This document shows positions 1-64,000 of a stretch of DNA of 64,000 nt, piece after piece. How positions within the stretch are numbered: the stretch's first letter is position 1; every line of letters begins with the position of its first letter. The notes below the pieces were generated by a model that worked only from the letters and a program-made list of their open reading frames with translations, was not told where the DNA came from and did not search any database. Made by a program: the position numbers and the translations under genes. Source of the stretch: Beijerinckiaceae bacterium (GTDB lineage: Bacteria; Pseudomonadota; Alphaproteobacteria; Rhizobiales; Beijerinckiaceae); the NCBI GenBank assembly GCA_027533425.1, contig JAPZUD010000006.1:372001-436000 (forward strand). The letters are read 5' to 3'.

Positions 1-1
1 G

Positions 2-193
2 TTCCACTACCTGAAGTATGCGCTTGCGATGATCCTGGTCTTCATTGGCCTGAAGATCTTCTGGAACGAGATGGTGGGCAAGATGAACCCGGCCATCTCG
101 CTGGGCGTCACACTGGCGCTGATTGTCGGCGGCATCGTCTACTCGCTCTGGAAAACCCGGAACGAGCCGGCCGCCGGGGCGGGCAAGGCCTGA
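2..193 (+). CDS. TerC-family integral membrane protein, C-terminal fragment
   Basis: The reading frame is open from the window edge and ends with TGA at 191-193, giving the last 63 residues. It holds two hydrophobic segments. The first, beginning FHYLKYALAMILVFIGLKIF, matches the conserved C-terminal helix of TerC/Alx membrane proteins, which are linked to metal (manganese) export and tellurite resistance. A short polar Ala/Gly-rich tail follows. The gene starts outside the window, so domain order and substrate cannot be judged. The family assignment rests on this one helix and is moderately sure. Confidence 0.6.
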   Translation, partial: FHYLKYALAMILVFIGLKIFWNEMVGKMNPAISLGVTLALIVGGIVYSLWKTRNEPAAGAGKA

Positions 194-220
194 CGGCAGG
201 CCTTTTCCGACATTTCAGGA

Positions 221-247
221 AAGGCGGGCTCCGGCCCGCCTTTTTTT
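221..247 (+). terminator. Rho-independent terminator of the TerC-like gene
   Basis: GGCGGGC (223-229) pairs with GCCCGCC (234-240) across a 4-nt loop and is followed by a run of seven T. It lies 30 bp after the stop codon and separates this gene from the convergent Lrp-family regulator. Confidence 0.85.
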
Positions 248-248
248 G

Positions 249-713
249 TCAGACCGGCAGGGTCAGCTCGGCCTTCACTTCTTCCATGACCGCATAGGAC
301 CTGGATTCGCGCACGCCCGGCAGCGACAGGATCGTCTGCGTGAGGAAGTTCCGGTAGGCTTCCATATCCTTGACGCGCGTCTTGATCAGGTAATCGAAGC
401 CGCCCGCAACGAGGTGGCACTCGAGGATCTCCCGGGAGGCGCGGACCGCCACCGCGAATTTGGCGAACACATCAGGTGTCGTCTTGTCGAGCGTGATCTC
501 GATGAAGACCAGCAAGGCCCGATCGAGCATCGCCGGATCAAGCGCGGCGTGATAGCCTTTGATGTAACCTTCGCGCGTCAGGCGCTTGACGCGTTCAGTG
601 GTTGCGGTTGGACTGAGGCCGACATTCTCGGCCAGGGCAACGGTCGAAAGGCGCCCATCCCGTTGCAGGGCTCTCAGGATCTTGATGTCCGCCCGGTCGA
701 GCTGTTCTGCCAT
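249..713 (-). CDS. putR: Lrp/AsnC-family regulator, probable proline-responsive activator of putA
   Basis: The 154-residue protein has the Lrp layout: an N-terminal helix-turn-helix (about residues 3-60, starting MAEQLDRADIKILRALQRDG) and a C-terminal ligand-sensing RAM domain (about 70-145). The gene is divergent from putA. In other alphaproteobacteria this arrangement encodes PutR, an Lrp-like activator of proline catabolism, so the name is inferred from family plus context. An ATG four codons upstream is possible, but a GGAGTGG ribosome-binding site (717-723) sits at the right distance for the ATG at 713. A strong inverted repeat lies in the shared promoter region. Confidence 0.85.
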   Translation of the reverse strand: MAEQLDRADIKILRALQRDGRLSTVALAENVGLSPTATTERVKRLTREGYIKGYHAALDPAMLDRALLVFIEITLDKTTPDVFAKFAVAVRASREILECHLVAGGFDYLIKTRVKDMEAYRNFLTQTILSLPGVRESRSYAVMEEVKAELTLPV

Positions 714-740
714 CATCCACTCCATATCACGCTAGAATGC

Positions 741-771
741 ACTTGTAGTAGTGATTTTCACTAATACAAGT
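741..771. promoter_or_regulatory. 14-bp inverted repeat in the putR-putA intergenic region
   Basis: ACTTGTAGTAGTGA (741-754) and TCACTAATACAAGT (758-771) are inverted copies with one mismatch, separated by TTT. The site is A/T-rich against a G/C-rich background. It starts 28 bp before the putR start and ends 87 bp before the putA start. It is the obvious candidate operator for the adjacent Lrp-family protein. That assignment is inferred from position and symmetry. Confidence 0.6.
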
Positions 772-858
772 TAAAAACCGCTGTGGAAACGCCTGTCAAC
801 AGGCGATATGTCTTGAGTAATCCCTAGATGCCCTCTCAGCCCCTCCGGAGCCCGCACC

Positions 859-3800
859 ATGACCCTGTCTCCGCTTCCTCCGTTCCGCGCCCCTTACGCA
901 CAGAACGACGAATCACTCGCCGCGGTCCTGCTTGCTTCGGCCATCCAATCGCCCGAAACGGAACGCGCGATCGACCGCGAAGCGCGCCGCCTGATCGAGG
1001 CGATCCGGGCAGGGTCGGGCGGGATCGGCGGCGTGGAACAGATCCTCCAGGAATATGCTCTCTCGACCAAGGAAGGGCTGGCCCTCATGGTCCTGGCCGA
1101 GGCCCTGTTACGGGTGCCGGATTCGCTGACGGCTGACAAGCTCATCGAGGACAAACTCGGCCAGGGAGACTTCCTCAACCACGAACCGAAATCCGGCGCG
1201 CTCCTGATCAACGCCTCGGCCTGGGCGCTCGGCATCGGGGCGCGCATCATCCAGCCCGGCGAGACACCCGATGGCATCCTCGGCCAGCTGGCCAAGAGGA
1301 TCGGACTGCCGACTGTGCGCACCGCCGCGCGGCAAGCCATGAAGGTGATGGGCAACCATTTCGTTCTCGGCCAGACCATCGAGGAGGCCCTGAAGCGCGC
1401 GGGATCCGGCCCCGGCCGTTCTTTCCGCTATTCGTTCGACATGCTGGGCGAAGGTGCCCGCACGCGGGACGATGCGGCCCGCTATTTCGCGAGCTACGCC
1501 AACGCGATCAAGCATATCGGTGCCAGCGCCGGCAACCGCCCGCTGCCGGATCGGCCCGGCATTTCCGTCAAGCTCTCCGCGCTGCATCCGCGCTACGAGG
1601 CTACGAACCGTGACGCGGTCCTGCGTGAGCTCGTACCGATGGTGATCGAGCTTGCGGTTTCGGCCAAAGGCTTCGACCTCAACTTCACGATCGATGCCGA
1701 GGAGGCGGATCGGCTCGAGCTCTCGCTCGACATTTTCGCAGAGCTGGCCCGGGCTCCGGAGCTGGCAGGCTGGGACGGTCTCGGCCTTGCGGTCCAGGCC
1801 TACCAGAAACGCGCGGGTGCGGTCATCGAATGGCTCGACAGGCTGGCGATCGAGAACGGCCGTCGCTTCATGGTCCGGCTGGTCAAGGGCGCCTACTGGG
1901 ATACCGAGATCAAGCGCGGGCAGGAACGGGGCCTTGATGACTTCCCGGTCTTTTCCCGCAAGGCGATGACCGACCTGAACTACACGGCCTGCGCCCGCGC
2001 GCTTCTCGATGCGCGGCCGCGCCTTTTCCCGCAATTCGCAACCCATAATGCCCTGACCGTGGCAACGATCCGCGCGCTGGCGGGGGATGCCGAGGGCTAC
2101 GAATTCCAACGCCTGCACGGCATGGGCGATGCCATCTACAACGCCCTGCTGGGCGACCACCCGGATGCGGCCTGCCGCACCTATGCCCCCGTGGGTGGCC
2201 ATCGTGATCTCCTTGCCTATCTCGTGCGCCGGCTGCTCGAGAACGGTGCCAATTCGTCCTTCGTGCACGAGGCGGCGGATCCGGCGGTTCCTGTCGAGAA
2301 GATGCTGGTCCGCCCGGCCGCGCTGATCGGCGATGCGCGGAAGGCCCGCCATGCCGGCATCGCCCGGCCGGCCGAGCTGCTCGGCGCCGGCCGGCGCAAC
2401 AGCACCGGCTATGAACTCGGCCATGCCGCGACGCTGGCCCGGCTGCTCGAAAGCCGGAGCTTCACCCCCCTCCACGCAACAAGCCTGATCAACGGCAAGC
2501 CCGTCTCGGGCGCGGGCGCACCGGTCCTCTCCCCGATTGATTCGCGGTCAGCGGGAATTGCCGAAACGGCGACACCGGAATTGGCCGATCTTGCCATGGT
2601 TGCTGCCCAGTCCGCCTTCCCGGCCTGGAGCCGCACGGCCGTGACGATCCGCTCCGGCGCATTGCGCCGCGCAGCGGATCTCCTCGAGGAAGAAACCGGG
2701 CGCATTCTCGGCCTTCTGCAAGCCGAAGCCGGCAAGACGATCGACGATGCCATCGCGGAACTGCGCGAAGCGGTTGACTTCCTCCGATATTATGCCGGCG
2801 AGGCCGAGACGCTGTTTGCTGCCCCGATCGTCCTGCCAGGCCCGACGGGCGAGGAGAACCGACTGGTCTATCGCGCACGCGGACCTTTCGTGGCGATCGC
2901 GCCGTGGAACTTCCCGCTGGCCATCTTTGTCGGACAGATCGCGGCGGCGCTCGCCGCCGGCAACACGGTCGTGGCCAAGCCGGCGGAACAGACGCCGCTG
3001 GTCGGGACGCTGGCCGTGCAGCTTCTGCACAAGGCCGGCATCCCCGGCGGCGCCCTGAACCTTGTCCTCGGCGATGGTGCTGTCGGCGCGGCGCTCGTCC
3101 GTCATGCCCGGGTGGCCGGCGTCGTCTTCACCGGCTCGACCGAGACAGCCCGGAAGATCAACCGCACCCTCGCCGCCAAGGATGGCCCGATCGTGCCGCT
3201 CATCGCCGAGACCGGGGGCATCAATGCCATGATCGTCGACGCGACGGCCCTGCCGGAACAGGTGGCCGATGATGTCGTGCTCTCCGCCTTCCGGTCTGCC
3301 GGCCAGCGCTGCTCGGCGCTCCGCCTGCTTTGCGTGCAGGAGGATGTCGCCGACCGGATGATCGAGATGATCGTTGGCGCCGCCAAGGAACTCCGTCTGG
3401 GGGACCCGCGCGACCCGGCCACCCATATCGGCCCGGTGATCGATGCCGAGGCCAAGGCCCGGCTGGACGCGCATATCGAGAGCATGAAGCGTCAGGCCAA
3501 GACCTGGTTCGCCGGCACCGCGCCGGAAGGGCTCTATGTCGCGCCGCATGTCTTCGAGCTGAAGCGCGTCGAGGACCTCCAGGAAGAGATTTTCGGCCCG
3601 GTCCTGCATGTCGTGCGCTATCCCGCCGGCAAGCTGGCCGAAGTGATCGAGGCCATCGAGGCCACCGGCTACGGACTGACTCTCGGCATCCATTCGCGGA
3701 TCGACGCCGAGATCGACCGGATCACAACCGAACTTGCAACCGGCAACATCTATGTCAACCGCAACATGATCGGCGCCGTTGTCGGTGTGCAGCCCTTCGG

Positions 3801-3939
3801 CGGGCACGGCCTGTCCGGCACAGGGCCCAAGGCCGGCGGACCGAACTATCTGTTCCGCTTCGCAACCGAGCAAGTCCTCTCGGTCAACTCGGCCGCTGCC
3901 GGAGGCAATGCCAGCCTGATGGCGCTGTCGGACGGCTGA
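859..3939 (+). CDS. putA: Bifunctional proline dehydrogenase / L-glutamate-gamma-semialdehyde dehydrogenase PutA
   Basis: PutA oxidises proline to glutamate in two steps with substrate channelling. At 1026 residues without an N-terminal ribbon-helix-helix domain, this is the short, non-DNA-binding type. The FAD-dependent proline dehydrogenase barrel shows SVKLSALHPRYE (near 235), RLVKGAYWD (near 340), YEFQRLHGMGDAIYN (near 414) and YAPVGGHRDLLAYLVRRLLE (near 442). The aldehyde dehydrogenase half shows APWNFPL (near 680), FTGSTETA (near 757) and the catalytic cysteine in SAGQRCSALR (Cys818). The ATG at 859 has GGAG eight bases upstream. Since the protein lacks its own repressor domain, control probably comes from the divergent Lrp-family regulator. 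Confidence 0.97.
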   Translation: MTLSPLPPFRAPYAQNDESLAAVLLASAIQSPETERAIDREARRLIEAIRAGSGGIGGVEQILQEYALSTKEGLALMVLAEALLRVPDSLTADKLIEDKLGQGDFLNHEPKSGALLINASAWALGIGARIIQPGETPDGILGQLAKRIGLPTVRTAARQAMKVMGNHFVLGQTIEEALKRAGSGPGRSFRYSFDMLGEGARTRDDAARYFASYANAIKHIGASAGNRPLPDRPGISVKLSALHPRYEATNRDAVLRELVPMVIELAVSAKGFDLNFTIDAEEADRLELSLDIFAELARAPELAGWDGLGLAVQAYQKRAGAVIEWLDRLAIENGRRFMVRLVKGAYWDTEIKRGQERGLDDFPVFSRKAMTDLNYTACARALLDARPRLFPQFATHNALTVATIRALAGDAEGYEFQRLHGMGDAIYNALLGDHPDAACRTYAPVGGHRDLLAYLVRRLLENGANSSFVHEAADPAVPVEKMLVRPAALIGDARKARHAGIARPAELLGAGRRNSTGYELGHAATLARLLESRSFTPLHATSLINGKPVSGAGAPVLSPIDSRSAGIAETATPELADLAMVAAQSAFPAWSRTAVTIRSGALRRAADLLEEETGRILGLLQAEAGKTIDDAIAELREAVDFLRYYAGEAETLFAAPIVLPGPTGEENRLVYRARGPFVAIAPWNFPLAIFVGQIAAALAAGNTVVAKPAEQTPLVGTLAVQLLHKAGIPGGALNLVLGDGAVGAALVRHARVAGVVFTGSTETARKINRTLAAKDGPIVPLIAETGGINAMIVDATALPEQVADDVVLSAFRSAGQRCSALRLLCVQEDVADRMIEMIVGAAKELRLGDPRDPATHIGPVIDAEAKARLDAHIESMKRQAKTWFAGTAPEGLYVAPHVFELKRVEDLQEEIFGPVLHVVRYPAGKLAEVIEAIEATGYGLTLGIHSRIDAEIDRITTELATGNIYVNRNMIGAVVGVQPFGGHGLSGTGPKAGGPNYLFRFATEQVLSVNSAAAGGNASLMALSDG

Positions 3940-3991
3940 ACCTTCTCAAGCTCTCCGCACCGCGCTAGGCTCGCCGAGCGGGGGAGGCCGG

Positions 3992-4807
3992 ATGCGGCAG
4001 CGTGGGATCTGGCTGGGAACAGGGCAAACGGTCCGGGCAGCAATGCTGCTCGGCGTCGTGTTCCTTGGCTGCCCTGCTCTGGCCCAGACGCCGCCGCTGC
4101 CGGGATGGTCGCTGGCTACGCAATTCGGCCCGGGCTGGACCAGCAATCCGAACGATCTGCCCGGCCGGCAGAAGGGCGATGCCTATTGGAACACGCACGT
4201 CACGTTGAGCTACCGCCAGCCGCTCTGGGACGGTGCCGCCCTGACCGGCATCCTCGGCACCGGAGCGGACTGGTATTCCCGTGAGCGGGATGCCGGCTCG
4301 AACCGCCTCTTCGGAACGTTGTCTCTCAGTCAGTCGTGGCGCGGCGCGACCCTGTCGCTGGGCGTGACAGCCCGCACCAGCATGGACCAGCTGCTGCGGG
4401 CCCATGACGATGCGAGTCAGGATGTCTCGCTCGGCCTGTCGCGGTCCATTATCCTCGCCCCTGACTGGACGCTGATCCCCAGCCTTGGCGCGGCGCGACG
4501 CTTCTACCAGAACGGCACGAAGAACGACATCCGGTTCCGCTCCGGCCTGGTCCTCGCGAGGAAATGGAACACCTGGACCTGGCGCCTCGGCGGCACCGCC
4601 TCCTACCTGCTCGAGGACAACACGCCGGTCCTGCCGCGCATCCGCGACCGGAGCTGGAGCCTGTTCCTCGCCTCGACCTATGAATGGGAGAAGGACCGCG
4701 AGATCGGCCTTCGCCTCGCCTATGCCCGGACCTATTCGAGCTACGCGCCGAACCGCTTCCGGAACATCACGCTGGCGCCGCAGGTCTCGGCCACATTCCG
4801 GTTCTGA
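3992..4807 (+). CDS. Outer-membrane beta-barrel protein of unknown function
   Basis: The 271-residue protein begins with a Sec signal peptide (hydrophobic core AAMLLGVVFLGCPALA, likely cleavage after ALA at about residue 31). The rest alternates polar and hydrophobic residues in short stretches rich in Trp, Tyr and Arg, and it ends SATFRF. A C-terminal phenylalanine is the usual assembly signal of outer-membrane barrels. GGGGGAGG precedes the ATG. It lies 52 bp after putA on the same strand and may be cotranscribed, but a link to proline uptake is only suggested by position. I do not recognise a characterised family. Confidence 0.7.
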   Translation: MRQRGIWLGTGQTVRAAMLLGVVFLGCPALAQTPPLPGWSLATQFGPGWTSNPNDLPGRQKGDAYWNTHVTLSYRQPLWDGAALTGILGTGADWYSRERDAGSNRLFGTLSLSQSWRGATLSLGVTARTSMDQLLRAHDDASQDVSLGLSRSIILAPDWTLIPSLGAARRFYQNGTKNDIRFRSGLVLARKWNTWTWRLGGTASYLLEDNTPVLPRIRDRSWSLFLASTYEWEKDREIGLRLAYARTYSSYAPNRFRNITLAPQVSATFRF

Positions 4808-4811
4808 AACG

Positions 4812-4834
4812 AAAAAGGGGCCCGCAGGCCCCTT
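4812..4834 (-). terminator. Terminator at the end of the atp operon
   Basis: GGGGCC (4817-4822) pairs with GGCCCC (4827-4832) around a CGCA loop. Five A precede it on the plus strand, so the T-run follows the hairpin on the minus strand, directly after atpC. It may also stop transcription from the convergent barrel gene. Confidence 0.8.
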
Positions 4835-4858
4835 CCAAACTGACGGGAACTGGCCCGT

Positions 4859-5248
4859 TCAGTTGCGGATCGCCGCCATCATCGCATTGAGGCCGTCGAG
4901 CTTGGCCTGCGCACGGGCACGCACCTCGTCGCTCTTCGCATCGCGGAGATCTTCCTCGGCATTGCGGATCTGGCCGCTCAACGCCTCTGGATTGATCTCG
5001 TCAAGCGGCACGGCCTGTTCGGCCAGAACGGTCAGCCCGGCCGCCGAAACATCCGCGAAACCACCGCGCACGAAGAGCCGCTGGCCGTTATCGATGGTGA
5101 CGATGCCAGTCCGCAGGGCCGACATGAACGGGGCGTGATTCGCCAGCACGGTGATTTCCCCTTCGGAGGCGGGAACGACGACCTGCGTCGCCTCGCCCGA
5201 GAAAAGCACGCGTTCCGGAGAAACGAGTTCGAAGGGGAAGCTGGCCAT
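4859..5248 (-). CDS. atpC: F1 ATP synthase epsilon subunit
   Basis: The 129-residue protein has the epsilon fold: an N-terminal beta-sandwich (FPFELVSPERVLFSGEA to about residue 85, including GEITVLANHAPFMSAL) and a C-terminal two-helix region rich in Ala, Glu and Lys. Epsilon is part of the central rotor stalk and inhibits ATP hydrolysis. It is the last gene of atpHAGDC, starts 2 bp after the atpD stop, and is followed by a terminator. Confidence 0.96.
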   Translation of the reverse strand: MASFPFELVSPERVLFSGEATQVVVPASEGEITVLANHAPFMSALRTGIVTIDNGQRLFVRGGFADVSAAGLTVLAEQAVPLDEINPEALSGQIRNAEEDLRDAKSDEVRARAQAKLDGLNAMMAAIRN

Positions 5249-5250
5249 TG

Positions 5251-7586
<2,336 letters not shown>

Positions 7587-7646
7587 GTCAGGTCCTGATC
7601 CGGTGATCCGTCAGCCGGGCATGGAGCCCGGCCGGCGGAAATGCCC

Positions 7647-9176
<1,530 letters not shown>

Positions 9177-9193
9177 CGGTCAAGCCTTTCGTA

Positions 9194-9751
9194 TTAGCCG
9201 TTGTTCATCGCGAGTTTCATCGCGTTGAGTTTGGTTTTGAGGGAGGCGTCGATCATCTTGCTGCCCATCTTGACGACGAGGCCACCGATAATCGCGGGAT
9301 CGACCTTTTCGGTCAGTGAAATGGTCTTGCCGGCACGGGCTTCGAGCGCCTCGATCACCGCCTGGCGGTTCTTGTCCGAAAGCGGCGCGGCCACGGTCAC
9401 CTCGGCCGGAACGATGCCCTTGGCCTCGGCAACCAGCGCGCGATACCCGGCGATCATGCCGCGGACAGCAAACAGGCGGCGTTTTGCCGCAACCAGCTGC
9501 AGGAAATTGGCGGCAAGACCGCCGATCTTCGCCTTCTTCAGGACGGCGCCGATCGCGGCAGCCTGTTCCTCGGCGGTGAAGACCGGGTTGCGCACCATCC
9601 GGTCGAGATCCTCGCTGCCGTCAAGCAGCGCGGTGAAACGGTCCAGCGCATCGCTGACAGCATCGACCTGCTTCGCCTCGGTGGCGAGCTCGAAAAGCGC
9701 GGAGGCATAGCGCCCCGCAATTCCGGAAACGATCGGGCTGGATGAGGCCAC
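9194..9751 (-). CDS. atpH: F1 ATP synthase delta subunit
   Basis: The 185-residue peripheral-stalk protein joins the top of F1 to the b subunits. The N-terminal helical domain (VSGIAGRYASALFELA at the start) and the C-terminal signature (LTEKVDPAIIGGLVVKMGSKMIDASLKTKL) are intact; the latter spans about residues 145-175. It is the first gene of the F1 operon, so the operon promoter should lie in the upstream 303 bp. The ribosome-binding site is weak (GAAAG). Confidence 0.96.
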   Translation of the reverse strand: MASSSPIVSGIAGRYASALFELATEAKQVDAVSDALDRFTALLDGSEDLDRMVRNPVFTAEEQAAAIGAVLKKAKIGGLAANFLQLVAAKRRLFAVRGMIAGYRALVAEAKGIVPAEVTVAAPLSDKNRQAVIEALEARAGKTISLTEKVDPAIIGGLVVKMGSKMIDASLKTKLNAMKLAMNNG

Positions 9752-10054
9752 GACAAGCGTCTTTCGTTTCTCTCATTCCCTCTGGTCGGGCAGCTGCATG
9801 CGGAGAACCGCGACAACAAACCGGAGAACCGGGTGGAATGCCCGCAGGGCGGGGTCAATCAACGGATCAGACCCGTCGGCCAGAGCAACCTGCTCTACAA
9901 CGGGCTGCCGGTCGCTAACAAAACTTCACCGCCTGCGCAACCCCTTTCACGCCGCGCGATCCGCGACCTTCGGCGAGGGCGCGACGTTCGCGGCCATGTG
10001 TTGCTGCAACGCACAAGTCCGACCCCGGTTCCGGGCCTAAACAGCGGACGCGAC
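9752..10054. other. Intergenic region between priA and atpH (atp operon promoter region)
   Basis: This 303-bp gap lies between the priA stop and the atpH start, both on the minus strand. It should hold the F1 operon promoter. It contains the direct repeat described separately at 9801-9831 and a perfect 6-bp inverted repeat AGAGCA-ACC-TGCTCT at 9882-9896. No convincing open frame or terminator with a T-run was found. Confidence 0.5.
9801..9831. repeat. Tandem direct repeat CGGAGAACCG with 21-bp period upstream of atpH
   Basis: CGGAGAACCG occurs exactly at 9801-9810 and again at 9822-9831. A 21-bp spacing places both copies on the same face of the helix, as for paired regulator sites. The repeat lies 50-80 bp before the atpH start codon. 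No known regulator is assigned. Confidence 0.5.
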
Positions 10055-12274
10055 TCAGAAAAAATTGATGGGGTCGACATCGATATCCAGGCGGGCACCG
10101 CCCCGCGGCGGGCCAGCGCGGCTGACCATCGCCCGCAGCAATCCCTGCATCGGCGCCTGCCGTCCGGTCTTGACGATCAACCGCACACGATGGCGGCCGC
10201 GCAACATCGCCATGGGCGGTTCCGCCGGCCCGAGAAGATGGACGGAGGCCGACAGATCGCGCTCGGTGATGAGTGCCTGCCCGGCCAGGGCCAGCAGCCG
10301 CGCATGGGCCTCGGCGGCCGGTTTTTCACGGGCAGAGACGACAAGACTGGCCAGCCGGCCGAAGGGCGGCAGCCCGGCCGCCCGCCGCGAGGCGATCTCC
10401 TCGGCATAGAACCGCGCCTGATCCCCGGCCAGCATGGCAGCGATCACGGGATGCCGGGGCTGATAGGTCTGGAGCACGCCGCGCCCTGCCCTTTCGCCGC
10501 GCCCGGCCCGGCCGGTCACCTGCATCAGCAGCTGGAAACTGCGTTCGGCGGCGCGGGGATCGTTCGAGACCAGACCGATATCGGCATCGATCACAGCGGC
10601 CAGCGTGAGATGCGGGAAATTATGGCCCTTGGCGATGAGCTGCGTGCCGATCACGATCTGGAAATCGTGCCGGGCCACAGATTCGAGCTCATCACGGAGG
10701 CGCTGGGCGCCACCGGGAAAATCGCTCGACAGGGTGATGCGGCGATGATCCGGGAAGAGATCAGCGATCTCTTCCGCAATGCGCTCCACGCCGGGTCCGC
10801 AGGCGGTCAGGCTCTCCTCCGCCCCGCAGGCCGAGCATGTGGTCGGCCGCCGCTCCGTATGGCCGCAATGATGGCAGACCAGCGCCCGCCGGAACCGGTG
10901 CTCGACCAGCCAGGCATCGCATTGCGGACATTGCCAGCGATGGCCGCATTTCCGGCACAGGGTCAGCGGAGCATAACCCCGGCGATTGAGGAAAAACAGC
11001 ACCTGCCCGCCCGATTCAAGCGCCTCGCGCGTCTGCCGCACCAGCTCGGGCGAGAGGAAGTGCCCCGGCTCCGGCGCGTGGACGCGCATGTCGATGGCCG
11101 AGATTTCCGGCATGCTCCGGCCCTGCGCGCGATTGGGCAGGCGGAGATGCCGGTATCGCCCCTGCGCGGCATTGACCTGGCTTTCGATCGAGGGTGTGGC
11201 CGAGGCCAGCACGATCGGGCAGGGTTCGACCTGCGCCCGGAGCACCGCCATGTCCCGCGCATTGTACCGCACAAGGTCGTCTTGCTTGTAGGCCGCCTCG
11301 TGCTCCTCGTCGACGACGATCAGGCCGAGAGTCCGGAACGGCAGGAACAGCGCCGAACGGGCGCCGACGACAACCCGGGCCTCGCCCTCGGCCACGGCAT
11401 GCCAGGTCCGGGCCCGCCGCCCCGGCGAGATACCGGAATGCCAGGCGCTCGGCCGCCCGCCGAAGCGCCGCTCGAACCGGGTCAGGAATTCATTGGTCAG
11501 CGCGATTTCCGGGAGCAGCACCAGGACCTGCTGCTCCCGCTCCAGCGCGGCAGCGATCGCCTCGAAATAGACCTCCGTCTTGCCGGAACCCGTCACGCCT
11601 TCGAGCAGATAGGCCGCGAAGGCGCCGTCCCGGACGGCCTCCCGGAGGACCGAGGCCGCTTCGCCCTGCTCGCCCGAGAGATGGGGCCGGGCATGATCGG
11701 GCTGGAGCGGGTCCGCCCGCCCGGCCGGGGCCAGCTCGACCACCTCGAACACGCCTTCATCGACAAGGGCATCGATCACTCCGCTTGAACAGGAGGCGCG
11801 CTCGGCCAGCTCGCGCCGGGTCTGCAGGAGATCGCCCTGAACCGCCGCCATGACACGGGCGCGGGTCGGCGTCAGCCGGGCCGGCTGGCTGCCGGTTGCC
11901 CGCAGGGCGAGGCGCGGCCGCTCGTGCATATCCTCATCCGGATCACGCAGGGCCATCCGCGCCACCATGCCGAGAGGCGCCAACGTGTAATCGGCGACGC
12001 GCTGGATGAAACGGCGCATCGGCTCGGAAAGCGGCGGCAGGCCCGTTTTCGCGATCAGCGGCTTGAGGTTGCCACCCCTGTTCGGACTGACCGACCAGAC
12101 CACGCCGAAGGTCTCGCGTGGGCCCAGCGGCACGCGCACGCAATCCCCCGGCGCGACGGACAAACCCTCGGGAATCCGGTAGGAGTAGGGATGCTCGACC
12201 GCCACCGGCAGCGCGACCTCTGCCACGAGGGCCCGCGCTTCCGGTTGGCTGTCATCGATCATCCCGGCATCCAT
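10055..12274 (-). CDS. priA: Primosomal replication-restart helicase PriA
   Basis: PriA recognises stalled forks and reloads the replisome. The 739-residue protein has the N-terminal 3' DNA-binding domain, Walker A GVTGSGKT (226-233), the DEEH box (321-324), and eight zinc-binding cysteines in CRKCGHRWQCPQC and CHHCGHTERRPTTCSAC (Cys439, 442, 448, 451, 466, 469, 479, 482). The helicase C domain ends in QVTGRAGRGERAG. All catalytic elements are intact. It is head-to-head with xerC, 93 bp apart. Confidence 0.98.
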   Translation of the reverse strand: MDAGMIDDSQPEARALVAEVALPVAVEHPYSYRIPEGLSVAPGDCVRVPLGPRETFGVVWSVSPNRGGNLKPLIAKTGLPPLSEPMRRFIQRVADYTLAPLGMVARMALRDPDEDMHERPRLALRATGSQPARLTPTRARVMAAVQGDLLQTRRELAERASCSSGVIDALVDEGVFEVVELAPAGRADPLQPDHARPHLSGEQGEAASVLREAVRDGAFAAYLLEGVTGSGKTEVYFEAIAAALEREQQVLVLLPEIALTNEFLTRFERRFGGRPSAWHSGISPGRRARTWHAVAEGEARVVVGARSALFLPFRTLGLIVVDEEHEAAYKQDDLVRYNARDMAVLRAQVEPCPIVLASATPSIESQVNAAQGRYRHLRLPNRAQGRSMPEISAIDMRVHAPEPGHFLSPELVRQTREALESGGQVLFFLNRRGYAPLTLCRKCGHRWQCPQCDAWLVEHRFRRALVCHHCGHTERRPTTCSACGAEESLTACGPGVERIAEEIADLFPDHRRITLSSDFPGGAQRLRDELESVARHDFQIVIGTQLIAKGHNFPHLTLAAVIDADIGLVSNDPRAAERSFQLLMQVTGRAGRGERAGRGVLQTYQPRHPVIAAMLAGDQARFYAEEIASRRAAGLPPFGRLASLVVSAREKPAAEAHARLLALAGQALITERDLSASVHLLGPAEPPMAMLRGRHRVRLIVKTGRQAPMQGLLRAMVSRAGPPRGGARLDIDVDPINFF

Positions 12275-12367
12275 GGCCCCGCTCCTACCATGATTCCGGG
12301 CGCTGGCGAGGCCGGGAACCTGCCCTTAACCCGGACAGGCCAGAATCGCCCGGGAACGGAGACACCG

Positions 12368-13276
12368 ATGCCGATCGAGGAATGCCGGATCGCCTGGCTG
12401 CGCGCGCTCTCGCATGAGCGGCTCTATTCGCTGAGGACGATCGAGGCCTATGGCCGCGATGTCCTGCAATTCCTGGCCTTTCTCGGCCCGGATTGCCATT
12501 CGCCCGAAGCCTTCCTCGCAATCCGGCCGGCTGATCTGCGGCTCTTCCTCGCCGAACGCCGCGAGAAGGGCGTGGAAAGCCGGTCGATCATGCGCCAGCT
12601 CGCGGGCCTGCGCTCCTTCGCACGCTATCTCGAGCGCGAGGGCCACGGCCATGCCTCGGCCTTCAAGGCGGTGAAGGGCCCGCGGGTCCGCAAGGGCCTG
12701 CCGCGACCGCTCGCTCCGCAGGATGCGCGCGCTACGGCAGCGACCGCCACCCGGGCCGGCGAGGCCCGCGAACCCTGGATCCTCGCGCGTGACGCCGCCG
12801 TCTTCGCTCTGCTGTATGGCGGCGGGCTGCGCATTTCCGAGGCGCTGTCGCTGAAGCGCCGGGATGCCCCGCGTTCAGCCGGCGAGGTGCTGACCATCAC
12901 CGGCAAGGGCGGCAAGGTCCGGCAGGTGCCGGTCCTGCCGCTGATTGTGGACAGTATTGCCACGTATCTCGCGCTTTCGCCTTGGAAGGTGGGGCCGGAA
13001 GGGCCGCTCTTCCTCGGCGCGAAAGGCGGGCCGCTTTCGCCCCGGATTATCCAGCTGGCCATGGAAGGGCTGCGCGGCGCGCTCGGCCTGCCGGATTCGG
13101 CCACGCCCCATGCGCTGCGCCATTCCTTCGCCACGCATCTCCTGGCCCGTGGCGGCGATCTCCGCACGATCCAGGAACTGCTCGGCCATGCCTCCCTCTC
13201 GACCACGCAGGTCTATACCGAGGTCGATACGGCCCGCCTGATGGCCACCTACAAGGCCGCTCATCCACGGGCCTGA
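12368..13276 (+). CDS. xerC: Tyrosine recombinase, XerC type
   Basis: The 302-residue protein has the N-terminal SAM-like core-binding domain (about 1-90) and the catalytic domain with all six key residues: Arg155 (GLRISEAL), Lys180 (GKGGKVRQ), His248 and Arg251 (HALRHSFATHLL), His274 (LLGHASLS) and nucleophile Tyr283. Length and placement beside priA fit the housekeeping XerC that resolves chromosome dimers at dif, not a phage integrase. The frame is open further upstream, but that part is antisense to priA. The ATG at 12368 has ACGGAG seven bases before it. Confidence 0.93.
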   Translation: MPIEECRIAWLRALSHERLYSLRTIEAYGRDVLQFLAFLGPDCHSPEAFLAIRPADLRLFLAERREKGVESRSIMRQLAGLRSFARYLEREGHGHASAFKAVKGPRVRKGLPRPLAPQDARATAATATRAGEAREPWILARDAAVFALLYGGGLRISEALSLKRRDAPRSAGEVLTITGKGGKVRQVPVLPLIVDSIATYLALSPWKVGPEGPLFLGAKGGPLSPRIIQLAMEGLRGALGLPDSATPHALRHSFATHLLARGGDLRTIQELLGHASLSTTQVYTEVDTARLMATYKAAHPRA

Positions 13277-13350
13277 TCGCGCACCCTCTTGCGCGTAGAA
13301 CTACGTGGCTCAATCTGCCCCCGACATGATTCGCGCGGGGGGTTTAAGCG

Positions 13351-13932
13351 ATGTCGCATGGTGCCGGGCATGACAGCCACGAAGTGGGAAGCGAGAACAA
13401 GCGGATCGGCCTGCTGATCGCCATCATGGCGCTGATCCTGTCCTTCTCGGAAATCGGGAACAAGCAGAGCGAGAATGAATCGATGGCGAAGAACATCGAT
13501 GCCTCGAATCTCTGGGCCTTCTACCAGGCCAAGACGATCAGGCGGACATCGGTCCTGACTGCGGCCGAGGAGATGAACGTCACCGCCTCACTGACGGCTG
13601 ATCCCGCCGCCAGAGCCGCGCTCGAGGCGCAGGTGAAGCGCTGGCGCGACACCGCCGCCCGCTATGAGAGCGAACCGGAAACCGGAGAGGGCCGGAAGGA
13701 ATTGATGGCCCGGGCGAAGGAATCCGAAACCCGCCGCGATCTCACCAAGCAGCGCGCGGAAGTGTTCGAGATTTCTTCGGCGCTTCTGCAGATCGGGATC
13801 GTGCTCGCCTCCACGGCCATCATCACCGGGGTGATGATGCTGGTCTGGTGCGCTGGCGGTCTCTCGGTGGTCGCGCTGGTCCTGATGGGCATCGCGATCT
13901 GGAATCCGTTCCTGCTGCCGATCGGCCACTAG
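13351..13932 (+). CDS. DUF4337-family membrane protein
   Basis: The 193-residue protein has one N-terminal transmembrane helix (IGLLIAIMALILSFSEI, about 24-40), a charged helical region with ASNLWAFYQAKTIRRTS (residues 51-67), and two C-terminal transmembrane helices (about 145-190). This layout and the conserved ASNLWAFYQAKTIR segment are typical of DUF4337, a family without a known function. The central part is probably a coiled coil outside or inside the membrane. No functional link to xerC is apparent. Confidence 0.8.
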   Translation: MSHGAGHDSHEVGSENKRIGLLIAIMALILSFSEIGNKQSENESMAKNIDASNLWAFYQAKTIRRTSVLTAAEEMNVTASLTADPAARAALEAQVKRWRDTAARYESEPETGEGRKELMARAKESETRRDLTKQRAEVFEISSALLQIGIVLASTAIITGVMMLVWCAGGLSVVALVLMGIAIWNPFLLPIGH

Positions 13933-13942
13933 GGCCGGAGGC

Positions 13943-14473
13943 TCACGAACCGGCGCGGCGCCAGCTCCGGCGACGGATCCGGCCCGCCAGGGCCAGTAGG
14001 CGATTGCGCTGCCCGCCGATCCGCGCCCGGATCACGCGGATCATCCGGCGGGCCGGCTCGGTCTGGGCATGGGCCCAGGCCCGGATCCGCAGAATCCGGT
14101 CATGCAGCCGGACGAACCAGCGCAGTTGCATCAGCTTGGGCTTGCAGGCCTCGAACAGGAAGGCCGTGACGGCAAGGCCGACTGTCTTGGCGAGCAGGAA
14201 CACCCCGGTGCCGAGCACCAGATGTCCCTTTCCAATGAGCCAGAGCCCCGCCAGCTTGAACGGGAACAGGATCAGCGCGGGAATGGCGAAGACCAGCAAT
14301 GTGGCATAGGGTGGCAGCCGGGCAATGCCGGCCGAGACTGCCGCCTTGAGCGCCACGAGCGGGATCTTCGCGACGATCCAGCCGACCACGGGGGCAAGCC
14401 GCTCCCAGATCCAGGCCTCGACAAGGAAGACAAGCGCGAGAAGGAACCAGAAGAAACGGGTGAGGCGGCGCAT
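13943..14473 (-). CDS. Conserved membrane protein of unknown function
   Basis: The 176-residue protein has an N-terminal hydrophobic helix (FFWFLLALVFLVEAWIW), two further hydrophobic stretches (about 55-75 and 85-108) and a very basic C-terminal third rich in Arg. This suggests a membrane-anchored protein with a cytoplasmic, possibly nucleic-acid- or lipid-facing, tail. I do not recognise a characterised family. It lies downstream of lpd on the same strand but beyond that gene's terminator. Confidence 0.7.
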   Translation of the reverse strand: MRRLTRFFWFLLALVFLVEAWIWERLAPVVGWIVAKIPLVALKAAVSAGIARLPPYATLLVFAIPALILFPFKLAGLWLIGKGHLVLGTGVFLLAKTVGLAVTAFLFEACKPKLMQLRWFVRLHDRILRIRAWAHAQTEPARRMIRVIRARIGGQRNRLLALAGRIRRRSWRRAGS

Positions 14474-14562
14474 CGGCCCTCATGCCATCGGAAGGGACAC
14501 CGATCCTGCACGCCGCTGTGGCGGAAGCAAGGACGGAGCATGGCGCAGCCAGCCCCGTCAGG

Positions 14563-14587
14563 AAAAGGGCCGGTCAGGCCGGCCCTT
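14563..14587 (-). terminator. Terminator after lpd
   Basis: GGGCCGG (14567-14573) pairs with CCGGCCC (14579-14585). Reading the minus strand the hairpin is flanked by AA and TTTT, a short but usable T-run. It lies 5 bp past the lpd stop and closes the TCA gene block. Confidence 0.7.
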
Positions 14588-14592
14588 CGCGA

Positions 14593-15987
14593 TCAGAGAT
14601 GGATCTGCCGCTTCTCGACAGCCATGGCCGCTTCCTTGACGGCCTCGCTCATCGTCGGATGGGCATGGCAGGTCCGGGCCAGATCCTCGGAGGAGCCACC
14701 GAACTCCATCAGCACCGCCGCCTCGTGGATCATCTCGCCGGCTCCGGCGGCGATGATATGCACGCCCAGCACCCGGTCGGTTGTCTTGTCGGCCAGCACC
14801 TTCACGAAACCATCCGTCGCGCGGTTGGCGCGGGCGCGGCCATTGGCCGTGAAGGGGAACTTGCCGACATTGTAGGCGATGCCGGCGGCCTTGAGCTCTT
14901 CCTCGGTCTTGCCGACTGTCGCCACTTCCGGCCACGTATAGACCACGCCCGGGATGACGTCGTAATTCACATGGCCCGCCTTGCCGGCAAGGATTTCGGC
15001 CACGGCCATGCCCTCGTCCTCGGCCTTGTGGGCGAGCATCGGGCCGCGCACCACGTCGCCGATCGCATAGATGCCCGGCACATTGGTCGCGAAATGGTCG
15101 TTGATGATCACCCGGCCGCGCTCGAGCGCCACGCCGGCCGCCTCGAGGCCGAGGCCCTCGGTATTCGGCCGCCGGCCAATCGCCACCAGCACGATATCGG
15201 CCTGCACCGTCTCGGCCGCACCACCGGCAGCCGGCTCCACCGTCAGCGAAACGCCGGCGCCCTTGCTGGCGCCGGTCACCTTCCTGCCGAGATGGAAGGT
15301 GATGCCCTGCTTCTCCAGCATGCGCTGGAACTGCTTGGCCACTTCCGCATCCATGCCCGGCAGGATCCGGTCGAGATACTCGATCACCTCGACTTTCGCG
15401 CCGAGGCGCCGCCAGACCGAGCCGAGTTCCAGCCCGATCACGCCGGCGCCGATCACCACGAGCTTGCCGGGAACCTTGTCGAGCTCGAGCGCGCCGGTAG
15501 AAGAGACGATCTGCGTCTCGTCAATCGCAACGCCCGGCAGCTGCGCCACCTCGGAACCGGTTGCGATGACGATGGATTTCGTCTCGAGCACCTGCTGGGT
15601 GCCATCCGCCGCCGTGACCTGCACCTTGCCCGGTGCGAGGATCGTGCCGAGACCATGGAAAGCCTCGACCTTGTTCTTCTTCAGCAGGAAGCCGACGCCG
15701 GTCACATTGGCATCCACCGTGTCCTGCTTGTGCTTCATCATCGCCGGCAGGTTGAGCGTCGGCGCCGGCACATCGATCCCGAGCGCGGCAAAGCCATGGC
15801 CGGCCTCGTCGAACATCTCCGAGGCATGGAGGAGCGCCTTGGAGGGAATGCAGCCGACATTGAGGCAGGTGCCGCCATGCGTCTTGCGCTTTTCCACCAC
15901 CGCAACCTTGAGACCGAGCTGCGCCGCGCGGATCGCGCAGACATAGCCGCCGGGGCCGGTACCGATGACGATGAGATCATATGCCAT
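14593..15987 (-). CDS. lpd: Dihydrolipoyl dehydrogenase (E3 of 2-oxoglutarate dehydrogenase)
   Basis: The 464-residue flavoprotein reoxidises dihydrolipoamide with NAD+. It has the FAD-binding [10 protein letters not shown] (9-18), the redox-active disulfide in [13 protein letters not shown] (Cys41, Cys46), a second dinucleotide fold ([15 protein letters not shown]) and the C-terminal HAHPTMSEA with the catalytic His443-Glu448 pair. As the last gene of the mdh-to-lpd block it most likely supplies E3 to SucA/OdhB, though one E3 can serve several complexes. Confidence 0.97.
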
Positions 15988-16011
15988 GGTTCTTTTCCTT
16001 GGTTGGTCTGG

Positions 16012-16758
16012 TCAGCCGCGGCCGCCCGAAACATTGAGAATGGCGCCTGTCACGTAGGAAGCCTCATCCGAGAGCAGCCAGCTGATGGCCTGCGCGACCT
16101 CGGCTGCCGTACCCTCGCGCTTCATCGGCAGGCTCTCCCGCACCTGCGCCACCCGGTCGGGCCAGCCGCCGGAGGCATGGATATCCGTATCGATTATGCC
16201 GGGCCGGACCGCATTGACGCGGATCCCCTCGGCTGCCACCTCGCGGGCGAGCCCGATGGTGAAGCTGTCAATCGCGCCTTTCGAGGCGGCATAATCGACA
16301 TATTGCCCCGGCGCGCCGAGCGTCACTGCCGCCGAGGACAGGTTGACGATCGCCCCGCCCGTGCCGCCATGCCTGGTGGACATGCGCTTGATCGCCTCGC
16401 GGGAGGGGACGAAGGAGCCAATGATATTGATGGAGAACATGCGGTTGAGCCGCTCGACGCTCATCTCGTCCACCCGCGCCGGCAGGTCGACCACGCCGGC
16501 ATTGTTGACGAGCACCTTCAGCGTGCCAAGCGCATCCGCCGCCGCAAACAGGCGCAGCACATCCGCCTCGACCGAAACGTCACCCTGCACCGCCACGGCC
16601 TTGCCACCGGCACCTTCGATCTCGGCAACCAACGTCTCGGCCGCCGCCTTGTTGCCGGCATAGTTCACCACCACGGCATAGCCTTTGGCGGCAAGCTGGC
16701 GGCAGCAGGCGGCGCCAATGCCGCGGGAACCGCCAGTGACAAGGGCAACGCGGGTCAT
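16012..16758 (-). CDS. SDR-family oxidoreductase
   Basis: The 248-residue short-chain dehydrogenase has the NADP-type cofactor motif TGGSRGIG (residues 8-15), the NNAG motif, the catalytic Ser (LSSA) and YxxxK (YAASK), and a normal C-terminus (VTGAILNVSGGRG). It resembles FabG/glucose-1-dehydrogenase-like SDRs, but the substrate cannot be deduced. It lies between odhB and lpd with a GGGAG ribosome-binding site and is probably cotranscribed with them; it is not a known part of 2-oxoglutarate dehydrogenase. Confidence 0.92.
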   Translation of the reverse strand: MTRVALVTGGSRGIGAACCRQLAAKGYAVVVNYAGNKAAAETLVAEIEGAGGKAVAVQGDVSVEADVLRLFAAADALGTLKVLVNNAGVVDLPARVDEMSVERLNRMFSINIIGSFVPSREAIKRMSTRHGGTGGAIVNLSSAAVTLGAPGQYVDYAASKGAIDSFTIGLAREVAAEGIRVNAVRPGIIDTDIHASGGWPDRVAQVRESLPMKREGTAAEVAQAISWLLSDEASYVTGAILNVSGGRG

Positions 16759-16770
16759 GCAGGGTCTCCC

Positions 16771-17010
16771 TCAGGATGTCGGGGCCAGATCAGCCAGCCG
16801 GTCAAGGACCGTGGCAAGACCGACCGGATTGAGCACCTGCCGGCCATCCCACGGCCAGGCCCAGAGCACGGTGGCGAGCAAGTCGATGACCGGCCGCGAC
16901 GGGGAGGAGCCGGCGAGCTGCCGGACCCTCCCGTCAATCTCGGGCCCGAACACGACATGCCCTTTCAGGATGTCGCGGATCGGGTCTTCGCCGGGCCGTT
17001 CGCCGGCCAT
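16771..17010 (-). CDS. Small hypothetical protein between odhB and the SDR gene
   Basis: This 79-residue frame fits exactly between the odhB stop (5 bp upstream) and the SDR start (12 bp downstream). That tight packing supports a real gene, although there is no clear ribosome-binding site, so translation would depend on coupling to odhB. It is mildly acidic with several Leu/Val-rich stretches (PVIDLLATVLWAWPW in the middle) and no signal peptide. I do not recognise a family. Confidence 0.5.
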   Translation of the reverse strand: MAGERPGEDPIRDILKGHVVFGPEIDGRVRQLAGSSPSRPVIDLLATVLWAWPWDGRQVLNPVGLATVLDRLADLAPTS

Positions 17011-17015
17011 GGCGA

Positions 17016-18221
17016 TCAGAGATCCATCACCAGCCGGGCCGGATCCTCGAGGCTTTCCTTGACGCGCACGAGGAAGGTCACGGCTTCCTTTCCGTCGACG
17101 ATCCGGTGATCATAGGACAAAGCCAGATACATCATCGGGCGGATCTCGATCTTGCCGCCGATGGCCACCGGCCGTTCCTGGATCTTGTGCATGCCCAGAA
17201 TGCCCGATTGCGGGGCATTGAGGATCGGCGTCGACATCAGCGAGCCGTAGATGCCGCCATTGGTGATCGTGAAGGTGCCGCCGGCCATTTCCTCGATCTT
17301 GAGCTGGCCGTCGCGGGCGCGCTTGCCGAAATCGGCAATCGTCTTCTCGATCCCGGCCAGGCCGAGATGATCCGCATCGCGCAGGACCGGCACGACAAGG
17401 CCCTTCTCCGTGCCGACGGCGATGCCGACATGATAGTAGTTCTTGTAGATGATGTCGGTGCCGTCGATCTCGGCATTAACGCCCGGCAATTCCTTCAGCG
17501 CCTGCACGCAAGCCTTCACGAAGAAGCTCATGAAGCCGAGCTTCACGCCATGCTTCTTCTCGAACAGGTCCTTGTACTGGTTGCGGAGCGCCATCACCGC
17601 ACTCATGTCGACCTCGTTGAACGTGGTCAGCATGGCGGCCGTGTTCTGGCTTTCCTTGAGGCGGCGCGCGATCGTCTGGCGCAGCTTGGTCATCTTGACG
17701 CGCTCCTCGCGGGACGCATCCGACGGGGCGGAAGCGGCACGCGGCGCAGCGGGAGCAGAAGCAGGGGCCGGAGCCGGGGCGGCGGCAGCGCGGAGCACGT
17801 CTTCCTTCAGCACCTGACCACGCTTGCCCGAGCCTTCGGTGACGGACAGACCGGTCTCGGCCATCATCTTGGCGGCCGAGGGAGCCGGCGGCATGGCCGG
17901 GGCGGCAGGCGCCACCGGGGCGGGAGCCGGCGCCGGCGCAGCAGCGGGAGCCGCGGCGGCGGGGGCTGCGGCAGCCGCCGCCCCGCCGGCCGTGATCATG
18001 CCGAGCAGCGCGCCGACGCCGACGGATTCGCCATCCTTCGCCACGATTTCCGCGAGCGTGCCGGCGGCCGGCGCGTTGACTTCGAGCGTCACCTTGTCGG
18101 TTTCAAGCTCGAGCAGGGGCTCGTCCGCCTTGACGACATCGCCGGGCTTCTTGAACCACTTGCCGATCGTGGCTTCCGACACGCTTTCGCCGAGGGTCGG
18201 GACGCGGATTTCAGTGCTCAT
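17016..18221 (-). CDS. odhB: Dihydrolipoyllysine-residue succinyltransferase (E2 of 2-oxoglutarate dehydrogenase)
   Basis: The 401-residue E2 has one lipoyl domain with the lipoylated Lys43 (ETDKVTLEV), an Ala/Pro-rich linker (about 80-113), an E3-binding domain ([20 protein letters not shown], 114-133) and the catalytic domain ending SYDHRIVDG with His372 and Asp376. A second Ala/Pro linker (145-168) separates the last two. The ATG at 18221 begins the conserved [14 protein letters not shown]; a longer open frame upstream lies in the gap to sucA and is unlikely to be translated. Confidence 0.97.
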
Positions 18222-18255
18222 AGGGTGAACCTTTGTTCGGTCTCTGGATGGACGT

Positions 18256-21132
18256 TCAGGAGGCGAAGGCTTCGTCGAGGAACGCCTGCAACTGCTGCAG
18301 GTGCTTCGACATCTGACCCACGGCAGTCGAGGCCGAGGCCGGGCGGCCGACATAGCGCAGCTTCTTGGCCGAGGAGCCGGACTGGCTCAGCAGCCATTCC
18401 GAATACGGCTCCACGAAGGACCAGGCCCCCATATTCTTGGGTTCTTCCTGGCACCAGACGACATCGGCCTTCTTGAAGCGCGACAATTCGGCGACGATCG
18501 ACTTGAGCGGGAACGGATAAAGCTGTTCCACACGCAGGATGTAGACATCGTCGATCCCGCGCTTCTCGCGATCCTCGAGCAAGTCGTAATAGACCTTGCC
18601 CGAGCAGAGGATGACGCGGCGGATCTTGGCATCCGGCTTCAGCTTGAGCGGCGCGCGCCCGAGTTCGGCATCATCCTTGAGAATGCGGTGGAACGACGTG
18701 CCCTCCGCCAGTTCCGCCAGGTCGGACACGCAGCGCTTGTGGCGAAGCAGGCTCTTCGGCGTCATCAGGATGAGCGGCTTGCGGAAGTCGCGCTTGATCT
18801 GCCGGCGCAGCACGTGGAAGTAGTTTGCCGGCGTTGTGCAATTCGCCACCTGCATGTTGTCTTCGGCGCAGAGTTGCAGGAAGCGCTCCAGGCGGGCCGA
18901 GGAATGCTCGGGGCCCTGACCTTCATAGCCATGGGGCAGCAGGCAGACCAGGCCAGACATGCGCAGCCACTTGCGCTCGCCCGACGAGATGAACTGGTCG
19001 AACAGCACCTGGGCGCCATTGGCGAAATCGCCGAACTGGGCTTCCCAGCAGACCAGCGCATTCGGCTCCGAGAGCGAATAGCCATATTCGAAGCCGAGCA
19101 CGGCCTCTTCCGAAAGCATCGAATTGATGACCTCGTAGCGCCCCTGCCCGGCCTCGATATGGTTGAGCGGGGTGTAGCGGGTCTCGGTTTCCTGGTCGAT
19201 CAGCACCGAATGCCGCTGGCTGAACGTGCCGCGTTCGCAATCCTGGCCCGACAGGCGGACACGATGCCCTTCTGTCACGAGGCTGCCGAACGCAAGGGCC
19301 TCGCCCATCGCCCAGTCGATCCCCTCGCCGCTCTCAACCATCTTCCGGCGGTTCTCGAGGAAACGCTGGATGGTCTTGTGGACGTTCATTTCCTTCGGAA
19401 CCGTGGTGATCGCGAGGCCGATCTCCTTCAGGCGATCGATTGCGACACCGGACTGGCCGCGGCGCGGATCATCCTCGTTTTCCTTGGTCGATTTCAGGCC
19501 CGCCCACTTGCCGTCGAGCCAGTCGGCCTTGTTCGGCTTGTAGGCCTGGCCGGCCTCGAATTCGGCCTCGAGGCGCGACCGCCAGTCGGCCCGCATCTTC
19601 TCGACTTCACCCTCGGTCACGACGCCTTCCGCGACGAGCTTGCGGGCATACATGGCCAGCGTGCTCTCATGGGCGCGGATCTTCTTGTACATGACCGGCT
19701 GGGTAAAGCCGGGCTCATCGCCCTCGTTATGGCCGAAGCGGCGATAGCACCACATATCGATGACGACCGGCTTCTGGAACTTCATCCGGAATTCGGTGGC
19801 CACCTTCGCCGCGAAGACAACCGCTTCCGGATCGTCACCGTTGACGTGGAAGATCGGCGCCTCGACCATCTTCGCCACATCCGAAGGATAGGGCGAGGAA
19901 CGCGAATAGCGCGGATAGGTGGTGAAGCCGATCTGGTTGTTGATGATGAAATGCACGGAACCGCCGGTCCGGTGGCCCTTCAGCCCCGAAAGGCCGAAAC
20001 ATTCCGCCACGACACCCTGGCCGGCAAAGGCCGCATCGCCATGGATGAGCAGCGGAAGCACGGCGCGGCGGTCATCCGGCGGGCAGCCGAGCTGATCCTG
20101 CTTCGCACGGACCTTCCCCAGCACGACCGGATTGACGATCTCGAGATGCGACGGATTCGGCGTCAGCGAGAGATGGACATTGTTGCCATCGAAGGTGCGG
20201 TCGGACGAGGCACCGAGATGGTACTTCACGTCGCCAGAGCCTTCCACGTCATCCGGAGCGAAAGAGCCACCCTTGAATTCGTGGAACAGCGCGCGATGCG
20301 GCTTGCCCATCACTTGCGTCAGCACGTTGAGGCGGCCGCGATGCGCCATGCCGAGCACGATATCCTGCACGCCGAGATTGCCGCCGCGCTTGATGATCTG
20401 CTCGAGGGCGGGAATCAGGCTCTCGCCGCCATCCAGCCCGAAGCGCTTGGTGCCGGTGAACTTGACGTCGAGGAATTTCTCGAACCCTTCCGCCTCGACC
20501 AGCTTGTTGAGGATCGCGCGCTTGCCCTCGCGGGTGAAGCTGATTTCCTTGTCCGGCCCCTCGATGCGCTCCTGCAGCCAGGACTTCTCGGCCGGCGAGG
20601 AGATATGCATGAATTCATAGCCGATCGTCTCGCAATAGGTGCGGCGGAGGATCGCCAGCATCTCGCGGATCGTCGCGAATTCCAGACCGAGCACATGGTC
20701 GATGAAGATCTTGCGGTCCCAGTCAGCCTCGGTGAAGCCATAGGAGGAGGGATGCAGTTCCTCGTGATCCTTCGGGCCCTCGATGCCTAGGGGATCAAGA
20801 TTGGCGTGGAGATGGCCGCGCATGCGATAGGCACGGATCATCATGAGTGCATGGACCGAATCCCGCGCGGCGCGCTGGACATCGGCTTCCGAAATGGCGC
20901 TGCCCTTGCCGGCCGCTTCGGCCTTGCCCTTCAGCTTGTCGCCGACCGCCTTCTCGACCGCGGCCCAGTTGCCATCGAGCGCCGAGATCAGCTCGCCATT
21001 GGCTGCAACGGGCCAGTTCTTGCGCTTCCAGGACGGGCCGGGCGCGGCCTCGGCATAGAGCGCCTCGAAATAGGCGGCGCTGTCGCCGCCGATGGCGGCC
21101 AGTTCGTCGGCAGTGTCGAAATCGCGGTCCAT
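18256..21132 (-). CDS. sucA: 2-oxoglutarate dehydrogenase E1 component
   Basis: The 958-residue thiamine-diphosphate enzyme decarboxylates 2-oxoglutarate and succinylates the E2 lipoyl group. Diagnostic segments include [13 protein letters not shown], the ThDP/Mg region [28 protein letters not shown] and [20 protein letters not shown] near the C-terminal third. The frame is open 27 codons further upstream, but the ATG at 21132 has an AGGGG site and starts the family-typical acidic N-terminus. The gene is followed directly by odhB. Confidence 0.98.
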
Positions 21133-21151
21133 CTGAACGTCCCCTGGCGGT

Positions 21152-21493
21152 TCAATCGACGATGAAAAGACGGGCGCCGCGCGGCGAAACGGAGCGATGC
21201 GGCTCCGCGCCATCGGCGACCTGGTAGCTCATGCCCGGCTTGAGCACGAAGTGTCGGCCATCGGCGAGCGTGGTTTCCAGCTCGCCCTCGAGACAGAGCA
21301 GGACATGCCCCTTCTCGCACCAATGGTCCGACACATAGCCGGCCGAATACTCGACCATGCGGACGCGAATGCGGTTTTCCTGCGGCCCGAAGGTCTGCGT
21401 GCGCCAGAGCGCCTCGCCGGCCTCGCCGGGATGACGGGTCGGCGCAATCGCCGACCAATCCGTGGTTCCGAAGGGAATCTCCGACATCCGCAT
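21152..21493 (-). CDS. Small cupin-fold protein with a DHWC motif
   Basis: The 113-residue protein is a single cupin domain. The first cupin motif region reads GYVSDHWCEKGHVLLCLEGE (52-71) and the second LKPGMSYQVADGAEPHR (83-99). It belongs to the small cupins annotated in databases as 'DHCW motif cupin fold protein', whose function is not established. It sits 5 bp after the sucD stop and 19 bp before sucA, so it is probably cotranscribed with the TCA genes. Metal binding through the His residues is inferred. The start could be the ATG two codons downstream. Confidence 0.8.
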   Translation of the reverse strand: MRMSEIPFGTTDWSAIAPTRHPGEAGEALWRTQTFGPQENRIRVRMVEYSAGYVSDHWCEKGHVLLCLEGELETTLADGRHFVLKPGMSYQVADGAEPHRSVSPRGARLFIVD

Positions 21494-21498
21494 CTGGA

Positions 21499-22386
<888 letters not shown>

Positions 22387-22411
22387 TCGTTTTCCTGTAA
22401 CTTTGAATTAG

Positions 22412-22636
22412 TCACACATGCGTGTTTCCAGGCTGTTTTTTTGCTCTCTTGTCCTTGATGCGGTCCAGAATACTGGCGATTGCAAACAGACTAGCAATCA
22501 ACAGAACGAACACGGCAAAGACCAAATAGCTCAGAAACGAACCCAATCCGCCAACCGAGCCAACCACGCATCCGCCCAAGGATAGTACAAATATCAGGGC
22601 AGTTGCGTAGACGACATAGTCAGCCCAACTCTTCAT
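22412..22636 (-). CDS. Small low-G+C membrane protein between sucC and sucD
   Basis: The 74-residue protein has two hydrophobic stretches ([20 protein letters not shown] and [20 protein letters not shown]) and a basic tail ([17 protein letters not shown]), so an inner-membrane hairpin with a cytoplasmic C-terminus is likely. Its ATG overlaps the sucC stop as ATGA, which implies translational coupling. Base composition over 22441-22620 is about 50% G+C by my count, clearly below the genes on both sides. I recognise no family. The composition suggests a recent arrival, while the precise overlap argues for real translation. Confidence 0.6.
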
Positions 22637-23826
22637 CCCTGGACGGCCTTGACGATCTTCTGGGCGGCGTCATCAAGGTCATCCGCGGGGATGACGTTGA
22701 GGCCGGATTCCCGGATGATCGTCTTGCCTTCCTCGACATTCGTGCCTTCGAGGCGGACGACGAGCGGAACCTTGAGGCCCACCGCCTTGACCGCGCCGAT
22801 CACGCCGCGCGCGATGACATCGCACTTCATGATCCCGCCGAAGATGTTGACGAGGATGCCCTTCACCTTCGGATCGCCGGTGATGATCTTGAAGGCCGCC
22901 GTCACCTTTTCTTCCGTCGCGCCGCCGCCGACATCGAGGAAGTTCGCCGGCTCGGCGCCGTAGAGCTTGATGATGTCGAGCGTCGCCATGGCGAGGCCGG
23001 CACCGTTGACCATGCAGCCGATCGTGCCGTCGAGCGCGATATAGGCGAGGTCGAATTTCGAGGCCTCGATCTCCTTGGAATCCTCTTCCGTCAGGTCGCG
23101 GAGTTCCATGATCTCGGGATGGCGGTAGAGCGCGTTCGAATCGAAGCCGATCTTGGCATCGAGGCACTTCAGCCGGCCATCCTTGGTGATGATCAGCGGG
23201 TTGATCTCCAGCATGGCCATGTCCTTCTCGACGAAGGCCTTGTAGAGCTGCGCCGTCAGCACTTCCGCCTGCTTGGCGAGATCGCCGGTCAGGTTGAGCG
23301 CCTTGGCCACCGCGCGGCCATGATGCGGCATCACGCCGGTCGCCGGATCCACCGAGAAGGTGATGATCTTTTCCGGCGTGTCATGGGCGACAGCCTCGAT
23401 ATCCATGCCGCCCTCGGTCGAAACGACGAAGGCCGTCTGTCCGGTCTCGCGGTCGACGAGCATGGAGATGTAGAACTCCTTCTCGATATCCGAGCCGTCC
23501 TCGATATAGAGGCGGTTGACCTGCTTGCCGGCCTCGCCGGTCTGGATCGTGACGAGCGTGTTGCCGAGCATTTCCCTGGCATGCTTCTCGACCTCGTCGA
23601 TCGAGAAGGCGAGGCGCACGCCGCCCTTCGCATCGGCCGGCAGTTCCTTGAACTTGCCCTTGCCGCGGCCACCCGCATGGATCTGGCTCTTCACGACATA
23701 GAGCGGACCCGGGAGCTTCTTCGCCGCTTCCACGGCCTCGGCCACCGTCATGGCCGGGAAGCCGGCCGAGACATTGGCGCCATAGGCCTTGAGGATCGCC
23801 TTGCCCTGATATTCATGGATGTTCAT
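22633..23826 (-). CDS. sucC: Succinyl-CoA ligase beta subunit
   Basis: The 397-residue ATP-grasp protein binds the nucleotide and holds [16 protein letters not shown] (46-61) near its N-terminus and [16 protein letters not shown] in the C-terminal domain. With SucD it makes ATP or GTP from succinyl-CoA. It starts 90 bp after mdh in the same direction. Its stop codon overlaps the start of the small membrane-protein gene. Confidence 0.98.
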
Positions 23827-23916
23827 CGGTTATTCCTTCGGAATGGCATTCGGCATGGGGCGATCGGCAGTCAGAGGGTGCAGCCGGCCCATGCCGGCCG
23901 CCCTGTGCCGATGGCC

Positions 23917-25194
<1,278 letters not shown>

Positions 25195-25794
25195 CTATTT
25201 TCGGCCACTCATGGCCCGGACGACCCAGCGCACGACACGGTCCCGCCGCGCTTCGGAGCCCACGGAATCGGCCTTGCCGAGCCAGACCATTCCGGGCTCG
25301 CAGAACCGGCAACCAAGATCGAGCGCCAGCACGGCCATGCGCCGGGCATCACCCCCGGAGAAGAGGCGCGTGACATTGCCCTCCTCGATCACCCGTTCCA
25401 CCAGCCCCTCGACGCGCTTCCGGTGCCGCTCGGCCTCCGCCGGCGCGAATTCCGGTTCCGCCAGCAGGTGGAAGATCGCCGGATCATGATGGACCGCCTC
25501 GGCATAGGCCCGGGCCAGCGTGGAGAGAAAGCGCTCGAGCTTGTCATCGGCCGGATCCGGCCCGTCGACAATATCCTGCAACCGCTGCTCGGTGATCCGC
25601 AGCCAGCCATTCAGCACCGCCTCGACCAGGGCGTTCTTGTCGGCGAAATAGCGATAGACATTGGCATGGCTCATGCCGAGCCGGCCGGCAATACCCGAAA
25701 TCGTCATCCGGCGCGGTCCGATCTGCCGGATCTCTGTTGCCGCAGCGGCAATCAGGCGATTCCGGACACTCTCGACCATGCCGGCAGCGCTCAT
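25195..25794 (-). CDS. TetR/AcrR-family transcriptional regulator
   Basis: The 199-residue protein has an N-terminal helix-turn-helix (MTISGIAGRLGMSHANVYRY, about residues 30-49) and a helical ligand-binding domain. Its start overlaps the zapE stop by ATGA, so the two are translated together. The regulated genes are unknown; the nearest downstream promoter on its strand is that of mdh. Signature and size leave little doubt about the family. Confidence 0.9.
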   Translation of the reverse strand: MSAAGMVESVRNRLIAAAATEIRQIGPRRMTISGIAGRLGMSHANVYRYFADKNALVEAVLNGWLRITEQRLQDIVDGPDPADDKLERFLSTLARAYAEAVHHDPAIFHLLAEPEFAPAEAERHRKRVEGLVERVIEEGNVTRLFSGGDARRMAVLALDLGCRFCEPGMVWLGKADSVGSEARRDRVVRWVVRAMSGRK

Positions 25795-27005
25795 GTCTCC
25801 ACCAGCCCGGTCGTGTTGCCGGAAGCCTCGCTGTCCGGCCGGCCATGCGGCAGGGCGAGATAGGATTCCGACCGCATCTCCATCAGGCGTGAGATCGTGC
25901 GGTCAAACTCGAAAGCCTCATGGCCGCGATCCGCGACATAGAGAGCGTCGACCGGCTTCTCGGCCGAGCAGATCAGCTTCACATGATGCTCGTAGAGAAT
26001 GTCGATCAACGTGATGAACCGCTTGGTCTCGTTCCGACGGTCAAAGGTCAGGGCGGGAATGTCATCCAGCACGAGCGTATGGAAAGTCCGGGCGATGGCG
26101 AGATAATCGAGCGAACCCAAAGGTCGGTTGCAGAGTTCGTCGAAACTTGTCCGGGCAATGGCTCCCGCCGCCTGCGGCAAGGTCAGCTGTCTCCCGCCGA
26201 CATCGAGGTTACGCGGCTTGGGCGCCGCTCCGCCCGAAAGCTCCGCAAACAGGTTGTCGAGGGCGGCCCGCGCCGCATCACCGTTCGGACTGTAATAGAC
26301 CGGTCGCCCCTGCAGCCTTTCGAGCCGGTAATCGGTCCGGGCATCGAGCCGGACAACATCCATCCGCGCCTCGATCAGCCCGATGAAGGGCAGGAACAGC
26401 GCCCGGTTGAGCCCGTTCCGGTAGAGTTGTTGCGGCTCCACATTCGACGTCGCGAGGATCACCACCCCGCGCGCGAACAGCGCCTGGAACAGCCGCCCGA
26501 GGATCATCGCATCGGCGATATCCGTGACGGCAAATTCATCAAAGCACAGAACCCAGGCTTCCTCGGCCAAAGCCTCGGCGACGGGCTGGATCGGATCGTC
26601 GCCCTTGACCTTGCCCTGCTTGGCCTGCTGCCGCCAGGCATGGATGCGCTGGTGAACATCGGCCATGAAGGCATGGAAATGCGCGCGCCGCTTGCGCTTG
26701 ACCTGAAGATGCTCATGGAAAAGATCCACCAGCATGGTCTTGCCGCGCCCGACCGAACCCCAGAGATAAAGCCCGCGGATCGGATCGGCCGGCGCCTTCC
26801 GGCTGAACAGCCAGCCGAGCGCCGAGGTCTTGCGGGCCAGGCGATGTGCCTCGAGCTCGGCGGCCAGCGCATCCAGACGGCGGACGATCCGGGCCTGCGC
26901 AGGATCGGATTCGAGCCTGCCTTCCTGCACCATCGCGGCATACCGTGCCGCAATCGCTCCCGCCATCTTGCGTCTTCCCGTGCTGTTCCGGTCGCTCTTT
27001 CGCAT
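25791..27005 (-). CDS. zapE: Cell division protein ZapE (AFG1-type ATPase)
   Basis: The 404-residue P-loop ATPase has Walker A in LYLWGSVGRGKTMLV, Walker B in VLCFDEFAVTDIADA and sensor segment VVILATSNVEPQQLYRNGLN. ZapE binds FtsZ and acts at constriction in Escherichia coli; the mitochondrial homologue AFG1 acts in protein quality control. The neighbourhood zapE-mdh is common in alphaproteobacteria. A GAGGTG site supports the ATG at 27005; a downstream ATG at 26963 is the alternative, and the longer open frame upstream has no support. Confidence 0.95.
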   Translation of the reverse strand: MRKSDRNSTGRRKMAGAIAARYAAMVQEGRLESDPAQARIVRRLDALAAELEAHRLARKTSALGWLFSRKAPADPIRGLYLWGSVGRGKTMLVDLFHEHLQVKRKRRAHFHAFMADVHQRIHAWRQQAKQGKVKGDDPIQPVAEALAEEAWVLCFDEFAVTDIADAMILGRLFQALFARGVVILATSNVEPQQLYRNGLNRALFLPFIGLIEARMDVVRLDARTDYRLERLQGRPVYYSPNGDAARAALDNLFAELSGGAAPKPRNLDVGGRQLTLPQAAGAIARTSFDELCNRPLGSLDYLAIARTFHTLVLDDIPALTFDRRNETKRFITLIDILYEHHVKLICSAEKPVDALYVADRGHEAFEFDRTISRLMEMRSESYLALPHGRPDSEASGNTTGLVET

Positions 27006-27153
27006 GAGCGGGGGCACCTCGCAAGGCGCAGCCGAAACCGGGGGATGCCCAACGGCACGGAACTTGCCATCGAAAAGCCCAAAGCCAGATTTATTGCGAT
27101 GCAACAAAAGAGCGGGAGAGCGCCTGTCACGCGAAAGCTGAAGGACAATAGCG

Positions 27154-27762
27154 ATGCCCAAGATAGAACTGGACCGGATCACCTACCGGAAGCTGCTGCC
27201 GACGGATCATCCGGCCTTCGAGGCCCATCTGCTGGCGCTCGATGCGGGGAGCCGGCGGACACGCTTCGGCACCACCACCAATGATGCGTTCCTTGAGCAA
27301 TATGCCGCCCGATGCATCACGCTGAATGCGATCATCCACGGCGCCTTCCTCGAGAACAGGATGATCGGCGCGGCGGAATTGCGCCCTCTGGGCGAACTCT
27401 TTACCGGCGAGGCCGAGATTGCTTTCTCGGTCGAGGCGGAATGGCGCAATTGCGGGATCGGCACAGCGCTTTTTGCGCGCACCTTGCGTTCGGCCCGGAA
27501 CCGCGGCTTTGCCCGCCTCTATATGAGCTGCCTCCGGCACAATGCGCCGATGCGGGCACTGGCCCGCAAATTCTCGGCGGAAATCCTCGTCGAACTGGAT
27601 GAATCCGTCGCGCTGGTCGAGACCCCGCGCCGGACCATCATTTCTCTGATCCGCGAAGCGATCGACGATGCCGCCGCCCGCTCGTCCGGGCATGGCTGGG
27701 AATGGCCGCGGCTCTGGCTGGCGCGTCGACCGGCAACGCCGCCAGTCTCGCGCGTCGGCTGA
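27154..27762 (+). CDS. GNAT-family N-acetyltransferase
   Basis: The 202-residue protein has the GNAT acetyl-CoA-binding core: IAFSVEAEWRNCGIGTALFA (about 90-109, with the R/QxxGxG-type loop as RNCGIG) and the following helix ARNRGFARLYMSCLRHN. It is divergent from zapE, with AAGGA before the ATG. The substrate is unknown. The stop lies 5 bp from the end of the convergent GST gene. Confidence 0.85.
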   Translation: MPKIELDRITYRKLLPTDHPAFEAHLLALDAGSRRTRFGTTTNDAFLEQYAARCITLNAIIHGAFLENRMIGAAELRPLGELFTGEAEIAFSVEAEWRNCGIGTALFARTLRSARNRGFARLYMSCLRHNAPMRALARKFSAEILVELDESVALVETPRRTIISLIREAIDDAAARSSGHGWEWPRLWLARRPATPPVSRVG

Positions 27763-27767
27763 AGCGT

Positions 27768-28400
27768 TCAGCCCTTGGGGAAGGATGCCGGCATGAGCTC
27801 GTAGGGCCCCTTCCAGCCTGGCAGGGCACGGATACGGCCTTTCCATGCCTCGATATGCGGGAATTCCGCATCATCGATCCCTGTCGGCTCGGGATAGAAG
27901 GCGTAGCCGGCCAGCGAGAGATCGGCGATGGTCGGCCGGCCGCCGACCACGAAGGCGTGGGTCGCGAGATGCTGCTCCAACACAGAGCGGGCAGCGCGTG
28001 CACGGGCCCGCAGGAATTCCGTGACTGGCGTCTCGCCGCTCTTCTGCAGCCCGAAAAGGAACCGAAGGGTTGCAAAATAGCTCGTGAACTTGTGATTGTC
28101 GAAAAGGATCCAGCGCCAGATCTCGCGTCGCTCCCGGGCATCCTCCCCGCCGAATCTGCCGAGAACCTCGGCCAGATAATCGAGGATCACGCCGGACTGG
28201 GCGAGTGTTTCGCCGCGATGTTCAAGAACCGGCACTTCGCCCTGGGCATTCAGGCTGGCCCGCCATTCCGCGCTGCGCGTGACACCGTTGAAGTAATCAA
28301 CGGGAACAACTTCCCAGTCGGCATTGCTGAGCTGCAGCATCAGCGCAACCTTGTAGGCATTCCCGGATTCACCGAACCCGTGCAGACGAAACTCGGCCAT
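27768..28400 (-). CDS. Glutathione S-transferase family protein
   Basis: The 210-residue protein has the N-terminal thioredoxin-like domain with the glutathione-contacting GEVPVLEHRGETLAQSGVIL segment (about 53-72; the cis-Pro is in EVPVL and the Ser in QSG). The all-helical C-terminal domain includes the RPTIADLSLAGYAFYPE motif. It is a cytosolic GST of beta- or theta-like type; the substrate cannot be inferred. It stands alone between convergent and divergent neighbours. Confidence 0.92.
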   Translation of the reverse strand: MAEFRLHGFGESGNAYKVALMLQLSNADWEVVPVDYFNGVTRSAEWRASLNAQGEVPVLEHRGETLAQSGVILDYLAEVLGRFGGEDARERREIWRWILFDNHKFTSYFATLRFLFGLQKSGETPVTEFLRARARAARSVLEQHLATHAFVVGGRPTIADLSLAGYAFYPEPTGIDDAEFPHIEAWKGRIRALPGWKGPYELMPASFPKG

Positions 28401-28438
28401 GCAAGGTCTCCTGACGGCATGGAGCCGTCACCGGCCCC

Positions 28439-29107
28439 TTATTTGGACATGGTCAGCGGCGCACCGGATTTCGCAGTCGCACCGGAGAAGTTCTGCTGGC
28501 CCGCCTGCCGCAACCGGGCCACGACCCCCCCACCCGGCTCATAGAGGATGACTTCGCTGCCCGCCAGCTCCCAGGCGTTGACTCGCTGCAATTCCCGGTT
28601 CTGGCAGCCGGACGTGCCGGCGCCATAAAGATCGAGTTTCGGTGCGCTGGACAGCGTGACACGGCAGCTCGCGCCATTGCTCTCGCGCACGGACCAGTTA
28701 CCGATCAGGCCCGTCCGGGTCGGAGCGGAGGGAGCCGCCGTCACCGGCGGAGCGACCGGCGCGGTCGCCGTGCGATTGGCCGGATTCGCACCGGGAACAG
28801 GGCCCTGCGGTGTCGTCAGCGGAGGGTTGATCGTCCCGGTCGCCGGCGGAAAGGGCTCGCCGGGCGAGACCGGCGGCGGTGCCGTCGCGACATTCGCACC
28901 CGGGGGCGGGGGCAGAGCCGAGGATTCGACTTCTCCGGCGGGCGCCGGGGTCAACGGAGGCGGCGCAGCGACAATCTCGTTGCGCGAAGCCGGACGATAT
29001 GGCTCGCCGGGCAGCATGGAACCCAACCGGGAACTTGCCTCGCAACCTGCAAGCAGGCCACCCAGCGGCAGCAGCACCAACATCCGGAATCGAAGGCCTT
29101 GACGCAC
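28439..29107 (-). CDS. Lipoprotein with an AprI/Inh metalloprotease-inhibitor domain
   Basis: The protein starts with a short basic segment and a lipobox (LLPLGGLLAGC), so it should be lipidated and anchored to the periplasmic side of a membrane. A long Pro/Ala-rich linker (about residues 45-135) leads to a C-terminal domain with GNWSVRESNGASCRV, two cysteines and VNAWELAGSEVILYEPGG, the pattern of the AprI/Inh family. In other bacteria that domain inhibits secreted metzincin proteases. No protease gene is nearby. I chose the GTG at 29107 because AGGG lies eight bases upstream; the ATG at 29083 is also possible. Confidence 0.78.
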   Translation of the reverse strand: MRQGLRFRMLVLLPLGGLLAGCEASSRLGSMLPGEPYRPASRNEIVAAPPPLTPAPAGEVESSALPPPPGANVATAPPPVSPGEPFPPATGTINPPLTTPQGPVPGANPANRTATAPVAPPVTAAPSAPTRTGLIGNWSVRESNGASCRVTLSSAPKLDLYGAGTSGCQNRELQRVNAWELAGSEVILYEPGGGVVARLRQAGQQNFSGATAKSGAPLTMSK

Positions 29108-29285
29108 GAGAACCACCCTGTCCCAAAACCCGGTTTCTGAAGGTTTGTGCCCATATAATTGCTGACAAGCCATGAACAAGGCCTGACTGTTCGCATGGAG
29201 CCGGCCCTGAACGAGGAATCAGGCTTCTTCGAGGCATCCAGCTGGATGTTCGAGGCGTAAACTCGCGGTCAACTAGGATTCGCCC

Positions 29286-29669
29286 ATGTCGTTTGCCCTC
29301 TGGAGCCTGCTGATTGCCGGCTTGATGCCCTACTTCACAGTTGCACTCGCGAAAGCGGGCCCGAACCGCTACGACAACGGCAACCCCCGGGATTGGGCCG
29401 GCTCGCTCCGGGGTTTTGCCCGGCGCGCCCATGCCGCCCACCAGAACCATTTCGAGTTCCTGCCTTTCTTCACAGCCGGCATCCTCGTGGCCCATCTGCG
29501 GCTCGGCGCGAATGCTGCGGTGGACTGGCTGGCCTTTGGCATTCTTCTCGCCCGGATCGCCTATACGATCGCCTATCTGATGGACCGGCCGACCCTGCGC
29601 TCGATCGTCTGGAGCCTGGCTATTTTCGGGGTGATCGGCCTGTTCGCGCTGGCCGGACGCGGCGCCTGA
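29286..29669 (+). CDS. MAPEG-family membrane protein
   Basis: The 127-residue protein has four predicted transmembrane helices and the MAPEG signature RRAHAAHQNHFEFLPFF (about 46-62) in the first loop and second helix, followed by ILLARIAYTIAYL. Eukaryotic MAPEG proteins are glutathione-dependent enzymes; the bacterial short forms are mostly uncharacterised. It lies upstream of and convergent with the sdh operon. Confidence 0.9.
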   Translation: MSFALWSLLIAGLMPYFTVALAKAGPNRYDNGNPRDWAGSLRGFARRAHAAHQNHFEFLPFFTAGILVAHLRLGANAAVDWLAFGILLARIAYTIAYLMDRPTLRSIVWSLAIFGVIGLFALAGRGA

Positions 29670-29673
29670 CGCA

Positions 29674-29702
29674 AAAAAGGCCGGAACGTCGCCCGGCCTT
29701 CC
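29674..29702 (-). terminator. Terminator of the sdh operon
   Basis: AAGGCCGG (29677-29684) pairs with CCGGCCTT (29693-29700). On the minus strand the stem is followed by TTTTTT, so it serves sdhB. It sits 28 bp past the sdhB stop and 8 bp past the convergent MAPEG stop. Confidence 0.85.
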
Positions 29703-29729
29703 TCAGGATCTCGTTGCACGGCGCCCCGG

Positions 29730-30509
29730 TCAGACCTGCCGCGCCACCATCATCTTCTTGATTTCGGCAATCGCCTTCGCGGGGTTCAGGCCCTTCGGGC
29801 AGGCATTCGAACAATTCATGATCGTGTGGCAGCGATAGAGCCGGAACGGATCCTCGAGATTGTCGAGCCGGTCACCCGTAGCCTCGTCGCGGCTGTCGAT
29901 CAGCCAGCGATAGGCCTGCAGCAGGGCGGCGGGGCCGAGATAGCGATCGCCGTTCCACCAGTAGCTCGGGCAGGAGGTCGAGCAACAGGCGCAGAGAATG
30001 CACTCGTAAAGGCCGTCCAGATGCTCGCGGTCCGACGGCGATTGCCGCCATTCCTTTTCCGGCGCCGGCGTCTCGGTCTTGAGCCAGGGCTCGATCGAGG
30101 CATGCTGGGCATAGAAGCGCGTCAGGTCCGGCACGAGATCCTTCACCACCGGCATATGCGGCAACGGATAGATCCGGACGGCGCCGGAAATCTCGTCCAT
30201 GCCCTTGGTGCAGGCAAGGGTGTTGGTGCCGTCGATATTCATCGCGCAGGAACCGCAGATCCCCTCGCGGCAGGATCGGCGGAAGGTCAGCGTCGGGTCG
30301 ATCCTGTTCTTGATCCAGATGATCGCATCCAGGATCATCGGCCCGCAATCATCGAGATCGACGAAATAGGTATCGACACGCGGATTGCTCTCGCCATCCG
30401 GATCCCATCGATAGATCCGGAATTCACGGAGGTTGTTCGCCCCGGCCGGCTTCGGCCAGGTCTTGCCCTCGACGAGGCGGGAATTCTTGGGAAGGTTGAA
30501 TTCGGCCAT
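29730..30509 (-). CDS. sdhB: Succinate dehydrogenase iron-sulfur subunit
   Basis: The 259-residue electron-transfer subunit has the cysteine groups for all three clusters: [10 protein letters not shown] plus a later Cys for [2Fe-2S] (about 60-80), [11 protein letters not shown] for [4Fe-4S] and [17 protein letters not shown] completing the [4Fe-4S] and [3Fe-4S] sets. It passes electrons from SdhA flavin to ubiquinone. It is the last gene of sdhCDAB and starts 10 bp after sdhA. Confidence 0.98.
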
Positions 30510-30519
30510 AGCCCGGACC

Positions 30520-32358
30520 TCAGTAAACGCGCGCCTTGGGCGCGATGTAGCTGACCTCGTTGGTCATCGTGTAGGAATGCACCGGCCGGTAATCGATCGA
30601 GACGGATTTCTTCTCCTCGTCGACCCAGGCCAGCGTATGCTTCATCCAGGTCTTGTCGTCGCGATCCTTGTAGTCCTCGCGGGCATGGGCCCCGCGCGAT
30701 TCCGTCCGGTTCAGCGCCGAGTCCATCGTCACCACGGCCTGGGTGATGAGATTGTCGAATTCGAGCGTCTCGAGCAGGTCGGAATTCCAGACAAGGCTGC
30801 GATCGGTGACGCGGACATCGTCCGCCGCCTTCCAGACCTGGTGGATGTTCTTCGAACCCTCGGCGAGCGTTTCACCGGTCCGGTAAACCGCGCAATTCGT
30901 CTGCATCTCGCGCTGCATGCGGAGGCGCAGCTCTGCCGTCGGCGTCCCGCCATTCGCATGCCGGAACCGGTCGAGGCGCGACAGGGCGAGATCGGCCGAA
31001 TCGGCCGGAAGCTCCGCCTGTTTGGCGCCGGGCGTCAGGATCTCGGCAGCCCGCAGGCCGGCGGCGCGACCGAAGACCACGAGGTCGATCAGCGAATTCG
31101 AACCAAGTCGGTTCGCCCCGTGCACCGACACGCAGGCCGCCTCGCCGATGGCCATGAGGCCCGGCACCACGACGTCGGGGTTGCCATTCTTCAGGGTGAC
31201 CACTTCCCCATAGAAGTTCGTCTGGATGCCGCCCATGTTGTAATGCACGGTCGGCAGGACGGGGATCGGCTCCTTCGTCACATCGACGCCGGCGAAGATC
31301 TTGGCGCTTTCCGAAATGCCCGGCAGGCGGGCATGCAGGATCGCCGGATCCAGATGGTCGAGATGCAGGAAGATGTGGTCCTTGTTCTTGCCCACACCCC
31401 GGCCTTCGCGGATTTCCATCGTCATCGCGCGGCTGACCATGTCACGCGGGGCCAGGTCCTTCACGCTCGGTGCATAGCGTTCCATGAAGCGCTCGCCATC
31501 CGAATTGGTGAGATAGCCGCCCTCGCCACGGGCACCCTCGGTGATGAGGCAGCCGGCGCCGTAGATGCCGGTCGGGTGGAACTGCACGAATTCCATGTCC
31601 TGCAACGGCAGTCCGGCCCGCAGCACCATGGCATTGCCATCGCCCGTGCAGGTATGGGCGGAGGTTGCCGAGAAATAGGCCCGGCCATAGCCACCGGTGG
31701 CCAGCATCACGGTCTGGGCCCGGAACCGGTGGATCGTGCCGTCATCCATCTTCAGGGCGATGACACCGCGGCAGCGGCCTTCCTCGTCCATGATCAGGTC
31801 GATGGCGAAATACTCGATGAAGAACTCGGTCGAGTTGCGCAGGGCCTGTCCATAAAGCGTGTGCAGGATGGCATGGCCGGTCCGGTCCGCAGCAGCGCAG
31901 GTGCGCTGGGCCGGCGGGCCATTGCCGTAATCGGTGGTCATCCCGCCGAACGGCCGCTGATAGATCTTGCCGTCTTCGGTGCGCGAGAACGGAACACCCC
32001 AGTGTTCCAGCTCGTAGACGGCGGCCGGCGCGTTGCGGCAGAGATATTCGATGGAATCCTGGTCACCCAGCCAGTCCGACCCCTTCACGGTGTCGTACAT
32101 GTGCCATTTCCACTCGTCCGGCCCCATATTGGCGAGCGCGGCCGCAACGCCGCCCTGCGCCGCCACGGTATGCGAGCGGGTCGGAAAGACCTTGGTGATG
32201 CAGGCCGTGCGCAGGCCGGCCTGGCTGCAGCCCACCGTGGCACGGAGGCCCGCACCGCCGGCACCGACAACCACGACGTCGAAGGTATGGTCGGTGATCG
32301 GATAGGCCTTGCCGTTCAAGGCGGGGCCGCTGCCGTTGGAAGTTCCGTTCGAAGCCAT
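30520..32358 (-). CDS. sdhA: Succinate dehydrogenase flavoprotein subunit
   Basis: The 612-residue catalytic subunit has the FAD-binding GAGGAGLR (32-39), the covalent flavin attachment His63 in [10 protein letters not shown], and [17 protein letters not shown] in the capping/flavin region. It oxidises succinate to fumarate and links the TCA cycle to the respiratory chain. The order sdhC-sdhD-sdhA-sdhB is the usual one, with 15 bp between sdhD and sdhA. Confidence 0.98.
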
Positions 32359-32373
32359 GCGTATCTCCTGCCG

Positions 32374-32772
32374 TCAGCCGGCAAAGCCGATCTTGAGGAT
32401 CGCATAGGCCGAGGCGAGGGCCACCGCGATCGCGAAGAAGGTGTTGAGCATGAGCAGGGCAATCTTCTTGCCCTCGCTATGGACGTAATCCTCGATGATG
32501 ACCTGCATCCCGAGGCGCATGTGATAGGTGGCCGAGCCGATGAACAGCAGCAGCAGGATGGCCACGAGAGGCTGGCCGACCAGTTTGACTGCGCCGGCAT
32601 AGTCCCGCTTCGAGAGCATCAGCATGATGACCACGAAGGCGATGGTCAGCGGCACATTGGCCACGGCCGTGACGCGCGATTTCCAGAAATGGTCGGTGCC
32701 CGACTTGGCGGCGCCGAGGCCACGGACCCGGCCGAGCGGCGTGCGGAGCGAAGTGGAGGATTGCTGGCTCAT
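32374..32772 (-). CDS. sdhD: Succinate dehydrogenase membrane anchor subunit SdhD
   Basis: The 132-residue protein has three transmembrane helices and the conserved SATYHMRLGMQVIIEDYVHS motif (about 80-99), whose His lies near the heme b and quinone site. The N-terminal RTPLGRVRGLGAAKSGTDHF is typical of alphaproteobacterial SdhD. The ATG at 32772 lies 4 bp after the sdhC stop; nine more codons are open upstream but lie inside sdhC. Confidence 0.95.
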   Translation of the reverse strand: MSQQSSTSLRTPLGRVRGLGAAKSGTDHFWKSRVTAVANVPLTIAFVVIMLMLSKRDYAGAVKLVGQPLVAILLLLFIGSATYHMRLGMQVIIEDYVHSEGKKIALLMLNTFFAIAVALASAYAILKIGFAG

Positions 32773-32776
32773 CGGC

Positions 32777-33169
32777 TTACCCCGCGAGATAGGCAACAAA
32801 GGCGAGGACGGTCATGCCGAGCGAGGCGAACAGCGTCGCCCAGGCCAGCTTCATCCGGGTCTCGCGCTCGAGGCCGGCACCGGTATCCCAGACAAAATGC
32901 CGGATACCGCCGCACATGTGGTGGAACAGGGCCCAAGTATAACCGAACAGGACGAGTTTCCCGAGGAACGACCCGTAGATGGCCTGCACCGTTCCGTAGG
33001 CCGAGCTGCCGGAGGCCAGCGCGACAAGGGCGATCACGAGCAGCAGCGTCCCGAAGAACAGGGCCGCGCCGGTGATGCGGTGAAGGATCGACATCACCAT
33101 CGTGATCGAGGGCTTGTAGATTTGCAGATGCGGAGAAAGCGGGCGCTCCGCCGGGCCGGTTCGGGCCAT
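32777..33169 (-). CDS. sdhC: Succinate dehydrogenase cytochrome b556 subunit
   Basis: The 130-residue subunit has RPLSPHLQIYKPSITMVMSI at its N-terminal end, followed by LHRITGA (quinone-site Ser/Arg region), and FHHMCGGIRHFVWD with the heme-ligand histidine, in three transmembrane helices. It is the first gene of the operon. The ATG at 33169 has AAGGTG six bases upstream and is preferred over a second ATG twelve codons further up. Confidence 0.96.
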   Translation of the reverse strand: MARTGPAERPLSPHLQIYKPSITMVMSILHRITGAALFFGTLLLVIALVALASGSSAYGTVQAIYGSFLGKLVLFGYTWALFHHMCGGIRHFVWDTGAGLERETRMKLAWATLFASLGMTVLAFVAYLAG

Positions 33170-33326
33170 GGATGTCACCTTGTCAAGACTTTGGAACAGA
33201 TCCAATCAAAGGACCGCCAGTCCCCCTAACCGAGTTTGAACCACTTCGCAATGCAACGAAGGACAAGTTCAACCTAGGCCCAACCGGCCGGGAAGATCAG
33301 GGGCAATGTCGTCGCAGGCTGTCGTC

Positions 33327-33668
33327 CTAGCCGGATCTGGTTAAGGAATCCGTCGCAGCCCGGGCCCGTGCAGCCAGATCGGGGCCATTTCCATTGATCT
33401 GGAGGCGCTTGACGCGCGCTGTCTCACCGCTGACGAGGCGGATGTCGCGCGCGGGCACGCCCAGCAATCCGGCCACCAGCGTAATCGCCGCGCGGTTTGC
33501 CGCACCATCTTCCGGGGCGACGCGCACCCGGACCTGCCAGAAACATCGTCCCGCAGCGTCCGTGCCGATGCCATCAAGGGCATCACGTCCGCCGCGCGGT
33601 GTGGCCCGGAGCGTCAGTTCGAGCCCGCCGGGGACAATCCGGAACGGGGCGCCCGTCTCGAGGCTCAC
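33327..33668 (-). CDS. DUF167 (YggU) family protein
   Basis: The 113-residue protein has the DUF167 core: LTLRATPRGGRDALDG, a strand ending VRVRVAPEDGAANRAAITLV and the final LVSGETARVKRLQING. The family's function is unknown. The start is a GTG that overlaps the stop of the upstream cytochrome gene as GTGA, so its translation is probably coupled. A frame open further upstream lies inside that gene. Confidence 0.9.
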   Translation of the reverse strand: MSLETGAPFRIVPGGLELTLRATPRGGRDALDGIGTDAAGRCFWQVRVRVAPEDGAANRAAITLVAGLLGVPARDIRLVSGETARVKRLQINGNGPDLAARARAATDSLTRSG

Positions 33669-34213
33669 TTCGGGGCAGCAGCGTAGATCTTCTCGCCGGA
33701 GAACGTGAAGTCGAGGCCCTTCTGCGGCAGATGGCAGGCATAGCAATTGTCGAGCTTGACCATGTTCAGCGTGCCGTCGGGTTTGAACGACGCATATTCC
33801 CAGTCGCCATTGTCCTTTTCGGGCGGGAAAAGGTTGGTTTCGCCCCAGCCTTTCTGCTTCTCCATGACGGCGACAGCCTTGACCCGCCCTGTCGGAACCA
33901 GTCGGCCCTGCGGGTTCCGGATCGGATTGCCACCAGCCTCGAGCGCGACATCATGATCCGCCATGACCAGCACAATGCCCTCGGGGAAAGGCTGGCCTGG
34001 CTTCACCTTGGCCAAGGCATCCTTGTTGACATACAGGAACCGAACCATCTTGCGATCGGGCTTGTCCACCATGTCATAACGCTGGAAGGTCGTCGCAAAG
34101 TCCTTCGGGAATGCAATACGGGTCGGCGTTGCATCCAGCGGAAAGCTCTGCCCGTGGACAATGCCAACCGCGAGAGCCCCGAACAGGCCAGCGAGTATGA
34201 AGCGACGAACCAT
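33665..34213 (-). CDS. Cytochrome P460-like periplasmic c-type cytochrome
   Basis: The 182-residue protein starts with a Sec signal peptide (MVRRFILAGLFGALAVGIVHG, cleavage near residue 21) and carries one heme-attachment motif CYACH near residue 158. The length, the EGIVLVMADHD strand and the single C-terminal CXXCH preceded by KLDN fit the cytochrome P460 family, whose members oxidise hydroxylamine or handle nitric oxide. Whether it carries the Lys-heme crosslink of true P460 cannot be told. GGAGG precedes the ATG at 34213. It is upstream of and coupled to the DUF167 gene. Confidence 0.8.
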   Translation of the reverse strand: MVRRFILAGLFGALAVGIVHGQSFPLDATPTRIAFPKDFATTFQRYDMVDKPDRKMVRFLYVNKDALAKVKPGQPFPEGIVLVMADHDVALEAGGNPIRNPQGRLVPTGRVKAVAVMEKQKGWGETNLFPPEKDNGDWEYASFKPDGTLNMVKLDNCYACHLPQKGLDFTFSGEKIYAAAPK

Positions 34214-34270
34214 GCCTACCTCCCCTTTTCCGGCAGGATGCGGCTGGCCCGTCGCGGGCGTCAAGAGGGC

Positions 34271-34555
34271 TCAGAGGCTTCGTGCGTAATAGTTGACGGT
34301 GACCTGGACGAACTGCAGGGCCAGAAGGAGGATGACCGGCGAGATGTCGATCGGGCCGAGATTGGGCAGGCGCCGGCGGATCGGCGCGAGCAGGGGCTCG
34401 GTGATCCGGTACAGGAATTCCCCGATGGCGGAGACGATCGGCTGGCGGGAATTGACGATGTTGAAATTGATCAGGAGCGTCAGGATCACATAGGCCAGCA
34501 GCAGAAAGGAATAGATCTCGATAATCGTGTTGAACAGCCAGAGAAGCGGGTTCAT
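34271..34555 (-). CDS. YggT-family membrane protein
   Basis: The 94-residue protein has two transmembrane helices separated by the conserved loop FLYRITEPLLAPIRRRLPNL (about 48-67) and a second helix PIDISPVILLLALQFVQ, the YggT signature. In other bacteria the family is linked to osmotic stress and, by gene context, to cell division. It lies 57 bp upstream of the P460-like gene on the same strand; YggT and DUF167 genes are often neighbours. Confidence 0.92.
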   Translation of the reverse strand: MNPLLWLFNTIIEIYSFLLLAYVILTLLINFNIVNSRQPIVSAIGEFLYRITEPLLAPIRRRLPNLGPIDISPVILLLALQFVQVTVNYYARSL

Positions 34556-34709
34556 GGGCACTCCGTTCGCATCAGTTGTCCCTCTCTTACAGGAGGCGCG
34601 CTTCGCCCTGCAAGACAGGCTTGGCGCAGCAGGGCCCTGCCGCTCCGGAATGCACCGCAAAAGAAGTTGACTTCATCCCGAGCATCGGTCATTCAGCCGC
34701 TTCCGGTCA

Positions 34710-34785
<76 letters not shown>

Positions 34786-34985
34786 GGGCCGACCGGCATG
34801 GCTGCAGAATGCTCCGATGGATCCGGCGCGCAGTCGGAATCGGCCGATCCAATGCATGTCTCCCGCTTTAGGCGTTGTTGACTGTGATCACGGGAAAGCC
34901 CGTCCAAACATCGCACGGGCCGGCCCGTTAAGTGGGTATTCGTCGATCTGCATCCATTCTGGCCGGAACAGACACGGGCTCTTCG

Positions 34986-37955
34986 ATGGATGCAGGCACC
35001 AGACCCTTTCCGGGATCATCGCGCAACGCGCCGAGGGAACGACTGACAGCATCCGGATTCCCGATGGATCCGGAAGAAACCTTCGATCGCCTGACGCGGC
35101 TGACCGCTGCCACGTTGGGCGTGCCGGTAAGCCTTTTCACGCTGGTCGAGGAGACGCGGCAGGTTTTCAAGAGCCAGTTCGGCCTCGCGGAACCCTGGGC
35201 CTCGGCGCGTGCCACTCCGCTCTCGCATTCCTTGTGCCAGCATGTCACGCGGTCCGGTCGCCATCTGGCGATCAGCGATCTCCGGACCGACGCGGTCTTC
35301 CGCGGCCATCCGGCGCTCGAGGCGCTGGGTGTAGTGGCGTATCTCGGCGTGCCGCTGCGCCTGGCCGATGGCACGGTCTTCGGTGCGTTTTGCGCAATCG
35401 ATCGCGAGCCACGCGACTGGACCGATGCACAACTCTTCCATCTTCAGGATTTCGCGCGGATCGCATCGGACGAGGTGACCTTGCGGGCCCAGATCGACCA
35501 ACTGGAGATCCTCCGGCGCGATCTTGATCTCAACAACCAGCGGTTCGAGCACACGATCGCGAACATCGCCCACGGGCTCTGCTTCTATGGGCCCGATGAG
35601 CGACTCGCTGTCGCCAACCGGCAATATGCAGAGCTTTACGGCCTCGAGCCCGAGGATATCCTCCCGGGCACCCCGCTGAGCACCATCTTCGCCCGGCGCC
35701 TCGAGCGCGGCACTGACCCGATGATGTCCCGCGAGGATTATCTGGAATGGCGGCGGGAGGCGATGAAGGCAGGAGGTCGCCCGCACCTGGTCCCCTTGCG
35801 GGACGGGCGGACCATCCGGATCTTCGTCAACCCCACCCCTGATGGCGGCTGGGTGGCGATCAATGAGGACATCACGCCCCAGCTGGAAATCGAACAGCAG
35901 ATCCGCGAGAAGGACTCGCAGTACAAACTGCTGGCCACCCATAGCGGCGATGTCATCATCCTGCGCGAGCGGGCCGGCAAGCGGCTCTACTGCTCGCCGG
36001 CCATTGAAACACTCGCCGGGTACACGGCCGAGGAGGCACTCTTCACGCCTGTGAATGAATGGGTCCATCCCGACGATCTGGACGCCGTGGCGAATGCCAT
36101 GGCGAGCCTCTCCGCCACAAATCCGAAGACAACCGTGGTCCATCGCTTCCGGCGCAAGAACGGTTCGTGGATGTGGGTCGAGGGAACGCTTGCCTTGGCC
36201 GAGGAGGCCGGCGACGAACCGCGAATTGTCTGCAATATCCGGGATGTCACACGCCGGAAACAGGCGGAAACCGAGTATCGGGACCTCTTCGAGCACAGCA
36301 TCATCGGCATCTACCGCATGGCACTGGATTACCGGCTGATCCATGCCAATCCCGCCCTTGTCACCATGGCGGGGTTCGAGACAGAGAAGGCCCTGCTCGA
36401 TGCCGGCCTGACGCGCTGGTACCGGGACCCGCAGCGGCAGGAAGAAAAGCTGGCCCTCCTGCGCGATCACGGCCTCGTCCGCGATTTCCAGAGCGAAGTC
36501 GCTGCGCCGCGTGACAAACGGCAGATGTGGGTCTCGGAAACCGCCTGGATTGTCACGGCGGAAGACGGGAGCCCGCTCTATATCGAGGGCATGGTGGCCG
36601 ACATTACCGAGAGCATCGCCTCGCAGGCACGGCTCCGGGAACTGGCCGAGATCGACCAGCTGACCGGGCTCGCCAACCGCGAGAGCCTCCGGGGCCATCT
36701 TGACCGCGCGATGCGGGCCGCCGAGTCCAGCGGTATCTACCCGGTTCTGGTCTATATCGATCTCGACCGGTTCAAGTCCGTCAATGACAGTTTCGGCCAT
36801 GCCGCCGGCGACGAGTTGCTCGCGCAGGTCGGGCGCCGGATCGAGGCCACGACGGGCACGCGCGGACTCGTGGCCCGGATGGGCGGTGATGAATTTGCCA
36901 TTCTCTGCACCGAGCCGGAAGCCATCGCCCAGCTGGACCAGCTCGCCATCCAGATCATCGGCGCGATCAACCAGGTCGTGCACCTCTCCGCCGGGCAGCG
37001 CGCCAGCGTAGGCGCCAGCATCGGAATTGCCGGCGGCCTGCCGGAAGATACCGAGATCGACCAGGTCAAGCGCCGTGCCGATCTGGCCATGTATCAGGCG
37101 AAACGTGATGGCCGGAATGCCTTCCGTCGCTACAGCCAGGCCCTTGAGGATCAGATCGAGGAGCGCCAGCAGATCGAACTGGGTCTGCGCGAGGCGATCC
37201 TGAATGATCATTTCGAGGTGTATTTCCAGCCGATCCTCGACCTGACCCGGCAGGGGCAGAGCGGGTTCGAGGCGTTGGTCCGCTGGCGACACCCGGACGG
37301 GACGATGATCTCGCCCGCCAGCTTCATTCCGATTGCCGAGGAAAACGGCCTGATCGTGCCGATCGGCGAATTCGTGATGCGCAAGGCGATGCAGACCGCC
37401 GCGACCTGGCCGGACCCCCTGCGCGTGGCGATCAATGCCTCGGTAATGCAGCTCCGGCACCCCGATTTCATGGGGACGCTGATGTCCGCCATGGCGAGGA
37501 CCGGGCTCGCCCCCGAACGCATCGAGATCGAAGTCACCGAATCGGCGCTGCTCGATGACAGCCCGACCACCCTCGCCGTACTCCAGAAACTGCAGATGCT
37601 CGGGGTCCGTGTCGCGCTGGATGATTTCGGGACGGGCTGGTCTTCGCTCTCTTACCTCAATCGTCACCGGTTCGACCGGATCAAGATCGACCGTTCCTTC
37701 GTGAAGGGCATTTCCGACCGCCGGAACGAGGCGATCATCCGGGCGATCACCGATCTCGGCAACCGGATCGGCATCGAAATCACCGCCGAAGGGGTCGAAA
37801 CAGCAGAACAGCTTTCGCTGCTGCGCCAGATGGGCTGCCATGAGGCCCAGGGCTTCCTGTATGGCAAGCCGATGCCCGCGGATCAGACCCTCGCCTTCGC
37901 GCAGGCGCGGCTCCGGGCGTCGCAAGGCCAGCGCTATCTTCTCGGTATTCGTTGA
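34986..37955 (+). CDS. GAF-PAS-GGDEF-EAL cyclic-di-GMP protein
   Basis: About 989 residues: an N-terminal GAF domain (about 20-165), three PAS/PAC repeats (about 180-560), a GGDEF domain (motif intact, MGGDEF near 633) and an EAL domain (FEALVRWRHP near 760, DDFGTGWSSLSYL near 879, AEGVET, QGFLYGKP). Both catalytic sites look complete, so it could make and break cyclic-di-GMP. The RxxD inhibitory site before GGDEF is absent. No transmembrane segment is seen, so it senses cytoplasmic signals. A GTG at 34932 is an alternative start; neither has a strong ribosome-binding site. Confidence 0.93.
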   Translation: MDAGTRPFPGSSRNAPRERLTASGFPMDPEETFDRLTRLTAATLGVPVSLFTLVEETRQVFKSQFGLAEPWASARATPLSHSLCQHVTRSGRHLAISDLRTDAVFRGHPALEALGVVAYLGVPLRLADGTVFGAFCAIDREPRDWTDAQLFHLQDFARIASDEVTLRAQIDQLEILRRDLDLNNQRFEHTIANIAHGLCFYGPDERLAVANRQYAELYGLEPEDILPGTPLSTIFARRLERGTDPMMSREDYLEWRREAMKAGGRPHLVPLRDGRTIRIFVNPTPDGGWVAINEDITPQLEIEQQIREKDSQYKLLATHSGDVIILRERAGKRLYCSPAIETLAGYTAEEALFTPVNEWVHPDDLDAVANAMASLSATNPKTTVVHRFRRKNGSWMWVEGTLALAEEAGDEPRIVCNIRDVTRRKQAETEYRDLFEHSIIGIYRMALDYRLIHANPALVTMAGFETEKALLDAGLTRWYRDPQRQEEKLALLRDHGLVRDFQSEVAAPRDKRQMWVSETAWIVTAEDGSPLYIEGMVADITESIASQARLRELAEIDQLTGLANRESLRGHLDRAMRAAESSGIYPVLVYIDLDRFKSVNDSFGHAAGDELLAQVGRRIEATTGTRGLVARMGGDEFAILCTEPEAIAQLDQLAIQIIGAINQVVHLSAGQRASVGASIGIAGGLPEDTEIDQVKRRADLAMYQAKRDGRNAFRRYSQALEDQIEERQQIELGLREAILNDHFEVYFQPILDLTRQGQSGFEALVRWRHPDGTMISPASFIPIAEENGLIVPIGEFVMRKAMQTAATWPDPLRVAINASVMQLRHPDFMGTLMSAMARTGLAPERIEIEVTESALLDDSPTTLAVLQKLQMLGVRVALDDFGTGWSSLSYLNRHRFDRIKIDRSFVKGISDRRNEAIIRAITDLGNRIGIEITAEGVETAEQLSLLRQMGCHEAQGFLYGKPMPADQTLAFAQARLRASQGQRYLLGIR

Positions 37956-37994
37956 ATTCCCGGGCGACGGACGCCCCTTCCCGGCATGGACCCC

Positions 37995-38429
37995 TCAGGA
38001 CCGGCCGGGCAGCTTCCGGCCGTAGAGTTCGAGCCGGTGCCGGACAATCTCGTAACCAAGCTCGCGTGCCAGCTCGGATTGCAGCTTCTCGATCCGCTCG
38101 GAATGGAACTCGATGACCTGCCCGGTCTCGATATCGATCAGATGGTCGTGATGGGCGACATCCGCGTTTTCGAACCGTGCCCGCCCGTCATCGAAAGCAT
38201 GCCGCTGGATCGCGCCTCTCTCCTCCAGCAGGCGCAAGGTCCGGTAGACCGTCGACAGCGACAGCGTCGGATCATGCGCGAAGGCGCGTCGATGCAGCTC
38301 GTTCGCATCCGGATGGTCATCCGCCTCGGCCAGCACCTGGAGAATGATCCGCCGCTGGTTGGTCATGCGGATGCCGGCCCGGCGCAAATCGGCCTGGTAG
38401 CGATCGAAGCGGGATTTCACATCGTCCAT
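37995..38429 (-). CDS. fur: Fur-family metalloregulator
   Basis: The 144-residue protein has the Fur winged helix ([20 protein letters not shown] and [17 protein letters not shown]) and the metal-binding dimerisation domain starting [17 protein letters not shown]. The C-terminal CxxC zinc pairs of Escherichia coli Fur are missing, as is usual for alphaproteobacterial Fur/Mur, some of which respond to manganese. It could therefore be an iron or a manganese regulator. It is convergent with the cyclic-di-GMP gene and divergent from the RND operon. Confidence 0.9.
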
Positions 38430-38441
38430 CTGCGAAAACTA

Positions 38442-38456
38442 GCCTTGTTGCAAGGC
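38442..38456. promoter_or_regulatory. Perfect inverted repeat 12 bp upstream of fur
   Basis: GCCTTG (38442-38447) and CAAGGC (38451-38456) are separated by TTG. The site is between the fur start and the divergent RND operon. It is a candidate operator for autoregulation, but it does not match the classical Fur box. Confidence 0.35.
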
Positions 38457-38608
38457 AGGAGCAAGAAGCACCTGCCGGTCTGACCGGGGCTCCGCAACGG
38501 CTCCTGTCATCTTTCTGGCAGGATGGAGGCGATATTCACGGAAAGTGACTGGTTTTTCTTGTCCAGCAATGTACCTAGTTTCGCATTCAACTTTCGACGG
38601 AGTCGGCA

Positions 38609-39763
38609 ATGCGCCGTGTTCTGAATACCTGCCAGCGGTCGGCTTTCACCCTCGTCGTCGCTGCTGCCGCCACCCATGCCCTTGCCCAGGGCGCCCCGCC
38701 GGCACCACCGGTGCAGGTCTCGGCCCCGCTGGCGAAGAAAATCACGCTCTGGGATGAATATACCGGGCGTTTCGAGGCGCGCGAGCAGGTCGAGGTGCGT
38801 GCCCGCGTCTCCGGCTTCATCGAAAAGGTTCACTTCCGGGACGGGCAGGTGGTCAACAAGGGCGACCTCCTCTTCTCGATCGACCAGCGCCCCTTCCAGC
38901 TCAGTGTCGATGCCGCGCGCGCGGATGTCGAACGGGCGAAGGCTCAGGTCGCGCTGGCGGAGAACGAGGTCGAGCGCGCCGAAGGGCTGACGCGGAACCA
39001 GACGATCACGGCCCGTGATCTCGACCAGCGCAAGGCCAATCTGGCCAGCGCCCGGGCCTCGCAGCAGGCAGCGGAGGCCAATCTCAAACAGGCCGAGCTG
39101 AACCTCGAATGGACCGAGGTGCGCGCGCCGATCGGTGGCAGGATCTCGGACAAGCGCGTCGATGCCGGCAATCTCATCACCGGCGCGCAGGGCGGCGCCA
39201 CCTTGCTGACGAACATCATCAGCGTCGACCCGATCAACTTCGTCTTCGAAGCATCCGAGGCGGATTACCTGCGCTATTCTCGGCTCATGCAATCCGGTGA
39301 CCGGCCGTCGAGCCGGGAAAAGCCGTTGCCGGTCCGCGTCCGGCTGGCCGACGAGCCGGAATGGAAGCGCGAAGGCCAGATGGAATTCGTCGACAACCAG
39401 CTCAATGCCCGTTCGGGCACCATCCGCGGCCGGGCAATCTTCGCCAACAAGGACCAGTTCCTGACCGCGGGCACCTTCGGCCGCCTCCAGCTTTACAGCG
39501 GCGAGCTTGACGCCCTGCTGATCCCGGATGCCTCGATCGTCTCGGACCAGACGAGCAAACTGGTCTTTGTTGTCGGGGCTGACAACAAGGTCATGCCGAA
39601 ACCTGTGGTGCCGGGCCCGATCGTGGAAGGCCTGCGCGTCATCCGCAGCGGCCTTGCCGCCGGTGACCGCGTCATCATCAACGGCCTCGCCAATCCGATG
39701 GTCCGCCCGGGTGTTGCCGTGACGCCGCAGCCCGGCGAGATCAAGGCGCCGGCGCGCCCCTGA
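38609..39763 (+). CDS. RND efflux periplasmic adaptor (AcrA/MexA type)
   Basis: The 384-residue membrane fusion protein has a Sec signal peptide ending ALA (about residue 26) with no lipobox cysteine, then the barrel-sandwich entry WDEYTGRFEAREQVEVRARV, the lipoyl half FIEKVHFRDGQVVNKGDLLF, an alpha-helical hairpin (about 95-165), and RAPIGGRISDKRVDAGNLIT in the second lipoyl half. It connects the inner-membrane pump to an outer-membrane channel. GGAG precedes the ATG. The next gene, 60 bp on, is the matching pump. No TolC-type channel gene is in the window. Confidence 0.95.
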   Translation: MRRVLNTCQRSAFTLVVAAAATHALAQGAPPAPPVQVSAPLAKKITLWDEYTGRFEAREQVEVRARVSGFIEKVHFRDGQVVNKGDLLFSIDQRPFQLSVDAARADVERAKAQVALAENEVERAEGLTRNQTITARDLDQRKANLASARASQQAAEANLKQAELNLEWTEVRAPIGGRISDKRVDAGNLITGAQGGATLLTNIISVDPINFVFEASEADYLRYSRLMQSGDRPSSREKPLPVRVRLADEPEWKREGQMEFVDNQLNARSGTIRGRAIFANKDQFLTAGTFGRLQLYSGELDALLIPDASIVSDQTSKLVFVVGADNKVMPKPVVPGPIVEGLRVIRSGLAAGDRVIINGLANPMVRPGVAVTPQPGEIKAPARP

Positions 39764-39823
39764 ACCCGTTCGCGCGGCTCCGGCTGCGCGCTCCGTCCCT
39801 GATCCCCGTCCCGAGGCGACGCC

Positions 39824-42800
39824 ATGTTCCGGTTCTCGCATTTCTTCATCGACCGCCCGATCTTCGCGAGCGTGCTGTCGATCCTCATCACGATTGCCGG
39901 CCTGATCACGCAGCGGGCCCTGCCGATCTCCGAATATCCGGAAATCGCGCCGCCGACGGTCAACATCACGGCATCCTATCCCGGCGCCTCGGCCGAGATC
40001 ATTGCCTCCACCGTTGCCGCGCCGATCGAGCAGGAAGTCAACGGCGTCGACAACATGCTCTACATCTCCTCGCAATCGACGGGGGATGGCCGGGTTTCGA
40101 TCAATGTCGTGTTCAAGCCGGGCACCAATATCGACCAGGCGCAGGTTCTGGTGCAGAATCGCGTCTCCGGCGCGGAGGCCCGTTTGCCGGAGGAAGTCCG
40201 CCGCCAGGGCGTGCAGGTCCGGAAATCGTCGCCTGACCTCATGATGGTCATCCACATGACGTCGCCGGATGGCACGCGCGACCAGCAATATATCTCGAAT
40301 TACACGACGCTTTACGTGAAGGACGTGCTCGGGCGCGTCGACGGCGTCGGCAATATCAGCGTCTTCGGCGCCCGTGACTATTCGATGCGTGTCTGGCTCG
40401 ACCCGGCCCGCGTGGCCGCCCGCAACCTGACAGCCGGCGAGGTTGTCGCGGCCCTGCGCGCGGCAAACCTGCAGGTTGCTGCCGGTTCGATCAACCAGCC
40501 GCCCGCGAGTTCCGACGGCGCGTTCCAGCTTTCTGTCCAGACCCTCGGCCGGCTGACCGATGTCGAGGAATTCGCCAACATCATCATCCGGTCGGACACC
40601 AATGGCGTGGTCCGCGTGCGCGATGTCGCCCGGACGGAACTGGGCAGCCAAGATTATTCGATCAACGCCTATCTCAACAACAAGAACGCGGTGGCCATCG
40701 GTGTCTTCCAGCGTCCCGGCTCGAATGCGCTGACAACGTCCGAGGCACTGATCCGCGAGATGGCGCGGATGGCGGAGACCTTCCCGTCCGGCCTGAGCTA
40801 TTCCGTCGTCTACAACCCCACCGAATTCATCCAGGAATCGGTCAACGAGGTCATCAAGACGCTGATCGAGGCCACCCTTCTCGTCATTGTCGTGGTGGTC
40901 TTGTTCCTCCAGTCCTGGCGGGCCGCGATCATCCCGATCCTGGCCATCCCCGTCTCGCTGGTTGGCACCTTCCTGATCATGGCGATGGCCGGCATCTCGT
41001 TCAACACGCTGTCGCTGTTCGGGCTGGTCCTCGCGATCGGCATCGTGGTCGACGATGCGATCGTCGTGGTGGAAAATGTCGAACGCTACCTGCGCGAGGG
41101 GCTTTCGCCCAGCAAAGCAGCCCACAAGACGATGGACGAGGTCGGTGGCGCGCTGATCGCGATCTCGCTGGTCCTCTGCGCGGTCTTCATCCCGACCGCT
41201 TTCATCGAGGGGCTACAGGGCTCGTTCTACCGTCAGTTCGCGATCACGATTGCCGCCTCGACGGCCATTTCCGCCCTTGTCTCGCTGACGCTCTCGCCCG
41301 CCCTTTCCGCGGTGCTGCTGAAGCCGCATGATCCGCATCACACGGCGGGCGGCCGGCTGGGTGCGCCGATCCGCGCCTTCTTCAATGCATTCAACAAGGG
41401 CTTCGACTGGCTCTCGAACCGCTATGGCATGCTGACCTCGCGGATGATCCGCCTCTCGATGATGGTCCTCGTCGTCTATGGCGGCCTGATCGGGCTGACT
41501 GCCCATCAGATCCGCGTTGTCCCGACGGGCCTCATCCCGCAACTCGATCGCGGCTACCTCATCGTTGCCTTCCAGCTTCCGCCGGGCTCGACGCTCGAGC
41601 GCAGCGATGCCGTGATCCGCCGCGCCTCCGATATCCTGCTCTCGCGCCCGGGCGTGAAGAACGCCGTGGCCTTTGTCGGGCTGGACGGCGCCACCTTCAC
41701 CAACGCGCCGAATGGCGGAGTGGTCTTTGTCACGCTCTCCGATTTCAAGGATCGCGAGGCGCTCAAGCTCACCGGCAAGGACATCCTCAACGATCTCCGC
41801 CGCCAGATGTTCGCCATTCCCGAAGCCTTCTCGCTGGTGATCGAGCCGCCGGCCGTCCCCGGCATCGGGACAGGCGGAGGGCTCAAGGGCTATGTGCAGG
41901 ACAGGGGCGGCCGCGGCCTGCCGGCGCTTGAAGGGTCCGCCTGGATTGTTGCCGGCTCGGCCTCGCAGACCCCCGGCCTGACCCAGGCCTACACCTTGTT
42001 CTCAACCCGGACTCCGCAGATCTACGCCGATATCGACCGCACGAAGTCGGAAATGCTCGGCGTGCCGATCGGGCGGGTCTTTGAAGCGCTGTCCATCTAT
42101 ATGGGCTCTTCCTTCGTGAACGATTTCAACGTTCTCGGCCGCACCTACCGGGTCACGGCGCAGGCTGACAACCCCTACCGCCTTGACCTGCGGGACGTGG
42201 CCAATCTCAAGACGCGCAATGTCGACGGCGAGATGGTGCCGATCGGCTCCGTTGCGACGTTCTCCAACATCACCGGCGCCTATCGCGTGCCGCGCTACAA
42301 CCTCTATCCCGCCGCAGAGGTGCAGGTCTCACTGGCGCCGGGCTATTCCTCGGGGCAGGGCATTGCCGCCATCGAGAAGATCGCGCGCGAACGCCTGCCC
42401 TCGGGCTTCGGTTTCGAATGGACGGAAATCGCGCTGCAGGAAAAACTGGCCGGCAACACGACGATCATCGCCTTCGGTCTGGCCGTGATCTTCGTCTACC
42501 TGCTCCTGGCCGCACTCTACGAGAGCTGGCTCCTGCCGCTGGCCGTGCTGCTGATCGTGCCGATGTGCATCCTCGCTGCGATGATCGGCGTGCGAATCGC
42601 CGGCCTGGACCGGAACATCCTTGTCGATATCGGGCTGGTCGTGCTGGTCGGGCTGGCAGCAAAGAATGCGATCCTGATCGTCGAATTCGCCAAGCAGGCC
42701 GAGGATGAAGGCCGGTCCCGGATCGAGGGGGCCATCGAGGCCGCACGAACCCGCCTCCGCCCGATCCTGATGACCTCGCTCGCCTTCATTCTCGGTGTGC

Positions 42801-42997
42801 TGCCACTCGTCATCGCGCAGGGCGCCGGGGCGGAAATGCGCCAGTCCCTCGGGATCGCCGTGTTCTCCGGGATGATCGGGGTGACCTTCTTTGGCCTGAT
42901 CTTCACACCGGTCTTCTATGTCGTGTGCAGCTGGCTGATGTCCTTCTCGCGCAAGAAAAAGCCGGCTGCAGGGCCGGAACCGGCAGAGGCTGCCTGA
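39824..42997 (+). CDS. RND multidrug efflux permease (AcrB/HAE1 family)
   Basis: The 1057-residue trimeric proton antiporter starts with the family-typical FFIDRPIFASVLSILITIAG and has the paired proton-relay aspartates Asp410-Asp411 in GIVVDDAIVVVENVERYL, plus GVDNMLYISSQS in the porter domain and the second repeat ending near FGLIFTPVFYV. All twelve transmembrane segments appear to be present. Likely substrates are hydrophobic drugs, dyes or detergents, as for the family; the specific range is unknown. The short tail is rich in Lys, Pro and Glu. Confidence 0.96.
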   Translation: MFRFSHFFIDRPIFASVLSILITIAGLITQRALPISEYPEIAPPTVNITASYPGASAEIIASTVAAPIEQEVNGVDNMLYISSQSTGDGRVSINVVFKPGTNIDQAQVLVQNRVSGAEARLPEEVRRQGVQVRKSSPDLMMVIHMTSPDGTRDQQYISNYTTLYVKDVLGRVDGVGNISVFGARDYSMRVWLDPARVAARNLTAGEVVAALRAANLQVAAGSINQPPASSDGAFQLSVQTLGRLTDVEEFANIIIRSDTNGVVRVRDVARTELGSQDYSINAYLNNKNAVAIGVFQRPGSNALTTSEALIREMARMAETFPSGLSYSVVYNPTEFIQESVNEVIKTLIEATLLVIVVVVLFLQSWRAAIIPILAIPVSLVGTFLIMAMAGISFNTLSLFGLVLAIGIVVDDAIVVVENVERYLREGLSPSKAAHKTMDEVGGALIAISLVLCAVFIPTAFIEGLQGSFYRQFAITIAASTAISALVSLTLSPALSAVLLKPHDPHHTAGGRLGAPIRAFFNAFNKGFDWLSNRYGMLTSRMIRLSMMVLVVYGGLIGLTAHQIRVVPTGLIPQLDRGYLIVAFQLPPGSTLERSDAVIRRASDILLSRPGVKNAVAFVGLDGATFTNAPNGGVVFVTLSDFKDREALKLTGKDILNDLRRQMFAIPEAFSLVIEPPAVPGIGTGGGLKGYVQDRGGRGLPALEGSAWIVAGSASQTPGLTQAYTLFSTRTPQIYADIDRTKSEMLGVPIGRVFEALSIYMGSSFVNDFNVLGRTYRVTAQADNPYRLDLRDVANLKTRNVDGEMVPIGSVATFSNITGAYRVPRYNLYPAAEVQVSLAPGYSSGQGIAAIEKIARERLPSGFGFEWTEIALQEKLAGNTTIIAFGLAVIFVYLLLAALYESWLLPLAVLLIVPMCILAAMIGVRIAGLDRNILVDIGLVVLVGLAAKNAILIVEFAKQAEDEGRSRIEGAIEAARTRLRPILMTSLAFILGVLPLVIAQGAGAEMRQSLGIAVFSGMIGVTFFGLIFTPVFYVVCSWLMSFSRKKKPAAGPEPAEAA

Positions 42998-43003
42998 CAC
43001 ACG

Positions 43004-43028
43004 GCCGCCCCCCCGCACGGGGGGCGGC
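43004..43028 (+). terminator. GC-rich hairpin after the RND operon
   Basis: GCCGCCCCCC (43004-43013) pairs with GGGGGGCGGC (43019-43028) around CGCAC, beginning 7 bp past the permease stop. The stem is very stable but no T-run follows, so it may stabilise the mRNA end or assist Rho-dependent termination. Confidence 0.45.
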
Positions 43029-43128
43029 AAACACAGGCATCATACGCCCGCAACACGCCGGGTCTGGCAGAGAACGGAGCCAGCGGAAAAGCGTGATGAC
43101 TGAAAAAGGGGAAGTCCAGAAAGCGGGA

Positions 43129-43205
43129 TGGTAGCAGTGAGTGGGCTCGAACCACCGACCTTGGCATTATGAGTGCCACGCTCTAACCAGCTGAGCTACA
43201 CTGCC
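43129..43205 (-). tRNA. tRNA-Met (anticodon CAT), probably elongator
   Basis: The 77-nt minus-strand sequence folds as a cloverleaf: acceptor GGCAGTG with CACTGCT (a G-T pair at the end), D arm GCTC/GAGC, anticodon stem TGGCA/TGCCA with loop CTCATAA, T arm around GGTTCGAGCCC and an encoded CCA. The first acceptor pair is intact, which excludes the initiator. A tRNA-Ile whose CAT anticodon is modified to read ATA cannot be fully excluded from sequence. Confidence 0.92.
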
Positions 43206-43283
43206 ATCCCTGACGGCAAAGGGCGCCGCGCGAGAGCCACTCGCATAAGGGCCCGCGCCGCGCCGGTCAAGGGGCTATTGCAA

Positions 43284-43943
43284 TCAGGCGGCCTCGGCCT
43301 TGGCGATGCGGGCATCCCGCAGCCGGACGACAGTGAAGAAGCCGGCAAATCCAACGCGCTTCGCCGAGGCAACCGAAAAACCGGCCTGGTCTGCCCAGTT
43401 CCGGATCCGCTGCAGCTGGAATTCGGAACGCCATCCGACGCGTTTGGCGAGGGGTGCCGCCGCCTTTTCGAGCAGGGCGACAATCCCCTTCTCCGCCCCG
43501 ATATGGTTGACAAGGATAATCTCGCCACCGGGCTTCACCACGCGGGCGAATTCATCGAGGGCAAGCTCGGCATCCGGAACGAGCGTGATCATGTACTGCC
43601 CGACAACCGCGTCGAAAGTGGCATCGCGGAAGCCCAGCCGGCAGGCATCCATCACGGCAAGCCCGGTCACGGCATGGCCCGGCAACCCGGCAAGCTTCTC
43701 GGCTGCCTTGTCGAGCATCGGCTTGGACAGATCGATGCCGGTCACACGGTAGCCGGCCGGATAATCGCCAAGCGAGAGACCGGTGCCGACACCGACTTCG
43801 AGGATCTCCTTGCCGCAGGCCAGCGCGGCCTTGACGGCCTCGTTCCGGCCCGGCCTCAGGATGCGGGAATAGATCATGTCATAGACCGGCGCCCATTTGG
43901 CGTAGGCCTTCGTGATGGTCGACAGGTCAATATCCTTGGCCAT
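43284..43943 (-). CDS. Class I SAM-dependent methyltransferase, PmtA-like
   Basis: The 219-residue protein has the SAM-binding glycine motif LEVGVGTGLSLGDYP (about 47-61), the acidic GIDLSKPML loop (about 68-76) and post-I motif DAVVGQYMITLVPD. The N-terminal YDMIYSRILRPGRNEAVKA pattern resembles alphaproteobacterial phosphatidylethanolamine N-methyltransferases of the Rhodobacter type, so a lipid substrate is possible, but related methyltransferases act on quinones and other substrates. GGGAG supports the ATG at 43943. Confidence 0.8.
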   Translation of the reverse strand: MAKDIDLSTITKAYAKWAPVYDMIYSRILRPGRNEAVKAALACGKEILEVGVGTGLSLGDYPAGYRVTGIDLSKPMLDKAAEKLAGLPGHAVTGLAVMDACRLGFRDATFDAVVGQYMITLVPDAELALDEFARVVKPGGEIILVNHIGAEKGIVALLEKAAAPLAKRVGWRSEFQLQRIRNWADQAGFSVASAKRVGFAGFFTVVRLRDARIAKAEAA

Positions 43944-43978
43944 TCCCGCTCCCCTGCGATCTGGCATGTTCAGGTCGA

Positions 43979-45160
43979 TCAGGCAGCGCCGAGCGCCACC
44001 TTCGTATCATCCGGCACGGCTTGGCCCGGCGCGCGGCGGCGGCCGATAGTGCCGCCTCCGAGCACGCGTGACTGGCCTTCACCCTCTGCATAGAGGACGC
44101 AGGCCTGCCCGGGTGCTACCCCTTCCTCGCCATCGAGCAGTTCGACGACGAAAGCATCCCCATCCCGCCGGACAATGGCGGGCTTGGGTGGCCGCGTGGA
44201 GCGGACCCGGGCAAAAACCTCGACGCCATTGGCGGGCAGCCGGTCAAGCGGCATGTCGCCCAGCCAGTTGACGTCACGCAGTTCCAGGCTGCGGACAGCC
44301 AGTGCCTCGCGCGGACCGACAACGACTTCCCGCGTGGCCGCGTCGATCCGGATGACATAGAGCGGGTCACGCGAGGCGATGCCGAGGCCACGACGCTGCC
44401 CGATCGTATAGCGGATGATGCCGTCATGGCGGCCAAGCTCCCGGCCATCGACATGGCGGATAAGGCCGGGCTGGGTGGCCTCGGGCCGGAGCTTCTCGAC
44501 CAGCGCGGCATAGTTACCGCTCGGCACGAAGCAGATATCCTGGCTGTCCGGCTTGTCGGCGATCGCGATACCCATCGCACGGGCCACGTCGCGCGTTTCG
44601 GGCTTGGTCAACCCGGCCAGCGGGAAGCGGAGCAGATCGAGCTGTTTCTGCGTCGTGGCAAACAGGAAATAGCTCTGGTCGCGATCGAGATCGCGGGGCC
44701 GGAACAGGGCGCGGTGGCCATTCGGCATGAGCCGGCTTTCGACATAATGCCCGGTGACAAGGCAATCCGCGCCAAGATCCTCGGCGAAACGCAGCAGGTC
44801 GCGGAACTTCACCGTCCGGTTGCAATCGACACAGGGGATCGGTGTTTCGCCCGCGGCATAGCTGTCGACGAAACGGTCGATCACTTCCTCGCGGAAGCGG
44901 CTTTCATAATCGAGCACATAATGCGGAATGCCGAGATGGGCAGCGACATTGCGCGCATCCTGGATGTCGCGCCCGGCGCAGCAGGCGCCCGTCCGGTGCG
45001 TGGCCGCGCCGTGATCGTAAAGCTGGAGCGTAATCCCGACCACGTCATAGCCGGCCTGCTTCATCAGGGCGGCAGCCACCGATGAATCGATGCCGCCAGA
45101 CATGGCGACAACAACCCGTGTATCCCCGGGCTTCTTGGCGAGGTCGAGCGAGTTCAGCAT
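43979..45160 (-). CDS. mnmA: tRNA-specific 2-thiouridylase MnmA
   Basis: MnmA puts sulfur on U34 of Glu, Gln and Lys tRNAs. The 393-residue protein has the ATP pyrophosphatase loop SGGIDSS (21-27) and the two catalytic cysteines, Cys113 in VDCNRTVKF and Cys210 in [11 protein letters not shown], followed by the [10 protein letters not shown]-like [13 protein letters not shown] segment and a C-terminal beta-barrel. GGAG six bases upstream supports the ATG at 45160; an ATG four codons earlier is the alternative, and the much longer open frame is not supported. Confidence 0.97.
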
Positions 45161-45212
45161 CGGCCACTCCATACCCCGGATTGGCCTCGCTTTCCAGCCT
45201 CGGGGCCCGGGA

Positions 45213-45229
45213 CCGGCAATTTTTGCCGG
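45213..45229. promoter_or_regulatory. Palindrome CCGGCAA-TTT-TTGCCGG, candidate FlbD site for fliK
   Basis: A perfect 7-bp inverted repeat with a 3-bp spacer (arms 45213-45219 and 45223-45229). It sits about 110 bp upstream of the sigma-54 element of fliK, a normal enhancer position. Related palindromes precede fliF and flhA. In Caulobacter the activator FlbD binds ftr elements with a CGGC-containing, A/T-centred core, so this is read as an FlbD site by inference. Confidence 0.55.
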
Positions 45230-45324
45230 GCCGGCGGGGCAGAACGGCAAGAACGGACGGGCCATCCCGGTGCAGCTCTGTTGATTATCCGTTATATTAC
45301 AGAGACTTGATCGACATACTGAAC

Positions 45325-45340
45325 TGGCCTCCGGCTTGCA
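45325..45340 (+). promoter_or_regulatory. Sigma-54 (-24/-12) promoter of fliK-flgD
   Basis: TGGCCTCCGGCTTGCA matches the sigma-54 consensus TGGC-N7-TTGCW at exact spacing, with GG at 45326-45327 and GC at 45338-45339. The expected start of transcription is near 45351, about 20 bp before the fliK ATG. Flagellar hook genes are commonly sigma-54 dependent in Caulobacter-type hierarchies. Confidence 0.7.
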
Positions 45341-45371
45341 GGTCACGCTTCGAACGCAAACAGGATTGCGC

Positions 45372-46886
45372 ATGATGTCGAACACGATGCTGACCAGCCT
45401 GACCAATGCCCTGACGGAAATCGCCAATCGCCGCGCCGATATGCGGCCGGGCGAGCGCCAGACCGCTCGGGACGAGAACGAGACGGACAATTTCGGCTCG
45501 CTGGTCTCGGAATGGGCCCGGTCGGCGCCGGGGCCGCAGCGTCAGGAGGCGCGTCCCGTGCCCCTGCAGGAAAATGCTCCTGAACGTACACCCCGGGCCC
45601 GGCCGGCTGCCGACGAGAAGGATGCACCTCGCCGCCGCCCGGAAGACGCGGCCCCGAAGCGCGCGGATCGCAGGGAAGACCGGACCGACGAGGCGCCCGA
45701 TTCCTCCCTCCATGAGGACCGCGCCGATGGGCGCCGCATCGCCGGGGAAACCCGCGAAGGGTGCCACGATTCCGAGTGCGAAAAGCCTGAAGCCGAAGAG
45801 GCGGCCGAAGCACAGGCCGACGGCAATGAGGCCGGCGAGACCGATGCCGCCGCCAAGGCGGAGGGCGAGCCAGCCGTGGCCGGGGAAACCACCGGCACAA
45901 CCGAAAGCGAGGCCACGGAATCGACGGCTGAAGCGGTCGTGATCGTGGCTGTCGACGCGCCGGTCGATGCCGAGGGCGTCCTTGCGGCTCCGGTCGTCGC
46001 GGCTCCGACGGGTGACATGCCGGTCGAAGGCGAGGCCGTTGCCACGACCGGCGCGGCCGCCATGGCCACCAAGGCGGCTGCCGATGCTGCTGCCGCGATC
46101 GAGACCAGTTCCGCGCCGACGAAGGATGCCGGAGCGACCGGCGCCGTGACCCTGGCCGGCAAGTCCGGCGCAGAGGCCGGCACTTCTCCGGACGCCGCCA
46201 GCCCTGAGCCGGCATCGCTCCTCGCCGCGACAGAGACATCGGGCAAGGCGGCCAAGACCTCCGAAGCCACCACGACCCCGACCGGAACGGAAGCGAAGGC
46301 GCAGGGCGCCGGCCAGGGCCATCATCCGGTCCGGACGACGCCGTTCGCCGAGTTGTTCCACGGCATGGGCACCCAGAACGCGATCTATCGCCCGGCCGAC
46401 ATCCTGGCCGGCCTCGACCGCGCACTGCCGACCGCGGCTCTCGGCCAGGCCGAACCCACGGCCATCCGCCCGACACCGCTGCAGATGCTGCCCATCGAGA
46501 TCGGCATGCAGGCCGTGCGCGGGGTCACGAATTTCCAGATCCGCCTCGATCCGGCTGAACTCGGCCGCGTCGATGTCAAACTCCAGATCAAGGAGAATGG
46601 CGAAGTGAATGCCAGCCTCGTTGTCGACCGCGTCGAGACGCTGCAGATGCTGCGCCGCGATGCCTCCACGCTCCAGCAGGCCTTCGAACAGGCCGGCCTG
46701 AAGCAATCCGCCGATGGGCTGACCTTCTCCCTGAGAGGGGAAGGCCAGTCGGGACAGCAGCAGGAACGGGGCCGTCAGGGCTCGTCCCAGCAGGGTCTCG
46801 AGGACATCGGCACCAAACCGCAGATGGGCGATTTGGTGATGCGTCGCGCCCTCATCCCCAACACCAGCCTTGATCTGATGATCTGA
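45372..46886 (+). CDS. fliK: Flagellar hook-length control protein FliK
   Basis: The 504-residue protein has a charged N-terminal part (about 1-150), a very long low-complexity Ala/Thr/Glu-rich linker (about 150-310) and the conserved C-terminal hook-length domain, with [20 protein letters not shown] (about 387-406) and [15 protein letters not shown]. FliK acts as a secreted ruler that switches export from hook to filament subunits. flgD follows 13 bp downstream. Upstream lie a sigma-54 promoter and a candidate FlbD site. AGGA at the right distance supports the ATG at 45372. Confidence 0.92.
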
Positions 46887-46899
46887 TCGCGAGGGCCCG

Positions 46900-47553
46900 A
46901 TGACCACGATCTCCAATGTAACCTCGACCCCGTCGTCGAGTTCCACATCCAATCCTGCCGCGCGCATTGCGGACAATTTCGACCAGTTCCTGCAGCTTCT
47001 GACGACACAGCTGAAGAACCAGAGCCCGCTGGATCCGCTGGATACCAACCAGTTCACCCAGCAACTGGTGCAATTCGCCAGCGTCGAGCAGCAGATCAAG
47101 ACCAATGACAACCTGACGTCGCTGCTCACGGCCAACAAGACCGCGAACCTGACCAATGCCCTCGGCTTTGTCGGCGCGAATGTCACGGCGGATGGCACGA
47201 CGACCTCGCTGCAGAACGGCAAGGCGACGTGGCAGATCAATGCGCCGAAGACCGGCACGGCCACGATCACCATCAAGGACAAGAGCGGGAACGAGGTCTA
47301 CGCCGCCCAGAAGGTCATCACCGCTGGCGACCAGAGCTTCGTCTGGGACGGCCGGACCACCAGCGGCACCAACGCCCCGGCCGGGCAATACACCATCGTC
47401 GTGGCTGCGCGCGATGCCGCCGGCCAGGCCATGTCGATCAAGTCGGAAATTACCGGCACGGTCGACAATGTCGATGTCACCAGCGAGGTCCCGGTGCTCA
47501 AGATCGGCGATATCAGCGTGCCGATGACATCCGTCAAATCGATCCGTCGATAA
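46900..47553 (+). CDS. flgD: Flagellar hook-capping protein FlgD
   Basis: The 217-residue protein has the export/N-terminal FlgD motif FDQFLQLLTTQLKNQSPLDP and TNQFTQQLVQFASVEQQIKT (about 27-68), followed by the Tudor-like and FN3-like domain containing FVWDGRTTSGTNAPAGQYTI. It forms the scaffold that caps the growing hook. Together with fliK it is probably one sigma-54-dependent unit. Confidence 0.96.
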   Translation: MTTISNVTSTPSSSSTSNPAARIADNFDQFLQLLTTQLKNQSPLDPLDTNQFTQQLVQFASVEQQIKTNDNLTSLLTANKTANLTNALGFVGANVTADGTTTSLQNGKATWQINAPKTGTATITIKDKSGNEVYAAQKVITAGDQSFVWDGRTTSGTNAPAGQYTIVVAARDAAGQAMSIKSEITGTVDNVDVTSEVPVLKIGDISVPMTSVKSIRR

Positions 47554-47565
47554 CAGGGGGGAGAC

Positions 47566-47580
47566 TTAGGCGTTTTTTAA
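47566..47580 (+). promoter_or_regulatory. CtrA-like box upstream of sciP
   Basis: TTAG-GCGTTTT-TTAA differs at one position from the CtrA consensus TTAA-N7-TTAA. It starts 67 bp before the sciP ATG, in the flgD-sciP gap. In Caulobacter sciP transcription depends on CtrA, so the site makes biological sense, but one-mismatch matches also occur by chance in A/T-rich gaps. Confidence 0.4.
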
Positions 47581-47632
47581 GAGGCGGACCCTAAACTCAT
47601 GGATGTAGTCGTTGCGTTTTGTGAGCGTACCC

Positions 47633-47908
47633 ATGAGTGAACCACTTCGCCCGCGTGTGAAGTATGTCATCGGTCCCGATGGCAGCCCCCTGACCATCGC
47701 CGATCTGCCGCCGCCGGAAACCCGTCGGTGGGTGATCCGCCGGAAGGCCGAAGTGGTCGCTGCCGTCCGGGGTGGCCTGCTTTCTCTCGAGGAAGCCTGC
47801 TCGCGCTACACGCTGACGGTCGAGGAATTCCTGTCCTGGCAACATTCGATAGACGAGCACGGCCTCGCCGGGCTCCGTACGACCCGCATCCAGCATTATC
47901 GCCAGTAA
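47633..47908 (+). CDS. sciP: CtrA inhibitor protein SciP (DUF1153)
   Basis: The 91-residue protein is almost wholly the DUF1153 domain: YVIGPDGSPLTIADLPPPET, RRWVIRRKAEVVAAVRGGLL and SLEEACSRYTLTVEEFLSWQ follow one another in a helix-turn-helix fold. In Caulobacter SciP binds CtrA and blocks its activation of target promoters, limiting them to one part of the cell cycle. Here the gene sits inside the flagellar region, 79 bp after flgD, with ctrA 13 kb away. A CtrA-like box precedes it and a good terminator follows. Confidence 0.93.
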   Translation: MSEPLRPRVKYVIGPDGSPLTIADLPPPETRRWVIRRKAEVVAAVRGGLLSLEEACSRYTLTVEEFLSWQHSIDEHGLAGLRTTRIQHYRQ

Positions 47909-47930
47909 CCGGCGCTTTCCGCGCATGCCA

Positions 47931-47953
47931 AGGCCCGCTTCGGCGGGCTTTTT
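47931..47953 (+). terminator. Terminator after sciP
   Basis: GCCCGC (47933-47938) pairs with GCGGGC (47943-47948) around a TTCG tetraloop and is followed by TTTTT. It lies 25 bp past the sciP stop and 13 bp from the end of the convergent pdxA. Confidence 0.88.
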
Positions 47954-47965
47954 GGCGTCAGGGGT

Positions 47966-48964
47966 TCAGCGCCGCACCTCGATCATCCGGCGCGCCACGG
48001 CGATGGCCTCGCCGAGGCTGGCCGGATCAGCAACGCCCTTCCCCGCGATATCGAACGCCGTGCCGTGATCGACAGAGGTACGGATGATCGGCAGTCCGAT
48101 CGTCACGTTGACGCCCTTCTCGATCCCGTTGAGCTTCACAGGGATCAACCCCTGATCGTGATACTGCGCCACGACGATATCGAAGGCACCCCGTCGCGCC
48201 CGCATGAAGACCGTATCCGGCGGATAGGGCCCGCTGGCATCGAGCCCCTCTTTCCGTGCAGCGTCGATGGCCGGCGCGATCACCACTTTGTCCTCGCTGC
48301 CGAAAAGTCCGCCCTCGCCGGCATGCGGGTTCAGCCCGGCCACGGCGATTCGGGGCCGCGCGATGCCCAGGGCCCGGCAAGCCTGGTCCGCCAGCCGGAT
48401 CGTACGCAACACCCGCGTCTCCGTCACAAGGTCCAGCGCCTGCCGCAGTGAAACATGGATGGAGACCAGGATCACCCGCAGCGGCCCTTCCGCCAGCATC
48501 ATGGCGAAATCGCGCGTACCGGTCCGGTCCGCAAGGATCTCGGTATGCCCCGGGAAGGGCACCCCGGCGGCATGCAGCGATTCCTTGTGGATCGGCGCCG
48601 TCACCAACCCCGCTACCACCCCCGCCATTGCGAGATCGATCGCGCGAAGAATCGCGGCATGGGCCAATGCGCCCGATTCGGCCGAGACCGCGCCATAGGG
48701 AAGTTCGGTGGGAACCGAGCCGGTATCGATCATCGCCAGCGGCGAATCGGTGCCGCCAATTTTACGATTCATCTTGAGGGGCTGGTCTTGATCCCATGAG
48801 ACGATGCCCCGTCGGGACCCGATCAGGGCAAAGGCGCGCCGCATCTGGGCCGGATCGCCAAGAACGACCAGCCCCTCCGGACCGTGGATCTCGACATGCC
48901 GGGCGATGATTTCGGGGCCGATTCCCGCAGCATCGCCCATTGTGATCGCAAGAGGAGCGGACAT
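47966..48964 (-). CDS. pdxA: 4-hydroxythreonine-4-phosphate dehydrogenase PdxA
   Basis: The 332-residue enzyme acts in the DXP-dependent pyridoxal phosphate pathway. It starts ITMGDAAGIGPEI and has the metal-binding histidines in FPGHTEILA, NPHAGEGGLFG and QYHDQGLIPVK. All are intact. It is encoded opposite to the flagellar genes and separates sciP from fliF. The ATG at 48964 begins MSAPLAITMGD; a further 25 codons are open upstream without a reason to prefer them. Confidence 0.95.
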   Translation of the reverse strand: MSAPLAITMGDAAGIGPEIIARHVEIHGPEGLVVLGDPAQMRRAFALIGSRRGIVSWDQDQPLKMNRKIGGTDSPLAMIDTGSVPTELPYGAVSAESGALAHAAILRAIDLAMAGVVAGLVTAPIHKESLHAAGVPFPGHTEILADRTGTRDFAMMLAEGPLRVILVSIHVSLRQALDLVTETRVLRTIRLADQACRALGIARPRIAVAGLNPHAGEGGLFGSEDKVVIAPAIDAARKEGLDASGPYPPDTVFMRARRGAFDIVVAQYHDQGLIPVKLNGIEKGVNVTIGLPIIRTSVDHGTAFDIAGKGVADPASLGEAIAVARRMIEVRR

Positions 48965-49053
48965 GTCGACCTTCCTGGGCGTTATGGCGGATGGAATCGT
49001 CCGGCCGGAAAAATGCGCATTCGTCCCGAACTGGTTCAAAAAAGGTCAGGACA

Positions 49054-49068
49054 TTAACGGCCCGGTAA
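49054..49068 (+). promoter_or_regulatory. CtrA-like box upstream of fliF
   Basis: TTAA-CGGCCCG-GTAA is one mismatch from TTAA-N7-TTAA and continues into CC AT, giving TAACCAT, as in the flhA promoter. The box centre is 90 bp before the fliF start and 24 bp before the centre of the palindrome at 49076-49092. Confidence 0.55.
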
Positions 49069-49075
49069 CCATCCA

Positions 49076-49092
49076 CCGGGCAATTCTTGCCT
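49076..49092. promoter_or_regulatory. GGCAA-TTC-TTGCC palindrome upstream of fliF, candidate FlbD site
   Basis: The core arms GGCAA (49079-49083) and TTGCC (49087-49091) flank TTC, within CCGGGCAATTCTTGCCT. The centre is 66 bp before the fliF start. In Caulobacter FlbD represses fliF through an ftr site in its promoter; a similar role here is inferred. Confidence 0.5.
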
Positions 49093-49150
49093 AGCGCAGG
49101 AAACGCGACGCACGCAATTCGCGTCGGACAGAAAGCTGGATGGTGGGGCA

Positions 49151-50839
49151 GTGAACGGCATCCTCGAACTCGTGAACCGGTTGGGACCGCAGCGCCTGGT
49201 GGCGATGGGGGCCGTGACCCTAGCTCTCGTGGGCTTCTTCGCCTTCGTCATGACGAAGATGTCCGGCCCGAACATGGGCGTTCTCTTCAGTGATCTCCCG
49301 ATCCAGGATTCGAACGCCATCGTTCGGGACCTGGAAAACCGCGGGGTCCGCTACGAACTCCGCGGGGACGGCACCACAATTCTCGTCCCCCGGGACCAGA
49401 CCACCCGCCTCCGGATGGAATTCGCCAGCAAGGGCATGCCCGCCGGCGGCACGGTCGGCTACGAGATCTTTGACAAGAGCGACAGCTTCTCGGCCACCAG
49501 CCTCGTCCAGGGTGTCAACCAGCTCCGGGCTCTCGAAGGCGAACTGTCCCGCACCATCCGCAGCATCGAGCGGGTGCAGCAGGCCCGCGTCCATCTCGCC
49601 ATCCCCGAGAAGCGCCTGTTCGAACGAGACCGGCAGGAACCCCGCGCCTCGATCGTGCTGAAGGTCCGGGGTGAACTCGAACCGGGCCAGATCCGGGCGG
49701 TGCGCCATCTCGTGGCCACAGCAGTCCAGGGCCTGAAGCCCGAGCGTGTCTCCATCGTCGACGAGACCGGCCGTCTGCTGGCCGACGGCGCCGGCAACGA
49801 GACCGATGCCGCGGCACTTGCTGCTGACAAGCAGAGCAACCACGAGCGCCGCCTGCGCGGCCAGGTCGAGGATATTGTCGCCAGCATCGTTGGCCGCGGC
49901 CGGGCCCGGGTGCAGGTGGCTGCCGAGATGGATTTCAACCGCGTGCAGCAGGTGACCGACAGTTTCGATCCCGAAAGCCGGGTGATCCGCTCCACCCAGA
50001 CCCGGACCGAGAACCAGCAGAGCCAGGAAACCCGCGACAACCAGGTCACGATCGGCAACGAACTGCCGCAGCAACAGCAGCAGAATGCGCCCGCCAACCC
50101 GCAGCAACGGGATGCAACCCAGCGCAACGAGGAAATCGTCAATTACGAGATCACGAAGACCACCCGCACCGAAATCATCGAAGCGGGCCGGGTGAAGCGG
50201 CTCTCGGTCGCAGTGCTGGTTGACGGGATCTACACCCCCGGCGCCAACGGCCAGATGAGCTATCAGCCACGCCCGGCTGAGGAACTCGAACGGATCGCCG
50301 CCCTGGTGCGCTCGTCGATCGGGTTTGACCGCAACCGGGGTGACCAGGTCGATGTGATCAACCTCCGCTTCGCCGAGGGCGTGGCGGCGGTCGAGGGCCG
50401 GACGCCGACCTTCACCGAGCAGATGCTCGCCCTGACCAAGGAAGACGTGCTCCGCATGGTCGAGATCGGCGTCTTCGGACTGCTGACCCTGCTCGTCACG
50501 CTGCTGGTGGTCCGCCCCCTGCTGCGCCAGATGGGGATCGGCACGAAGGACCGCACCGAGACTTCTCTGGTCGCCCTGCCGCAGATCGGCGGCCTCCAGA
50601 GCGTGATCGACGCCTCCGGCATGGTGCCCGGCGCCACCGGACCGGCCGGCCAGCCGCTTGCCCTGCCCGCGCCGGGCCAGACCGGCGCCATGGTCGCCGC
50701 CAATTCGAACCAGGCGAACGTCAACACGATCCAGCACGCACTCCAGCAGGGCGCAATCGATAGCCTCGGCCGGATTGTGCAGGAAAACCCGAGTGAATCC
50801 GTGGCGATCGTTCGCCAGTGGATCGCCCAGACACGCTAA
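49151..50839 (+). CDS. fliF: Flagellar MS-ring protein FliF
   Basis: The 562-residue protein has an N-terminal transmembrane helix (VAMGAVTLALVGFFAFVMT, about 16-34), the ring-building motifs (FSDLPIQDSNAIVRDLENRG and ALEGELSRTIRSIERVQQAR), a long periplasmic region and a second transmembrane helix near 430-455 (IGVFGLLTLLVTLLVVRPLL). The C-terminal tail binds FliG. The start is GTG. fliF heads the fliF-fliG-fliH-fliN-flbD-flhA operon and is preceded by CtrA- and FlbD-like sites. Confidence 0.97.
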   Translation: MNGILELVNRLGPQRLVAMGAVTLALVGFFAFVMTKMSGPNMGVLFSDLPIQDSNAIVRDLENRGVRYELRGDGTTILVPRDQTTRLRMEFASKGMPAGGTVGYEIFDKSDSFSATSLVQGVNQLRALEGELSRTIRSIERVQQARVHLAIPEKRLFERDRQEPRASIVLKVRGELEPGQIRAVRHLVATAVQGLKPERVSIVDETGRLLADGAGNETDAAALAADKQSNHERRLRGQVEDIVASIVGRGRARVQVAAEMDFNRVQQVTDSFDPESRVIRSTQTRTENQQSQETRDNQVTIGNELPQQQQQNAPANPQQRDATQRNEEIVNYEITKTTRTEIIEAGRVKRLSVAVLVDGIYTPGANGQMSYQPRPAEELERIAALVRSSIGFDRNRGDQVDVINLRFAEGVAAVEGRTPTFTEQMLALTKEDVLRMVEIGVFGLLTLLVTLLVVRPLLRQMGIGTKDRTETSLVALPQIGGLQSVIDASGMVPGATGPAGQPLALPAPGQTGAMVAANSNQANVNTIQHALQQGAIDSLGRIVQENPSESVAIVRQWIAQTR

Positions 50840-50879
50840 CCGCTAGAGCCGGACACGGATCAGGGCCCAGGGGGCAAGA

Positions 50880-51941
50880 ATGGCGAAGACGAGTACAGCG
50901 GAAAAGACGCCGGATACCGCTCCGGCACCGAACAAGGAGCTGACACGGTTCCTCTCCGGCCCGGAAAAGGCGTCGATCATCCTGCTCGTCCTGGGCGAGC
51001 GCTACGGCGCTCCGATCTGGGAATCGCTGGACGAAGACGAGATCCGGTCCGTCTCCCGCGCCATGTCCCGGCTGGGGGCAGTCACCGCAGACGCGGTGGA
51101 GGCCCTCGTCGCGGAATTCCTGTCGATGATGAGCCAGGGTGGCGCCGTCACGGGCGATTTCGACCGCACGGAAGCCCTGCTGAGCAAATTGATGCCGGGG
51201 GACAAGGTCGCGGCCCTGATGGAGGAGCTGCGCGGGCCGGCAGGCCGCAACATGTGGCAGAAGCTCAGCAATGTGCAGGACCAGGTGCTCGCCAATTATC
51301 TCAAGGGCGAGTATCCGCAGACCGTTGCCGTCATCCTGTCGAAGATCCGCTCGGAGAATGCGGCGCGCGTCCTCTCGCTGCTGCCGCACGAATTCGCGCT
51401 GGAAGTGGTGAACCGGATGCTCAACATGGAGCCGGTGCAGAAGGAAGTCCTCGCCCATATCGAGGAGACGCTGCGCACCGAGTTCATCTCCAACCTGTCG
51501 CAGACCTCGCGCCGGGACAGCCACGAGATGATCGCCGAGATCTTCAACTCCTTCGACCGCCAGACGGAAAGCTGGTTCCTCGCCGCGCTCGACGAGCGCA
51601 ACCGCGAGGCCGCGCAGAAGATCCGGTCGCTGATGTTCACCTTCGACGATCTGGCGAAGCTCGATCCGGGCTCGACCCAGACCCTGATCCGCTACTCGGA
51701 TCGCGATATTCTCGCTGTCGCGCTCAAGGGCGCGGCACCGGCCATGAAGAAGTTCTTCTTCCAGCAGATGTCGACCCGCGCTGCGAAGAACATGGAGGAA
51801 CTGATGCAAAGCCGCGGTCCTGTCCGCCTCAAGGAGGTCGACGAGGCCCAGACCCGCATTGTCATGCTGGCGAAGGAACTGGCGTCGAAGGGTGAAATCA
51901 CCATCGGCAAGAACCGCGCCGAAGACGAACTGATCTACTGA
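50880..51941 (+). CDS. fliG: Flagellar motor switch protein FliG
   Basis: The 353-residue rotor protein has the N-terminal FliF-binding domain ([19 protein letters not shown]), the middle EHPQ-type segment [20 protein letters not shown], and the C-terminal domain with [20 protein letters not shown] and charged residues that face the stator. It forms the C-ring torque interface. It starts 40 bp after fliF with a GGGGCAAG site. Confidence 0.97.
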
Positions 51942-51951
51942 AGGCCACGCC

Positions 51952-52599
51952 ATGTCGACCGCTCGCTCCGCCTTCACCTTCGGCCGGGATTTCACCAAGG
52001 CCGGCTCGGGCCTGCCCTTCATCGAGCCCGGCCAGCGCGTGCCGGTGCCCTATCCCGAGCATGCGCGCCTCGTCGAGGAAGCCCGGCAGGCCGCCTACCA
52101 ACAGGGGATCGAGGAAGGCCGGCGGATGCAGGCCGACCATGAGCAGATCCGGATTGCCAACGGCCTCGACGCCATCAATGCCCGGCTCGAGATCGCGACG
52201 ATCGAAATGCGGCGGCTCGAGGAGACGGCGCGGAGCGAAGCCCTCGCGTTTGCCATGCTTTTCGCCCGCAAGATTGCCGGACGTCTGATCGAGACGGCGC
52301 CGGTCGGCGCGATCGAGGCGACCGCGCGGGCGATCTTCAATGATCTCCGCGGTTCGCCTCATGTCGCGGTGCGTGTGGCGCCCGATCTCGTCGATCCCTG
52401 CAAGGAACGCCTGATGGGCCTCCTGAAGGAAAACGGTATTGAAGCACGGCTCTTCGTCTTTCCGGATCCGGAAATCGCCCTCGGGGATTGCCGGATCGAA
52501 TGGTCCGATGGCGGCATCGTCCGCGACCGGAACCGTCTCGAAAACCTTGTCGAGACATCGGCGAAGATGCTGTTCCCCGATGCCGGGGACAACCACTGA
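51952..52599 (+). CDS. fliH: Flagellar assembly protein FliH
   Basis: The 215-residue protein has the FliH layout: a divergent N-terminal segment with YPEHARLVEEARQAAYQQGI leading into an extended helical stalk (about 40-105) and a C-terminal domain with VAVRVAPDLVD and ALGDCRIEWSDGGIVRDRN. It regulates the export ATPase FliI, encoded 7 kb away in the fliJ-fliI unit. It lies between fliG (10 bp gap) and fliN (40 bp gap). Confidence 0.88.
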   Translation: MSTARSAFTFGRDFTKAGSGLPFIEPGQRVPVPYPEHARLVEEARQAAYQQGIEEGRRMQADHEQIRIANGLDAINARLEIATIEMRRLEETARSEALAFAMLFARKIAGRLIETAPVGAIEATARAIFNDLRGSPHVAVRVAPDLVDPCKERLMGLLKENGIEARLFVFPDPEIALGDCRIEWSDGGIVRDRNRLENLVETSAKMLFPDAGDNH

Positions 52600-52639
52600 A
52601 AAGACTGAAACCCTCACAGATCGAAAGGCTTGAGGACCC

Positions 52640-52987
52640 ATGGCCACTGACAACAATTTCCAGCTCCAGGATCTGGAATCGACCGCTGATCTCGTCGCTG
52701 CTGCCTATGGCAGCGATGGCGAGACCCCGCTTTCATCCAAGACGGCGGCGGATCTGGAGCATGTCTTCGATGTGCCGGTCCAGGTCTCGGCCGTTCTCGG
52801 CAGGTCCAAGATGGGCGTGGGCGAACTCCTCCGGATGAGCCCCGGCCATATTCTCGAACTCGACCGCCGCGTTGGCGAGGCGATCGACATTTTCGTCAAC
52901 GACCGACTGGTCGCCCGCGGCGAAGTGGTGCTGGTCGATGACAAGCTCGGCGTGACCATGACGGAAATCATCAAGTCCGACCGCTGA
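52640..52987 (+). CDS. fliN: Flagellar motor switch protein FliN
   Basis: The 115-residue protein is a SpoA/FliN domain (VFDVPVQVSAVLGRSKMGVG, then LRMSPGHILELDRRVGEAID and VNDRLVARGEVVLVDDKLGV) preceded by a short 35-residue acidic head. FliN forms the base of the C-ring and helps dock FliH. A GAGGA site precedes the start. Confidence 0.96.
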   Translation: MATDNNFQLQDLESTADLVAAAYGSDGETPLSSKTAADLEHVFDVPVQVSAVLGRSKMGVGELLRMSPGHILELDRRVGEAIDIFVNDRLVARGEVVLVDDKLGVTMTEIIKSDR

Positions 52988-53016
52988 ACGGTCAGGACTG
53001 ACGAGGAGACAGAACC

Positions 53017-54384
53017 ATGCGGCTTCTGATTGTCGGAACCTTGCGCGGTGAATTGATCACCGCCGCGAAGATCGCCCGGGAGAGGGGCGCGTCGGTCGCA
53101 CAGGTCGACGGGATCGAGGCCGCCCTGTCCCATCTGCGGCAGGGCAAGGGCGCCGATCTGGCCATGGTCGATGCCCATCTCGACATTGCCGCCCTCGCGC
53201 AGGGCCTGGCGGCCGAGCACATGACGCTGCCGATCGTGGCCTGCGGCGTCGCGAATGACAAGCGCGCGGCCGTAGCGGCCATCGAGGCTGGCGCGAAGGA
53301 GTATATCCCGCTCCCGCCCGATCCGGAGCTGATCGCGGCGATTCTCGAGGCTGTCAGCAAGACCGAGACGTCGATCGTCTTCCGGGACGAGGCGATGGGC
53401 CGAGTCATCAAGCTGGCGCAGCAGATCGCGGGCTCGGATGCTTCCGTGCTGATCACCGGGGAATCGGGCGTCGGCAAGGAAGTCATGGCGCGTTTCCTCC
53501 ACGAGAAATCGCGTCGCTCGGGCAGGCCCTTCGTCTCGGTCAATTGCGCCGCCATTCCGGATAACCTGCTGGAAAGCGAGCTCTTCGGCCATGAGAAGGG
53601 CGCCTTCACCGGCGCTATCGCCCGGCGCGTCGGCAAGTTCGAGGAGGCCGATGGCGGCACCCTCCTGCTGGACGAAATCTCGGAAATGGATGTCCGTCTG
53701 CAGGCCAAGCTGCTCCGGGCAATCCAGGAACGCGTGATCGACCGCGTTGGCGGAACCCGCCCGGTTCCGGTCGATATCCGCATTATCGCGACCTCGAACC
53801 GCAACCTCGCCGAGAGCGTGAAGGCCGGCGAGTTCCGCGAGGATCTTCTCTATCGGCTCAATGTCGTCAACCTGAAGATCCCGCCGCTCCGGGAGCGGCC
53901 GAACGACATCATCGAGCTCGCGAACCATTTCGCGAAGCGCTACGCCCAGATGAACGGCCTGCCGGTCCGCCCGATCAGCCATGATGCCAAGCGGATGCTG
54001 CTGGCCAACCCCTGGCGCGGCAACGTGCGCGAGCTTGAAAACACGCTGCATCGGGCTGTCCTGCTGGCAGGCGGCATCGATATCGGGCCGGAGGCAATCC
54101 TGACCCCGGAAGGGGAATCGATCAGCCGTGATGCCAATGAGGCCACAGCACGGAAGGTGGCGGAAGCCGCCGAGGCCGCAACGCGCGCCCTGGTTGGCCG
54201 AACCGTGGCCGATGTCGAGCGCGAGCTGATCCTCGACACGCTCGATCATTGCCTCGGCAACCGCACCCATGCGGCCAAGATCCTCGGTATCTCCATCCGG
54301 ACCTTGCGCAACAAGCTCAACGAATATGTTGCCGTCGGCATCGATGTTCCGGAGCCCGGCGCCGCGCGGATTGCCGCGCTTTAA
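53017..54384 (+). CDS. flbD: Sigma-54-dependent flagellar regulator FlbD
   Basis: The 455-residue activator has an atypical receiver domain (about 1-115) that keeps Asp52 but lacks the N-terminal acidic pair and the conserved Lys, an AAA+ domain with Walker A GESGVGKE (148-155), the sigma-54 contact loop GAFTGA (195-200) and Walker B ending LLLDE (216-220), and a Fis-type helix-turn-helix at the C-terminus (HAAKILGISIRTLRNKLNEY). A degenerate receiver is usual for FlbD, which in Caulobacter is controlled by FliX. It lies between fliN and flhA and is likely the factor acting at the palindromes at fliF, flhA and fliK. Confidence 0.95.
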   Translation: MRLLIVGTLRGELITAAKIARERGASVAQVDGIEAALSHLRQGKGADLAMVDAHLDIAALAQGLAAEHMTLPIVACGVANDKRAAVAAIEAGAKEYIPLPPDPELIAAILEAVSKTETSIVFRDEAMGRVIKLAQQIAGSDASVLITGESGVGKEVMARFLHEKSRRSGRPFVSVNCAAIPDNLLESELFGHEKGAFTGAIARRVGKFEEADGGTLLLDEISEMDVRLQAKLLRAIQERVIDRVGGTRPVPVDIRIIATSNRNLAESVKAGEFREDLLYRLNVVNLKIPPLRERPNDIIELANHFAKRYAQMNGLPVRPISHDAKRMLLANPWRGNVRELENTLHRAVLLAGGIDIGPEAILTPEGESISRDANEATARKVAEAAEAATRALVGRTVADVERELILDTLDHCLGNRTHAAKILGISIRTLRNKLNEYVAVGIDVPEPGAARIAAL

Positions 54385-54400
54385 CTTTTCCCTGACGAAA

Positions 54401-54415
54401 GTAACCGGGCGTTAA
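54401..54415 (+). promoter_or_regulatory. CtrA-like box upstream of flhA
   Basis: GTAA-CCGGGCG-TTAA is one mismatch from TTAA-N7-TTAA and continues as TTAACCAT. The box starts 17 bp after the flbD stop, suggesting that flhA has its own promoter. Its centre is 24 bp before the centre of the following palindrome, exactly as at fliF. Confidence 0.55.
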
Positions 54416-54423
54416 CCATATGC

Positions 54424-54440
54424 CCGGCAAAAATTGCCCA
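54424..54440. promoter_or_regulatory. CCGGCAA-AAA-TTGCCCA palindrome upstream of flhA, candidate FlbD site
   Basis: Arms at 54424-54430 and 54434-54440 with spacer AAA; the core GGCAA/TTGCC is perfect. On the opposite strand the core equals the fliK element. The centre is 65 bp before the flhA start, matching the 66 bp at fliF. Confidence 0.5.
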
Positions 54441-54496
54441 GTCGACCGGTCAGACCCGACCGGATTCGGCGTGCAGCAACGCATGGGGGCAGGGGA

Positions 54497-56638
54497 ATGA
54501 GTGACGCGAGCCTTGGCGGCAAAGGGGGCCTTCCTGGACTCCAGACGCCAAAATTCATGACACCTCAAGAGCTTGGCGCTTTCCTGAAGCGGGGTGACAT
54601 CGCCCTGGCGATGGGGATCCTGACGATCCTGGTTGTCCTGATCGTACCCCTGCCGCCAATGGTCCTCGACCTGCTGCTGGCCTTCTCGATCATCCTCTCG
54701 GTCCTGATCCTGATGACGGCGCTCTTCATCGCGGCGCCGCTGGAATTCTCGTCCTTCCCGACAATCCTCCTCATCGCGACGATGCTGCGATTGTCCCTGA
54801 ACCTCGCCTCGACCCGCCTGATCCTGCAGAACGGCCATACCGGCCAGGGCGCGGCCGGCCATGTGATCGAAGCCTTCGGCAATTTCGTGATGGGCGGGAA
54901 CTTCGTGATCGGGGTGATCGTCTTCGTGATCCTGGTGATCGTCAATTTCGTTGTCATCACCAAGGGCTCGAGCCGTATCGCGGAAGTCGCCGCCCGCTTC
55001 AGCCTCGACGCGATGCCGGGCAAGCAGATGGCCATCGACGCCGACCTCTCTGCCGGCCTGATCGATCAGGACGAAGCCAAGGCCCGCCGCAAGGCCCTCG
55101 AGGACGAGAGCGCCTTCTTCGGCGCGATGGACGGTGCCTCGAAATTCGTGCGCGGCGATGCGATTGCCGGCATCCTGATCACCTTCATCAATGTCGTAGG
55201 TGGCATCATCATCGGCGTCGCCCAGAACGGCATGACCTTCAATGATGCGGCGAAGGCCTACACGCTGCTGACGGTCGGCGACGGTCTTGTCACGCAGATC
55301 CCGGCGCTGATCGTCTCGACCGCGGCCGGCCTGCTGGTCTCGAAGGCCGGCGTGACCGGGGCGGCCGACAAGGCCCTGTCCAAGCAGCTGGCCAGCTCGT
55401 CGAAGGCGCTCGGCATGTCCTCCTTCGTGATGGTGGTCATCGCCATCCTGCCGGGCATGCCGGCAATTCCCTTCCTGGGCCTTGCCCTGCTGGCCGGCTA
55501 CATGGCCTGGCGCCTCGACAGGCAGGAAAAGCAGGCCAGCATCGATGCCGCCGCCGAACAGGCCATGGAGCAGGTTGTGGCCCAGCAGAAGGCCTCCGAT
55601 CCGCCCGTGCAGGAAGCGCTGCGGCTCGACGAATTGAGGATCGAGATCGGCTATGCCCTTCTCCCGCTGGTGCAGGGCCAGAACGGCGAGGACAAGATCA
55701 CCGAGCAGATCAAGGCCCTGCGCCGGACGCTGGCGACCGAGATGGGCTTCATCCTTCCCTCGGTCCGGCTGGTCGACAATGTCCAGCTCGAGTCGAACCA
55801 CTACGTGATCAAGATGAAGGAAATCGATGCCGGGAATGGCGTCGTCTTCCCGAACCAGTACATGGCGATGGATCCGGCCGGCGGGCAGGTGCAATTGCCG
55901 GGCGCGCATATGCTGGAGCCGACCTTCGGCCTGCCGGCCACCTGGATCGACGAGAGCCTGCGCGACGAGGCGCAGCTGCGCGGCTACACCGTGGTCGACC
56001 CGGCCACCGTCATCGCCACGCATCTCACCGAGATCATCAAGAACAACATGGCGGAGCTGCTCTCCTATGCGGAGGTGCAGAAGCTGCTGAAGGATCTCTC
56101 GAAGCCGCATCAGGACCTCGTGAAGGATCTGACCGGCGGGGCCATCACGATCACCGGCATCCAGCGCATCCTGCAGCTGTTGCTCGCGGAGCGGGTCTCG
56201 ATCCGCGATCTGGGCACCATCCTTGAGGCAGTGGCGGAAGTGGCCGGCACGGTGACGCGGGATCCGCGCATGATCGTCGAGCATATCCGCTCGCGCCTCG
56301 GCCGGCAGATCTGCGCCCAGCATACCGGGCCGACCGGCCAGCTGGCGCTGATCACCCTGTCGCCGAGCTGGGAAGATGCCTTCGCCTCGTCGCTGGTCGG
56401 CGATGGCGAGATCAAGCATCTCGCGATGCAGCCCTCGCGCCTGCATGACTTCGTCATCGCCCTGCGCGACCGGTTCGAGGAAGCGGCGCGACTCGGCGAA
56501 TTGCCGGTCCTCGTCACCTCGAACGCGATCCGCCCCTATGTGCGCATGATTGTCGAGCGGTTCCGGCCCCAGACGGCCGTGCTGGCCCAAGGAGAGATCC
56601 ACCCATCCGCACGGTTGCGGACGGTCGGCTCGATCTGA
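54497..56638 (+). CDS. flhA: Flagellar export gate protein FlhA
   Basis: The 713-residue protein has about eight transmembrane helices in its N-terminal half with the family motif FPTILLIATMLRLSLNLAST (about 92-111) and the FHIPEP-like loop region near RFSLDAMPGKQMAIDADLSA. The C-terminal cytosolic domain (about 370-713) docks chaperone-substrate complexes. The ATG at 54497 has AGGGGA just upstream; the frame is open 21 codons earlier. It closes the fliF-to-flhA gene run and has its own candidate promoter. Confidence 0.97.
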   Translation: MSDASLGGKGGLPGLQTPKFMTPQELGAFLKRGDIALAMGILTILVVLIVPLPPMVLDLLLAFSIILSVLILMTALFIAAPLEFSSFPTILLIATMLRLSLNLASTRLILQNGHTGQGAAGHVIEAFGNFVMGGNFVIGVIVFVILVIVNFVVITKGSSRIAEVAARFSLDAMPGKQMAIDADLSAGLIDQDEAKARRKALEDESAFFGAMDGASKFVRGDAIAGILITFINVVGGIIIGVAQNGMTFNDAAKAYTLLTVGDGLVTQIPALIVSTAAGLLVSKAGVTGAADKALSKQLASSSKALGMSSFVMVVIAILPGMPAIPFLGLALLAGYMAWRLDRQEKQASIDAAAEQAMEQVVAQQKASDPPVQEALRLDELRIEIGYALLPLVQGQNGEDKITEQIKALRRTLATEMGFILPSVRLVDNVQLESNHYVIKMKEIDAGNGVVFPNQYMAMDPAGGQVQLPGAHMLEPTFGLPATWIDESLRDEAQLRGYTVVDPATVIATHLTEIIKNNMAELLSYAEVQKLLKDLSKPHQDLVKDLTGGAITITGIQRILQLLLAERVSIRDLGTILEAVAEVAGTVTRDPRMIVEHIRSRLGRQICAQHTGPTGQLALITLSPSWEDAFASSLVGDGEIKHLAMQPSRLHDFVIALRDRFEEAARLGELPVLVTSNAIRPYVRMIVERFRPQTAVLAQGEIHPSARLRTVGSI

Positions 56639-56667
56639 CGCCTTTCCGGGATCGCGCGAAAGCCTTG

Positions 56668-56698
56668 CGACGCCGGCAGCCTCAGGGCGCCGGCGTCG
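56668..56698. terminator. Hairpin between convergent flhA and the flippase-like gene
   Basis: CGACGCCGG (56668-56676) pairs with CCGGCGTCG (56690-56698) over a 13-nt loop. It starts 30 bp past the flhA stop and covers the last codons of the opposite gene. There is no T-run, so its role as a terminator is tentative. Confidence 0.35.
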
Positions 56699-57704
56699 TG
56701 TCGTTTCCGGGTTGCCGGAGCTGCGATTTCTCGAAGGCCAGAACCACCGGAATCGAGATCGCGAGCGGGATCAGGAGATAGAGCAGCCGCCAGACGAGCA
56801 AGGCCGCGAAGACCTCGGTGGCCGGCATACCCGGCATCACCTTGAGGAAGATGACTTCCATCACCCCGATCCCGCCGGGTGCCTGCACCAGAAGCCCGGC
56901 CGAAAAGGAGAGCAGAAACGCGCCCAGGACGATCATGAAACCCGGATTGCTCTCGCCCGGCAGCGCGAAATAGATGATCCCCGCAGCCCCCAGCAATTCC
57001 ATCGGCGCGGCGATCCACTGGCGCCAGACAACATGCAGGCCGGGATATTCCAGCTTGAAATTCCGGATGACCAACGGCTTGAGCTGCAGCCATGACCCGA
57101 TCGTGTAGAGGATGCAGAAGGCCAGCATCCCGAAACCGATCAACCGCGTGACCAGCGGGCTGAGCGGAATCAGCGGCTGCACGATTTCCGGCTCGTAGAT
57201 GAGCACGAGCCCACCGAGGATAATGGTCCCGAAGCCGAAGGTGAAGGAGCAGAGTGCAACAAGCACCGCCACTTCCGCTGCGCTGAGGCCCTTTGCCGTA
57301 TAGGCGCGGTACCGGACCATGCCGCCGGAGAAGACCGATGCACCGATATTGTGGGAAATGGCATAGGTCGTGAACGAGCAGATCGTGATGTAGATCCAAG
57401 AAATGCCCTTGGTCCGGTTGAGATGGATCAGGGCGATCCGGTCATACCAGGCCAGTGCCCAATAAGCGAAAAGCGTGGCCGCCACCGCAAGGAGGTAGCC
57501 CTGCATCGGGATCACCGCCAGCTTCTGCCCGATGACGCGCGCAATGATCGCCAGGCTTTCGAGGACGCCGGCCTTGTCGAGCAGCGCCTTGATCGCGGCA
57601 TCCGTGGCCGCCTCGCCCCTGAGTTTGTCATAAAGGACCTTGAGAGACAGAGCGACGGCCAGCAGGCCGACGATCGGCCAGAACCAATCCTTGAAGCGCT
57701 TCAT
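56682..57704 (-). CDS. UPF0104 / lysylphosphatidylglycerol synthase transmembrane-region family protein
   Basis: The 340-residue protein has seven to eight transmembrane helices and the family's loop motifs SHNIGASVFSGGMVRYRAYT (about 116-135) and APGGIGVMEVIFLKVMPG. It matches the flippase half of MprF without the synthase domain. A role in lipid translocation is inferred from the family. GGGGGAC before the ATG at 57704 supports this start. It lies opposite to flhA and is not a known flagellar gene. Confidence 0.88.
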   Translation of the reverse strand: MKRFKDWFWPIVGLLAVALSLKVLYDKLRGEAATDAAIKALLDKAGVLESLAIIARVIGQKLAVIPMQGYLLAVAATLFAYWALAWYDRIALIHLNRTKGISWIYITICSFTTYAISHNIGASVFSGGMVRYRAYTAKGLSAAEVAVLVALCSFTFGFGTIILGGLVLIYEPEIVQPLIPLSPLVTRLIGFGMLAFCILYTIGSWLQLKPLVIRNFKLEYPGLHVVWRQWIAAPMELLGAAGIIYFALPGESNPGFMIVLGAFLLSFSAGLLVQAPGGIGVMEVIFLKVMPGMPATEVFAALLVWRLLYLLIPLAISIPVVLAFEKSQLRQPGNDTTPAP

Positions 57705-57906
57705 CTGTCCCCCGACCCTGGCCCTCTTTACGGGCCTATCTCGCGTTTCACTGCCCGACATCCCCCGACGTGGCAAGACCTTCGAACGATTTCCGGCCCG
57801 CCTGCGGAAGCCGCCGGGTGCACGCGGCTGGGGAGAGGGCAGGCGCGGATCTTGCCATGCCCAATCGGGCCTGCTCAAACGGATCCGGCAAAGGATTCAG
57901 GTTTCG

Positions 57907-58503
57907 ATGCAACAGGATGGCTACACCCTTCTCGATCCGCAGAAGCTCGCGGCCCTGGTGACCTACCTCGTCCATGACCTCGAGACCGTTCCCCCCGAAC
58001 CGGTCTGGCCGGAAGACTTCGTGCTCGAAAGGCTCAACGGCGCAGCGATCGAGCGCTATCGCACCCTGTTTTCTGCTGTTGGCGCGGAATGGCTGTGGTT
58101 CAGCCGACTGCGCATGCCCGACCTCGCGCTCTGGGAAATCCTGATGGCGCCGGCCGTCGAGGTCTATGCCCTGGTGCGCGACGGGAAGGATGTCGGGCTG
58201 CTCGAACTGGATTTCCGCGACGCGGAGGCGCCGGAACTCGCGTTTTTCGGGGTGGTTCCCGATGCCCTCGGCCAGGGAATCGGCAAACGGTTGATGGCGA
58301 CTGCACTTCAGCGCGCCAGCGTGGCGGGGATGGACTGTCTTCACGTCCATACCTGCTCGCTCGACCATCCCCGCGCGCTGGACTTCTATTGCCGGGCCGG
58401 GTTCCGGCCGATCCGGCGCGCGATCGAGGTTTTCGACGATCCTCGGCTCGACGGCACCCTGCCGCGTGATGCCGCGCCTTGGCTGCCACTGCTCGAGCCC
58501 TGA
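57907..58503 (+). CDS. GNAT-family N-acetyltransferase
   Basis: The 198-residue protein has a GNAT core: LAFFGVVPDALGQGIGKRLM (about 112-131, with the acetyl-CoA loop QGIGKR) and HPRALDFYCRAGFRPIRRAI near the C-terminus. The substrate is unknown. A frame continues upstream antisense to the flippase-like gene and is not supported; the ATG at 57907 has AGG five bases upstream. Confidence 0.85.
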   Translation: MQQDGYTLLDPQKLAALVTYLVHDLETVPPEPVWPEDFVLERLNGAAIERYRTLFSAVGAEWLWFSRLRMPDLALWEILMAPAVEVYALVRDGKDVGLLELDFRDAEAPELAFFGVVPDALGQGIGKRLMATALQRASVAGMDCLHVHTCSLDHPRALDFYCRAGFRPIRRAIEVFDDPRLDGTLPRDAAPWLPLLEP

Positions 58504-58515
58504 CAGGAAGGCGAA

Positions 58516-58533
58516 AGGCCCGTTTCCGGGCCT
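58516..58533 (+). terminator. Hairpin after the GNAT gene
   Basis: AGGCCCG (58516-58522) pairs with CGGGCCT (58527-58533) around TTTC, 13 bp past the GNAT stop and 28 bp before the end of the convergent fliJ. The T content downstream is low. Confidence 0.5.
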
Positions 58534-58560
58534 CTCCCTAATGTATCCGGATTGATCTGC

Positions 58561-58980
58561 TCAGAGCCGGCCGGCCGCGTAGCGCATGCGGGCGGCGATC
58601 CGGTCCGTCTCGATCTGGTCACGGAGCGCCAGTTCGGCACGTTCCGCCGCCTTCTCGCGGTCCTCCAGGATCTCGACCTTCTTGAGCTCCTCGAACGCCT
58701 CGTTCAAGGCGGCCTTGGCCTCCTCGAGCTGGTCGTTCAGCTCACCCGCCGAATGCAGCAGGTTGTCCCGCCGCGTCCGTGCAGCCTTGGCATAGGTCGG
58801 GTAGGCAAAATGAGCGGTATCGGAAATGCCGGCACGCCGTTCCTCGTTCTCGATCTCGCGGTCGAGCTCCGTGGCCATGCGCTGGAATTCAGCAATCATG
58901 GCCTCGATCTGGGCAACACGGCGGCGCTTTTCGTCAACGTGGAACCGCTTCAGACGGATCAACGTATCGCGCGACTTCAT
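58561..58980 (-). CDS. fliJ: Flagellar export protein FliJ
   Basis: The 139-residue protein is predicted to be a single antiparallel coiled coil: charged heptads run from LIRLKRFHVDEKRRRVAQIE to the C-terminus with a break near residue 60 (GISDTAHFAYPTYAK). This is the FliJ stalk that sits inside the FliI hexamer. It follows fliI by 50 bp on the same strand. The ATG at 58980 begins the typical MKSRDTLIRLKRF. Confidence 0.9.
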   Translation of the reverse strand: MKSRDTLIRLKRFHVDEKRRRVAQIEAMIAEFQRMATELDREIENEERRAGISDTAHFAYPTYAKAARTRRDNLLHSAGELNDQLEEAKAALNEAFEELKKVEILEDREKAAERAELALRDQIETDRIAARMRYAAGRL

Positions 58981-59030
58981 GGTCGTTATACTCCTTGACC
59001 GAAACCCGGAATCACGCCCGGGGGCCCGGA

Positions 59031-60374
59031 TCACGCGCCAGCCGGCGTTGACCTCAGGCGGTTAACAATATCCGCGAGACGGATATAGCTTTCGCGTAAG
59101 GAGGTTGATTCTTCCTTACCTTGGCCAAGAAAAGCTTCGAGTTCCGGAAAAGCATCGATCGCGCGGTCAACTTCGGGCGACGAACCGCGCCGGTACGCCC
59201 CGAGCCGGATCAGCTCCTCCATGTCGGTGAAGGTCGACATCAGACCGCGCGCCTCCACGATCGTGGGGTAGAATTCCGGGTCGCATGACCGCGGCATTGT
59301 CCGCGAGACGGATTTCAGCACGTTGATGGCGGGATAGCGGCCGCGTTCGGCGATCTTCCGTTCCATCACGATATGGCCGTCCAGGATGCCGCGCGTTGCG
59401 TCGGCCACAGGCTCGTTATGGTCATCGCCATCGACGAGAACCGAGAAGATGCCGGTAATCGTGCCACTGCCGATTTCCCCCGGCCCCGCCCGCTCGAGCA
59501 GCTTCGGCAACTCGGCGAAAACCGACGGGGTGTAGCCCTTGGTGGTCGGCGGCTCGCCGACACCGAGACCGATATCGCGCTGCGCCATGGCAAAGCGCGT
59601 GATCGAGTCGATCATGCAGAGCACATCGAGCCCCTCGTCACGGAAGAACTCGGCGATCGACAACGTCAGATAGGCGGCCTGCCGGCGCATCAGGGCGGTC
59701 TCGTCAGAGGTTGCGACCACGACGACCGACCGCGCGAGCCCCTCTTCCCCGAGATCGTCCTGCAGGAATTCCTGCACCTCGCGGCCGCGCTCGCCGACCA
59801 GCCCGATCACCGAGACATCGGAGACGGCATTCCGCGCCAGCATCGAAAGGAGCACGGACTTGCCGACGCCCGAACCGGCGAAGATGCCCATGCGCTGCCC
59901 TCGGCAGACCGTGAGGAAGGCGTTGAGGGCCCGGACGCCGAGATCAAGCGGCTCGCCGACGCGCTGCCGCTTGTGAGCCGCCGGAGCGTCGCCCCGGAAC
60001 GGATACGGGCGCGGCCCGGAGGCGATGGGGCCCTTGCCATCGATCGGCCGGCCGAAGGAATCGACAACGCGGCCCAGCCAGGCTCTTCCGGGGCGGATCG
60101 TGGCGCGGCGAGACAACACATGGGCCGGGCAGCCGCGGCGGAGGCCATCGACCGGACCGAACGGCATGGCAAGCGCACGGCCTGAATCGAAACCGACGAT
60201 CTCGCAGGGGATCCGCTCGCCGCTCTGGGTCTCGATGCCGACAAGCCCGCCCAGTTCCATATGGGTAAGCGGGCCCACGATCTCGATCATCAGGCCGCGA
60301 ACGGCAGCGACCCGGCCGAACACCTCGTATTCGGCGATATCCTCGACGACACTGCGCAAGGCTTCGACAGGCAT
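59031..60374 (-). CDS. fliI: Flagellum-specific export ATPase FliI
   Basis: The 447-residue hexameric ATPase has Walker A in [17 protein letters not shown], Walker B region [20 protein letters not shown] and the export-ATPase signature [18 protein letters not shown]. It powers substrate loading for the flagellar type III system together with FliH and FliJ. The ATG at 60374 fits the normal length; a TTG 21 codons upstream would extend it without a known counterpart. It is divergent from ctrA. Confidence 0.96.
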
Positions 60375-60804
60375 TCCCGCCCCCAACCGCTGGCCAGCCG
60401 CCCGAACGACCGCTGATTCGCTGCGAATCACCGGCAAATGCTAGCTCAGAACAGGCATGAGAGGCGAGCGCGGGCCCGCGCTATCCAGCACCGATTGGCG
60501 GGCTGCTCCGGCATCACAGAAGGCATGCCGGCCAAAAGGATGAGTCAGTCGAATCGTTTAGCCGGATCTGCTGGGAGATCGAATCAACTCGACCGGACTC
60601 AAAAAATTTCGCAAAAATCATCGGCAGTTAGGAAAAATCCTGAAGAAACAGCATCAAGCTTGCCTTAACGAATTACGCTTTGTTAACTCTTCGGGCGTAA
60701 TTTGTGACTGAAGTTTTAAGGCATGGACCGCGAGCCGGATCGTCGCTGACGGTATCGATTCGTCCTGCGGACAGGGCATGGATTATGGGGCCGGGGACCA
60801 GAAA
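60375..60804. other. fliI-ctrA divergent promoter region
   Basis: This 430-bp gap is G/C-rich near fliI and A/T-rich near ctrA (60600-60720). It contains two TTAAC elements (60665-60669, 60683-60687), a CtrA-like box described separately, and a short A-tract region. Two promoters are expected, and ctrA in other species has several. No credible gene was found. Confidence 0.55.
60654..60668 (+). promoter_or_regulatory. CtrA-like box upstream of ctrA
   Basis: TCAA-GCTTGCC-TTAA, followed by C, is one mismatch from TTAA-N7-TTAA. It lies about 140 bp before the ctrA start. CtrA autoregulation is established in Caulobacter, so the site may be an autoregulatory element; the A/T-rich setting makes a chance match possible. 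Confidence 0.4.
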
Positions 60805-61506
60805 ATGCGCGTTCTCCTGATTGAAGACGACAACGCCACCGCCAAGAGCATCGAACTGATGCTCAAGTCGGAGAACTTCAACATTTACCTGACCGATCTC
60901 GGCGAAGAAGGGATCGATCTGGGCAAGCTGTACGACTACGACATCATCCTGCTCGACCTGAACCTCCCGGACATGTCCGGCTACGAGGTGCTGCGGTCGC
61001 TGCGCGTGGCCAAGGTCAAGACGCCGATCCTCATCCTTTCGGGCATGGCCGGCATCGACGACAAGGTGAAGGGCCTCGGCTTCGGCGCCGACGATTACCT
61101 GACCAAGCCATTCCACAAGGATGAGCTCGTCGCCCGCATCCATGCGATCGTGCGTCGCTCCAAGGGCCATGCCCAATCCGTCATCCAGACCGGTGATCTC
61201 GTCGTGAATCTCGACCAGAAGACGGTCGAGGTCGGTGGCCATCGCGTCCACCTCACGGGCAAGGAATACCAGATGCTCGAGCTGCTCTCGCTGCGGCGGG
61301 GGACGACGCTCACCAAGGAAATGTTCCTCAACCATCTCTATGGCGGCATGGACGAGCCGGAACTGAAGATCATCGACGTCTTCATCTGCAAGCTGCGCAA
61401 GAAGCTCGCCAATGCCTCCGAAGGCCGGAATTACATCGAGACGGTCTGGGGCCGCGGTTATGTGCTGCGCGAGCCGCTCGAAACCGACGAGCGGATCCCG
61501 GCCTGA
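60805..61506 (+). CDS. ctrA: Cell-cycle master response regulator CtrA
   Basis: The 233-residue OmpR-type regulator has the acidic pair EDD (7-9), phosphoacceptor Asp51 ([14 protein letters not shown]), Lys101 (LTKPF) and a winged-helix domain with [20 protein letters not shown] and [14 protein letters not shown]. This is the near-invariant CtrA sequence of alphaproteobacteria, where it controls cell-cycle, flagellar and replication genes. The ATG at 60805 begins [19 protein letters not shown] with GGGGA upstream. Here it lies between the fliJ-fliI and chemotaxis units, with a terminator behind it. The protein ends Pro-Ala, not the Ala-Ala of the Caulobacter degradation tag. Confidence 0.98.
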
Positions 61507-61530
61507 CCGGCCGGACTGGCATTCACCAAC

Positions 61531-61559
61531 AAAAAGGCCCGCTTCGCGCGGGCCTTTTT
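61531..61559 (+). terminator. Terminator after ctrA
   Basis: AAAAAGGCCCGC (61531-61542) pairs with GCGGGCCTTTTT (61548-61559) around TTCGC. The stem ends in a T-run on the plus strand and in a T-run on the minus strand, so it can act in both directions. Confidence 0.9.
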
Positions 61560-61582
61560 GTTGCGTCGGCTTTTTCCGGGGA

Positions 61583-61614
61583 AGGACGGCGCATTGCGCA
61601 TGGCACGCCGTCCT
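61583..61614 (-). terminator. Hairpin beyond the end of cheR
   Basis: AGGACGGCG (61583-61591) pairs with CGCCGTCCT (61606-61614). It lies 64 bp past the cheR stop on the minus strand and has no T-run; the ctrA terminator further on may complete termination. Confidence 0.35.
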
Positions 61615-61677
61615 CCTGCCTGTCCGGGCAGAACCGGGGAAGGTTGTCGCGGGTCGGTGGGAGCCCGGGCCGAGCCG

Positions 61678-62523
61678 TCAGGCGATGGCCGTCCGCGCCG
61701 CCGGGTCGGCACGGCGCAGCAACGGCACGTGGAGCATCCGCTCTTTCGGATGGCTGGTGAACCGGTCGGTGACACCGAACGTGCTCTCGGCACCGCCCAG
61801 AAGCAGGAAACCATCCGGCGCGAGACGATCGGCGAGCCGGTCGAAGATCTTGGCCCGTGTCGGCCTGTCGAAATAGATCAGGACGTTGCGGCAGAAGATC
61901 ACGTCGAAAGTGCCCATGGTCTTGGGCTCCTCGAGCAGGTTGAACTTGAAGAAATTCACCCGCTTCACAACATCGGGCGAGATCTGCCAGTTGTCGCCGA
62001 CCTTCTGGAAATATTGAAGGAGCATTTTGGTCGGCAGGCCGCGTTGCACCTCGAACTGGTTGAAGATGCCGGATTTGGCCTTGGAGAGGATCGCTTCCGA
62101 AATGTCGGAGGCATGGATCTCGACCTGACGGCCAGCCAGCTGGGCCTTGAGTTCATCCAGCACCATGACGAGCGAATACGGCTCCTGGCCTGACGAGCAG
62201 GCCGCGCACCAGATCCGCAATGTCTTGCCGGCAGGGCGGCGCGCCAGCAATTCAGGAATGATGACATTGCGGAAATGCTCGAACGGCGTCTTGTCCCGGA
62301 AGAAAAACGTTTCGTTGGTCGTCAGCGCATCGATCACCCGCTGGGCCAGACGGCGATCGCCGCGCTCGGCCCGTGTCATGAGCTCGTCGATACTCGGCAG
62401 ACCCTCCTCGCGGAGCACCGGCGACAGACGCGCCTCCACGAAATAGGCCTTCTCGGTGGTCAGGACGATGCCTGCCGCCTTGTTGATGAAATCAATGACA
62501 CGAAGAATGACAGGTGCGCTCAT
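61678..62523 (-). CDS. cheR: Chemotaxis protein methyltransferase CheR
   Basis: The 281-residue enzyme methylates receptor glutamates using SAM. It has the N-terminal helical domain, the ALTTNETFFFRDKTPFEHF segment, the SAM-binding IWCAACSSGQEPYSLVMVL and ASDISEAILSKAKSGIF, and DVIFCRNVLIYFD. Its start overlaps the cheB stop as ATGA, so the two are made together. It is the last gene of the cheY-cheB-cheR unit. Confidence 0.96.
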   Translation of the reverse strand: MSAPVILRVIDFINKAAGIVLTTEKAYFVEARLSPVLREEGLPSIDELMTRAERGDRRLAQRVIDALTTNETFFFRDKTPFEHFRNVIIPELLARRPAGKTLRIWCAACSSGQEPYSLVMVLDELKAQLAGRQVEIHASDISEAILSKAKSGIFNQFEVQRGLPTKMLLQYFQKVGDNWQISPDVVKRVNFFKFNLLEEPKTMGTFDVIFCRNVLIYFDRPTRAKIFDRLADRLAPDGFLLLGGAESTFGVTDRFTSHPKERMLHVPLLRRADPAARTAIA

Positions 62524-63764
62524 GGGGCTTGTCCTTCGAGCAGCGCGACGGCGAGCTCGCCAATTTTTTCAGGAGGCAGAATGGAACTGGCCAGACCGGC
62601 CTCGGCAATGGATCCGGGAATCCCCCAGACGACGCTCGACGCCTCGTCCTGGACGAGAACATTCGCTCCGCGGCGCGAGAGATGGAGAGCCCCTTCGGTG
62701 CCGTCTCGCCCCATCCCCGTCAGGGCAATGGCGAGGGCTTCGTTTCCATAGGCCTCGGCGGCGCTCGAGAAGAGCAGGTCGATCGAAGGACGCCACGGGC
62801 CGCGGGCCTCGGAGGGGAGCATGGCAATGACATGCTGACCGTCCGCTTTCCGCCGGACGACAGTATGGCAGCCGCCCGGCGCGAGATAGATCGTCCCGGG
62901 CTGGAGCGACTTGCCTTCGACGGCTTCGACGGCCGGAAGCCCGGCATGCTGCTTGAGATGGGACGCGAAGATCGAGCCGAAAATCGGCGGCATATGCTGG
63001 GCAATCACCACGGGAACCCGCGCGATCAGGTTCTTCATCCGCCCGAGCGTAAGCACGAGCGCCTGCGGCCCGCCGGTCGATGCACCGATCACCACCATCT
63101 TCGGCCGCACACGCTCGAGAGGCCGGACCTGCGGCCCGGCTGAACGATCGGCCGGGGCAGCGACGCTGGCGGGAACGGACGGGCGGAACGGCGCGACCGG
63201 TTGAGCGGCGGAAGGAATACGCTGGATCGGGCTGGTCGCAGGGAATGGCGAACGGGCAACCGGCGGCGCCACCGACGGTCTCGCCGGAGCGGCGGGAGGC
63301 GCCGCCCGGGTGATCGCGCGGACACCACCCACAGCCAGCACCTTGGCGACCAGCGCCTGCCGGAAATCAGCCGAGGTGGAGACCTCGCGATGGTTGGATG
63401 GCTTTGGCAGGTAATCGGTCGCGCCGCGCATCAGCGAACGCATGGTCAGTTCGGCCCCGTGAACCGAAAGTGACGACACGACGATCACGCGGGATTGCGG
63501 CGATTTCGCCAGGATCAGCGGCAGGGCCGTGATGCCGTCCATGTCGGGCATGTCGAGATCGAGCAGGATGATGCGCGGTGCAACCCCTGGCAGCGCATCG
63601 ATGATCTCGCGCCCCGACTTGAACGCGCCGACGACCTCGATTCCGCTGGTTTCCGACAGCCACTTGGACAGCAGGCCACGGACAACCACCGAATCGTCGA
63701 CAACAGCCACCCGCACCGGCTGGGCCATCTGTCTCGGAAACTGGGCGTGGGGCAGGGCCGCCAT
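62520..63764 (-). CDS. cheB: Chemotaxis response regulator / protein-glutamate methylesterase CheB
   Basis: The 414-residue protein has a receiver domain (phosphoacceptor Asp69 in ILLDLDMPDMDG, Lys121 in LPKPS), a long Pro/Ala-rich linker (about 150-220) and the methylesterase domain with catalytic Ser229 (IGASTGGPQAL), His257 (IAQHMPP) and Asp353 (GMGRDGTEG). Phosphorylation activates removal of receptor methyl groups placed by CheR. GGAG seven bases upstream supports the ATG at 63764; a second ATG lies 12 codons in. Confidence 0.96.
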   Translation of the reverse strand: MAALPHAQFPRQMAQPVRVAVVDDSVVVRGLLSKWLSETSGIEVVGAFKSGREIIDALPGVAPRIILLDLDMPDMDGITALPLILAKSPQSRVIVVSSLSVHGAELTMRSLMRGATDYLPKPSNHREVSTSADFRQALVAKVLAVGGVRAITRAAPPAAPARPSVAPPVARSPFPATSPIQRIPSAAQPVAPFRPSVPASVAAPADRSAGPQVRPLERVRPKMVVIGASTGGPQALVLTLGRMKNLIARVPVVIAQHMPPIFGSIFASHLKQHAGLPAVEAVEGKSLQPGTIYLAPGGCHTVVRRKADGQHVIAMLPSEARGPWRPSIDLLFSSAAEAYGNEALAIALTGMGRDGTEGALHLSRRGANVLVQDEASSVVWGIPGSIAEAGLASSILPPEKIGELAVALLEGQAP

Positions 63765-63828
63765 TCACAAACTCCGGGGCTCGGAAGCCCGTTGGGGTGG
63801 CAGGCCCGGAAAGGCCCGTCAGGAAAAC

Positions 63829-64000
63829 TCAGACGAGGCCGACTTCACCGAATTTCGAGCACAGGATTTCCTTGTCGAACGGCTTCATCACATATTCGTC
63901 CGCGCCCGAATCCATGGCCTTGGCGATATGGCTGATATCGTTCTCGGTGGTGCAGAACACCACTTTCGGCCGGTCACCGCCGGCCATCTGGCGCAGCTTC
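63829..64000 (-). CDS. cheY: CheY-type response regulator, C-terminal part
   Basis: The last 57 residues are present; the gene begins outside the window. It shows the conserved receiver Thr/Ser in FCTTEND, the DSGADEYVMKPF segment with the switch Lys, and the C-terminal KFGEVGLV typical of single-domain CheY proteins. The phosphoacceptor Asp is beyond the edge. It lies upstream of cheB on the same strand, so it is the CheY of this chemotaxis operon. Confidence 0.88.
   Translation of the reverse strand, partial: KLRQMAGGDRPKVVFCTTENDISHIAKAMDSGADEYVMKPFDKEILCSKFGEVGLV

Follow-up and report, generated by a model that had tools for sequence, protein, structure and literature searches.

The window analysed here is a stretch of 64,000 nucleotides from the 3.75-Mb genome of a Beijerinckiaceae bacterium. 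It carries flagellar genes and encodes FlbD, CtrA and SciP, each of which scores above its own NCBIfam equivalog cut-off. The genes relevant to this work are the following.

45372-46886, plus strand: fliK, hook length control, putative class III gene (PF02120; start codon chosen in this analysis).
47633-47908, plus strand: sciP, CtrA inhibitor, located after flgD (NF051866, 142 bits, cut-off 100).
49151-50839, plus strand: fliF, MS ring, first gene of a cluster that ends with flbD (TIGR00206, 291 bits, cut-off 129.75).
50880-51941, plus strand: fliG.
51952-52599, plus strand: fliH-like gene, barely over the cut-off.
52640-52987, plus strand: fliN-type gene.
53017-54384, plus strand: flbD, which closes the fliF cluster and whose product is proposed to read the palindrome described below (NF050807 FlbD equivalog, 787 bits, cut-off 750).
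54497-56638, plus strand: flhA, export gate (TIGR01398, 895 bits, cut-off 772.1).
60805-61506, plus strand: ctrA, proposed activator (NF045991, 422 bits, cut-off 350).

The genes fliF, fliG, fliH-like, fliN-type and flbD lie on one strand and are separated by short gaps, so that an operator at fliF probably controls FlbD itself; the spacing suggests that fliF to flbD form one operon. FliX is encoded on contig C8 of the same genome (PF10768, E 2.3e-32). We also note that sciP directly follows fliK-flgD within the flagellar cluster, and that ctrA (60805) has a near CtrA box (TCAA-N7-TTAAC, 60654-60669) some 140-150 bp ahead of its start, which may point to autoregulation.

Upstream of fliF and flhA, four sequence elements were found.

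49054-49068, plus strand: CtrA-type box of fliF, TTAA-CGGCCCG-GTAA (TTAA-N7-GTAA), centre 49061, in line with a logo of 67 related sites.
49079-49091, plus strand: palindrome of fliF, GGCAATTCTTGCC, centre 49085, proposed FlbD operator.
54401-54415, plus strand: CtrA-type box of flhA, GTAA-CCGGGCG-TTAA (GTAA-N7-TTAA), centre 54408.
54426-54438, plus strand: palindrome of flhA, GGCAAAAATTGCC, centre 54432, proposed FlbD operator.

Both promoters thus combine a box of the type KTAA-N7-KTAA, with one mismatch each to TTAA-N7-TTAA, with a perfect GGCAA-N3-TTGCC palindrome. The original prediction had described these boxes and palindromes, and its coordinates proved correct to the base. The fixed spacing that it claimed was recovered as well: the distance from box centre to palindrome centre is 24 bp at fliF and flhA alike, and the distance from palindrome centre to start codon, with the starts chosen in that prediction, is 66 bp (fliF, GTG 49151) and 65 bp (flhA, ATG 54497). 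Both boxes continue directly into TAACCAT, again as predicted.

Chance expectation was estimated from 400 first-order Markov windows of 64 kb. The pattern [TG]TAA-N7-[TG]TAA occurs on the plus strand of the window at the fliF and flhA boxes only (2 observed, 0.045 expected). Exact palindromes are found three times where 0.095 are expected, and the composite of box and palindrome is found twice, with no occurrence in any of the 400 Markov windows. The palindrome on its own, with one mismatch allowed, was not significantly enriched in the window (5 observed, 2.6 expected, and 5 reached by 11 of 100 shuffles).

The whole genome contains three exact copies of the composite TAACCAT-N6-GGCAA-N3-TTGCC, compared with 0.00016 expected by a base-composition estimate. 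The three sites precede fliF, flhA and flgB. The flgB site lies outside the window on a different contig, and the FlgB protein exceeds the TIGR01396 cut-off. With up to three mismatches the composite was found 6 times in forward and 5 times in reverse orientation, versus 4 and 1 for the control, so that only exact sites are informative in this genome. Exact palindromes number 9 (reversed pattern: 2). Flagellar genes adjoin five of the nine copies: three of these have the CtrA layout, and the other two are placed like enhancers. The remaining four palindromes, at C6:250872, C10:174837, C10:230773 and C11:424344, were viewed in their sequence context and taken as background.

In order to assess conservation, we searched sampled subsets of the genomes of the family, the order and the class. 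With at most one mismatch, the composite was present in 21 of 60 family genomes (reversed pattern: 1) and in 86 of 199 order genomes (reversed pattern: 2). When the gap between AACCAT and the palindrome was left free between 0 and 30, 111 of 297 genomes matched (reversed pattern: 3). A gap of 6 was the clear mode, with 65 of 150 rows among the matches listed; a gap of 17 accounted for 33 of these rows, and any other gap for at most 6. The gap of 17 places the AACCAT 11 bp further away, at the position of the upstream CtrA half. Among the matches listed, 13 of the 33 gap-17 rows also have AACC at the gap-6 place, 12 have a different repeated sequence, and 8 have neither. All 12 rows with the different repeat belong to genus g62. 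This repeat reads AACCATCC...GAGGT...GGCAAGSCTTGCC (for example at G078:C1:2142146); in G078, a one-mismatch composite stands on the opposite strand at a distance of about 75 bp.

Genes downstream of the composite were assigned for 59 sites in 57 loci, which come from the best matches only and are not a random sample: flgB followed in 22 cases, flhA in 17 and fliF in 10, and 10 sites were left without assignment. Seven of these 10 are one-mismatch matches beside genes that are non-flagellar or without identification, and another, in L138 at 2875, lies where the locus ends just after the start of the open reading frame. The expectation that the palindrome and its 24-bp spacing would be conserved at orthologous promoters was thus borne out, by 86 of 199 order genomes and by 49 of 59 sites before fliF, flhA or flgB. 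The last two of the 10 sites without assignment are in L137 and L138 (both at 1501), where a gene for a LysE-type exporter has its own CtrA-FlbD composite upstream; in L137 this gene comes after a flbD-like gene. Both loci contain a second composite further on, which precedes flhA in L137, and the LysE-gene composite looks as if it were a duplication of the flhA promoter. By FlhA, the closest named relative of the window is L010 (82%), titled Methylobacterium sp.; other Methylobacterium loci reach 67-68%, and the title of the L010 record may be a misassignment.

A sequence logo was calculated from 67 distinct sites. The input comprised 77 sites with at most one mismatch, from which 7 were dropped as no flagellar gene was recognised alongside (one site each in L111, L121, L134, L144, L153, L154 and L158), leaving 70 sites, 67 of them distinct. 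The logo reads TTAAC-N6-(G)TTAACCAT-NNRCCC-GGCAAWWWTTGCC-NRG. Letters within the search pattern are conserved by construction, and the informative ones are those outside it, namely the TTAAC upstream of TAACCAT, the RCCC, and the purine after the palindrome.

For the comparison across genomes we used FliX as a marker of the FlbD/FliX system. FliX was found in 116 of 199 genomes and FliF in 147. The composite was present in 80 of 111 genomes with both FliF and FliX, versus 2 of 36 genomes with FliF but without FliX (Fisher's exact test, 4e-13), in 1 of 5 genomes with FliX but without FliF, and in 3 of 47 genomes with neither. Both composite carriers with FliF and without FliX are incomplete assemblies (78% and 58%) from one family, whose other three sampled members have FliX. 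As the Fisher test treats genomes as independent, the comparison was repeated at the level of families, with two mixed families (f22, f36) placed among those with FliX. The composite occurred in 25 of 31 families with FliX and in 0 of 9 families whose FliF-positive genomes all lack FliX (p = 2e-5). A composite with at most one mismatch was absent from 31 of the 111 genomes with FliF and FliX and from 6 of the 31 families with FliX.

The same palindrome also stands upstream of putative class III promoters. We searched the 199 order genomes for the palindrome 70-100 bp before TGGCAC-N5-TTG and obtained matches in 14 genomes, and none with the reversed pattern. In all 14 matches the palindrome lies 95-120 bp upstream of a sigma-54-type site before flgF or a flgE-like gene, a range of distances that is fixed by the search pattern itself. 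Three of the downstream proteins are FlgF above the TIGR02490 cut-off; the other 11 exceed the FlgE/F/G subfamily cut-off and are nearest to FlgE models among named genes, though below the cut-offs of those models. The match in the genome under study is a FlgF over the cut-off. Here the exact palindrome at C9:22263 lies upstream of the sigma-54-like site TGGCACGCCCTTTGTT, and flgF is followed by genes for another rod protein of the FlgE/F/G family and for FlgA-type and FlgH proteins. A similar, less certain arrangement was found before fliK in the window, with a palindrome that the original prediction had left unmentioned.

45215-45227, plus strand: third exact palindrome of the window, without CtrA box, proposed FlbD enhancer of fliK.
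45325-45340, plus strand: sigma-54-like -24/-12 site TGGCCTCCGGCTTGCA before fliK, agreeing with the sigma-54 consensus at 9 of 11 positions.

The palindrome lies 117 bp upstream of the -12 element of this site, which is weaker than TGGCACGCCCTTTGTT of flgF. As a scan of the window, sigma-54-like sites were at chance level (20 observed, 15 expected). We also considered that the palindrome might itself be a sigma-54 -24/-12 site, and ruled this out by spacing: the consensus is GG-N10-GC, and the palindrome arms provide GG-N8-GC.

In order to see how far the arrangement extends beyond the order, fliF upstream regions were surveyed across the class with a degenerate palindrome, using those 36 of the 54 loci L010-L063 that had a near-complete FliF match and at least 200 bp upstream. 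In 17 of these 36 named alphaproteobacterial regions, the palindrome is accompanied at the fixed place by a CtrA half that matches in 6 or more of its 8 letters; in 13 it lacks a well-matched CtrA box (L027, L030, L031, L035, L036, L042, L045, L047, L050, L052, L057, L058 and L063), and the other 6 regions contain no palindrome. Palindrome and CtrA box are therefore separable. In L030 and L050, a sigma-54-like site (9 of 11 positions) follows 77-78 bp beyond the fliF palindrome, and FlbD may activate fliF there, judging from this layout. Many stretches were tested, and sigma-54-like sites that agree at 9 of 11 positions are also found behind the palindromes of the box-bearing L020 and L029. 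The fliF regions of a Caulobacteraceae genome (L040) and of Caulobacter sp. D5 (L049) have box and palindrome at the fixed place, with arms GGTAA...CTGCC, and Hyphomonadaceae L056 has the same layout with weaker arms. A position matrix scan of the flhA upstream regions of these three loci gave no composite-type site. The matrix was partly built from loci that were later scored; L040, L049, L056, L024 and L025 contributed no site to it. The strict composite pattern was found in 5 of 385 genomes of the class, always before flagellar genes (fliF 2, flhA 2, flgB 1); this pattern is narrow, and the count therefore says little about absence elsewhere.

Start sites were predicted by comparison with the Caulobacter ctrA P2 promoter, for which PMC4287350 places the 5' base of the activating full CtrA site at -39. 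Applied to the composite, this anchor has transcription starting two bases beyond the palindrome, which itself would span -14 to -2.

49093, plus strand: A, predicted transcription start of fliF, counted 39 bp from the T at the 5' end of the CtrA box, with a possible error of several bases.
54440, plus strand: predicted flhA transcription start (A), with the same geometry as at fliF; a prediction only.

The predicted start position is an A or G in 94% of the 67 sites, and the palindrome core is A/T-rich and located where the -10 element is expected by this geometry. According to PMC4287350, full CtrA sites lie near -35, and the spacing of the ctrA sites is termed atypical in PMC6180460. The -39 anchor is therefore soft, and the predicted start is possibly some 4 bases off. 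Even with this reservation, a shift by 4 bases would leave the palindrome over the core promoter.

Taken together, we consider it very probable that the composite serves as a class II flagellar promoter, switched on by CtrA and off by FlbD as in the Caulobacter circuit. CtrA, bound to the box TTAA-N7-TTAACC around -35 (predicted extent -39 to -25), would recruit RNA polymerase and thereby switch on fliF to flbD, flhA and flgB. Once MS ring and export gate have been assembled, FliX would license FlbD, a step taken from Caulobacter. Licensed FlbD would bind GGCAA-N3-TTGCC at about -14 to -2, mask the -10 region, and so shut the fliF, flhA and flgB promoters. Since flbD is the last gene of the fliF cluster, the switch would act as delayed negative feedback. 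At sigma-54 promoters, where the palindrome lies 95-120 bp upstream, FlbD would turn on flgF, flgE and probably fliK. Observed directly are the sequences, their spacing and conservation, the gene context, the co-occurrence with FliX, and the presence of flbD, ctrA, sciP and fliX; that each protein binds, in which direction it acts, where transcription starts and how the operons are composed is deduced. The proposal that the palindrome is the FlbD site is supported by the co-occurrence with FliX, by the copies at enhancer distance before flgE-like genes and flgF, and by the related fliF site in Caulobacterales. The proposed CtrA-on/FlbD-off switch is likewise supported, by comparative evidence.

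A more specific version of this model is put forward tentatively, and we would not be surprised if it failed. The composite may be a rigid module of about 40 bp. Its FlbD operator would double as the -10 element (AA-WWW-T inside the palindrome), with a purine start two bases beyond, so that the sites for activator, polymerase and repressor would form one unit, present at fliF, flhA or flgB in 25 families of the order. In other lineages fliF has the palindrome without the CtrA box, and a few fliF genes might be activated by FlbD and sigma-54, so that the sign of control would be reversed at an orthologous gene.

Among the alternatives, the one that survives best also takes the palindrome as the FlbD site, and differs in having FlbD help or tune class II initiation instead of repressing it. 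We consider this improbable. It gains from the fact that we infer the sign of FlbD control here, and from the 13 of 36 alphaproteobacterial fliF palindromes without a well-matched CtrA box, together with the activator layout seen in L030 and L050. However, the palindrome of the composite is placed at the expected -10 and not at enhancer distance, and in Caulobacter fliF is reported to be derepressed without FliX (PMC3096577) and repressed through ftr4 (PMC3930126).

That a regulator other than FlbD, also co-occurring with FliX, reads the palindrome appears more improbable still. The pairing of palindrome and FlbD was made by sequence comparison, and PMC4287350 reports that CtrA promoters of Caulobacter are also targets of other regulators (MucR, SciP). 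Yet all 14 matches have the palindrome at enhancer distance from a sigma-54-type site that precedes a hook or rod gene, and the SciP motif given in the same source is GCGNC, located at -60 to -90. Finally, the idea that chance or local duplication made the promoters alike without function can draw on the shortness of the palindromes and on their non-significant one-mismatch count in the window, but it is negligible, as the composite recurs in 25 families with FliX with little conservation of the flanks, and a chance origin is ruled out by the exact genome count, the 86 order genomes and the Markov simulations.

A literature search, which covered few subscription papers, turned up no description of the composite at fliF, flhA and flgB, and none outside Caulobacter of GGCAA-N3-TTGCC as an FlbD consensus; as a sign that neither has been published, this is weak. 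In Caulobacter it is established that CtrA activates early genes and that FlbD represses fliF. New here is a strongly conserved further instance of this known switch, not a new kind of switch. The results suggest that many related families share the CtrA-on/FlbD-off logic of Caulobacter at their first flagellar operons (fliF, flhA, flgB), with the wiring conserved at the level of bases. They also provide a simple candidate FlbD consensus, GGCAA-N3-TTGCC, with which class II and class III flagellar promoters can be predicted and which perhaps gives a name to unexplained motifs in start-site maps.

One such motif may come from Methylosinus sporium 5. In its transcription-start map (PMC12403871), a Motif 3, called novel, lies at most 40 nt upstream of the starts of flgB, fliF, flgF, flgE and motA. 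Motif 3 may be the GGCAA-N3-TTGCC element, which is a guess. As to Bradyrhizobium, four loci (L012-L015) have the exact composite before flhA. Going by its title, a 2021 article by Dardis et al. treats FlbD-FliX of Bradyrhizobium diazoefficiens as class II regulators that control flagellar synthesis.

The closest parallel is Caulobacter itself. According to PMC3930126, early genes are activated there by CtrA, and FlbD represses fliF via ftr4 and activates middle genes; PMC3096577 reports that fliF-lacZ is up and fliK-lacZ down in a fliX mutant. The fliF promoter of the window resembles that of Caulobacter in the gene, in the proposed activation by CtrA, and in the proposed repression by FlbD through a site that, by its position at the orthologous promoter, would be equivalent to ftr4; the spacing in Caulobacter sp. 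D5 is the same. In contrast to Caulobacter fliF, both palindrome arms are perfect here, and the layout is also found at flhA and flgB. The class III-type sites have their counterpart in the FlbD/sigma-54 class III promoters of Caulobacter, where FlbD activates from such an enhancer position (PMC3930126, PMC7064773): here, too, the palindrome lies upstream of -24/-12-type sites, before flgE-like genes, flgF and fliK. These sites differ from the class II composite in that the palindrome has no CtrA box and occupies the position of an activator.
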